Part shown: piece after piece, positions 1-40,785 of the stretch
How positions within the stretch are numbered: the stretch's first letter is position 1
Layout: each line of letters begins with the position of its first letter
Assembly (NCBI GenBank): GCA_007121455.1
Contig: SKKN01000059.1
Location: 1-40,785, forward strand
From: Gemmatimonadota bacterium
GTDB lineage: Bacteria > Gemmatimonadota > Gemmatimonadetes > Longimicrobiales > Gaopeijiaceae
Direction: 5' to 3'
Length of the DNA: 40,785 bases
Notes under the pieces: generated by a model
The model's database searches: none
What the model was told of the DNA's origin: nothing
The model's input: the letters and a program-made list of their open reading frames with translations, nothing else
Program-made: the position numbers and the translations under genes

Positions 1-51
1 CACGTCCGGACGACCTTCGGTCACTTCCTTCTCCCCAGCCTTGGATGCCAT
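1..51 (-). CDS. Start of an unidentified gene, cut by the window edge
   Basis: An ATG at 51 on the minus strand opens a frame that stays open for all 17 codons to the edge. The translation begins MASKAGEKEVTEGRPDV. A purine-rich AAAGGG lies five bases upstream of the ATG, a good ribosome binding site. Too little is visible to name a product. The call rests only on the start codon, the binding site and the lack of any other gene in this stretch. Confidence 0.4.
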   Translation of the reverse strand, partial: MASKAGEKEVTEGRPDV

Positions 52-514
52 TTCATCCCTTTTCTCTGGACCCCGCTGTGGTTGCCAATCTACTGTCCAG
101 AGAAATCGGGGGCACTAAAGGGATGCGTGCGGCCGAGAACCTCGTGAGCTCGCTCGTCCCAGGCCAACGCCGCATGCCTCCGGAGGCCGGGGGTCCAGCG
201 GACCATCGGACAGAAATCCGGAGTCCCCGGAAGATTGTCTACCACCCGATGCCTCGACGAAAGCTCCCCTTCAGCAAGCGTCACCTGCAGCTCGGGATCC
301 ACGGCCGGCACGGCCCGAACCTTCCTTGCCGCGGCGGAGGAAGGAGACCCCATGGGCTTGGGCGTCACAGCGTGGGTGGAGCGCGACTTCCGTGGCGACC
401 TGCGCTGCGTCATTCTTGCGCACGGGTTTGCGCGGGTACGCTGTCACCGCACGGCAACGGGGCCCATTTTCAGTGGGCCCCGGAGGTAGGTCAAGTTGTT
501 GTGGTGCCAGGAAA
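52..514. other. Intergenic stretch without a convincing gene
   Basis: This 463-base stretch lies between the truncated minus-strand gene and the tRNA. A 107-codon minus-strand frame (90-413) exists, but it is arginine- and proline-rich, resembles no family I know and has no good ribosome binding site. I treat it as chance coding in GC-rich DNA. The only structured element I see is the hairpin at 458-482. Confidence 0.5.
458..482 (-). terminator. Hairpin downstream of the tRNA-Leu gene
   Basis: A perfect 9-bp stem (CGGGGCCCA with TGGGCCCCG) and a 7-base loop lie 33 bases past the 3' end of the tRNA on its own strand. The U-tract after it is very short, so it may serve as a weak terminator or 3' processing boundary rather than a strong intrinsic terminator. 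Confidence 0.45.
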
Positions 515-598
515 TACCGGGAGTGGGACTCGAACCCACAAGGGCTTGCGCCCAGAGGTTTTTGAGACCTCCGCGTCTACCTGTTCCGCCATCCCGGC
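515..598 (-). tRNA. tRNA-Leu (anticodon CAA)
   Basis: Read on the minus strand, the sequence folds as a class II tRNA. The acceptor stem pairs GCCGGGA with TCCCGGT. The anticodon stem GAGGT/ACCTC encloses the loop CTCAAAA, giving anticodon CAA, which reads the leucine codon UUG. The long variable arm GGGC-GCAA-GCCC is typical of tRNA-Leu. The T arm contains GGGTTCGAGTCCC. The discriminator base is A, as expected for leucine. No CCA tail is encoded, so the tail must be added after transcription. The first acceptor pair is a G-U wobble. It sits on the same strand as the ABC-F gene, 102 bases downstream of it. Confidence 0.95.
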
Positions 599-700
599 AA
601 GTTCTGATTCACCGCCTATCCGGCCGATGATCCGGCTTGATTTTCGCCCTCCAGGGTGTAGGGGACAAGGGGGATCCCGCTCCACCGTACCCCGTGGCTC

Positions 701-2641
701 TCAACTCCCTTCCTCCAACTCCATCCATCGGAGGAACAGAGCCTCCAGCTCCTCCTTGACCTCCTCGTAGCGCCGAGTGATGTCGGCGACCCGCTCCTGT
801 TCGTCTCGGTAGAGATCGGGATCGGCGAGAGCGGCCTCCAGCTCCGCCTTCTCCTCTTCGAGCTTGGCGATTCGGCCCTCGGCGGTCTCGAGCTCCTGTT
901 TTTCGCGATAGGAGAGCTTCCGGGGCTCCGTGGCGCGGCGCTGGGCCTTGTCCTCCTCCGCCTTCTTTCTTCGCTCCTCCCGGCGCTTCAGCTCCTCCTC
1001 CCGCTTCCCGGCCTCCTCCCGGGCCTGCGCCTCCCCACGGCGTGCCAGATACGAGTCCCACCCCCCGTGGTGGCGGTGCACCCTACCCTCGCCCTCGAAC
1101 ACCCAGAGGGAGGTCGCGAGCTTGTCGAGAAGGTATCGGTCGTGGCTCACTACGACCAGGCAGCCACCGAAGGACTCCAGCGCGTCCTCGAGGATGCGAA
1201 GGGTGTCGAGGTCCAGGTCGTTGGTGGGCTCGTCGAGCACCAGGAAGTTGAATTTCTGGATGAGGAGCCCGGCCAGGAGCACCCGATTCCGCTCTCCTCC
1301 CGAGAGCGCGCTCACCTTTTGACGCTGTACGTACGGCGGAAAGAGGAAACGCTCGAGGTAGGCCCGAAGGTGCATTCTCCGGTTCCCGAGCTCCACCCAG
1401 TCCGACTCCGAAACCGCTCGCTCCACGGTGAGCTCTCCGTCGAGCTCCCGCTCCTGGTCGAAGTAGCCGATCCGGGTATTCTCCCCCCAGACGACCTCAC
1501 CCGTATCCGGCTCCTCCTCTCCGACGAGCATACGGAGCAGCGTCGTCTTCCCCGCCCCGTTGGGACCGATTACCCCGACCCGCTCCCCGGCCCGAAGTCG
1601 GTCGGAGAGGTCAAGGATGATGGGCTGATCGCCGAAGCTCTTCGAGATGTCATGGAACTCCAGGACCTTGCTGCCCAGCCGTGGCCCATCCTCCAGCTCC
1701 AACTCCACCTCGCGGGGTCGAGTCCGATCGCGACTCCGCTGCTTCTCCACCATATCATGGGCCCGCTCCCGGCGTGCCTTCTGCTTTCCGGTCCGGGCGG
1801 GCGGCGAGCGGCGGGCCCACGCGAGCTCCTTTTCCAGAAGCTTGGCTCGTTTCCCTTCCTCCACCTCTCGACGGACCTCCTGCTCGCTCCGGGCTTCCAG
1901 GTATTCGGTGTAGCCCCCCTGATAGGAGGTGAGCCCGTGGACGGAGACCTCGATCATCCGATCGACCACCCGGTCCAGGAAGTACCGGTCGTGGGTGATG
2001 ACCAGGACGGAGCCGGGAAAGTCGAAGATCGTCTCCTCCAGCCAGAGGACGGTCTCCGCGTCCAGATGGTTCGTGGGCTCGTCCAGGAGGAGGAGGTCAG
2101 GATCGGAGAGGAGGGTGCGGGCAAGCGCGACCCGGCGCCGCTCGCCTCCGGAAAGGCGACCGAGGGGCCGCTCCCACTCACCGATCCCCAGACGGGTGAG
2201 GACCTCCTCGACGCGGTGGTCCCAGTTCCAGCCACCCTCATCCTCGATCCGGGCGGTGAGCCGGGCCTGTCGGTCCAGAAGTCGCTCCAGCCGGTCCGGA
2301 GGCGGGTTCTCCGTCAACTCCAGCGTCACCCGCCGGTATTCGGCGAGGGCGGCCTGGAGCTCCCGCCTGCCTTCCGCTGCCGTCTCGAACACCGTGACAT
2401 CCGGATCCATCTCAGGCGCCTGGGGAAGGTACCCGACGGAGGTTCCGCTCCTGAGGGCCACCTCCCCCTCCTCGTAGCCCTCGAGCCCCGCCAGGATCCG
2501 GAAGAGGGTGGACTTTCCCGTCCCGTTCCTGCCGATCACACCCACGCTCTCCCCCTCCGCAACCGAGAGGTCGACCCCGTCCAGCAGGGTGCGAGCTCCG
2601 TAGCTCTTCCGAAGGCCCCTCACGTCCAGGATCGTGCTCAC
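701..2641 (-). CDS. uup: ABC-F family ATPase, Uup-like
   Basis: A 646-residue soluble protein with two ABC ATPase domains and no membrane segment, as in the ABC-F family that acts on ribosomes or, for Uup, also on branched DNA. The first nucleotide-binding domain has Walker A GRNGTGKST (about 37-45), signature LSGGERRRVALA and DEPTNHLD. The second has GPNGAGKTT, LSGGERNRVLLA and DEPTNDLD. A charged linker rich in Arg and Lys joins them. The last 110 or so residues form a long Glu/Lys/Arg coiled coil, the feature that separates Uup from EttA. The start is GTG at 2641 with no clear Shine-Dalgarno. The family call is secure; choosing Uup over another ABC-F member rests on the C-terminal coiled coil. 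Confidence 0.9.
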   Translation of the reverse strand: MSTILDVRGLRKSYGARTLLDGVDLSVAEGESVGVIGRNGTGKSTLFRILAGLEGYEEGEVALRSGTSVGYLPQAPEMDPDVTVFETAAEGRRELQAALAEYRRVTLELTENPPPDRLERLLDRQARLTARIEDEGGWNWDHRVEEVLTRLGIGEWERPLGRLSGGERRRVALARTLLSDPDLLLLDEPTNHLDAETVLWLEETIFDFPGSVLVITHDRYFLDRVVDRMIEVSVHGLTSYQGGYTEYLEARSEQEVRREVEEGKRAKLLEKELAWARRSPPARTGKQKARRERAHDMVEKQRSRDRTRPREVELELEDGPRLGSKVLEFHDISKSFGDQPIILDLSDRLRAGERVGVIGPNGAGKTTLLRMLVGEEEPDTGEVVWGENTRIGYFDQERELDGELTVERAVSESDWVELGNRRMHLRAYLERFLFPPYVQRQKVSALSGGERNRVLLAGLLIQKFNFLVLDEPTNDLDLDTLRILEDALESFGGCLVVVSHDRYLLDKLATSLWVFEGEGRVHRHHGGWDSYLARRGEAQAREEAGKREEELKRREERRKKAEEDKAQRRATEPRKLSYREKQELETAEGRIAKLEEEKAELEAALADPDLYRDEQERVADITRRYEEVKEELEALFLRWMELEEGS

Positions 2642-2730
2642 CGGCGTGGATCCGGATTCGAGTTTCCGACGGAGACGGGGGAACGCGGCACGAGGGGAGT
2701 GTCGAGAGGGTCCGGGACCAGAGGCTTCGG

Positions 2731-2748
2731 CGTAGGCACAAGCCTACG
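2731..2748. repeat. Perfect inverted repeat between divergent genes
   Basis: CGTAGGC and GCCTACG flank a 4-base ACAA spacer, giving a 7-bp perfect dyad. It lies 90 bases upstream of the ABC-F start and 164 bases upstream of the divergent exported protein. It could be an operator or an RNA hairpin in either leader. No partner regulator is visible nearby. Confidence 0.35.
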
Positions 2749-2911
2749 ATGGAGGCACCGCGGAACCCCGTCAACGGGGAGACCCGGACCGGTGGATGGC
2801 CGGACGGGCCGTAAGGAACGATCTTCCGTGGAGGGAGAGGTCGGGATCGACCCCGGCCGGAAAGCAGATCGATGTGATCGACCCAGCTACCATCAGGACA
2901 GGAGAGGCGTG

Positions 2912-3631
2912 ATGCACCACCAGAACGAGCGGGCCGGTGTCGACGCGGGAAACCGAAAGCACCTCATGCCCGAATGGTTCCGGGGACCTCGCCGGTGGTG
3001 CCAGGCACGGGCCCCCTTTCTGGCTCTCGGGCTCCTCCTCCCGTGGAGCGGGCTGACGGCCCAGGCCGTGGAGGAGGCATCTTCGGCGGCTCACACCGCG
3101 GAGTGGCAGATCCGGTTCGCGGTCGAGACGCTACCGGAGCAGTTCCGGGAGGGAGCGTCGGTGTACCTCCGGGAAGGCGAAGGTGGCCTCGACCTCACCC
3201 CTGTCCGTGAAGCCGAGGGAGACTTCGTCTGCCTGCTCACACTGGAGCCCGAGGAGGAAACGGCGAACGCCGCCTGCTACCACCAGTCCCTCGAACCCTT
3301 CATGGCCCGGGGGCGGGAGCTTCGGCGGGATGGGGTCGACGGCCCGGAGATGGTCGACGCCCGCAACCGGGAAGTGGACGAAGGACTCCTGCCCATGCCG
3401 GAGGAGCCGGCATCCCTCTACCAGCGCACCGCCGGGCCAGGACAATGGGACCCAGCGACCGGCGACGTGCACGAGGCGGGAAGCCTCTTCGTCATCTACG
3501 TCCCCTTCGCCACCGCGGAGTCCACCGGGCTCTCGACCCAGCCCGCCCGAGGAGCGCCCTGGCTCATGGACCCGGGCACGCCGCGGGCGCACATCATGTT
3601 TCAGCCGGACATGCAGCCTGGTGGAGGCTGA
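2912..3631 (+). CDS. Exported protein of unknown function
   Basis: A 239-residue protein I do not recognise. A basic stretch (RGPRRWCQAR) is followed by a hydrophobic core, LALGLLLPWSGLTAQA, which looks like a cleavable signal peptide ending in AQA around residue 50. The mature part is acidic and has two cysteines (in FVCLL and NAACYH) that could form a disulfide in the periplasm. I chose ATG 2912 because GGAGAG lies just upstream; ATG 2966 is an alternative giving a more usual signal-peptide length. The same frame is open back to 1067, but that part is the antisense shadow of the ABC-F gene. The gene ends 219 bases before acnA. Confidence 0.7.
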   Translation: MHHQNERAGVDAGNRKHLMPEWFRGPRRWCQARAPFLALGLLLPWSGLTAQAVEEASSAAHTAEWQIRFAVETLPEQFREGASVYLREGEGGLDLTPVREAEGDFVCLLTLEPEEETANAACYHQSLEPFMARGRELRRDGVDGPEMVDARNREVDEGLLPMPEEPASLYQRTAGPGQWDPATGDVHEAGSLFVIYVPFATAESTGLSTQPARGAPWLMDPGTPRAHIMFQPDMQPGGG

Positions 3632-3850
3632 AGCCGGACCCGAGCCCAAGCGAGCGTGTGCGGAACGGAGGCGGCGACGAACGTCCGTGAGGCAGGGGGC
3701 GACCCAGGACGCACGGCCGGTCGGGTGTCCTTTTGGACGTGACTTTCCTATTCTAAGGGTTCTCGTTGGCGTCTTCGATTCCGATCATCCGGAGGCGCCG
3801 GGCATGAAGATGAACAGTTCGCCGCATACCAGAGAAAGGATACATCGAAC

Positions 3851-6733
3851 GTGAACGACCGCCTGAACGACCCGTTTGGAGCCCTCGGAACCACCGAACT
3901 CCCAGAAGGACCCACCTCGTTCTACCGAATCCGGAAGCTCGAGGAGGAGGGGCTGACCCAGATCGACCGCCTGCCCTTCTCGATCCGGGTCCTCCTCGAG
4001 AATGTCCTTCGCCACGCCGGGAAAGGCTACGTGACCGAAGACGACGTTCGGGACGTAGCGAGCTGGAGTCCCACGAACGCGGGGCAGAACTTCCCATTCA
4101 TGCCGAGTCGAGTCGTGCTCCAGGACTTCACGGGCGTACCCGCGGTGGTGGACCTCGCGGCGATGCGGGACGGGCTGGCGGAGCTGGGTGAGGACCCGGA
4201 GAAGATCAACCCGATCGTTCCGGTCGACCTCGTGATCGACCACTCCGTGCAGGTGGACTTTTTCGGCAGCGCGGACGCGTACCGGAAGAACGTCGAACGT
4301 GAGATGGAGCGAAACGGAGAGCGATATGCCCTCCTCCGCTGGGCGCAGAAGGCGTTCAAGAACTACAGCGTGGTGCCGCCGGGGACGGGGATCGTCCACC
4401 AGGTGAACCTCGAGTACCTCGCCTCGGTGGTCCACAGTCGCGAAGAACAGGGTGCGTCCGTGGCCTTCCCGGACACGGTGGTGGGCACCGACTCGCATAC
4501 CCCGATGATCAACGGCCTGGGTGTGGTCGGGTGGGGCGTGGGCGGCATCGAAGCGGAGGCCGTCCTCCTCGGCCAGCCGTACTACATGCTTCTGCCCGAA
4601 GTCGTCGGGGTGAAGGTGACGGGAGCGCTCCAGGAAGGCGCAACGGCGACCGACCTCGTCCTCACGGTGACGGAGATGCTTCGCAGCCACGGCGTCGTCG
4701 GGCGCTTCGTCGAGTTCGTCGGGCCGGGGCTCAGCACCCTCCCGCTTCCGGACCGGGCGACGATCGGCAACATGGCGCCCGAGTACGGTGCGACCGTCGG
4801 ATTCTTTCCCGTCGACCACGAGACCCTCAAGTACCTCGAGGGCACGGGCCGGGACCCGGAGCTCGTGCAGCGGGTGGAGCGGATTTCCAGGGAGCTCGAC
4901 CTCTTCCGGACGGACGACAGCCCGATCCCGGAGTACACGGAGCTCCTCGAGCTCGACCTTTCCACCGTGGAGCCGAGCGTTGCCGGACCCCGCCGTCCTC
5001 AGGACCGGGTCTCTCTCACGGGCCTCCCGCACTCCTTCGAGGACGAGCTGCCGGGTCTGCTGCCCGAAGGCTTCTCTCTGCCGGATGACGTCGGCACGGA
5101 GGAGGCTCGGTCCGGCGAGGAATGGACGGGAGAAGGCGGCGCCAGCCCGGACACGACCCAGGTGGGGGCCGAGGAAGGGGTCCCGGTCGCCGGAGCGGGC
5201 GGTGCGCTCGCCCCGGACGCTGCGGTCAAAGCGGAGCGCCGGCGCCGGCGGGGGCCTCACCGGACGGCCGATGTGGAGCTCGATTCGGGAGAGAAGGTCG
5301 AGATCGGTGACGGAACGATCGTCATTGCGGCGATCACGAGCTGCACCAATACGTCGAATCCCTCGGTGATGGTCGGAGCGGGTCTGGTGGCGAAGAAGGC
5401 CCTCGCACGCGGCCTCCAGGTGAAGCCCTGGGTGAAGACGAGCATGGCTCCGGGATCGAAGGTCGTCACCGACTACCTCGAGAGCTCCGAGCTCCTGCCG
5501 TACCTCGAGGAGCTCCACTTCCAGGTCGTCGGCTACGGCTGCACCACCTGCATCGGAAATTCCGGGCCCCTTCCCGAACCGATCGCGGAGGCCGTCGAGA
5601 AGGAAGGGATTGTCGTTTCGTCGATCCTGAGCGGGAACCGGAACTTCGAGGCCCGCATCCATCCGCTGGTTCGCGCGAACTATCTCGCCTCGCCGATGCT
5701 CGTCGTCGCCTTCGCGTTGGCGGGGCGGATCGACATCGACCTCCACAACGAGCCGCTCGGCAGGGACCAGGACGGAAAGCCGGTCTTCATGGCGGACATC
5801 TGGCCTTCCGCCGAGGAGATCCGGGAAACCGTCACCTCTTCGCTCAAGCCGGAGATGTACAAGGACCGCTACGCGGAGGTCTTCGAAGGGGACGAGTTGT
5901 GGCAGGCCCTCCCTCTCCCGGAGGACTCCGGCGTCTACGAGTGGGACGAGAGTTCCACGTACATCCGGAAGCCTCCGTTTTTCGAGGGGATCACCCCGGA
6001 CGCCGAGCCGGCATCCGATATCCGGGGCGCTCGAGTTCTCGCGCTCATGGGCGACACCGTCACTACGGACCACATCTCTCCGGCAGGAGCGATCCCGAAG
6101 GACGAGCCGGCCGGCCGGTACCTGCAGGAGCACGGGGTGAAGCCGTGGGAGTTCAACACGTTCGGAAGCCGCCGAGGCAACCACGAGGTCATGATGCGGG
6201 GCACCTTCGGCAATGTGCGGATCCGGAATCTCCTTCTCGAAGGAAAGGAGGGGGGATACACGATCCATTTCCCGTCGGGGGAAACGCTGCCGATCTACGA
6301 CGCGGCGATGCGCTACCAGGAGAACGACACTCCCCTCGTCGTCCTCGCAGGAAAGGAGTACGGAACCGGCAGCTCACGAGACTGGGCTGCAAAGGGGACG
6401 GTGCTTCTCGGCATCCGCGCCGTCATCGCCGAGAGCTACGAGCGAATCCACCGGAGCAACCTCGTCGGTATGGGCGTCCTTCCCCTTCAGTTCAAGGAGG
6501 GCGACTCGATCGGGAGCCTGGGCCTCGACGGCCGGGAGAGCTTCGACATCACCGGGGTCGAGAACGGACTCGCCCCGAACTCCGAAGCTACCGTGATCGC
6601 GCGGCGCGAAGACGGCAGTGAGGTCGAGTTCACCGCGGACGTGCGCCTCGAGTCGGATGTGGACGTGGAGTACTACCGGAACGGAGGAATCCTCCATACG
6701 GTGCTTCGGAAGATGGGACGCGGAGAGATGTAG
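3851..6733 (+). CDS. acnA: Aconitate hydratase, AcnA/IRP type
   Basis: Interconverts citrate and isocitrate in the TCA cycle through a [4Fe-4S] cluster. The three cluster cysteines are C498 (SCTNTSNP) and C564 and C567 (GCTTCIGN); their spacing of 66 and 3 matches E. coli AcnA. The swivel domain carries GDTVTTDHISPAG, and GTGSSRDWAAKG is near the C-terminus. At 960 residues it is about 60-70 longer than usual. The extra length is a low-complexity segment at about residues 410-480, ending in an Arg-rich run before the cluster-binding half. The start is GTG 3851 with AGAAAGGA ten bases upstream. It is a single-gene unit, converging with the membrane cluster at 6765. Confidence 0.95.
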   Translation: MNDRLNDPFGALGTTELPEGPTSFYRIRKLEEEGLTQIDRLPFSIRVLLENVLRHAGKGYVTEDDVRDVASWSPTNAGQNFPFMPSRVVLQDFTGVPAVVDLAAMRDGLAELGEDPEKINPIVPVDLVIDHSVQVDFFGSADAYRKNVEREMERNGERYALLRWAQKAFKNYSVVPPGTGIVHQVNLEYLASVVHSREEQGASVAFPDTVVGTDSHTPMINGLGVVGWGVGGIEAEAVLLGQPYYMLLPEVVGVKVTGALQEGATATDLVLTVTEMLRSHGVVGRFVEFVGPGLSTLPLPDRATIGNMAPEYGATVGFFPVDHETLKYLEGTGRDPELVQRVERISRELDLFRTDDSPIPEYTELLELDLSTVEPSVAGPRRPQDRVSLTGLPHSFEDELPGLLPEGFSLPDDVGTEEARSGEEWTGEGGASPDTTQVGAEEGVPVAGAGGALAPDAAVKAERRRRRGPHRTADVELDSGEKVEIGDGTIVIAAITSCTNTSNPSVMVGAGLVAKKALARGLQVKPWVKTSMAPGSKVVTDYLESSELLPYLEELHFQVVGYGCTTCIGNSGPLPEPIAEAVEKEGIVVSSILSGNRNFEARIHPLVRANYLASPMLVVAFALAGRIDIDLHNEPLGRDQDGKPVFMADIWPSAEEIRETVTSSLKPEMYKDRYAEVFEGDELWQALPLPEDSGVYEWDESSTYIRKPPFFEGITPDAEPASDIRGARVLALMGDTVTTDHISPAGAIPKDEPAGRYLQEHGVKPWEFNTFGSRRGNHEVMMRGTFGNVRIRNLLLEGKEGGYTIHFPSGETLPIYDAAMRYQENDTPLVVLAGKEYGTGSSRDWAAKGTVLLGIRAVIAESYERIHRSNLVGMGVLPLQFKEGDSIGSLGLDGRESFDITGVENGLAPNSEATVIARREDGSEVEFTADVRLESDVDVEYYRNGGILHTVLRKMGRGEM

Positions 6734-6764
6734 GAAGGAACGGAATGCGCTGCTGCTGCGCGGT

Positions 6765-7541
6765 CTATCCGGTCTCGTCCTCCCAGCCGCCGAACCCGTT
6801 CGGCCGAAACGCCAGGGGCTTTCCGAGTACTTCGCGGTAGACGATCGCGCGCTGAAGTGCCTCGGCATCGCCGGGTCGGAAGAGATCGGCGAAGCGGTCC
6901 GCACCTCCGGGAGGGGGTGCGGGCCGCTTGGGCTTCTGGGCTGCAGCGTCCCGGCGCGCGCGCCGCTCCTGGGCTTTCGCCCGATCCATCAGCTCCTGCT
7001 CCGAGAGGCTCTGGAGCCCCGAAGGCGCCTCTGCCGCCCGGTCGAGCTCCCGTCGGACCGGTGCCTCATGCTGCGGAGGAGAGAACTCCCACTCCTTCCG
7101 CTGACCTTCCGGAAGCCGGTCCCTGCGAGGTGGTGGTGAAGAGAGCTCGGGACTCCGGGGCTGCTCGCTGGTGGGTCGCCGTTCCGGTTCAGCCCCGGGC
7201 CCGGTCCTCTCTTGCGACGGCGGAGCTTGCGGGGGCGGCTTCGGGGCTGCGGTTCCGGGCCCACCTCCCAGGACTTCTTCCCAGAAATCGGGTGGAATCA
7301 TCGTATCCGCGGTCCGACGCTCCCCCTTGGGTACTCCGGCTTCCGGACCTTCACGTTCCTCGGGCGCCCCGACTTCCCACGGTTCGGTCTCACCCCAGGG
7401 GGTGTCGGCCTCTTCGCTTTCGTCCTCCCGCTCCATCCGGTCCATCTTCCGCCTCTTCTCCTTGTTGCGCGCAAGGAGGTCGAGGATCGCCGCGAAGGCG
7501 ACCAGTAGGATGAAGACGAGCTGAACGAGTCCGTCTTGCAT
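6765..7541 (-). CDS. Membrane-anchored protein of unknown function, last gene of the nfeD-floA cluster
   Basis: A 258-residue protein with one N-terminal transmembrane helix (about 5-24, QLVFILLVAFAAILDLLA), followed at once by basic residues (RNKEKRRK) that should face the cytoplasm. The middle is long and disordered, rich in Pro, Glu and Arg. The final 40 residues look folded and contain a DRFADLF...ALQRAIVYREVLGKP pattern that could be a helical docking segment. It starts 24 bases after floA, with GGAGGAG upstream of ATG 7541, so it is probably co-transcribed. By position it matches genes trailing nfeD-floA pairs in other bacteria, but I cannot assign it to a family. Confidence 0.7.
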   Translation of the reverse strand: MQDGLVQLVFILLVAFAAILDLLARNKEKRRKMDRMEREDESEEADTPWGETEPWEVGAPEEREGPEAGVPKGERRTADTMIPPDFWEEVLGGGPGTAAPKPPPQAPPSQERTGPGAEPERRPTSEQPRSPELSSPPPRRDRLPEGQRKEWEFSPPQHEAPVRRELDRAAEAPSGLQSLSEQELMDRAKAQERRARRDAAAQKPKRPAPPPGGADRFADLFRPGDAEALQRAIVYREVLGKPLAFRPNGFGGWEDETG

Positions 7542-7565
7542 GATGTCAGTGCTCCTCCGCGAGGA

Positions 7566-8600
7566 TCAGGAGAGCTCCTGAGAGTTGCCCTGATCCTCTC
7601 CGGCGATTGTGTCGCGCATCGACGTATCCGACTGGATGTTCCGATACCTCATGTAGTCCATCACACCCAGGTTTCCTTCCCGGAACGCCTCGGAGATCGC
7701 GAGGGGGACCGATGCCTCCGCCTCCACGAGACGCGCCCGCATCTCCTGGACCTTGGCGCGCATCTCCTGCTCGAGCGCGACCGCCATGGCCCGTCGCTCC
7801 TCCGCTCTGGCCTGAGCCACCCGCTTGTCCGCCTCAGCCTGATCCGTCTGGAGCTCGGCACCGATGTTCTTCCCGACATCCACGTCCGCGATGTCGATGG
7901 AGAGGATCTCGTATGCCGTCCCGGAGTCGAGGCCACGCGAAAGGACGGTCTTGGAGATGTTGTCCGGATTCTCCAGCACCGCCTTGTGACTGTCCGCCGA
8001 ACCGATGCTCGAGACGATCCCCTCCCCGACCCGGGCAAGGATCGTCTCCTCGCCCGCTCCACCCACCAGGCGGTTGATGTTCGCGCGGACGGTGACCCGC
8101 GCCTGGGCGACGAGCTGAATCCCGTCCTTCGCCATGGCGGCGACGCGCGGCGTCGTGATCACCTTCGGATTCACGGAGACCTGGACGGCTTCGAAGACGT
8201 CTCGGCCCGCCAGGTCGATCGCGGCCGCCTGCTGAAAGCCGAGTTCGATGTTCGCCTTGTCGGCGCTGATCAATGCGCGGACCACACGATCCACCCGCCC
8301 TCCTGCAAGGTAGTGCGCCTCCAGGTCTCCGACGGCGAGAGGGAGGCCCGCCTTCGTGGCCCAGATCAGCGGGCGGACCACCGCGGGCGGATTCACTTTC
8401 CGGAGCCGCATCCCCACGAGGTACCCGATCCCCACATGGGTTCCGGCGGAGATCGCCTCGACCCACAGTCGGACCGGGACCGCCCACAGAACGATGAGAA
8501 GAAGGACCACGAGCCCGAGAACGAGGAGGGCTGTGGTCCCGAACAGAAGGTCGTCGACCTGCTGGATGAGGGCGAGGCTTCCCAAAAGCGAATCAGCCAT
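7566..8600 (-). CDS. floA: Flotillin-like protein FloA
   Basis: A 344-residue membrane scaffold of the bacterial flotillin type (YqfA family), thought to organise functional membrane microdomains. After a short N-terminus there is one hydrophobic hairpin-like segment at about 22-40 ([20 protein letters not shown]). Then come the SPFH/PHB-like domain with [19 protein letters not shown] and an Ala/Glu/Arg-rich coiled coil ([19 protein letters not shown]) typical of FloA. I prefer ATG 8600, with GGAGAG eight bases upstream, over TTG 8606. It lies 53 bases after nfeD, the usual genetic partner, on the same strand. Length and architecture are normal for the family. Confidence 0.93.
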
Positions 8601-8653
8601 CTGCAAGGCTCTCCTTTCTCCTGCGACTTAGATGTGATCCGGATCGGTCCCGG

Positions 8654-10042
8654 TCATCGGAATTCGGGGAAGACGTCGTCCGGCTCGTCCCCATCCCGCC
8701 CGGGAGATTTAACGGGTCGGACCACGTGGCGGTATCCCTCGGAATTCACGATTCGAATCGGGCTACCCGCCTGCACCCACTCCGATTCGGACACCACGTC
8801 GATCCGTTCATCCTCGAAGAGACCCGTTCCCGCCGGCCGGAGATCCGTGATCGCGACACCCTCCCGGCCGATCAACTCGGCCCGCATCACGGACGACGTA
8901 TATCCGGTCTCCCTGCCTGTGGCCTCTCCGAGCATGATCCCCATGCGAATGAGACGTTGGTTGGTCGGGAGCCGCGTGATCAGCACCCATGCACTCATGA
9001 TCGTGAGCACGAGTGTCGCCGCCAGGACCCCGCCCGCCCGGGTGAAGTCGGTTTGCGTCGGCAGGCCACCGAGAAGGCTCATGTAGATCCCCCCGAGGAC
9101 TCCGAGCACCCCGAGGATACCGAAGACACCCATTCCGGGCAGGAGGAACGCCTCGATCAGCAGGAGCGCGACCCCCAGCCCGAAGATCAGGAGGGCCTCC
9201 ATTCCCGCGAGCCCGATGATGATGTGCGACCCGAAGAACAGGCCCAGCGACACCACTCCGACCGCCCCCGCAATCCCGACCCCCGGCGTCTTGACCTCCG
9301 CGATCAACCCGAGAAACCCGAGAGTGAGAAGAAATGGTGCGACCATCGGGTGGGAGAAGAAGCGAACCATCCGCTCCGCCCAGTTCACCTCCATCTCCTC
9401 AATCGCGGCACCCTGGAGTCCGAGGTCCTCCAGGAGCCCCTCCCAGTGCTCGACCGCACGAGCGTACTCGACCTCCACCGCCTCGGACGTGGTCAGGGTC
9501 AGGAGCTGGCCGGCCTCCACGACCCCCTCGACGGCAATCTGCTCGTCCACCATCGCCTCCGCGATCCTCGGATCGAGGCCCCGAGCTTCGGCCAACGCCC
9601 GCATGGAGCTCCGCATCGCGGACACGATCTTCTCCGGCGCGGTCACCCCCTCCCCGGTCACGGGCGTCGCGGCTCCGATGATCGAGCCCGGCCGCATGTA
9701 GATGCGTTGGGTTGCCAGGGATATGAGAGCCCCGGCGGAGAGGGCCCGACGATTCACATAGGCATAGACCGGCACCTCGGAGTCGCTCACGGCATCCGCG
9801 ATTCGTTCGGCGGCGTCGACACGCCCGCCGGGCGTGTCGATGTCGAGGATTACCGCGGAAGCCCCTCGGGCCTCAGCCTCCCGGATGCCGCGCTCCACGA
9901 AGGGGGCGAGCCCCAGCTCGATCACCCCCTCGACGGGAACGCGAAAGACGACTCCGTTCGCATCCTGGCCTTCCTGGCCCGGAAGTGCCGTGGCGAACAT
10001 CGCGCCCAGAATGAGGCCGTAGATCGCCAGACGTCTACCCAT
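8654..10042 (-). CDS. nfeD: NfeD-type membrane serine protease (ClpP-class, long form)
   Basis: A 462-residue protein with an N-terminal signal/anchor, then a ClpP-class protease domain (about 30-220). Next is a bundle of hydrophobic helices (about 230-370), then a C-terminal OB-fold NfeD domain. The catalytic serine is S102 in RALSAGALIS, and K138 in APEKIVS fits the Ser-Lys dyad known from the archaeal homologue PH1510. DTPGGRVDAAERI is the family glycine-rich motif. I chose ATG 10042 because GGAGG lies seven bases upstream and a signal peptide (LAIYGLILGAMFATALPGQ) follows directly. The frame is open to 10150, but that part is Arg-rich and unlike the family. NfeD proteins cleave membrane protein C-termini and pair with flotillins such as the next gene. 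Confidence 0.93.
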   Translation of the reverse strand: MGRRLAIYGLILGAMFATALPGQEGQDANGVVFRVPVEGVIELGLAPFVERGIREAEARGASAVILDIDTPGGRVDAAERIADAVSDSEVPVYAYVNRRALSAGALISLATQRIYMRPGSIIGAATPVTGEGVTAPEKIVSAMRSSMRALAEARGLDPRIAEAMVDEQIAVEGVVEAGQLLTLTTSEAVEVEYARAVEHWEGLLEDLGLQGAAIEEMEVNWAERMVRFFSHPMVAPFLLTLGFLGLIAEVKTPGVGIAGAVGVVSLGLFFGSHIIIGLAGMEALLIFGLGVALLLIEAFLLPGMGVFGILGVLGVLGGIYMSLLGGLPTQTDFTRAGGVLAATLVLTIMSAWVLITRLPTNQRLIRMGIMLGEATGRETGYTSSVMRAELIGREGVAITDLRPAGTGLFEDERIDVVSESEWVQAGSPIRIVNSEGYRHVVRPVKSPGRDGDEPDDVFPEFR

Positions 10043-10153
10043 CGTGATCCCTCCGCTGCGGCGCCGTCTCCGGTCCGCGTGAAGCCGCCGCTCACCTGCG
10101 GACCCCGGTACCCGTGTCGCGTCGGTTCGAGCCTTCTTTCTCGAAGCCACCCG

Positions 10154-10909
10154 TCAGCGCGGCTCGGCTGCACCGCTGCGTAGGAGCTGGTGTGCGTAGT
10201 GAGCGCGGCGAATCGCCTGGGGATAGTCTTCCCTCGAAAGAGCATAGCGGGCGCCCCTGAGCAACCGCAGCACACGCTCGAACGATTCCTCGTCACCTTC
10301 GAAGGCGGGGTTGCCCAGAGCAGTCAAATCGTCTTCGACCCTTCGGACGAGCCGCTCCGCGACGACCGGCGGCGTGAGCTCCCGAACGCGATCTGCCGCC
10401 TCCAGGGCCTGGTACAGCGACTCGGACCAACGTCCCTCCCTCCAGGCCACCTCCGCCTCGTGACTCCCTTCCAACGCGAGGGTCAACTCACGACGAAGCT
10501 CCGGTGGAAGCGCCTCGGCCGGAATCGGCTCCAGCGCCAGACTCGCCTCGCGGACGGTCTCCACCAGTTTCCGCTGTCGCTCCATGGACTCGCGGCGAAG
10601 GACCGGAAGGGCGTAGTCGTACGCAGCCATCCGGAGCGCCCACCGCTGGATCCCCTCCTCCTCCCACGAGCGCTCCCAGAGGGCGACCGCCTCGCCCAGC
10701 TCTCCCTCCAGCTCGAACTCCTCCGCCAGATAGGCGAGCGCCGGTAGGTCGCCCTCGAGGAGGACCGACGCACGGGTCTCGTCCGTGAGCAGCAATGCCA
10801 CGGGGTCGCTCGCCGCATCGCACCCCACAAACGCAAGCACGAGGACGGCGAGACCTGCCATAACCCTGGAGCGGGTCGGCGAACAGCGATTCATCGGGTA
10901 TGGGAGCAT
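10154..10909 (-). CDS. Lipoprotein of unknown function, helical-repeat-like
   Basis: A 251-residue protein with a basic N-terminus, a hydrophobic core (AGLAVLVLAF) and a lipobox VGC at about residue 30, so it should be a lipid-anchored envelope protein. The rest is almost all alpha-helical, with Ala/Leu/Glu-rich pairs of helices that resemble degenerate TPR units, but I see no clear repeat consensus. ATG 10909 has GAGG four bases upstream, and a second ATG at 10894 is possible. It is the first gene of the minus-strand nfeD-floA cluster, 111 bases ahead of nfeD. It is divergent from the TetR-type regulator. Confidence 0.7.
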   Translation of the reverse strand: MLPYPMNRCSPTRSRVMAGLAVLVLAFVGCDAASDPVALLLTDETRASVLLEGDLPALAYLAEEFELEGELGEAVALWERSWEEEGIQRWALRMAAYDYALPVLRRESMERQRKLVETVREASLALEPIPAEALPPELRRELTLALEGSHEAEVAWREGRWSESLYQALEAADRVRELTPPVVAERLVRRVEDDLTALGNPAFEGDEESFERVLRLLRGARYALSREDYPQAIRRAHYAHQLLRSGAAEPR

Positions 10910-11008
10910 CCTACCTCAAGGTATGACTCGCCCGGAAGGAGGCGCAAACCTGTACACTCGTCATGCTGTGGCGGATCCCGCGAAGCCGCTTTGAGCGGGC
11001 CCAATCCC

Positions 11009-11054
11009 TTGACCCCTGACGGGGTGTTTGCCTAGGTTGGCGATCGAACGATCG
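11009..11054 (+). promoter_or_regulatory. Candidate promoter and operator of the TetR-type regulator
   Basis: TTGACC (11009-11014) and TAGGTT (11033-11038) sit 18 bases apart, a plausible housekeeping promoter. Just past the -10 element, at 11041-11054, is the dyad CGATCGAACGATCG, placed where a TetR dimer could block transcription. The promoter would start RNA near 11045, which rules out the TTG codons at 11028 and 11037 and favours TTG 11082. All of this is inferred from sequence pattern. Confidence 0.4.
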
Positions 11055-11081
11055 TACGAACCCACACTGAGGTCCCTCTCC

Positions 11082-11729
11082 TTGGACGAACGGCCCCGCT
11101 ACGATGCCAAGCTCGCCCGGATTCTCCAGGTGGCCGCCGGCGTTTTCGCGGAAAAGGGATATCATCGCGCGAGCATCCGGGACATCGCGGCGGCAACGGA
11201 GGTCAGCCTCTCCGGCCTCTACTACTATTTTGAAAGCAAGGAAGCGCTCCTCTTCCTGATCCAACGTCACTGCTTCGGCACGATCCTGGAGCGGGCCCAG
11301 GCCGAGCTGGACGGTGTCGACGATGCCGAGGAGCGACTTCGGATCGTGGTCCGGACCCACCTCCGTTTCTTCCTGAACAACATGCGGGAGATGAAGGTGC
11401 TCTCCCATGAGGCGGAAGTGCTCACGGGACGGTACCAGGACGAGGTCTCTGCCCTCAAGCGGAAATACGCCGCGATCGTCTCGGACATTCTCCGCGATCT
11501 ACGAGGGGAACGGGACGGCCCCGACCTCCGGATCGCCACCTTCACCCTCTTCGGAATGATGAACTGGATCTACACCTGGTACAAGCCGGGGAAGGATCCG
11601 GGTGCGGAAGCGCTGGCAAGCGAAGTCCTTCACATTTTCCTCAATGGCTTCCGGTCGGGTGCCGCCACGGAAGCCGATGAAGCAGAAGCAGAGCACGGCG
11701 ATGGCGCCCCTTCCATCTGGAGGGGTTGA
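11082..11729 (+). CDS. TetR/AcrR family transcriptional regulator
   Basis: A 215-residue regulator with an N-terminal helix-turn-helix (about 10-56): ILQVAAGVFAEKGYHRAS, IRDIAAATEVSLSGLYYYF and ESKEALL are textbook TetR. The C-terminal ligand domain is all helical and resembles those of fatty-acid or CoA-ester responsive members (FadR/KstR2-like); that resemblance is only an impression. No ATG lies near the start. I chose TTG 11082 because GAGG lies nine bases upstream, the protein then begins at the usual distance from the first helix, and upstream TTGs fall inside the likely promoter. It precedes the beta-oxidation-type operon by 150 bases and is the obvious candidate to control it and itself. 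Confidence 0.88.
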   Translation: MDERPRYDAKLARILQVAAGVFAEKGYHRASIRDIAAATEVSLSGLYYYFESKEALLFLIQRHCFGTILERAQAELDGVDDAEERLRIVVRTHLRFFLNNMREMKVLSHEAEVLTGRYQDEVSALKRKYAAIVSDILRDLRGERDGPDLRIATFTLFGMMNWIYTWYKPGKDPGAEALASEVLHIFLNGFRSGAATEADEAEAEHGDGAPSIWRG

Positions 11730-11882
11730 GCTCAGCATGCACACGGCCATCCGCCGACCCGGAGCGGGATCTTCCCGGACCGTCCGGGGGTTGAGAGTAC
11801 GGGCATCCACGGGAGCACAGCCCTATCCCGAGCACGGGATCGAGGCCCACCACCACCCGCAGCACCAAGAAAGGAAATAAGC

Positions 11883-12683
11883 ATGAGCGAGCAGAAGCTG
11901 GTCCATTACGAAGCGAAGGACGGGGTCGCGGTGATCACACTCGATGACCCACCCGCAAACACGTACACGCACGAGATGATGCGGCAACTCGACGAAGCGA
12001 TCCTCGAGGCCCGCTTTGCGGACGATGTCTCCGTCCTGGTGCTGACCGGAGCCGGGGAGAAGTTCTTCTGCGCGGGCGCGAGCATCCAGATGCTCTCGGA
12101 AGTGACCACGGACTTCAAGTACCACTTCTGTCTTCACGCGAACGAGACGCTCCTGCGTTTGGAGCATACGCCGAAGCTGACGATCGCCGCACTCAACGGG
12201 CATACCGTGGGCGGCGGCCTCGAGATCGCCATGGCATGCGACCTCCTCGTGGCCCGCAAGGATGCCGGAAAGACCGGCCTGCCCGAGGTGAACCTCGGAG
12301 TCCTTCCCGGGACCGGCGGAACCCAGCGGCTCGCCCGTCTCGTGGGGAAGGCGCGTGCGATCGACCTCATGGTGTCCGGCGACACGTTCGACTTCGAGAA
12401 GGCCCGTGAGCTCGGCATCGTGAACCGGATTCTCGAGGCGGGAAGCCGGGAGGAGTTCCTGAGCCAGATCCACGAGCTGGCGCGGAGCTTCATCCCCCCC
12501 GCCAAGGCGTCGATGGCCGTGGGTCACATCAAGCGGGCCGTTCAGTCCGGCTCGCTTCTTCCGCTGGAGCAGGGTCTCGTGGTGGAGCGAGAGTTGCAGG
12601 CGCAGCTCTTCGCGAGCGACGACGCCAAGGAAGGACTGGGGGCATACCTCGACAAGAGAAAGCCTTCCTTCTCCGGTAAGTGA
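11883..12683 (+). CDS. Enoyl-CoA hydratase/isomerase (crotonase family)
   Basis: A 266-residue crotonase-fold enzyme that would add water to trans-2-enoyl-CoA. The oxyanion-hole segments are FCAGASIQML and NGHTVGGG. Both catalytic glutamates of the hydratase type are present, in GGGLEIAMACD and LPEVNLGVLPGTGGTQ, which favours true hydratase activity over other crotonase reactions. The ATG at 11883 has AAGGAAA upstream. It is the first enzyme gene after the TetR-type regulator, and ALDH follows 75 bases later. A second, only moderately similar crotonase lies in the same operon, so the two probably handle different chain lengths or substituents. Confidence 0.92.
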   Translation: MSEQKLVHYEAKDGVAVITLDDPPANTYTHEMMRQLDEAILEARFADDVSVLVLTGAGEKFFCAGASIQMLSEVTTDFKYHFCLHANETLLRLEHTPKLTIAALNGHTVGGGLEIAMACDLLVARKDAGKTGLPEVNLGVLPGTGGTQRLARLVGKARAIDLMVSGDTFDFEKARELGIVNRILEAGSREEFLSQIHELARSFIPPAKASMAVGHIKRAVQSGSLLPLEQGLVVERELQAQLFASDDAKEGLGAYLDKRKPSFSGK

Positions 12684-12758
12684 GGCCACGGGGAGGTCGA
12701 TCTCATGGGGAGTCGTCCCCATGTTCGAACCAATGATGCCTCAACGGGGAGCATTTGC

Positions 12759-14213
12759 ATGAGCGAAGCGGTCCGAGATCGGCTCTGGATCGGCAACGAG
12801 TGGGTGGACGCCGCGTCCGGGGAGCGGTTCGAGGTCACGAACCCGGCGACGGAAGAGACCCTGGCTCGCGTTGCATGTGGGGGGGAGGAGGACGTGGATC
12901 GAGCCGTGCAGAGCGCCTCCACCGCCCTCGCCTCGAAGGAGTGGAAGCGACTGAGCCCACACGACCGGTCTCGTCTTCTCTGGCGGCTCGGAGACCTGGT
13001 GGAGGAGCACGCGGATGAGTTGGGGGAGCTGGAGACCCGGAACAACGGGAAACCCTACTTCGAATCGCGCGCGGTGGACATGCCGTTCGTCGCCGAGTCC
13101 TTCCGGTACTTCGCCGGACTCGCAGACAAGATCCAGGGGGCCACGATCCCGGTCTCCGGGCCGTTCCTCAATTACACCCTGCGGGAGCCCGTGGGGGTGG
13201 TGGGGTGCATCGTGCCGTGGAACTTCCCACTCTCCATCACCTCGTGGAAGGTGGCCCCTGCGCTCGCGTGCGGGAACACGGTAGTGCTGAAGCCCGCCGA
13301 GCAGACACCTCTCACGGCACTTCGCCTGGGGGAGCTCGCGGCAGAGGCCGGATTCCCTCCGGGGGTGTTGAACGTGGTTTCCGGCTTCGGTAAGGAGGCG
13401 GGGTCCGCACTGGTGCGTCACCCGAAGGTAGCCCTGATCGCGTTCACCGGCTCGACGGAGACGGGGAAGATCGTGATGCGCGAAGCGGCGGAGACCGTGA
13501 AGAAGGTCTCCCTCGAGTTGGGCGGAAAGTCGCCGAACGTGATCTTCGAGGATGCGGACCTGGGCGCGGCTGTCCGTGGCGCGTCCACGGGCATCTTCTA
13601 CGGGAAGGGAGAGGTCTGCGCGGCCGGCTCACGGGTGCTCGTTCAACGGTCCGTCTACGAGGAGGTCCTCGAGGCCTTCACGGAGCGGTCGAAGAAGATG
13701 GCGATCGGGGACCCGATGGATAAGAAGACCCGGATCGGAGCGATCGTGAGCAAGGCCCAGTTGGAGCGGGTCCTCCGCTACGTCGAGATCGGACGGACGG
13801 AGGGGGCGCGCCTCGTCACGGGCGGCGAAGCGAAAAAGGTGGATGGAAAGGGGAATTTCCTCGAGGCGACGATCTTCGCCGATGTCGAGCCCGACATGCA
13901 GATCGCCCAGGAGGAGATTTTCGGCCCGGTGGCCGCTGTGATCCCCTTCGACGATCTGGAGGATGGAATCGAAAAGGCGAACCGTACGATCTACGGCCTC
14001 GCAGCCGGCCTGTGGACCCGCGATGTCGGCAAAGCTCACCGGTTCGCCTCCGAGATCCAGGCAGGGACGGTCTGGATCAACACGTACAATCAGTACGACG
14101 CCGCCTCCCCCTTCGGCGGCTACAAGCAGAGCGGGTTCGGGCGCGACCTGGGCTACGAGGCCGCCCTCGAGAAATACACCCAGACGAAGAGCGTCTGGGT
14201 GGCGCTGGATTGA
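12759..14213 (+). CDS. NAD(P)-dependent aldehyde dehydrogenase
   Basis: A 484-residue enzyme of the ALDH superfamily that oxidises an aldehyde to an acid. The catalytic pair is E253 (LELGGKSPN) and C287 (GEVCAAGSR), spaced 34 residues as in classical ALDHs. The cofactor loop FTGSTETGK and the C-terminal [15 protein letters not shown] are present, the latter common in betaine- and gamma-aminobutyraldehyde-type enzymes. ATG 12759 has GGGGAG seven bases upstream; the frame is open further back but lacks family similarity there. Placed inside a beta-oxidation-like operon, its substrate may be an aldehyde feeding into, or released from, an acyl-CoA route. The exact substrate cannot be told from sequence. 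Confidence 0.92.
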
Positions 14214-14215
14214 CG

Positions 14216-15415
14216 ATGCGCGAGTCCTGGCTCGTCGAAGCTCTCCGTACTCCGATCGGCCGCCTCGGAGGAGCGCTTGCACCCGTTCGCCCCGACGACC
14301 TCGCGGCGCATGTGATTCGTGCGGTGGTCGACCGGAGCGGGATCGATCCCGCCGCGGTGGACGACGTCCTCTTCGGCTGCACGAACCAGGCGGGAGAAGA
14401 CAACCGCAACGTAGCCCGGATGGCGCTGCTCCGGGCCGAGCTTCCGGTTTCGGTCCCGGGGCAGACCGTGAACCGGCTCTGCGGATCGGGCCTTCAAGCC
14501 GTGGCCTCCGCCGTTCAGGCCATCCGAGCCGACGAAGGCGACCTCTTCCTCGCGGGGGGGGTGGAAAGCATGAGTCGGGCCCCCTACGTCTTCCTCAAGC
14601 CGGAACGTCCCTATCCGCGTGGCACGCCCGAGGCGGCGGATACCGTGCTCGGGTGGCGCTTTCCGAACCCTGCCTTTCCCGGCGACTGGACGATGGGCCT
14701 CGGAGAGACCGCGGAGGTGGTGGCGGAGGAGCACGGGGTGACTCGTGCGGAGCAGGACCACTTCGCCCTGGAGAGCCAGGGAAGAGCGAAAGCCGCACAG
14801 GAGTCCGGCCGGTTCCGGCGGGAGATCGCACCCGTGGAGGTGCCCCGGAGGAAGGCGACTCCACACACCGTCGACAGGGACGAACACCTTCGTCCCGACA
14901 CCACGCTCGCCGCCCTCGAGCGCCTCCGCCCCGTATTTCGTGAGGGGGGGAGCGTGACGGCCGGGAACTCCTCGGGGCTCAACGACGGCGCTGCCTGTCT
15001 CCTCGTCGTGGAGGCCGGAACGGCCCGGAGCCTGGGCCTCCGGCCGATGGCGAAGGTCCTCGGTGCGGCGGTCGCCGGGGTCGAGCCGCAACGGATGGGC
15101 CTCGGTCCCATTCCCGCGACGCGGAAGCTCCTGGAACGGCTCGGGATGTCGGCCGGCGACCTGGACCTCATCGAGTTGAACGAGGCGTTCGCGGCTCAGG
15201 CGATCCCGTGCATCCGCGAACTCGAGCTGGACCCGGAACGGGTGAACGTGAACGGAGGAGCGATCGCGCTGGGACACCCGGTGGGCTGTTCCGGAGCGAG
15301 AATCCTCACCACACTCGTGCATGAGATGGACCGACGAGGTGCCGCGACGGGCCTCGCCTCCATGTGCATCGGAGTAGGTCAGGGTATTGCGCTCGCCGTC
15401 GAAAGGGTGGAGTGA
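14216..15415 (+). CDS. Thiolase (acetyl-CoA acyltransferase)
   Basis: A 399-residue thiolase that cleaves 3-ketoacyl-CoA to acetyl-CoA and a shortened acyl-CoA, or runs the reverse condensation. Active-site residues are C89 (NRLCGSG, acyl acceptor), H354 (GHPVGCSG) and C384 (SMCIGVGQG), in the positions expected from well-studied thiolases. NEAFAAQ is also present. The start ATG 14216 lies two bases past the ALDH stop, so translation is likely coupled. The frame is open upstream only as an ALDH shadow. Similarity to adipyl/3-oxoadipyl-CoA thiolases (PcaF/PaaJ type) is possible given the ALDH and two crotonases, but this is not decidable here. Confidence 0.93.
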
Positions 15416-15419
15416 TCGG

Positions 15420-16271
15420 ATGAAGACAATCGCCGTTCTCGGTGCGGGAACCATGGGCCATGGCATCGCTCAGGTGGCCGCACAAGGAGGCCATGCGACC
15501 CTCCTCTACGACGTGGAGGAGGGCGGAGCCGAGGCAGGTCTCGAGCGAGTCCGCCGAAACCTGGAAAAGGGGGTCTCGCTCGGGAAGGTGGACCCGGAAC
15601 AGCGCGCCGAGACGCTGGGGCGAATACGGGCGACGAGCAGCCTCCCCGTGGCCGTCTCCGAGGCCGACCTCGTGATCGAGGCCGTTCCGGAATCCCTCGA
15701 GCTCAAGAGGCGGCTTTTCGAGGACGTCGAGGGCCAGGCGCCGGAGACCGCCGTCCTCGCGACGAACACCTCCTCCCTCAGCATCGATGCGATTGCGCAG
15801 GCCCTCGCCCGACCGGACCGATTCATGGGACTGCACTTCTTCAATCCAGTGCATATCATGGCGCTCGTGGAGGTGATCCGGGGAAGCCGGACCGGGGAAG
15901 AGGCGATGGACTCGGGACTTCGCTTCGTACGGGAGATCGGAAAGGAGCCCATCGTCGTGAAGGACTCCCCCGGCTTCGCGTCGTCCCGCCTCGGCGTCGC
16001 GCTCGGGCTCGAGGCGATGCGCATGGTCGAGGAAGGCGTGGCGGACCCCCATGCGATCGATCGGGCGATGGAGCTCGGATACCGACATCCGATGGGTCCC
16101 CTCAAGCTCACCGACCTCGTGGGGCTCGACGTGCGTCTCGGGATCGCGAGCTACCTCCACGAGGAGCTCGAGCAGGAGCACTTCCGTCCTCCGGAGATCC
16201 TGCACAGGATGGTGGCAGAGGGAAAGCTGGGGAAAAAGTCGGGCGAGGGTTTCTACCGGTGGGACGACTGA
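15420..16271 (+). CDS. 3-hydroxyacyl-CoA dehydrogenase (3-hydroxybutyryl-CoA dehydrogenase type)
   Basis: A 283-residue single-function dehydrogenase that oxidises 3-hydroxyacyl-CoA with NAD. The N-terminal Rossmann motif is GAGTMGHGIAQVAA. The catalytic histidine lies in GLHFFNPVHIMALVEV and the family segment KDSPGFASSRLG follows. The C-terminal dimerisation domain contains YRHPMGPLKLTDLVGLD. Length is that of the stand-alone Hbd/PaaH family rather than the fused FadB type. Four bases separate it from the thiolase stop, and its own stop overlaps the next ATG (TGATG). It catalyses the step between the crotonase and thiolase reactions of the same operon. Confidence 0.93.
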   Translation: MKTIAVLGAGTMGHGIAQVAAQGGHATLLYDVEEGGAEAGLERVRRNLEKGVSLGKVDPEQRAETLGRIRATSSLPVAVSEADLVIEAVPESLELKRRLFEDVEGQAPETAVLATNTSSLSIDAIAQALARPDRFMGLHFFNPVHIMALVEVIRGSRTGEEAMDSGLRFVREIGKEPIVVKDSPGFASSRLGVALGLEAMRMVEEGVADPHAIDRAMELGYRHPMGPLKLTDLVGLDVRLGIASYLHEELEQEHFRPPEILHRMVAEGKLGKKSGEGFYRWDD

Positions 16272-17050
16272 TGGAATTCGAAACGATCTTGCTGGAGAAG
16301 GCGGGGCCGATCGCTACGATCACGCTGAACCGGCCCGAGAAACTCAACGCGCTCAATCGCACGGTGCGCGCGGAGCTCATGGTCGCCCTCGATCATCTGG
16401 CGGATGACGAGGAGGTGAAGGTCGCGATCCTCCGAGGCGCCGGTGAGAAGGCATTCGTGGCCGGTGCGGACGTCGAGGAGTTCGCCGCGCGAACGGCCGC
16501 GGAGCAGCGGAAGGTCTACCAGCGTCGGCGCGTCTACGACGCGCTGGCGGAATTTCCGAAGCCGATCATCGCCGCAGTACACGGCTACTGTCTCGGTGGC
16601 GGGTCCGAGCTTGCGCTCGCGTGCGACCTGCGGGTCGCCGACCGCACCGCTCGGTTCGGACAGGCGGAGATTCGCCTCGGGATCATCCCGGGAGCCGGCG
16701 GCACCCAGCGCTTGGCGAGGCTGGTGGGGCCGGGACAGGCGATGCGGATCGCTCTATCGGGTGACACGGTCGATGCCGATGAAGCGTACCGGATCGGGCT
16801 CGTCGAGTTTCTCACCGACGAGGGGCAGCACCTGGAGAAAGCCAGGGAAGTAGCGGAACGCATGGCACGGTGGAGCCCGGTCGCCCTCCGACTGGTGAAG
16901 CAATCGGTGAAGGCGGCGCTCGAGGTTCCTCTCTCCGCAGGGCTCGACCTCGAAAAGGAGCTCTTCCTGGCTGCGTTCGCCAGCGAAGACGGTCAGGAGG
17001 GAGTCCGGGCTTTCGTGGAGAAGCGCGATCCGGAGTTCAAGGGTCGATGA
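16271..17050 (+). CDS. Enoyl-CoA hydratase, second paralogue
   Basis: A 259-residue crotonase with both hydratase glutamates, in GGGSELALACD and GQAEIRLGIIPGAGGTQ. The oxyanion-hole sequence is FVAGADVEEFAA. It resembles short-chain enoyl-CoA hydratases such as the Crt/PaaF group more closely than the first crotonase of the operon does. ATG 16271 overlaps the stop of the dehydrogenase by one base, and its own end overlaps the chorismate mutase start (ATGA). Such packing shows one polycistronic message with coupled translation. Confidence 0.93.
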   Translation: MEFETILLEKAGPIATITLNRPEKLNALNRTVRAELMVALDHLADDEEVKVAILRGAGEKAFVAGADVEEFAARTAAEQRKVYQRRRVYDALAEFPKPIIAAVHGYCLGGGSELALACDLRVADRTARFGQAEIRLGIIPGAGGTQRLARLVGPGQAMRIALSGDTVDADEAYRIGLVEFLTDEGQHLEKAREVAERMARWSPVALRLVKQSVKAALEVPLSAGLDLEKELFLAAFASEDGQEGVRAFVEKRDPEFKGR

Positions 17051-17415
17051 CCGGAACGGACGCCGGAGGGAGCCGCGACGATTCCGAGCGCTCCCGAGAC
17101 ACGCTGGAGGAACAGCTCCGGGAACTCCGGCGCCGGATCCAGACCGCGGACGAGGAGCTCATCCGGATCATCGGCACCCGCCGGGACCTCGTGCTGGAGA
17201 TCGGTCGTGTGAAGAGCGCCCTCGGCCTTCCGGTGCTCGATCCGAGCCGGGAAGCCTCTGTCGTTCGGAAAGCGGCAGGGAGAGCTCGCGAACTCGGAGT
17301 CGACGAGGAGATGACCCGGGATGTGCTGTGGAGGATCATCGCCGCGGCCCGCGCGGCGCAGGAGGGCCGGAGCGAGTGGGGCCCTCCTCCCCACCCTTCC
17401 AAGCTCGACCCCTGA
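17047..17415 (+). CDS. Chorismate mutase, AroQ class (type II)
   Basis: A 122-residue all-helical protein that would convert chorismate to prephenate for phenylalanine and tyrosine synthesis. The AroQ pattern is visible: LRELRRRIQTADEELIRII with the first-helix arginine, then TRRDLVLEIGRVKSALGLP with the helix-connecting Arg and Lys, then REASVVRKA. The length is that of a free-standing monofunctional mutase with a short polar tail. No signal peptide is seen, so it is cytoplasmic and not the secreted AroQ gamma form. It overlaps the preceding crotonase by four bases (ATGA), an unexpected place for an aromatic amino acid gene. It ends four bases from the convergent transglycosylase. Confidence 0.87.
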   Translation: MTGTDAGGSRDDSERSRDTLEEQLRELRRRIQTADEELIRIIGTRRDLVLEIGRVKSALGLPVLDPSREASVVRKAAGRARELGVDEEMTRDVLWRIIAAARAAQEGRSEWGPPPHPSKLDP

Positions 17416-17419
17416 CTGT

Positions 17420-18478
17420 CTACCGTCCAATCCGACCTGCCGTGTGTGCCGCTACGACCTCGCCTGACGTCCCCTGGGGCACCCTGAGCAGGTAGGATCC
17501 GTTCGGAGGGGTCACGCCGCGCACCAAGTGCGGGTTCAGATCCCGCATCAGCGACGGTGGAACCTCCGCTGCCTCCGCGACCCGCGCGAGGGAGGTTCCC
17601 CCGGGGACGAGGACCCGCTCGGAGAGGTACGGCAGGTCCGGCTCCACATCGAGTCCGAAGTGTTCCGCCTGGCTCGCGAGGATGGCCGCCGCGAGGATCT
17701 TCGGAACGTATTGGCGCGTTTCCCTCGGAAGGTGCTCGATGATCTCCCAGTACAGCTCGTCGTCCTCCGACACCTCACCTCGTACGCGACTCAGCCCTCG
17801 TGATACCCGCGCAGGGCCTGCGTTGTAGGCCGCTGCAGCGAGGTACCAGGATCCGAACTGATCGTGGAGCCCCTCCAAGTAGTCCAGTGCGGCATCCGTC
17901 GCGCGAATGGGGTCCCTCCGCTCATCTACCCAATGGTCGATCCTCAGCCCATACGCCCGCGCCGTCGGCCCCATGAACTGCCATATTCCCGATGCGAGCA
18001 CCGGAGAGGTGGCCCAGGGGGAGAACCCCGACTCGATCATCGCAAGATAGAGGAGCTCCTCCGGCATGTCGCGTGCCCGAAGGCGGTCCCGGATCATCCC
18101 CCCGTACAGACCTTCTCTGGCGAGATAATGCTCGAAACTTTCGCGGTCCACCGTCAGAAAACGTCGAATCCAACGCTCGACCCGCTCGTTCACATGTACC
18201 GGTAGGTCGGATCGAACGAACTCCAGCGCTGCCTCCTCGACCACGATGGTGGGGCCGTCTTCCGCATCGTCCCCTTCCCCACCCCAGGCCATCAGAGCCA
18301 CACCGGCCACCATCCCTGCAAGCAAACACGCGTTCAGCGCCACGGGTCCCGGGAGGATTCGGCGCGGCCCGGAAACGAGGAAACGGAACGCGCCCTTGTC
18401 TGCCACGCGCTCGCTCTTCCGCTCCACGGTTCGATCGCTGTGCGATCGGGGGGTGGGTTCCTCTGGGTCAGACTTCAT
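17420..18478 (-). CDS. Membrane-bound lytic transglycosylase, MltD-like
   Basis: A 352-residue peptidoglycan lyase. A membrane anchor lies at about 43-65. The SLT (goose-lysozyme-like) domain at about 135-270 has the catalytic glutamate E149 in AMIESGFSPWATS, then GIWQFMGPTARAYGL and YNAGPARV. A C-terminal segment (VPGGTSLARVAEAAEVPP...LMRDLNPHL) resembles a single degenerate LysM unit. I prefer ATG 18478, with GGGAG eight bases upstream, over GTG 18511. It acts in the periplasm, cutting glycan strands during wall growth. It is a single gene, convergent with the beta-oxidation operon, the two stops being only four bases apart. Confidence 0.9.
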   Translation of the reverse strand: MKSDPEEPTPRSHSDRTVERKSERVADKGAFRFLVSGPRRILPGPVALNACLLAGMVAGVALMAWGGEGDDAEDGPTIVVEEAALEFVRSDLPVHVNERVERWIRRFLTVDRESFEHYLAREGLYGGMIRDRLRARDMPEELLYLAMIESGFSPWATSPVLASGIWQFMGPTARAYGLRIDHWVDERRDPIRATDAALDYLEGLHDQFGSWYLAAAAYNAGPARVSRGLSRVRGEVSEDDELYWEIIEHLPRETRQYVPKILAAAILASQAEHFGLDVEPDLPYLSERVLVPGGTSLARVAEAAEVPPSLMRDLNPHLVRGVTPPNGSYLLRVPQGTSGEVVAAHTAGRIGR

Positions 18479-18752
18479 ACTGCTATCTCCCTCATCCGCT
18501 CCTGAGCGCACACGGAACCGACTCGTTCTCCGGATTTCCGTTGCTCACCCCAAGGGCGTCATGTGTGTTCACAGGCCGCCAACCATAGTGATTGCTTGAC
18601 CTTACGCGGGTCGCCCTCCATGGCCACGACCGGCGATGATTCGAAGCGGCTTCATTGAGCAGGAACCATGCCGCTTCCGGACGCACCCCTTCCAGGTGGA
18701 CCACGAGAGGGGACCCGACCGATCCGGACGGAATCCGGAAGGGTCGGAAAGA
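18479..18752. other. Intergenic stretch between transglycosylase and rpmA terminator
   Basis: No supported gene lies here. It should contain the promoter of the transglycosylase on the minus strand, but I find no convincing -35/-10 pair. Short frames in this stretch lack ribosome binding sites and family similarity. Confidence 0.5.
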
Positions 18753-18795
18753 AGAAAAAAGGGCCTCCCCTGCTCGTGACGAGCAGGGGAGGCCC
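18753..18795 (-). terminator. Intrinsic terminator of rplU-rpmA
   Basis: A perfect 16-bp stem (18761-18776 with 18780-18795) and a 3-base loop, followed on the minus strand by a run of six U and then UCUUC. It lies 18 bases past the rpmA stop. This is the clearest intrinsic terminator in the window. Confidence 0.95.
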
Positions 18796-18812
18796 TATCC
18801 GAAGTGAGAAGC

Positions 18813-19067
18813 TTATTCTGCGGGGTAGACCGACACTGCCGACCGATTGCGGAACGTCTCGAATGTCACCACCCCGTCCACCTTGGCGAACAACGTGTCG
18901 TCTCCACCCCGCCCGACGTTCTTCCCCGGGTGGAATTTCGTGCCACGCTGGCGAACGATGATGCCTCCGGCGCGTACGGGCTGACCGCCCGTACGCTTCA
19001 CTCCGAGGCGTTTCGGGTTGCTGTCCCGGCCGTTTCGGCTCGAACCGACTCCCTTCTTATGTGCCAT
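18813..19067 (-). CDS. rpmA: 50S ribosomal protein L27
   Basis: An 84-residue protein with the invariant N-terminus [16 protein letters not shown], whose flexible tail reaches the peptidyl transferase centre, and the core [27 protein letters not shown] and [10 protein letters not shown]. It lacks the N-terminal extension that is cleaved off in Firmicutes. AAGGA lies ten bases before the ATG. It follows rplU after 58 bases and ends just before the strong terminator, so the transcript is rplU-rpmA only; obg is not attached, unlike in many bacteria. Confidence 0.98.
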
Positions 19068-19125
19068 GGTTCTTCATTCCTTCTCAGCGTTCCGTTCGGT
19101 CGCGGCAATCAGCGAGGAAAGCGGA

Positions 19126-19437
19126 TCAGAGCACGATCTCGTCGACGCGGACCTCGGTGAACCGCTGCCGATGACCTTGCTTGCGACGGTAGTTCTTTCG
19201 CCGCTTCCTCTTGAACACGATGATCTTCTTGTCCTTCCGGTGGCTCAAGACTTCAACTTTGACCTGGGCCCCGTCCACGGTGGGAGCCCCTACGGAGATC
19301 TCCTCACCGGTGGAGGCGAGGAGCACGTCATCGAACACCACCGTATCGCCGGCCTCGGCGTCCAGGAGCGGAACTCTCAGCCGAAGTCCCGGCTCGGCTC
19401 GAAACTGCTTTCCGCCCGTCTTGAAGACCGCATACAT
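19126..19437 (-). CDS. rplU: 50S ribosomal protein L21
   Basis: A 103-residue ribosomal protein with the L21 signatures MYAVFKTGGKQ at the N-terminus and KRKRRKNYRRKQGHRQ, which binds 23S rRNA, near the C-terminus. GAGG lies nine bases upstream of ATG 19437. It heads the rplU-rpmA operon under the promoter at 19530-19557 and has a leader of about 86 bases. Confidence 0.98.
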   Translation of the reverse strand: MYAVFKTGGKQFRAEPGLRLRVPLLDAEAGDTVVFDDVLLASTGEEISVGAPTVDGAQVKVEVLSHRKDKKIIVFKRKRRKNYRRKQGHRQRFTEVRVDEIVL

Positions 19438-19529
19438 GATATTAGACCTCGAGCCGCTTGCCGGTTTTGAATGATGACGTGATGGCGGGGCGCCGTGCCG
19501 GCGGCGCGAGTCAGCCCCTTAGCCGGTGT

Positions 19530-19557
19530 AATTTAGTCCGCCGGTCGGACGGGTCAA
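19530..19557 (-). promoter_or_regulatory. Housekeeping promoter of rplU-rpmA
   Basis: On the minus strand TTGACC and TAAATT are separated by 16 bases, a good vegetative promoter. Transcription would begin near 19523. The leader holds a hairpin with stem GCGCCG/CGGCGC (about 19490-19510), which could be an autoregulatory target or simply a stable leader; I do not see a known L21-leader consensus. Confidence 0.65.
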
Positions 19558-19581
19558 GTCATTGGGCCGTGGGCCCTCAGG

Positions 19582-21141
19582 TCAGACCCCGTAGAGATCG
19601 GTGACGTCTCGCTCCTCGGCGCCCGACGTGAGTCGAAATTCATCCTCTCGGAGGAGCGGGTCATCGAACAGGTCCAAGTCGCTTCTCGTGACGCGTCGCA
19701 GCCGTCTGAGGAAGTCCGGCTCGGACTCCAGGATGTAGAGTGCCACTTCCGGGTGCAGGCGAACGATGAGCGCATCCTCGCCACCGGAGGCGGCCCGACG
19801 CAGGCTTCGCTCGACTCGGCGGACCACGGTCGGAGGCGTCAAGATGCGGCCCGTCCCTTCGCAGTGGCGGCAGAGGGCGCTGAGCGACTGGAAGAGCGAA
19901 GGCCGCACCCTCTGTCGGGTCATCTCGACGAGGCCGAGGTCCGACACCTGGAACGTCTTCGTCCGTGCCCGGTCGCGTCCGAGATGACTCCGGAGCTCGT
20001 GGAGGACCCGGTCCCGGTTCCCCTGGGATTCCATGTCGATGAAGTCGCAGACAATGATCCCGCCCACATCGCGGAGCCGAAGCTGCCGCGCGATTTCTTT
20101 CGCCGCGTCGACGTTCGTCCGAAGGATCGTCTCCTCCGGATCCTTCTTCCCCTTGCCGGTGAATCGACCGGTGTTCACGTCGATGGAAACCAGCGCTTCC
20201 GTGGGCTCCACGATGATGTAGCCTCCAGAGGGAAGGAACACCTTCCGCTGGAATACCTTCTCGATTTCCTCCTCGATCCCGTGGGTATCGAAGAGGGGCT
20301 CGGGCCCATCGTAGAGCTTCACCCGCTCCAGGAGGTCGGGATCGACGTTACGGACGTACTGCGTGATCTCCCGGTGCACCGACTCGTCGTCCACAATCAC
20401 GGCGTCGAATTTGTCCGAGAAGAGATCGCGGATCACGCCACTCACCAGCCGCGCTTCCCGATGGACCAACGCGGGGGCTTTGGAGGAGCCGACCTGCTTC
20501 TGGATCTTCTTCCAGGTCCCGTGCAGCCTCTTGAATTCCCCGGCAAATTTCTCCTGCGTCAGCTCCTCACCGACGGTCCGGACGATGAGACCGCCGCTGT
20601 CGGGCGGAAGGATGTTGCGAGCGAGTGTCCGAAGCCGAACGCGCTCCTCCCTCTGCTCGATCTTCCGGCTGACCCCCACATGGGACGAGTACGGCATGTA
20701 GACCAGGCACCGTCCCGGCAGGGAAACCTGGGCGGTGAGCCGGGGACCCTTGGTGCCGATCGGCTCCTTCGTGGCCTGTACGAGAACCTCCTCCCCTTTC
20801 CGAATGAGCTCCTGGATGGGCGGATGCTTCCGCTGACGCCGTCCATTCTGCCCGTCGGTCCGAGCGTCCCCTTCCCCGTTCTCGTCGTCGTCGTCGTCGT
20901 CCTGGATCAGGTCGGAGACGTGCAGAAAACCAGCCTTCTCCGTCCCGATATCGACGAAGGCCGCCTGGATTCCAGGCAGAACGGCTTCCACCTTTCCGAG
21001 GTAGATGTCCCCGACGATCCGATCCTGGTCGGGCCGATCCAGCATGATCTCCACGAGCAGATCGTCTTCGAGCAGCGCCACCCACGACTCGTGAGCGGAC
21101 GCGCTGATCAGGATTTCTCGCCTCAAAGGCTTGGACTCCAC
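19582..21141 (-). CDS. rng: Ribonuclease G/E family endoribonuclease
   Basis: A 519-residue enzyme that processes rRNA and decays mRNA. The N-terminal S1 RNA-binding domain spans about 38-155 and is interrupted by an acidic, low-complexity loop with six consecutive Asp. The catalytic DNase I-like domain has SIDVNTG and IVCDFIDM, which carry the two magnesium-binding aspartates. The zinc-link CRHCEGTGR joins subunits. No long C-terminal degradosome scaffold follows, so it is closer to RNase G than to full RNase E. The start is GTG 21141 without a strong Shine-Dalgarno. It lies 144 bases downstream of nothing on its strand except the acyl-CoA dehydrogenase gap, and the rplU promoter lies between it and rplU, so it is probably transcribed separately. 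Confidence 0.93.
   Translation of the reverse strand: MESKPLRREILISASAHESWVALLEDDLLVEIMLDRPDQDRIVGDIYLGKVEAVLPGIQAAFVDIGTEKAGFLHVSDLIQDDDDDDENGEGDARTDGQNGRRQRKHPPIQELIRKGEEVLVQATKEPIGTKGPRLTAQVSLPGRCLVYMPYSSHVGVSRKIEQREERVRLRTLARNILPPDSGGLIVRTVGEELTQEKFAGEFKRLHGTWKKIQKQVGSSKAPALVHREARLVSGVIRDLFSDKFDAVIVDDESVHREITQYVRNVDPDLLERVKLYDGPEPLFDTHGIEEEIEKVFQRKVFLPSGGYIIVEPTEALVSIDVNTGRFTGKGKKDPEETILRTNVDAAKEIARQLRLRDVGGIIVCDFIDMESQGNRDRVLHELRSHLGRDRARTKTFQVSDLGLVEMTRQRVRPSLFQSLSALCRHCEGTGRILTPPTVVRRVERSLRRAASGGEDALIVRLHPEVALYILESEPDFLRRLRRVTRSDLDLFDDPLLREDEFRLTSGAEERDVTDLYGV
20882..20901 (-). repeat. Trinucleotide repeat encoding an Asp run in rng
   Basis: About six and two-thirds copies of TCG on the plus strand (GAC on the coding strand) encode six consecutive aspartates within the S1 domain loop of the RNase. 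Such repeats can change length by slippage in whole codons without breaking the frame. Confidence 0.85.
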
Positions 21142-21306
21142 TGAATTCGGGTCGCCGACGGCCCCGATGGTCTCACGGGTTCGGACGCATGCCCCGTCGT
21201 TCGGCCGATGCCGGAACGACCGGGCTCGCCCTCCGAGTCCCTGAGATCCAGCTTCGGGGAAGCCGGATGAATGCTGGCGTCCGATCCCTGCAGATCGGGA
21301 CGCGGA

Positions 21307-22521
21307 TCATTGGGGAAAGGCCTCCTGAACCAGATGCCGCGCGATCACCAGCCTCTGGATCTCGCTCGTGCCTTCCCCGATCTCACACACCTTCGCGTCG
21401 CGAAGCATTCGCTCCGCCGGGTATTCGTCGGTGTAGCCGGCGCCCCCCATGAGTTGAACCGCCTGGATCGTCGCCTTCATCGACAGCTCCGACGCGAAGA
21501 GCTTCGCCATCGCAGCCTCCTTCGAGAAGGGACGACCCTGGTCCATGAGCCAGGCGGCATGATACGTGAGATGCTTGGCGGCTTCGATCTCGGTCGCGAG
21601 ATCCGCGAGGCGAAACTGCACGGACTGGAAATCGAACACCTTCCTCCCGAACTGCTTCCTCTGGTTCGTATAGTGCAGCGCCGTTTCGCAGGCGCCCTCG
21701 GCAATCCCGAGCGAAAGTGCAGCGATCCCGATGCGTCCGGAGTCGAGCGTTTTCATGAAGTTGATGAAGCCTCGCCCTTCTTCGCCGAGGCGGTTCTCTT
21801 CTGGAACGAGTGCATCCTCCAGGAGGAGCTCCCGGGTGTCGGAGGCGCGCCATCCCATCTTGTCTTCCTTCTTTCCTGCACGGACGCCATCGATGAAGTC
21901 CAGTTCATCGGCATGACCCATCCCGAGCCCTCGCGCGCGCTCGAGATCGGTCGTCGGCTTCGTCACCACGAAGCTCGTGATCCCCTTGGAACGCTTCTCC
22001 GGCTCCGTCATGGCCGTAACGGTAAAGATCTCGCCGACCCCGGCGTGCGTAATGAAGATCTTCGCGCCGTCCAGACGCCACCCGCCATCTTCGCGGACCG
22101 CACGGGTGCGGCTCGCTCCGGAATCGGACCCGGCACCCGGCTCCGTGAGCCCGAACCCACCGAGAACCTGCCCACTCGCGAGGAGAGGAACCCACCGACT
22201 CTTCTGCTCCTCCGTGCCGAAGTTGACGATCGGAGTCGTACCCAGGGTCGTATGGGCGGAGACAGTGATCGCATGGCTTGCGTCGTACCTCGCCAGTTCC
22301 TGCACCACGAGCAGATAGCTCAGAGGGTCGAGGCCCTGACCCCCGTACTCCTTCGGAATCGGTACGCCGAGAAGGCCCATTCCAGCCATCGCCTTCACGT
22401 TGTCCCATGGAAATTCCGCCCGGTCATCGAGCTCCCGGGCGACCGGGACGATCGCCTCACGGGCAAAGTCACTCACACGGCGCTGCAGGCGCCGGTGGTC
22501 CTCGTTCAGATATCGATCCAT
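21307..22521 (-). CDS. Acyl-CoA dehydrogenase
   Basis: A 404-residue FAD enzyme that introduces the trans-2 double bond in acyl-CoA, the first step of beta-oxidation. Family motifs are GGFGLTEPGAGSDSGAS for flavin and substrate contact, RKQFGRKVFDFQSVQF, and VCEIGEGTSEIQRLVIAR, in which the glutamate of GEGTS is in the catalytic-base position of medium- and short-chain enzymes. ATG 22521 has no obvious Shine-Dalgarno. It is a single gene but functionally completes the operon at 11.9-17.1 kb, which lacks this step. Inverted repeats upstream suggest its own regulation. Confidence 0.94.
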   Translation of the reverse strand: MDRYLNEDHRRLQRRVSDFAREAIVPVARELDDRAEFPWDNVKAMAGMGLLGVPIPKEYGGQGLDPLSYLLVVQELARYDASHAITVSAHTTLGTTPIVNFGTEEQKSRWVPLLASGQVLGGFGLTEPGAGSDSGASRTRAVREDGGWRLDGAKIFITHAGVGEIFTVTAMTEPEKRSKGITSFVVTKPTTDLERARGLGMGHADELDFIDGVRAGKKEDKMGWRASDTRELLLEDALVPEENRLGEEGRGFINFMKTLDSGRIGIAALSLGIAEGACETALHYTNQRKQFGRKVFDFQSVQFRLADLATEIEAAKHLTYHAAWLMDQGRPFSKEAAMAKLFASELSMKATIQAVQLMGGAGYTDEYPAERMLRDAKVCEIGEGTSEIQRLVIARHLVQEAFPQ

Positions 22522-22560
22522 TAGAAGCTTTTAGTCATGATGAACGGCGAGTCTTGGCTG

Positions 22561-22597
22561 GGGAAATTTATCCCACCCGAGGGCGTTTAAACAGCCC
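22561..22597 (-). promoter_or_regulatory. Candidate operator and -10 region of the acyl-CoA dehydrogenase
   Basis: Two dyads lie 40-76 bases upstream of the start: GGGA-AATTTA-TCCC (22561-22574) and GGGC-GTTTAAAC-A-GCCC (22581-22597). The first overlaps a -10-like TAAATT on the minus strand; the -35 match is poor. The arrangement suits repression by a TetR-type dimer, but the motif differs from the CGATCG dyad near the TetR gene in this window. Confidence 0.35.
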
Positions 22598-22618
22598 AGA
22601 GCCCTGTGCGAGTTCTGC

Positions 22619-24097
22619 TCATGGCCCGATCGAACCCGGCAGGCATCGATCACACGAGCCGCACGGGTGCGCCAACTCCTCTCCGAAATACTCGAGGATC
22701 TGCTTCCTCCTGCACGCCCGAGCCCTCGCGTATCTCTGCACCGCGCTTAGGTTCCCCAGCTTCCTCCGCCTTCGAAGCCAAGCCTCCCTCAATCGCGGAA
22801 GCGAAGACTGAAGGACGAGGTCCACCTCGTCCTTATCCTCTTCCGGAAGGGGGCCGAGGAGCCGGATCGACCCGACCCGCGCGAGCACCCGACAGCAGGC
22901 GCGGATCTCTCCGGGGGCGGGACCGTCCAGCTCCTGGAACAATCGGCCCAGCGAAACCCGAAGCCGCGCTCCAGGACGCACCCGACGGCGAAGGCCGACC
23001 CACGTGCGAACGATCGTGGTGAGGGGCGGATGCGCGCCATCCACGAACGATCGCTGGACGCGGGCATCCCCGGCGCTGCTGAATGCCACGCAGCGGGCGG
23101 GCTCCCCGTCCCTCCCCGCTCGACCCGCCTCCTGGTAGTAGGCCTCCAGCGATCCCGGCAGCTGGGCATGCACGACCACACGCACGTTCGACTTGTCGAC
23201 TCCCATTCCGAAGGCATTCGTCGCGACCACGACGGGCCGGTCCTCCTCCAGGAACCACGCCTGGACACGCTCCCGCTCCGAAGCTTCGAGCCCCGCATGG
23301 TAGGAGTGGACGGGCACGCCCAGGGCGGCCAACTGATCGCGGATCGACTCCACGCCCTTACGCGACGAAGCGTACACCAACGCCGATCCGTCTCGCTGCT
23401 TCACGAGCCGGTGGAGCCACGCTCGCCTCTCGACGGCCGTTGGGAGAGCCAACACCGTCCACCAGAGGTTGGGACGGTCGAAGCTCTGCACCACCTCCAC
23501 TGGATCTTGGAGTGCGAGACTTCGACGAATCTCTGCCCGCACTTTCGGGGTCGCTGTCGCCGTGAGGGCGAGGAGAGGCACGTCCACGAGCTTCCGTATC
23601 TCCCCGATCCGAAGGTAATCGGGACGGAAGTCGTGGCCCCATTGAGCGATGCAGTGCGCTTCGTCCACGACGAGGAGGGAGACGTGCACACGGGAGAGGA
23701 GCTCCCGAAAGCGACTCGTTCGAAGCCGCTCCGGTGCGACGAAGAGGACCCGGAAGCCACCCTCGGGAAGCGCCTCGTGAACGCGTCTCGTTTCTTCGGG
23801 CGCGAGCGTGGAGCCGAGGTATGCAGCGGGAAGGCCCGCGCCTCGGGCGCGTCCCACCTGGTCGGCCATCAAGGAGATCAGCGGTGTCACGACCAGGGTG
23901 ATTCCCGGAAGCGTCGCTGCGGGCACTTGGTAGCAGACACTCTTCCCGCCCCCCGTCGGAAGGATTCCGAGCGCATCCTCTCCGCGGAGCACGGCCCGTA
24001 CGAGGCGCTCCTGGCCGGGACGGAAGGAGGAGAACCCGAAAAGGGTCTCGAGGACTGCCCGTGGGTCGCCGGAGAGAGGATGCCGTCGGGGGTTCAT
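22619..24097 (-). CDS. recQ: RecQ-family ATP-dependent DNA helicase, short form
   Basis: A 492-residue 3'-5' helicase. Motif 0 is FRPGQE, Walker A GILPTGGGKSVCYQ, Walker B VVDEAHCIAQWGHDFRP, motif III TATATPKV and motif VI QEAGRAGRDGE. The four-cysteine zinc site is CRRKQILEYFGE...CGSCDRC at the extreme C-terminus. About 120 residues with a basic helical character separate the second RecA-like lobe from the zinc site, and no winged helix or HRDC domain follows, so it is shorter than E. coli RecQ. The start is uncertain: ATG 24097 begins just before family similarity, while ATG 24172 has AGGAG upstream, too close for ideal spacing. It is divergent from the wza-like gene. Confidence 0.9.
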   Translation of the reverse strand: MNPRRHPLSGDPRAVLETLFGFSSFRPGQERLVRAVLRGEDALGILPTGGGKSVCYQVPAATLPGITLVVTPLISLMADQVGRARGAGLPAAYLGSTLAPEETRRVHEALPEGGFRVLFVAPERLRTSRFRELLSRVHVSLLVVDEAHCIAQWGHDFRPDYLRIGEIRKLVDVPLLALTATATPKVRAEIRRSLALQDPVEVVQSFDRPNLWWTVLALPTAVERRAWLHRLVKQRDGSALVYASSRKGVESIRDQLAALGVPVHSYHAGLEASERERVQAWFLEEDRPVVVATNAFGMGVDKSNVRVVVHAQLPGSLEAYYQEAGRAGRDGEPARCVAFSSAGDARVQRSFVDGAHPPLTTIVRTWVGLRRRVRPGARLRVSLGRLFQELDGPAPGEIRACCRVLARVGSIRLLGPLPEEDKDEVDLVLQSSLPRLREAWLRRRRKLGNLSAVQRYARARACRRKQILEYFGEELAHPCGSCDRCLPGSIGP

Positions 24098-24289
24098 TCT
24101 CGATCGTGCAACCCGTGGCGGGGCGTGGCGATGGTGCCAGGCGCCGACTCCACTCCTGCCGCGCCGACGCATCACTCCTGATCGAACGGCATCACGGTGG
24201 GGTCGAGGAGATGGGCCGCCCCCGTTCCGCCCGTGCGCGGTCGATAGCGGTAGGCCGGAGAGCTCGGCAAGGGTCCCGCCCACAAGCAG

Positions 24290-24305
24290 CGGGAATGGAT
24301 CTTGC
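24290..24305 (+). promoter_or_regulatory. Candidate sigma-54 promoter of the wza-like gene
   Basis: GGGAATGGATCTTGCC has GG at -24 (24291-24292) and TTGC with GC at -12 (24303-24304), exactly ten bases apart. It matches TGGCACRNNNNTTGCW at GG, A, R and TTGC. Transcription would start near 24316, 53 bases before the chosen ATG. The match is moderate on its own but gains weight from the other sites in the region. Confidence 0.5.
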
Positions 24306-24368
24306 CAATTCCGGGAACCGTCGGGGGGTTCTCACCCCTTCCATCATGTGTCCTACCGCGAGGCGAAT

Positions 24369-25055
24369 ATGACGAACAGCGAAGCCGCGCAACCGATTGC
24401 CGGGGCTCTCCGGGCAGCCGTGGTCTTCACTCTTCTCCCCCTGATCTTCCCCTTGATCGTGGGAGCCTATCAACCGGTACAAGCCCAGCAGAGCGGGGTC
24501 CAACCGGAAAGCGAGGCGAACGATCGACCGGTGAACGCCCTGCGTGCGGGCGACATGATCGAGATCATGTCGTGGCGTGAGCCGGACATGGAGGGTGAAT
24601 ACCTCGTCGACGAGGATGGTCGGGTCATGCTTCCGATGCTCGGGAGCATAGTCGTGACGGATCGGGTTCCGACGGAGCTTCGACGCGAGCTGCAGGACGA
24701 GTATCAGGCCCGTTTCCGCGAGGAATCGGTGCAAGTCATCCTCCGGAGAAGGGTCCGCATCCTCGGAGCGGTCGAGGAGCCGGGGCTGTATCACGTGGAC
24801 CCGACCATGACGGCAGGTGACGTGCTCGCCCTCGCAGGTGGAGTGACCGAAGCTGGAAACCCGAACCAGATCCGGGTCATCCGCGAAGGAGAAACCGTTC
24901 GAGAGCTACAGCTCCGCTCCGATACGCCCTTCACGGAGGAGGTTCGTTCGGGAGATCAGGTCATGGTACTCCAGAGAAGCTGGTTCTCGCGCCACAGCAC
25001 GCTATTCGTGGGTGCGCTGGCATCGGGAGTGGTCTTCTACTTCACGAGGCGCTGA
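24369..25055 (+). CDS. Polysaccharide export protein, Wza/BexD-like
   Basis: A 228-residue exported protein. A signal peptide (AAVVFTLLPLIFPLIVGAYQPVQAQQ) is followed by a Poly_export domain with LRAGDMIEIMSWREPDMEGEYLVDEDGRV split across its usual strands, and by an SLBB-type segment (RVRILGAVEEPGLYHVDP, DVLALAGGVTEAGN). It has no lipobox, unlike E. coli Wza, and ends in a hydrophobic stretch (LFVGALASGVVFYF) followed by Arg-Arg that could form the outer-membrane helix. ATG 24369 has GAGG five bases upstream. It would form the exit channel for the exopolysaccharide whose chain length is controlled by the Wzc-like kinase at 34.0 kb. Confidence 0.88.
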   Translation: MTNSEAAQPIAGALRAAVVFTLLPLIFPLIVGAYQPVQAQQSGVQPESEANDRPVNALRAGDMIEIMSWREPDMEGEYLVDEDGRVMLPMLGSIVVTDRVPTELRRELQDEYQARFREESVQVILRRRVRILGAVEEPGLYHVDPTMTAGDVLALAGGVTEAGNPNQIRVIREGETVRELQLRSDTPFTEEVRSGDQVMVLQRSWFSRHSTLFVGALASGVVFYFTRR

Positions 25056-25240
25056 GCGAATCAAAGCATCCCGAAGCTCCCCTTGGGCCGGAGGCCGTTG
25101 CGGGTGCCCCACAGGTTCCCGAGGAATCGTGACGGCTGTAGTGCGGTTGCCACACAGGGAGAAGGCTCCGTCTCCGGAGTCCCGACCGCCATGCGCCAAG
25201 GAAAGCCAATTTTCTTGACGGATCTGCCGATGCGCGCCCT

Positions 25241-25256
25241 TGGCCCTGAAGTTGCA
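25241..25256 (+). promoter_or_regulatory. Candidate sigma-54 promoter of the MEDS-domain gene
   Basis: TGGCCCTGAAGTTGCA has GG at 25242-25243 and GC at 25254-25255, ten bases apart, and matches the consensus TGGCACRNNNNTTGCW at 10 of its 12 specified positions. Transcription would start near 25267, about 64 bases before the ATG. Confidence 0.6.
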
Positions 25257-25330
25257 CTTCCTCACGTCTCTACGGCGACCCCCGTCTCCGCAGTTCTGAC
25301 CACCGTGTCCGCCAGTTGACGAGGCATGAG

Positions 25331-26224
25331 ATGATCGGCCTTTCAAAATATCCGACCCGCGCTCCCGGAACCCGCGAGGTGCTGGAGCATCCTGTTGCCG
25401 CCCTTGAAAGTGCGTGTCGATGCCGGGACCGGTCGGAACGCATCCGTCCGGCGCCCCCGACGCAGTCCAACGGGGAATCAGGCACAGACACGCTTTCGTG
25501 GCCGAGTGAGGCGCCGTTCACCCAGCAGGACCTGGAGCACATCGAGGTGGGGGACCACCTCGGGTTGATGGCGGACGAGCAGCTCACGGACTCCGACTGG
25601 CTCGTTCCTCTGGTACGGGATGGCTTGCAGGGGGGTGAGCGCGTGCTGGTTCTCTCCGGGCCCGCCCCGGTCGAGAGGCTTCTCGCGCTATTCCAGAGCT
25701 CGGGTATCGAGGAGGAGCCGTTCGTCCGCGGAGGGCAGCTGACCGTCACACCGGCACCGAACCTCTTCATGCGCGACGGCGACTTCGATGCGACCGTCGC
25801 CCTCGCCTTCGTGGAAGCCGAGATCGAGGTCGCGCACGCAGTGGGATACCGCGCGCTGCGCATCATATCGGACATGGGCTGGGCGCTCGAGCAGGTAAGG
25901 GACCACCGTCGGCTCCACCAGTACGAGGAGCACCTGCACCGGATCGTGGCCGGCCGCCCCTGCCTGGCCATCTGCCGGTACCACGATCAGCCGATCCGGA
26001 CCAACGGCAACGGTGCGGCGACAAACCCCGTCCTGTCCTGCCACGCTCGCTGGTTGGGTGCGGATGGGGTGACTCCGCACTTGAACGGCATTCACTCGCC
26101 GGGCGGTGCCTCCTGGCTCACCGATCCGTTGCCGTTCCCGGTGCCCCACGATCCGCTGCTCGACATGCGGAGCAGGTCCTCGGCGCCGAGGAGATCGACC
26201 GGTCTCGAAAAGAGGAACCCCTGA
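25331..26224 (+). CDS. Stand-alone MEDS-domain (DcmR-type sensory) protein
   Basis: A 297-residue soluble protein. After about 70 low-complexity residues it carries a MEDS domain (about 72-235; PF14417 type): EVGDHLGLMADEQL, GLQGGERVLVLSGPAPVERLL, VAHAVGYRALRIISDMGWAL and LHRIVAGRPCLAICRYHDQ follow the family order. MEDS domains were named for methanogen and methylotroph DcmR sensors and are thought to sense small molecules; the ligand here is unknown. ATG 25331 has GAGG six bases upstream; TTG 25316 is an alternative. The last 44 codons run into the 3' end of the convergent GGDEF-EAL gene, so the tail is probably not part of the conserved fold. A sigma-54 type promoter lies upstream. Confidence 0.85.
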   Translation: MIGLSKYPTRAPGTREVLEHPVAALESACRCRDRSERIRPAPPTQSNGESGTDTLSWPSEAPFTQQDLEHIEVGDHLGLMADEQLTDSDWLVPLVRDGLQGGERVLVLSGPAPVERLLALFQSSGIEEEPFVRGGQLTVTPAPNLFMRDGDFDATVALAFVEAEIEVAHAVGYRALRIISDMGWALEQVRDHRRLHQYEEHLHRIVAGRPCLAICRYHDQPIRTNGNGAATNPVLSCHARWLGADGVTPHLNGIHSPGGASWLTDPLPFPVPHDPLLDMRSRSSAPRRSTGLEKRNP

Positions 26225-29070
26225 GCATAGGGACAGGCGAGGCGGTGAAGCGTTTCTCGTTGAGCGGGCGTCTCCACTCCTTCCGCGATCACCTGCATTC
26301 CCAGGCTACGCGCCAGGGCGAGGACGGACCGGACCACCGATCCAGACTCGAACCCCGTCTCGCGTAGATTCCCCACGAACAGCGGGTCCAGCTTGAGCAA
26401 GTCCACCGGGAATCGGGGGAGCGACGCGAGCGTGGAATACCCCCGGCCGAAGTTGTCGATGGAAACTCCAACGCCCATCGAGCCGAGGGCTTCGAGTACC
26501 TCCGAGATCCCCGGTGGCCCCTGGGCGAGGACCTCCTCCGGGATCTCGAGTTGAAGAAAATGCGGATCGACCCCGGTCTCCTCGACCGCCTCTTCGAGAC
26601 CCCGGATCCACATGGGTGCCGTGAGCTCCGAGGCCGACAGGTTCACGCTGAGGATCGGGGGGGCATCGGGCCGGTAGCGGTCCTGCCATGCCCTGAGTTG
26701 TCGGCAGGCTTCCCGTAGCACCCAACGCCCGATCGGGACGAGGAGATTCATTTCCCCGGCAAGGGAGATGAAATCCCCCGGCAGGAGGAGGCCGCGGTCC
26801 GGGTGGTTCCAGCGAAGGAGCGCCTCGAAACCGGCGATCCCCCCGGTGGCCAACTCCACCACGGGTTGGAAGTGGAGAATAAACTGTTCACTCTCGAGCG
26901 CAGCCCGCAGATCGTCCCTCAACTGGGAGAGGGCGAGCATCTCCGCCATGAGTTCGTCGTCTGCGAGGCGGTACCGGCGCCCCCCCTCGCGTTTGGCCCG
27001 GTACATGGCCGCATCGGCATCCCCGAGCATGGCATCCGCATCGGGGTAGTCCGAGTCGCTGAGGACGATACCGATGCTTGCTCCCACCGATACTTCCTCT
27101 CCTCGGAGATCGAAAGACCTGGACAGTTGGGACTCGATCCGATCCGCTACCAGCAAGACATCGCCGATGTGCTCGACGTGCTCGAGGAGGATGACGAACT
27201 CGTCCCCACCAAAGCGCGATACGGTATCCCCCGGCCGAACCGAGTCCTCCAATCGCCGAGCCACGGCGGAGAGAAGCTCATCGCCGATGAGATGCCCGAG
27301 CTGATCGTTGACCTCCTTGAAACCGTCGAGGTCCAGAAAGAGGACGGCGAAGCGGAAGTCGTTCCGCCGCTCGGAGCGCTCGATGAGGCGGCTCAACCGC
27401 TTGAGGAAGACATGGCGGTTCGCGATGCCGGTGAGCGAGTCGCGCTCCGCTTTCCGAAGCGCTTCCTCGACACGCCTCGTCTCCGTCACATCGCGCAGGA
27501 TCGAGATGAACGTCCGAACCTGCCCCTCCGAATTCCTCATGGGAAAGACATCCCACCTCATGAGAAATTGACTCCCATCCTTCCTGTACGCGACGACCTC
27601 CTCCGACGCGGCAGTGCCCCGCTTCAAGCTCTCCCGCACCCTCTCGACCGACTCCGGCTCTGTTTCAGGACCGGAGAGGAGGCGAAAGCTTCGGCCCAGG
27701 ACCTCGAGCTCCGTGTACCCGGTCATCTCCAGAAACGCGGGATTCGCGTAGAGGATGGACGGCCCGCCGCCGCGAAAGCTGGCGGTCGTGATCACGACCG
27801 CCTCCCCCACGCTCCTCAGTGCAGACTGGAGGAGCTGAAGCTCCTCCTCTGCGCCCACTCCGGTTCGCCCCGCCCCCCGCTCATCCGCTTCCTGGGCCTC
27901 GGCACGCGCAAACAATTCCCCAGCGACCCATCCCACCGGCTCGAGGGCTTCGTCCACGTACTCGTCCAACTCCTGCTCGCGGCCGAACGAGAGCTCGAAA
28001 ACACCATGGCAATGGCCCCTGCTCACGACCGGGAGCGCCCATGCTCGACCGAAGACGGCGCCTTCACCGTGCTGATGCTCCGCGACAGGAACTTCCACCG
28101 TCGTATCGGCCCCCCGGACGGGTGAGCCGGCTTCCCACGCCCTCCCCGGGAGCCCCTCTCCTTTTCGAAACCGGGCGCCTCTCACCACCTCCGCCAGAGC
28201 ATCTCGGACATGCGGTTCGTCGCTATGGATGATCCCGCTGGAGACCAGAGCGTCTCCTTCGGCGGTCGGGGTCCAGAGGTGCCCTGCAGGAACTCCCAGT
28301 TCAAGACAGAGATCACCCAGGAAGCGTGTCAGAAGCTCCTTTCCGGAGAATGCTTCCTCCGAGGCGTTCCGAAGTGCTTTGAAGATTCTCGGTACCGGAC
28401 CCACCGCTCGACGGAGCCTCAGTTCCTCCCGGAGCTCCCGCAGGAGCTGCACCCTCTCCTCGACCTCCTTGTCGGGGACGCTTTCGCCCACCTGCAACCA
28501 CCGATCGAACTGCGGATTCGCTCTCGTCCTCCCCGTGAGATCCGCCTCGTCCGGATGCGACAAGAAGCCTCGCAGCAGCAGCTCGGGTGATGCCCGATCG
28601 AGGTTGAAAACGCAGAGGACCGAGCAGACTGGCTCTTCGTCCAGGAGCAGGTTGAGGCCGGCCTCGTAGGCCGTGAGAGCGGGCAGGTCGCCATCCCGTC
28701 TCCCGATCCCCCCCATCTGATGCACGAATCGAACGCCGAAGAATCCTTCCTCCTTCGCGCGTGCCACCTCGGCGCGAACGAGCGACAGAGCGTGGGACCG
28801 GTCCACGAATCCCTCGGGTGAGAACCAGGAGCGAAGCGAATGGAACTCCAGCCGAGCCTCGGCCATGAGGTCTCCCACGTTCAACCCACCGCTCCGGAGC
28901 GCGGCGAACAGCTCCTCGAAGGAGGGGCCCCCGTTCACCCAGATCACCCGCTCCCCGGCGTCGATTCCCTCGCGAGCGAATTCACGCCCCGCAGAGTGAG
29001 CCTCCCCCAGGTCCTGGCAGACGAGGAGAGCGTGACTGCCGACGGGGCCATTGGGTTCGAGCTCACCCAT
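26092..29070 (-). CDS. MEDS-GAF-PAS-GGDEF-EAL signalling protein
   Basis: A 992-residue soluble cyclic-di-GMP enzyme. Domains in order: MEDS (about 10-170), GAF-like (about 230-385), PAS (about 410-535; ITTASFRGGGPSILYANPAF), GGDEF (about 540-700) and EAL (about 720-960). The cyclase site is intact (GGDEF 621-625, N588, D597), and RPGD at 612-615 is a product-inhibition site. The EAL domain keeps E749, K893 and E930, but the metal-binding DDFG motif reads DNFG at 872-875, so phosphodiesterase activity may be weak or lost. ATG 29070 has GAGG seven bases upstream; GTG 29121 is less likely. It converges on, and overlaps by 133 bases, the stand-alone MEDS gene. Confidence 0.92.
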   Translation of the reverse strand: MGELEPNGPVGSHALLVCQDLGEAHSAGREFAREGIDAGERVIWVNGGPSFEELFAALRSGGLNVGDLMAEARLEFHSLRSWFSPEGFVDRSHALSLVRAEVARAKEEGFFGVRFVHQMGGIGRRDGDLPALTAYEAGLNLLLDEEPVCSVLCVFNLDRASPELLLRGFLSHPDEADLTGRTRANPQFDRWLQVGESVPDKEVEERVQLLRELREELRLRRAVGPVPRIFKALRNASEEAFSGKELLTRFLGDLCLELGVPAGHLWTPTAEGDALVSSGIIHSDEPHVRDALAEVVRGARFRKGEGLPGRAWEAGSPVRGADTTVEVPVAEHQHGEGAVFGRAWALPVVSRGHCHGVFELSFGREQELDEYVDEALEPVGWVAGELFARAEAQEADERGAGRTGVGAEEELQLLQSALRSVGEAVVITTASFRGGGPSILYANPAFLEMTGYTELEVLGRSFRLLSGPETEPESVERVRESLKRGTAASEEVVAYRKDGSQFLMRWDVFPMRNSEGQVRTFISILRDVTETRRVEEALRKAERDSLTGIANRHVFLKRLSRLIERSERRNDFRFAVLFLDLDGFKEVNDQLGHLIGDELLSAVARRLEDSVRPGDTVSRFGGDEFVILLEHVEHIGDVLLVADRIESQLSRSFDLRGEEVSVGASIGIVLSDSDYPDADAMLGDADAAMYRAKREGGRRYRLADDELMAEMLALSQLRDDLRAALESEQFILHFQPVVELATGGIAGFEALLRWNHPDRGLLLPGDFISLAGEMNLLVPIGRWVLREACRQLRAWQDRYRPDAPPILSVNLSASELTAPMWIRGLEEAVEETGVDPHFLQLEIPEEVLAQGPPGISEVLEALGSMGVGVSIDNFGRGYSTLASLPRFPVDLLKLDPLFVGNLRETGFESGSVVRSVLALARSLGMQVIAEGVETPAQRETLHRLACPYAQGFLFSRPVDLLGAEDLLRMSSSGSWGTGNGNGSVSQEAPPGE

Positions 29071-29308
29071 AGGCGGACCTCGGAGACCCGGCGAGGGCTG
29101 GGGGCCGAGGCCGCAAGGCACGGAGGCGGAAAGAGCTCATGTCGGTCGAGGGCTCAGGCTGAAGGCTGCGCGGATCCCGTCTCTCCTGGGCCCTCGGTGC
29201 AGAGGCCGTGCCGGAGCGTGAAAGCGCGGGAACCTCGCACAGCGCCATATCTCCAGGAGCCGGTCGCGTGGCGCTCTTCCCGCACCTTGTGGCGATACCG
29301 CGGTCCGG

Positions 29309-29968
29309 CTATGGGACGCGCAAACCGAGTGAGACCACGATCCGTTCCGCGGACTCGGCTGCAGTCCATCGGGTGCCTTCGACGAAATTGTCCCGGTCGA
29401 GTCTGTAGGTTACCGAGGCGAAACCCATTGCGCCGGGGGGCTCCACGCTGAGCCCTACCTCGACCCGGCGGCCTCGCTCCACCGCACCGCGGGCATTGCT
29501 CCTTCCTCCGATCGTGTGGGAGTACCGCCCGGATGCCCATGCGATGTCACGGACGAGGGGTGCACGCACGGAACCACCCATGCTCCAGACGACGAGGCGG
29601 CGGGTGCCCGCCGCGTTAAGCAACCCTCTCACTCGCGCGCCTCCCTCGATCCGCATCCACGGAAGGACACGGACGCCCCCGTGTGCTTCCCCTTCGTGAA
29701 GGTCCCCTCCGGTGCCCGGTCGAGGGCCGTTCAGGACCGAGGCAAGGTAGCGTCCTTCCAGTTCCCCCCACCCGATGACGAGCCTTCCTTCTGCACCGTA
29801 TGCGGCACCTCGCAGCAGAAGGTTCTGGAACTGCGCCTCCTCGATGAGGACGAGCTCGGTCGCTCCTCCAATCACCTCGATCGACGTTCCGCGAAAAAGC
29901 TGACCCTCGAGAGGGAAGGCCAAGCCCGCGAAGAGGAGAACACCGATGCAGAAACCGGGTGGCCTCAA
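29309..29968 (-). CDS. Probable outer-membrane or periplasmic beta-rich protein of unknown function
   Basis: A 219-residue protein with a signal peptide (CIGVLLFAGLAFPLEGQ). The mature part alternates short amphipathic stretches such as EGRLVIGWGELEGRYLASV, GGVRVLPWMRIEGGARV and VEVGLSVEPPGAMGFASV, ending IVVSLGLRVP, as in small beta-barrels whose last strand ends in a hydrophobic residue. I do not recognise a family. The start is TTG 29968, overlapping the stop of the upstream TPR gene (TTGA), and no other start lies nearby, so translation is coupled. It is the third gene of the PEGA/TPR/barrel operon. Confidence 0.65.
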   Translation of the reverse strand: MRPPGFCIGVLLFAGLAFPLEGQLFRGTSIEVIGGATELVLIEEAQFQNLLLRGAAYGAEGRLVIGWGELEGRYLASVLNGPRPGTGGDLHEGEAHGGVRVLPWMRIEGGARVRGLLNAAGTRRLVVWSMGGSVRAPLVRDIAWASGRYSHTIGGRSNARGAVERGRRVEVGLSVEPPGAMGFASVTYRLDRDNFVEGTRWTAAESAERIVVSLGLRVP

Positions 29969-30969
29969 GGATTCGCTCCCGGGGATGCGGACTCATCGAG
30001 GGTGGGTTCGGCCTCCTCGGGCTGGATCCGGAGGAGCGGCATGGTAGGCTCTCTGGTCCCGCGCACGAGGCGGTCCAGGAAGCCGATCGCCCCCGCCACG
30101 ATCGCGGCCGTTCCGAGCGCGGCCCGTCCGCTGCCGCCGACCCTTCCTCGCCCGTGCAGCGACGATGTCCCAACGGCTCGCGGCACGAGCAGAACCGCGG
30201 TCCCGGTGAGGACGCCGAGCGCGAGCGACCCGAGCGCCCTCCGGCCCCACTCCTGCCCCCCAACCTCGGCGTCGGCGACCCCCGCGTCACCGGGCGCGCG
30301 ATCCTCGTCGAGCCAGCGCACGGCGAAGGGAAGAATGGTGTGACGTACGGCGGATCCACCCTCCGTCAGCGAGATGACTCGCAGATGAGCCTCTCCCTCG
30401 AGCACCGGATCCCCTCTCCAGTCGAGGCCATCCCATCCAAGGGAAAGACTGTCACGAACATCGCCTCGGAAAAGGTCACGGATCGGAATGCCGAAGGTGT
30501 CGCTTACATGCACGCGCACAGGGTGGGGCGTCGACACCACCACCTGGATCGACGCCGAATCCCGGCCGGCTCGGATCTCTCCCTCGTCCGTGATTGCCAC
30601 GGCTGCAGCAGGGGTGTCCCGCCGCACTTGGTCGAAGAATCCCGTTACTTCCGGCGGAAACACCAACTCATCGGGTCGGTAGCGTGGATCCGCGATCACG
30701 ACGTTCTGGAATGCCTCTACCGCGGCCTCCCGGTCGCCCCTGAAGAACTCACTTGCGCCGAGGTATGCGAGGGCGCGGGTTCGATCAGGACACCGCGCAC
30801 CGCTCTCTGCCTCCAACGCCCGTCGGAGCAACTCCGTCGCATCGTCGAGACGCAGCTCCCGGTAGGCGATGACACCTTCCTCGATCAACTCCGTGGGACA
30901 GGGTTGCTGTACGAGCTGGGTGGGAAGGAGAAGCGCCGCAATGAGGGCCGAAACGAGCCCCGGAGTCAC
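29965..30969 (-). CDS. TPR-containing exported protein of unknown function
   Basis: A 334-residue protein with an N-terminal signal peptide (LVSALIAALLLPTQLVQQ). TPR-like helices at about 28-95 include EEGVIAYRELRLDDATELLRR broken into two helices and GASEFFRGDREAAVEAFQNV. A beta-rich middle follows, then two hydrophobic segments (about 245-267 and 285-303). The TPR part is followed by ELVFPPEVTGFFDQVRR, a pattern I have seen associated with exported TPR/PEGA proteins. The start is GTG 30969 overlapping the PEGA gene stop (GTGA). Its role is unknown; a scaffold for envelope assembly is the simplest guess. Confidence 0.7.
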   Translation of the reverse strand: MTPGLVSALIAALLLPTQLVQQPCPTELIEEGVIAYRELRLDDATELLRRALEAESGARCPDRTRALAYLGASEFFRGDREAAVEAFQNVVIADPRYRPDELVFPPEVTGFFDQVRRDTPAAAVAITDEGEIRAGRDSASIQVVVSTPHPVRVHVSDTFGIPIRDLFRGDVRDSLSLGWDGLDWRGDPVLEGEAHLRVISLTEGGSAVRHTILPFAVRWLDEDRAPGDAGVADAEVGGQEWGRRALGSLALGVLTGTAVLLVPRAVGTSSLHGRGRVGGSGRAALGTAAIVAGAIGFLDRLVRGTREPTMPLLRIQPEEAEPTLDESASPGANP

Positions 30970-31778
30970 GGGTTCCCCCGGTCGAGAACGATCTCCGTCC
31001 GTCTCACCTCGGAGCCCTCGCTGACCTCGATCTCCTCACGGTACGGAGCGTATCCCTCCCGCTCGATACGCAGAAGGTGAACACCCGGCGGAAGCTCGAG
31101 CCCGACGATCGGCGTGGTACCCACCGCCTCCCCGTTGACATAGACTCGCCCCCACGGGTAGGAGCCTACGTACAGATTGCCAACCGCGTGGTCGGGTGGG
31201 TCGAGCGCGCCCGGTGACAGCTCCCGACCACCGGCCGGTGGAGGCCGGAGGTCGGAAGAGGAGGAGATGACCTCGGGGGCGGACGGAGTCGATAGTATCT
31301 CCGTCCCAGCGACCGATGAAGGTGACTGAGAGGGAGGCGATGGCTCCTGAGCGGCCTCGGCAGGCAGCGATTCCTGGGCGGCCTCGGGAGACGACACGCC
31401 AGGAGTTTGGAGAGCATCACCTTCGAGCTCGGCCTGGGGAGCAACGGTGGGCTGCTCCCCCGCCGGCCCCGCGACTTCCGCGTCCGTCGTTGCACCTTCA
31501 GCGAATGACTCCAGGGCAAACGCTCCCGATCCGGAGGGTGCCGAGGAAGGACCAGAATCGCCCGTCCTCTCACTCGCGAAGAGGTTCGGCTCCCACCGGC
31601 TGGTCAGGAACTCGTCTTCCGCCGTGGGCACTCCATACCAGAGATAGGCTCCGCCTCCGACGAGGAGCAGGGCACCAGCAGCCAGAATCCACCCTCTCAG
31701 GGAAGAACGGGAGCTCTCGGCGCCCTCCGGAGCCGTGGGGACGAGCACCACCGGTTCGTCTTTCTTCTTCCTTTCCAC
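30966..31778 (-). CDS. Membrane-anchored PEGA-domain protein
   Basis: A 270-residue protein. A short basic cytoplasmic N-terminus (MERKKKDEP) and a transmembrane helix (about 29-48, GWILAAGALLLVGGGAYLWY) lead into 140 disordered residues rich in Pro, Ser, Ala and Glu. The C-terminus is a PEGA domain (about 199-268) with VYVNGEAVGTTPIVGLEL and GVHLLRIEREGYAPY. PEGA domains are short beta-sandwiches common on the outside of bacterial membranes. The start is GTG 31778 with GGAGG seven bases upstream. It is first in the three-gene operon. The layout suggests a tether that crosses the periplasm and presents the PEGA domain to a partner, perhaps the TPR protein. Confidence 0.8.
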   Translation of the reverse strand: MERKKKDEPVVLVPTAPEGAESSRSSLRGWILAAGALLLVGGGAYLWYGVPTAEDEFLTSRWEPNLFASERTGDSGPSSAPSGSGAFALESFAEGATTDAEVAGPAGEQPTVAPQAELEGDALQTPGVSSPEAAQESLPAEAAQEPSPPSQSPSSVAGTEILSTPSAPEVISSSSDLRPPPAGGRELSPGALDPPDHAVGNLYVGSYPWGRVYVNGEAVGTTPIVGLELPPGVHLLRIEREGYAPYREEIEVSEGSEVRRTEIVLDRGNP

Positions 31779-31852
31779 CCTCGCTCCTCCCGCCGAAACC
31801 GCCGGCCACCGAACACCGCTGCCTGGGCGCCGATCGTGAGAGGAGAGAGTAG

Positions 31853-31868
31853 GTCAAGATCCATGCCA
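31853..31868 (-). promoter_or_regulatory. Weak sigma-54-like site upstream of the PEGA operon
   Basis: On the minus strand TGGCATGGATCTTGAC has TGGCA and TTG in the right register, but GA replaces the near-invariant GC at -12. It shares the ten bases ATGGATCTTG with the site before the wza-like gene. It is placed 75 bases before the GTG start. It may be a poor promoter or chance. Confidence 0.25.
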
Positions 31869-32032
31869 CCCGGACGAGGAGAGGCGGACCGATAGGGGAA
31901 GTCGACTCAGGCGGAGGGCGGAGAACCTCGCCGGAGTGTCATGACAGGAGCGCCACGGTGTCGTGGAGTCGCCACAGCAGGGGGGCGCCGACGGCGGCGT
32001 GGAGTCGAGCCCGCCTCCGGCCTTCGAACCGA

Positions 32033-33634
32033 TTACCTGCCTGCGGCGAGGAGGTTGCTCTTCTCCAGATTGTGCTTGTCGAGCAGGCGATAGAGCGTGG
32101 TCCGGTCCACCCCGGCGATCCTCGCTGCCTCCGACATGTTGCCCTCTGCCTCCTGAAGGACCCAGGTGAGGTATCGGCGCTCGAAATCGGTGAGGACCCG
32201 GTCACGTGCGCTGTGATAGTCTTCACCCGCAAGGTGTGGTAGTGCGAGGGTGGCCGCTCGCACGCTCTCGATCTCGTCGTCATCGAAGCTGGGAAGCGCC
32301 TCGGGCCCGATCTCCTGGCCGGGCTCCGCCATCACGACCGCGTGCTCGATGACGTTCTCGAGCTCCCTCACATTCCCCTTCCAGGGACGCTGCTGCAGCT
32401 CTCGGATCGCCTCCGACGAAAACGCGGGCGCAGGCAGCCTGGATTCGTGGTGGTGCGACCAGTAATGCTGGAGGAAGTGCCGGATGAGGACCTCGATATC
32501 CTCCGGTCGCTCGCGGAGGGGCGGGATGTGGATGGGAACCACCCGCAGGCGGTAGTACAGATCTTCCCGCAGGCTCCCGTCCCGCACGGCCTCACCCGGA
32601 TCACGATTCGTGGCCGCAATGAATCGAACGTTCACCACCGCATCCGTCTTCGTGCTTCCGACGCGGCGAACGACCCCGTCCTGGATCACGCGGAGGAGCT
32701 TGGCCTGCGTGCTCATGGACATCTCGGCCAGCTCGTCGAGGAGGAGCGTGCCGCCATTCGCTTCCTCCATGAGGCCGGGCTTCTCGCGCACCGCACCGGT
32801 GAAGGCACCCTGTACGTGGCCGAACATCTCGGACTCCAGGAGCGATTCGGGGATCGCAGCGCAGTTCACCGCCACGAGCTCCCGAGAGCTTCTCCGGCTG
32901 TGCTCGTGGATGAACTGGGCGACCATCTCCTTTCCCGTACCTGATTCCCCGGTGATGAAGACCGCCGCATCCGTTCTGGCCACCTTCCTCGCCAGCTCCA
33001 TGACCCGGTGGAACGAGGGTGACTCGCCCAGCAAGCGAACGGTCCCGATGCTCCAGTGGCGATCCTCGCCCTCCTCCTGGAGTCGCTGGGTGTCGCGACT
33101 CACGAGGACGGTGTGGGCGGCCCGGCCGAGGATGATCTGGAGGTGAGTAGCAGAGAACGGCTTGGGGAGGTAGTCCCAGGCGCCCATTCGCAGCGCTTCG
33201 ATGCTCGATTCGACGCTGGGCTTGCCCGTGATGACCAGGACCACGGCATCGGGCCGGACCTCCAGTGCCTTCTCGAGGAGCGCGGTCCCGGGCACCCCGG
33301 TCATGTAGAGATCGAGGAGAATGATGTCGTAGGTCCCCTGCCGCACCCGTTCCTCCGCCTCCACACCGCGACTGCAGGCGGTGACCTTGTACCCCTCGTG
33401 CTCCAGCACGCTGGCGAGACTCTCGAGGAGGGAGGCCTCGTCGTCCACGACGAGAACACGGATCGAGCTTTTCTGCTTCCGGGTGAGCGTTAGCGGTGTG
33501 GTACCCCCCACCTCCGATTCCTCGGGAGGTTCATTTCCGTCGCGTCGCCCCGGGTGCGGAGCCGTACCGCCATCGTACTTCCCCAGCGCACCGTCCTTCG
33601 CCGGGGTGCTCCGACGCTCCCTTTGCCGACCCAT
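32033..33634 (-). CDS. Sigma-54-dependent response regulator, NtrC family
   Basis: A 533-residue enhancer-binding protein. A disordered 57-residue leader precedes a receiver domain (about 58-172) with VVDDE, phospho-acceptor D108, T136 and K158. The AAA+ domain (about 200-435) has Walker A GESGTGKE (229-236), the sigma-54 contact loop GAFTGA (276-281) and LLLDELAEMS. A Fis-type helix-turn-helix ends the protein (GNMSEAARIAGVDRTTLYR). It should open RpoN promoters when phosphorylated. ATG 33634 has GAGGG five bases upstream. No histidine kinase gene is in the window, so its partner is elsewhere. It is divergent from the Wzc-like gene, and its own promoter is an excellent -24/-12 match, suggesting positive autoregulation. 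It resembles regulators of polysaccharide gene clusters. Confidence 0.95.
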   Translation of the reverse strand: MGRQRERRSTPAKDGALGKYDGGTAPHPGRRDGNEPPEESEVGGTTPLTLTRKQKSSIRVLVVDDEASLLESLASVLEHEGYKVTACSRGVEAEERVRQGTYDIILLDLYMTGVPGTALLEKALEVRPDAVVLVITGKPSVESSIEALRMGAWDYLPKPFSATHLQIILGRAAHTVLVSRDTQRLQEEGEDRHWSIGTVRLLGESPSFHRVMELARKVARTDAAVFITGESGTGKEMVAQFIHEHSRRSSRELVAVNCAAIPESLLESEMFGHVQGAFTGAVREKPGLMEEANGGTLLLDELAEMSMSTQAKLLRVIQDGVVRRVGSTKTDAVVNVRFIAATNRDPGEAVRDGSLREDLYYRLRVVPIHIPPLRERPEDIEVLIRHFLQHYWSHHHESRLPAPAFSSEAIRELQQRPWKGNVRELENVIEHAVVMAEPGQEIGPEALPSFDDDEIESVRAATLALPHLAGEDYHSARDRVLTDFERRYLTWVLQEAEGNMSEAARIAGVDRTTLYRLLDKHNLEKSNLLAAGR

Positions 33635-33721
33635 TCAAGCCCTCGCTCATCCATAATTTGATCCGTGCAACGCCCCGGTTGGGGCCCTTCCACATTGCGG
33701 CCTTTCGCCGCGGTAAGGACG

Positions 33722-33737
33722 CAACGTATGTGCCACA
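33722..33737 (-). promoter_or_regulatory. Sigma-54 promoter of the NtrC-family regulator
   Basis: On the minus strand TGGCACATACGTTGCG matches the consensus TGGCACRNNNNTTGCW at every specified position except the last. GG (-24) and GC (-12) are ten bases apart. Transcription would start near 33711, 77 bases before the regulator ATG. Confidence 0.8.
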
Positions 33738-33863
33738 CGGGGGGCTCCCCAAGTTGCGCCATCGCCACTGTCCGAAGGAGGAATAACCACCTCGACGCCG
33801 GGGCGAAAGTTGCCGCCTCCACCGTCGCCGGCGCCGTCAGGACGCAGGCGTTTCAGAGACCTT

Positions 33864-33891
33864 GTCCGACATGACTTCGGACCTCCGTCCG
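33864..33891. promoter_or_regulatory. Candidate enhancer (upstream activator) site in the divergent intergenic region
   Basis: GTCCGA (33864-33869) and TCGGAC (33877-33882) form a 6-bp dyad with a 7-base spacer, and a second dyad CGGAC-CTCC-GTCCG shares its right arm. Three half-sites in 28 bases lie 43-70 bases upstream of the wzc sigma-54 promoter and about 130-155 bases from the divergent one. The whole 383-base gap between the two genes (33635-34017) holds only these signals and no gene. Binding by the NtrC-family regulator is inferred. Confidence 0.4.
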
Positions 33892-33932
33892 GCCCCGCAT
33901 CCCGCTGCGAATAAACAGATGGCGCCGCCACT

Positions 33933-33948
33933 CGGCACCGGGATTGCA
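33933..33948 (+). promoter_or_regulatory. Sigma-54 promoter of the Wzc-like gene
   Basis: CGGCACCGGGATTGCA carries GGCAC at -24 and TTGCA at -12, with GG (33934-33935) and GC (33946-33947) exactly ten bases apart. Only the first base and the R position differ from consensus. Transcription would start near 33959, 59 bases before the ATG. Confidence 0.75.
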
Positions 33949-34017
33949 TGAATCCGCCGGAAGTACCGGCAGCGAACCTGCCCTGCCGCACGAAACTCTA
34001 CCTCATAGGAAGAGAGA

Positions 34018-36417
34018 ATGGACCGAGAACAGCATTCAGCCCCCGGCTCCTCGGACGCGGATCGACATTCCATGCCGGCGCGGGCGAGCGGTTCCTCTCC
34101 CCCTCCCGCTGAGCAGGTAGGCAGCGGCGACCCCGGCATGGCCCCCTATTACGGCGGCTCTCCGGGTGGCGGCGATGAGAACTGGCAACGGTACCTCTCC
34201 GCGCTTCTCCGTCGTAAATGGGTGCTCCTCATGATCGTCGTGCTCGGCTCCGTGGCGGGCATCGGCGCCGCAATGCTGGTCGAGCCGGAGTACGTGAGCG
34301 AGGTGAGGCTCTGGGTAGATCAACGAGATGGGGGAGCGGATGGGCCGTTTGAAAGTGCGGCGCTCCTGCAATCGTACGATTGGGTCGATCTCCTCAGGTC
34401 GTATGCAGTGCTCGAATCGGTCGTACAGGACCGCGCCCTCATCGTCCGCCCCGGATCGTCGAGGCAGGCAGACGCATTCCACGAGTTCCGGGTCGAGGAC
34501 CGATACGATCCAGGGCGGTATGAGCTCCGTGTGGACGACGCAGGAGAAGCGTATTCGCTGTGGGCCGACACGGTTGAAGTGGATTCTGGAGCGCTATCCG
34601 ATGGGCCGATCGGACGGCCGGCGGGCTTTCTGTGGGAGCCGCCGGCGGAGCACCTCTCCGCGGGGAGCTCGATCGAGTTCCGCCTGATCGCCTCACGGGA
34701 CGCGGCCCGGGAGCTGGGTGAGCGCATGGACGTCCGGATGCTCGACCAGGGCAACTTCATGCACATCGCACTCCGGGACCGCGACCCCGAGGAAGGCGCC
34801 GCGACCTTGAACGCGGTCGCGGATCGGTTCGTCTCGCTCGCAACCCAACTCCGCACCGGGAGGACCGACGAACTCGAGGAGCGCCTCGCGAACCAGCTCC
34901 AGACCTCGGAGGAACAACTCGTCGAGGCCGAGTCGGCACTCGAGTCCTTCCGGTCCCAGAACATGACGCTCCCTGCCGCGGACGGCTCCGAAATGAGCCC
35001 CACGCAGACAAACTATTTCGACCGTTTGTACGAGCGGGACCGAGTGCGCCGAGACCTTCAGGCGCTCGACGACATCCTCGATGGGACGGATGATGACCCT
35101 GCCGTGCTCCCAGTCCTCCTCGAAGGGATCCCCATCACCGCAGAATCCCCTCGCATGCGGGCGTCCCTTGAAGAGTTGGCCGCAAAGCGCCTAGAGCTCC
35201 AGGCTCTGGAACGGAACTACACCTCCGAGCACCCCGACGTCCAGGTGCTCGCGGAAGAGGTCCGAGCCCTCCAGGAACAGACGATTCCAGGCATGGCACG
35301 TCAGCTCAGGAACGCGTTGGCTCGAGAGGAAGCGGATCTCACCAGCGAGGTCGACGCTCGATCCGCTGAGCTGGCGGCGATCCCCAGCCGTTCGACCGAA
35401 TCGGCCAGGCTCCAGCGATCCGCCGCGATCGCCGGGGAGCTGTACACCACCCTGCGGGAGCGGCATGAAGCCACCCGCCTGGCGGCTGCGAGCAACGTGC
35501 CGGAGATCCGGGTGCTCGATCCGGCCGAGCCCGCGCAAGACGCTCAAGACCTACAGAGCCGCCTGATCCTCTTCGCAATTGTCGCGAGCCTCGGCCTCGG
35601 CGTCGTCGGCATCCTCCTCCATGACCGGTTCGACCCCAAGGTCCGGTACCCGGAAGAGATATCGAGGGACATGGGACTTACGATCCTGGGGACGATCCCA
35701 CACCTGAAGCTCAAGAAGGTCAGGAAGGGACCACAGGTCGCTGAGGAGGCGACCGAAGCCTTCCGGAGCCTCCGCCTGAACTTGACCTATGCCTTCGGGG
35801 CGGCCGGACCTCTCGTCACCGCCGTGACGAGTCCCGCACCAGGCGAAGGAAAGTCGTTCGTCACCATGAACCTCGCGCTCCGATTCGCTCGCTCGGGATC
35901 GCGAACCCTCCTCGTCGATGCCGACATGCGCCGAGGGACGTTGCACCGCAGCATGAACCTCCCGAGACGGCCCGGACTGATGGACTTCCTCACGGGAGAG
36001 TCGCCCCTCGACGAGATCGTCCACGAGACGGCGTTCGAAGCGCTGGACCTCGTTCCATCCGGTGTCCGGATGAAGAATGCGCCGGAGTTGCTTTCGGCGA
36101 GTAAGCTGAACGAATTCGTTGCGGTGTTCAAGAAAGAATACGACGTGATCCTGTTCGATACACCACCCCTCGGCGTCGGTGTGGATCCCCTCGTGTTCTC
36201 CGCCCTCACCGGCAACGTCCTCATGGTGCTCCGTGCCGGGTCCACAATGCGAGGCTTTGCGGAGACGAAGCTGGAAAACCTGTCACGGCTACCCATCCGG
36301 GTGCTGGGCGCGGTGTTCAACGATGTCCCGCCGGGAGACAGCTATCCGTATTACTACAGCTACTTTCCCGACTACGAGACCAAGGAGGAGGCAACCGCCC
36401 AGCTCCTCGACGCCTGA
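34018..36417 (+). CDS. Polysaccharide co-polymerase and tyrosine autokinase, Wzc-like
   Basis: A 799-residue inner-membrane protein. A disordered N-terminus with Pro/Gly/Ser precedes the Wzz domain: transmembrane helix 1 (about 67-88), a large periplasmic coiled-coil region and helix 2 (about 512-533). The cytoplasmic BY-kinase has Walker A SPAPGEGKS (605-613, K612), Walker A' LLVDADMRRG and Walker B VILFDTPP. The C-terminal tail has six tyrosines (776-786) in YPYYYSYFPDY, the autophosphorylation cluster. It would control chain length and export of exopolysaccharide together with the Wza-like protein. ATG 34018 has AGGA seven bases upstream. It is divergent from the sigma-54 regulator and followed by a strong hairpin, so it seems monocistronic. 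Confidence 0.94.
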   Translation: MDREQHSAPGSSDADRHSMPARASGSSPPPAEQVGSGDPGMAPYYGGSPGGGDENWQRYLSALLRRKWVLLMIVVLGSVAGIGAAMLVEPEYVSEVRLWVDQRDGGADGPFESAALLQSYDWVDLLRSYAVLESVVQDRALIVRPGSSRQADAFHEFRVEDRYDPGRYELRVDDAGEAYSLWADTVEVDSGALSDGPIGRPAGFLWEPPAEHLSAGSSIEFRLIASRDAARELGERMDVRMLDQGNFMHIALRDRDPEEGAATLNAVADRFVSLATQLRTGRTDELEERLANQLQTSEEQLVEAESALESFRSQNMTLPAADGSEMSPTQTNYFDRLYERDRVRRDLQALDDILDGTDDDPAVLPVLLEGIPITAESPRMRASLEELAAKRLELQALERNYTSEHPDVQVLAEEVRALQEQTIPGMARQLRNALAREEADLTSEVDARSAELAAIPSRSTESARLQRSAAIAGELYTTLRERHEATRLAAASNVPEIRVLDPAEPAQDAQDLQSRLILFAIVASLGLGVVGILLHDRFDPKVRYPEEISRDMGLTILGTIPHLKLKKVRKGPQVAEEATEAFRSLRLNLTYAFGAAGPLVTAVTSPAPGEGKSFVTMNLALRFARSGSRTLLVDADMRRGTLHRSMNLPRRPGLMDFLTGESPLDEIVHETAFEALDLVPSGVRMKNAPELLSASKLNEFVAVFKKEYDVILFDTPPLGVGVDPLVFSALTGNVLMVLRAGSTMRGFAETKLENLSRLPIRVLGAVFNDVPPGDSYPYYYSYFPDYETKEEATAQLLDA

Positions 36418-36427
36418 AGCGACGCCC

Positions 36428-36454
36428 GGGGGTCCGGGCTGAGCCCGGGCCCCC
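36428..36454 (+). terminator. Strong hairpin after the Wzc-like gene
   Basis: A 12-bp stem (36428-36439 with 36443-36454, one G-U pair) with a UGA loop starts ten bases after the stop codon. No U-run follows. It probably marks the 3' end by a U-less or Rho-assisted mechanism. Confidence 0.6.
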
Positions 36455-36779
36455 GGACACCCATCAGGCCGGGTGAGCAGCCGCCGCATTCGGCCGACTC
36501 CTGTCGCGAGACCGCAACTCAGTCTCCCCTCCCCTGATCCGTCGCTCCGTTTCCACCAAGCGCGGAATGCCAGCAGCTACGCGATCTTTCGAGCGGAACC
36601 TCCATTTGGGCCCGCGGGAACGCGGATCGGTACCGTTCTTGACTCTCTTACCCCGTGCAGGCCCGGGCTCCGAAGAAGCCCGGACGACATCCTGCTCGAC
36701 ATGTTGGCCTTCGCTGAGTACGGGCGAGGGGGCCGTCGGGCGCCGGACGGGCGGGGACCCCGTATACCAAGGAGTTCAG
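36455..36779. other. Intergenic region upstream of glmS
   Basis: No gene is supported here; the glmS frame is open back to 36567, but that part lacks family similarity. It contains the hairpin CCGGGCT/AGCCCGG (about 36664-36688) and a lone TTGACT (36639-36644) without a matching -10. I see no glmS ribozyme core. The strong ribosome binding site AAGGAG ends just before the glmS ATG. Confidence 0.5.
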
Positions 36780-38621
36780 ATGTGCGGAATTGTGGGATAT
36801 ACCGGCCGGCGGGAAGCCCCGCCGATTCTTCTCGAAGGTCTCCAGCGGCTCGTGTACCGAGGGTACGACTCAGCCGGGCTCGCCGTGAGCTCGAACGGTA
36901 CCCTTGCTATTCGGAAGATGGCCGGACCGGTGGAGGACCTGTCCCAGGACATCCTCCAGACACCGCTCCGTGGGGTGGCGGGCATCGGGCACACCCGCTG
37001 GGCAACCCATGGGGCCCCCACGACCCTGAACGCACATCCGCACACGGATTGCTCGGGCCGGATCGCCCTGGTACACAATGGGATCATCGAGAACGCAGAT
37101 CGACTTCGAGCGGAGTTGTCCGCATCGGGCCACACCTTCCGCACGGATACGGATACCGAAGTCCTTGCACACCTGATCGAGGATGCGCCGGGTGAATGCC
37201 TCGAGGACCGTGTCCGAGCGGTCATCGGACGGGTCAAGGGAAGTTATGGAATCGCCGTCGTCGGCACGGCCGAGCCAGGAAAAATCGTAGCCGTCCGCCA
37301 GGGCTCACCGGTTCTCCTCGGGCTAAGTGAAGGCGGCACCTTCGTCGCATCGGACGCCGCGGCGGTGAGAAGCCACACGGACGAAGTGGTCTACCTTCTC
37401 GATGGCGATCTCGCTGTCATAACTGCGGACGGATACCAGATCCGGAGAGGGAACGGGACGATCCCGCTCCGACGTCCCACACGGGTCGCGTGGAGCGCGG
37501 ACGCGGTCGAGCTCGCCGGGTTCGAACGGTATATGCTGAAGGAGATCTTCGAACAGCCGGATGCGATCCGTAGGACGATCGCGAGTTGGTCCGCCCGGAA
37601 CGAATCGGAGGATGCGCTGGCCCAGTGCAACCTCACGCCCCTGGAGTGCCGCACCTTCGAGAGGATCCAGATCGTGGCGTGCGGGACGTCCTGGCATGCG
37701 GGACTCATCGGCCGCTACATCCTGGAGGAGATGACGGGCATCCCGGTTCAGGTGGAGTACGCTTCCGAATACCGGTACAAGTGTCAGCTTCCGCTCCCTG
37801 GAACCCTGACACTCGCAATCTCCCAATCCGGGGAAACGGCCGATACGCTCGAAGCGCTCCGGCGGGCACAGAGCGAGGGCTCGCACGTCCTCGGCATCGT
37901 GAATACCGTCGGGAGCACGATCGCAAGAGAATCGGATGGCGTGATGTACCTGGCAGCGGGACCGGAGATCGGTGTGGCTTCCACGAAGGCGTTCACCAGC
38001 CAACTCGTGGCTCTCCTCCTCCTCGGCCTCACCTTCGGGGAGGCTCGTGGGGCGCTTGCGCCCCCGAGAGCACGGGAATTGGAGGGAGAGCTCAGGAAGC
38101 TGCCGGAGCTGGTACGGCGATCTCTGGAGGTGGACCGTGAGATCAAAGAACTCGCGAAGATCGTCTCGAACCCGCGCGGGTTCCTCTATCTCGGACGTGG
38201 GGTGAGCTTCCCGGTCGCCCTCGAGGGGGCACTCAAGTTGAAGGAGGTCAGCTACCTCCACGCGGAAGGCTACCCGGCAGCCGAGATGAAACACGGCCCG
38301 ATCGCCCTCGTCGACGACGATACACCCGTCGTCTTCGTGGCACCTCGGGACGGGCTCTACCGAAAGGTGCTCGCGAACATCCAGGAGGTTAAGGCGAGAG
38401 GAGGCCGGATCATCGCGATCTGTGCCGAGGAGGACGAGGAGGAGATGGAGCTCGCGCGACTGGCGGACCACAGAGTCCACGTCCCCTGCCCGAGCGATCC
38501 CCTGCTGACACCGGTGACCACCGTGGTCCCCCTGCAACTGCTTGCATACCATGTGGCCATGCTCCGTGGCTGCAATGTGGATCGGCCAAGAAATCTCGCC
38601 AAGAGCGTGACCGTGGAGTGA
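36780..38621 (+). CDS. glmS: Glutamine--fructose-6-phosphate aminotransferase (isomerizing)
   Basis: A 613-residue enzyme that makes glucosamine-6-phosphate from fructose-6-phosphate and glutamine, the first step to UDP-GlcNAc for peptidoglycan and surface glycans. The N-terminal glutaminase begins MCGIVGYTGRREA with catalytic Cys2, followed by RGYDSAGLAV and HTRWATHGAP. Two SIS sugar-isomerase domains follow, with CGTSWHAGLIGRY, SQSGETADTLEA and STKAFTSQ. The C-terminus NVDRPRNLAKSVTVE is typical. ATG 36780 has AAGGAG five bases upstream, which settles the start. Its position next to the exopolysaccharide genes fits precursor supply, although it is also essential for wall synthesis. Confidence 0.97.
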   Translation: MCGIVGYTGRREAPPILLEGLQRLVYRGYDSAGLAVSSNGTLAIRKMAGPVEDLSQDILQTPLRGVAGIGHTRWATHGAPTTLNAHPHTDCSGRIALVHNGIIENADRLRAELSASGHTFRTDTDTEVLAHLIEDAPGECLEDRVRAVIGRVKGSYGIAVVGTAEPGKIVAVRQGSPVLLGLSEGGTFVASDAAAVRSHTDEVVYLLDGDLAVITADGYQIRRGNGTIPLRRPTRVAWSADAVELAGFERYMLKEIFEQPDAIRRTIASWSARNESEDALAQCNLTPLECRTFERIQIVACGTSWHAGLIGRYILEEMTGIPVQVEYASEYRYKCQLPLPGTLTLAISQSGETADTLEALRRAQSEGSHVLGIVNTVGSTIARESDGVMYLAAGPEIGVASTKAFTSQLVALLLLGLTFGEARGALAPPRARELEGELRKLPELVRRSLEVDREIKELAKIVSNPRGFLYLGRGVSFPVALEGALKLKEVSYLHAEGYPAAEMKHGPIALVDDDTPVVFVAPRDGLYRKVLANIQEVKARGGRIIAICAEEDEEEMELARLADHRVHVPCPSDPLLTPVTTVVPLQLLAYHVAMLRGCNVDRPRNLAKSVTVE

Positions 38622-39013
38622 GTTCGGCGGGCGAACGCCGGAACACCCCCCACCGCGACAGACCCATCCTCGGTCGGTCGAGGATCGAGTAGAGCGCGGG
38701 GGCCCCCTCGCCGCGGGCATCCCACCTCCTCGTGCTTCAAGCCGATGAGGCGGGAAGCTGCCCAACCGCAGCAGACCTCCCCAAATGCCGGCGTTCGCCC
38801 CCCAACCGACCCCTTCCACTCCGGCTTCCCCGACCCTTCAGCGCCCTACCGTTGCACGTACACCACGCCTTGTGCGAGCGAGAACGGAAGACGACGAACC
38901 CCCAAAATCCAGTCCTGGCAAAGACTCCGATAGGGGAATGATTTTACCCCTTGCGCCCAGTTGCACGCCCCCCTCATACTGCGGTGAAGTTATGCAACGG
39001 GATCGAGGGCGCC
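38622..39013. other. Intergenic stretch after glmS
   Basis: Nothing convincing is coded here. Just after the glmS stop is an imperfect hairpin (GTTCGGC ... GCCGGAAC, 38622-38644) that could end its transcript. TTGCGC (38951) and CATACT (38975) are a poor promoter-like pair with 18 bases between them, and could drive the structured leader that follows, but I do not trust them. Confidence 0.4.
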
Positions 39014-39087
39014 GTAGTGGCCAAGCCACTACCATGAGGCGTCCACGCCTCGCCAGAGAGATGGTTTCTCCGATGGGGATCGACCCC
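39014..39087 (+). other. Row of hairpins directly upstream of the riboswitch
   Basis: Three perfect stem-loops follow one another: GTAGTGGC/GCCACTAC (39014-39032), GAGGCG/CGCCTC (39036-39051) and GGGG/CCCC (39075-39087), with a weaker GAGA/TCTC in between. Whether they lie in the transcript or around its promoter is unknown. They could stabilise the 5' end of the riboswitch RNA. Confidence 0.5.
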
Positions 39088-39096
39088 GAAAGCCGA

Positions 39097-39194
39097 GTCG
39101 CTGCTCAGAGCAAACCCATCGAAAGGTGGGGACGCAGAGCGCCGGGGCTATCGCGGGAGAATCCTCCTGCCATGCCGGCCGGGCCGCCAGCGGC
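39097..39194 (+). promoter_or_regulatory. GEMM-I cyclic-dinucleotide riboswitch with the cyclic AMP-GMP type base
   Basis: The outer helix P1 pairs GTCGCTG (39097-39103) with CAGCGGC (39188-39194). Next comes the conserved CAGAGCAAACC, then a hairpin CCCATC-GAAA-GGTGGG with the GNRA tetraloop used for tertiary docking, then GACGCAGAGC, the third-helix strand CCGGGGCTA, a GCGGGAG/CTCCTGC hairpin and ATGCCGGCCGGGCCGCC. This is the full GEMM-I layout. Counting from the invariant GCAAACC, the base equivalent to G20 of Vc2 is A. In the literature G20 favours cyclic di-GMP, while A20 is the mark of cyclic AMP-GMP (GEMM-Ib) riboswitches. A47 is kept. It precedes the FN3/concanavalin-like lipoprotein gene. 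Confidence 0.9.
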
Positions 39195-39253
39195 TTCACA
39201 CTCACTAGAGCACAGTGCGTGCGAGGTCCGGATGGCCCAGGTCGACTCATGTC

Positions 39254-39314
39254 GCCTCTTCCCACGGGTGTGCCGGTTTTTCCTCCACGTGCCGGTTCAC
39301 GGACTGGAAGAGGC
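39254..39314 (+). promoter_or_regulatory. Ribosome-binding-site sequestering hairpin (riboswitch expression platform)
   Basis: GCCTCTTCC (39254-39262) is perfectly complementary to GGAAGAGGC (39306-39314), which contains the Shine-Dalgarno of the gene starting at 39318. Between them GTGTGCCGG (39268-39276) pairs with CCGGTTCAC (39292-39300) with one mismatch, giving a long stem. A run of five U sits in the loop. The structure would block translation unless opened, so the riboswitch probably acts on translation initiation. Confidence 0.6.
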
Positions 39315-39317
39315 CCG

Positions 39318-40622
39318 ATGCCAGGACAGAATCCATTCCTCCTCGCGATGCGAGACGGTGGTCGTAGAGCTCGAGCAGGTTCCTTCCCTACCCATCCCTC
39401 CTTCACCTCCCGTCTCCGGGTTCTCCGCGACAGGAGAGCGCCGATGGCAGCAGCCCTTCTCCTGGCCGTTGCATCTGGTTGCTCAGAGGGGCCGAGTGAG
39501 GTGACGTCGCTCACCGCTCCGGATGAACGCTCCCTCAGCACCACTTCCGCAGAAGCGCCCGCTCCCAACCGGGTTTCGGACCTTTCGGTGGAGTTGGCCG
39601 GCACGTCTTCGGTCACCCTGAGCTGGACCCAAGTGGACGACGGGACCGAGGCTCCAGCCGACTATGACCTCCGCTACGCCCCGGCACCGCTCGGGTGGGG
39701 TTGGGGGTCGGCCACCCACTCGCTGACGGGGGAATGCGCAAACCCGATCGAAGGAACGGGTGCCGGCTCAGAGATCAGCTGCACCGTGACCGGACTCCCG
39801 AACGCGGCAGACTACGACTTCCAGCTCGTGGCCTTCCGCGAAGAGGCAGACGGACGGATCTACGGCGAACTCTCGAACGTGGCCGGCGCACCAGCAAACG
39901 CGCCGGTTCTTTCGCAGTCGGGGCTTTCCGCGAACGAGCCCTCGGGCTTCGAGACCTTCACCTCACGCCGGTTCCAGGACCTGAGGGAGCATGGTTGGGG
40001 CGCCGATGTGGACAACCCGAATCTGTCGATCGTCAGCGATCCCTCGGCGCGTTCCGGATCCACCGTCGGTGAGATCCGATACCGGGCGGGGTCCACAGGT
40101 GGTCGCACTCCGGCCTGGACGGAGAACTGGAGCCTCCGGGACGAAGGATTCACTCGACTCTACCTCTCCTTTCGGGTGAAGCTCTCGAGCAACTGGCAAG
40201 GCCATCCCTCGGGCGTGAACAAGATCGGGTTCGTCTGGACCCATCAGAAACCGGTCGCCTTCCCCGTCTTCCGCGGTGCGGGCAGCGCGGCGATGAAGGG
40301 CGTCGTCTATCTCCAGGACATTCCGGGAGGGGGCCGCCGGCTCGACGGCAACCTTGCGGAGCCGGAACTGCCTCGAGGCGAGTGGCACGACTGGGAAGTC
40401 GTGCTCGTGTCGAATACCGGGAGCTCCGCAAACGGCGAGGTCCACTGGTGGATCAACGGAGAGAAGGTGGGTGAGTACACCGACATCCGCTTTGGAAACG
40501 CCGACCAGAGCAAGATCTGGGAAACCGTAGCCTGGCGGCCGATCTGGGGAGGCATCCACGGTCGAGTCGGGCAGGACATGTACATGCGGATGGATGACTT
40601 CTACGTGAGTGGACGCCGCTGA
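39318..40622 (+). CDS. Lipoprotein with fibronectin III and concanavalin-like (polysaccharide-binding or lyase-like) domains
   Basis: A 434-residue surface protein. A basic N-terminus (RLRVLRDRRAPM) and hydrophobic core end in the lipobox AVASGC with lipidated Cys at about 55. A fibronectin III domain (about 82-190) shows SSVTLSWTQVDDG, YDLRYAP and GLPNAADYDFQLVAF. The C-terminal half (about 215-434) looks like a concanavalin/laminin G-type jelly roll: LYLSFRVKLSSNW, GEWHDWEVVLVSN, GEVHWWINGEKVGEY and MYMRMDDFYVSG, a layout found in polysaccharide lyases and glycan-binding proteins. ATG 39318 is chosen because GGAAGAGG lies upstream and lies in the regulatory hairpin; the frame extends to 39126 but that would start inside the riboswitch. 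Its target is probably the cell's own or environmental glycans. Confidence 0.8.
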   Translation: MPGQNPFLLAMRDGGRRARAGSFPTHPSFTSRLRVLRDRRAPMAAALLLAVASGCSEGPSEVTSLTAPDERSLSTTSAEAPAPNRVSDLSVELAGTSSVTLSWTQVDDGTEAPADYDLRYAPAPLGWGWGSATHSLTGECANPIEGTGAGSEISCTVTGLPNAADYDFQLVAFREEADGRIYGELSNVAGAPANAPVLSQSGLSANEPSGFETFTSRRFQDLREHGWGADVDNPNLSIVSDPSARSGSTVGEIRYRAGSTGGRTPAWTENWSLRDEGFTRLYLSFRVKLSSNWQGHPSGVNKIGFVWTHQKPVAFPVFRGAGSAAMKGVVYLQDIPGGGRRLDGNLAEPELPRGEWHDWEVVLVSNTGSSANGEVHWWINGEKVGEYTDIRFGNADQSKIWETVAWRPIWGGIHGRVGQDMYMRMDDFYVSGRR

Positions 40623-40715
40623 GTCGGCTTTGAGCTTCGGCATGCAAAAACAGGAGGTATGCACCACACGAACTGAGGCGAAGGAAGCTCCGCGTCGAGA
40701 GCCGTGACGCGAGCA

Positions 40716-40743
40716 GGGGGCCCGGCAGCGCTGCCGGGCCCCC
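40716..40743 (+). terminator. Long palindromic hairpin after the FN3/concanavalin-like gene
   Basis: GGGGGCCCGGCAGC (40716-40729) is followed at once by its exact complement GCTGCCGGGCCCCC (40730-40743). A purine run GAGAGAGAGAAAAAA follows rather than U. It lies 93 bases past the stop and separates this gene from the next riboswitch. Confidence 0.6.
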
Positions 40744-40771
40744 GAGAGAGAGAAAAAACCGAGCAGTTTCG

Positions 40772-40785
40772 GTCGCTGCTCAGAG
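40772..40785 (+). promoter_or_regulatory. 5' end of a probable second GEMM-I riboswitch, cut by the window edge
   Basis: GTCGCTGCTCAGAG is identical to the first 14 bases of the riboswitch at 39097-39110, including the P1 strand and the CAGAG that carries the specificity base A20. The rest lies beyond the window. It follows the terminator-like hairpin of the preceding gene, where a new regulated unit would begin. Confidence 0.6.

Follow-up and report, generated by a model that had tools for sequence, protein, structure and literature searches.

Riboswitches of the GEMM-I fold with paired changes at ligand-contacting positions 20 and 48 in Gemmatimonadota

GEMM-I RNAs that carry A at the equivalent of Vc2-20 together with G at the equivalent of Vc2-48 appear, from their aligned sequences, to be a coherent variant subclass of the fold. 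One of them lies on the forward strand of the window, the 40,785-nucleotide stretch analyzed here, which is the whole of contig C77 of a 3.53 Mb Gemmatimonadota assembly with an estimated completeness of 95.6%. The A20/G48 RNAs are best described as a well-defined candidate variant, not as a new class. The original prediction had taken the A at position 20 as a sign of cyclic AMP-GMP (3′,3′-cGAMP) sensing. What was a guess from one base is now a testable subclass, with an A20+G48 signature, a terminator design in common, and an association with cGAMP-making enzymes that is strong but depends on lineage. The messenger of the window RNA cannot, however, be read from one base, because its genome seems to be without a cGAMP-making enzyme.

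The only riboswitch match that cmscan returned in the window was to RF01051 (c-di-GMP-I, GEMM-I), at 39099-39191 (+). The match covered the full model (1-87) and scored 53.3 bits (E 8.6e-8), where the gathering score is 35. A GEMM-I riboswitch had been predicted at 39097-39194, with an Infernal search of this Rfam model proposed as the check, and the significant match confirmed it; the predicted interval corresponds to the cmscan element plus the outer P1 pairs. Every GEMM-I element that had been listed was recovered in the alignment to RF01051. The 5′ strand of P1 (GUCGCUG, 39097-39103) pairs with the 3′ strand (CAGCGGC, 39188-39194), which leader and covariation analyses identified as the 5′ arm of a terminator in sister RNAs, and a GAAA-capped helix with the conserved flanks GCAAA and GACGC occupies 39110-39135. 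When the RNA was aligned with Vc2 and the Rfam consensus, the ligand-site bases proved to be A39109 (A20, which contacts the ligand alpha base in known structures and is equivalent to A14 in PMC6274999), A39136 (A47, the intercalating base), G39137 (G48) and C39187 (C92, the Watson-Crick partner of the ligand beta guanine). The predicted A at the Vc2-20 equivalent was thus found, and the alignment added that position 48 also departs from the consensus, from A to G; canonical GEMM-I RNAs and the Geobacter cGAMP aptamer both have A there. The score above gathering, a compensatory P1 helix and the conserved A47 and C92 place the RNA in RF01051. Since A39109 stands where the c-di-GMP type has G, we file it as a variant of the GEMM-I fold and not as a c-di-GMP-type member. 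An A at this position is shared with the GEMM-Ib cGAMP riboswitches.

The same pair of bases recurred in the order to which the organism belongs. RF01051 matches were present in 51 of 154 genomes, and the 102 GEMM-I RNAs extracted from them and aligned had bases 20/48 as A/G in 52 cases, G/A in 49, A/A in one and G/G in none (the RNA on contig 2 of G047 is G20 by alignment and was counted so). The order therefore holds two groups, one with A20 and G48 (YGCTGCTCAGAGCAAA ... GACGCAGAGC) and one with G20 and A48. Molecular dynamics of the Geobacter cGAMP aptamer indicated that A14 and A42 both hydrogen-bond the ligand (PMC6274999). By the numbering equivalence drawn in this analysis, these are Vc2-20 and Vc2-48; both positions contact the ligand, so the linked change sits in the ligand site. 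Part of the linkage could also be explained by identity by descent. Across 95 A20/G48 RNAs the inner five P1 pairs were 81-97% paired, with GC, TA, AT and CG as compensatory types (variants GCTG/CAGC, TTTG/CAAA, TCTG/CAGA and ACTG/CAGT). Members of the subclass are common in both Gemmatimonadota and Nitrospirota. A20 and G20 types were found together in 17 genomes, a hint that there may be two ligands. In the literature searched, no report turned up on cyclic di-GMP riboswitches or on Hypr/cGAMP in Gemmatimonadota. At locus L332 (contig 36 of G155; also L184, 1990-2338), three tandem A20/G48 riboswitches lie 157 nt apart in one leader.

The two groups also differ in their leaders. In A20/G48 leaders the last bases of the aptamer (GGGCCGCCAGC, C92 included) pair with a downstream GCTGGCGGC, which is followed by a T-run. 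With a terminator defined by a stem of 7 or more and 4 or more T in 10, one that used the aptamer 3′ end as its 5′ arm was present in 36/50 A20/G48 leaders, against 2.25 expected from shuffles, and in 3/48 G20/A48 leaders (1.65 expected). A second, partly overlapping set gave 45/53 for Gemmatimonadota loci and 9/18 for Nitrospirota. Because aptamer and terminator share one strand, ligand binding should favor readthrough, and a transcriptional ON switch is implied for the subclass by this arrangement. The ON switch of Geobacter pilM, in which the terminator takes the C92 strand, has been described in the same way (PMC9262584). In G20/A48 leaders the start codon often lies 10-17 nt past the aptamer. 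Loci of this group in family f2 (for example L030, L034 and L117) combine canonical GEMM-I aptamers with a gene start 10-17 nt downstream, which suggests direct translation control.

Five RF01051 matches were found in the genome. Four are A20/G48 (the window and contigs 47, 16 and 29), and one, on contig 76, is G20/A48 and best matched RF03167; the three further A20 copies and the G20 copy had not been part of the original prediction. In addition, the last bases of the window (40770-40785, +; CGGTCGCTGCTCAGAG) are identical to the P1/J region seen in A20/G48 RNAs. They read as the first 16 nt, or 5′ end, of a further A20-type GEMM-I RNA that runs off the contig. Counting this one, the genome probably has at least six copies. 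A near-perfect GC palindrome (GGGGGCCCGGCAGC/GCTGCCGGGCCCCC) without a T-run on the coding strand lies at 40718-40743, between the lipoprotein gene described below and the cut riboswitch.

The gene that follows the window riboswitch (39318-40622, +, with its start at 39318 or 39444) encodes a lipoprotein, as had been anticipated. The product has the lipobox AVASGC, an fn3 domain (Pfam, 8.9e-6) and weak similarity to a polysaccharide lyase (Polysacc_lyase, 1.4e-4, below its cutoff). The copy on contig 47 precedes a Big_1/Big_2 lipoprotein gene, that on contig 29 an fn3 lipoprotein gene with weak alginate-lyase similarity, and that on contig 16 a gene for a PilZ-domain protein (2.2e-11). The window locus comes after genes for a Wzz/Wzc-like protein and a SIS/GATase protein (GlmS-like). 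Elsewhere in the window, a MEDS-GAF-PAS-GGDEF-EAL protein with an Asp-type active site (26092-29121, -) adjoins a second MEDS protein (25316-26224). Genes 3′ of A20/G48 RNAs (n=44) included Big_1 (Ig-like) 18 times, Big_2 15, fn3 9 and PilZ 2, and those 3′ of G20/A48 RNAs (n=40) included GH26 11 times, M23 6, GGDEF 4, EAL 2 and Big_1 2; these downstream genes were picked by script and some are cut by a fragment end, so that the small counts do not bear close reading. The genes under control differ between the two groups (p 9e-5 for Big_1). In Gemmatimonadota, A20/G48 RNAs typically precede Ig-like or fn3 surface lipoproteins. The original prediction had regarded control of a lipoprotein in such a genome as a new setting for a riboswitch of this type; the lipoprotein target stands, but the case is less isolated than supposed, given how common the subclass is in Gemmatimonadota and Nitrospirota.

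Hypr GGDEF enzymes, the known 3′,3′-cGAMP synthases with a GGDEF domain, carry Ser or Thr where ordinary GGDEF proteins carry Asp, and have GGDEF rather than GGEEF (PMC6456294, PMC9140294). The selectivity residue was taken at the PleD-344 position. In a sample of 395 genomes of the phylum, A20/G48 RNAs occurred in 57 and the Hypr-type pattern in 43; among the pattern matches read in a check, Ser was present in 47/47 and the GGDEF motif in 43. The genomes in these counts are related, and the association of A20/G48 with Hypr (p 1e-16 across the phylum) depended on lineage. In f4, a related Gemmatimonadota family, Hypr was found in 24/28 A20/G48 genomes versus 3/53 others (p 2e-13), and at the genus level in 8/12 versus 2/22 (p 9e-4); within genera g69 and g99 the riboswitch and the enzyme were present or absent together. 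In other phyla, 16/23 A20/G48 carriers had Hypr, among them all the Nitrospirota records that were searched. The window's own order showed no such link, with Hypr in 4/25 carriers (p 0.17). An early view that A20/G48 genomes were nearly all without Hypr (4/57, pattern FK..ND..GH..GS) was dropped: the GGDEF inventory of G155 revealed an LK-type Hypr protein that the FK-based pattern had missed, and widening the pattern reversed the result in f4. The LK-type sequences (L319, L335-L363) form a Gemmatimonadota group of Hypr-type GGDEF proteins with LK.IND..GHL.GS and the GGDEF motif. Another GGDEF domain of G155 (L311, GHEAGN) has an intact GGDEF motif and Asn as its substrate-selectivity residue. 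The Nitrospirota genome of Candidatus Manganitrophus (CP114561.1, L215) has two riboswitches of the A20/G48 type along with two matches to the Hypr-type GGDEF pattern. The co-occurrence in f4 and in other phyla supports cGAMP as a candidate ligand of the subclass, and from it we infer that the subclass was 3′,3′-cGAMP-preferring in origin.

The genome of the window gives a different picture. All of its intact GGDEF domains (9/9) have Asp at the selectivity residue, and no known cGAMP synthase, whether a Hypr Ser/Thr GGDEF or another, was found in the assembly at 95.6% completeness. DncV and SMODS proteins, considered as an alternative source of cGAMP, are absent from it as well. Hypr was likewise absent from the relative G042 (one contig), from G122 (eight GGDEF copies) and from G149 (99% complete), where all GGDEF domains whose active-site motif could be read have Asp. 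Among the four A20 copies, the one on contig 16 controls a PilZ protein. A20 alone has been described as a selectivity factor and not a hard filter, and changes at Vc2-20 shift selectivity without abolishing c-di-GMP binding (PMC9262584). The predicted preference for cGAMP is thus plausible for the subclass, from its co-occurrence with Hypr in f4 and other phyla, and unsupported for this genome; as a guess about the subclass, cyclic AMP-GMP is reasonable, but the genome does not back it as a prediction. On balance, we somewhat favor c-di-GMP, or both dinucleotides, as what drives the window RNA in the cell. If c-di-GMP is the ligand in Hypr-free genomes, some reversion of A20 to G20 is conceivable; none was seen, which counts against this reading.

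The window RNA may instead be a true cGAMP riboswitch in this organism, served by a Hypr GGDEF encoded in the unassembled part or by an unrecognized synthase; at 95.6% completeness the assembly could have missed a Hypr gene. We hold this to be a serious but lesser possibility. It draws on the way A20/G48 tracks Hypr in f4, Nitrospirota and others, on the fact that neither alpha-base contact is that of the c-di-GMP type, and on the coexistence of A20 and G20 types in one genome. Against it stand the lack of any such enzyme here, the same lack in a single-contig genome, in a 99% complete one and in G122, and the finding of Hypr in only 4/25 A20/G48 genomes of the order. A broader proposal, which we put forward tentatively and consider doubtful, is that A20/G48 RNAs form a natural GEMM-I specificity class of their own, with positions 20 and 48 changed jointly to read the alpha adenine of the ligand. 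A cGAMP network across Gemmatimonadota and Nitrospirota would then control surface lipoproteins, and an unknown non-Hypr enzyme would make the ligand in the window's order. At the other extreme, A20/G48 RNAs might be ordinary c-di-GMP sensors throughout and their link to Hypr a matter of shared ancestry. The many Hypr-free carriers, the PilZ gene downstream and the tolerance of Vc2-20 changes would agree with this, but it is unlikely, as the link recurs among genera of f4 and in several other phyla, and the joint presence or absence within g69 and g99 argues against it.

Whichever dinucleotide binds, the window copy has a leader unlike those of its sisters. An alternative hairpin at 39176-39244 (+; fold -39.1 kcal/mol, z -2.66) would compete with the aptamer by taking C92 and the 3′ strands of P1 and P3. 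No U-run follows it, the copy is without a clean GCTGGCGG arm, and a scan of the leader for promoters and terminators returned none on the coding strand. The terminator therefore appears degraded through loss of its U-run, and this loss makes the action of the window copy on its own gene uncertain. The full-leader fold also contains a hairpin at 39254-39314 (+; GCCUCUUCC/GGAAGAGGC), which would bury a Shine-Dalgarno-like GGAAGAGG before the in-frame ATG at 39318. The missing U-run and arm could be taken to mean that the copy is a decayed relic, functionless at this locus, which is most improbable given that all ligand-contacting bases and P1 are intact, the strong competing hairpin is kept and the Rfam score equals that of the sibling copies.

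We propose that these RNAs act in cis as cyclic-dinucleotide riboswitches of the GEMM-I fold. Ligand binding would hold the aptamer 3′ strand in P1, the terminator could not form and the gene would be on, as reported for Geobacter pilM. The subclass may have arisen as a 3′,3′-cGAMP-preferring sensor tied to Hypr GGDEF enzymes, as their co-occurrence suggests; in this genome, with Asp-type cyclases only, c-di-GMP or both dinucleotides would be the driver. The targets switched on would be surface and glycan-related lipoproteins and one PilZ protein. Should the subclass prove to bind cGAMP, the reach of this messenger extends well past Geobacter-like bacteria; should it bind c-di-GMP, A20 would be unsafe as a predictor of the ligand.

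Among known systems, the Vc2-type c-di-GMP-I riboswitches (RF01051) share with the window RNA the fold, the GAAA-capped helix, A47, C92 and the closing helix P1, but the window RNA departs from them at position 20 (A for G) and at position 48 (G for A). The c-di-GMP-I-GGC RNAs (RF03167) and other binding-site variants likewise place altered ligand-site bases on the GEMM-I scaffold, although the only copy that RF03167 matched was the G20 one on contig 76, and the A20/G48 copies have no separate Rfam model match. The GEMM-Ib 3′,3′-cGAMP riboswitches (Geobacter pilM and pgcA; PDB 4YAZ) differ in the A at position 48 of the Geobacter reference aptamer (A42 in its own numbering), in phylum and target genes, and in that no Hypr enzyme was found in the window's genome. 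They nevertheless share A20, A47 and C92 with the window RNA, a terminator that takes the C92 strand (described as an ON switch in Geobacter, PMC9262584) with most of its sister RNAs, and co-occurrence with Hypr GGDEF enzymes with the subclass in several lineages.
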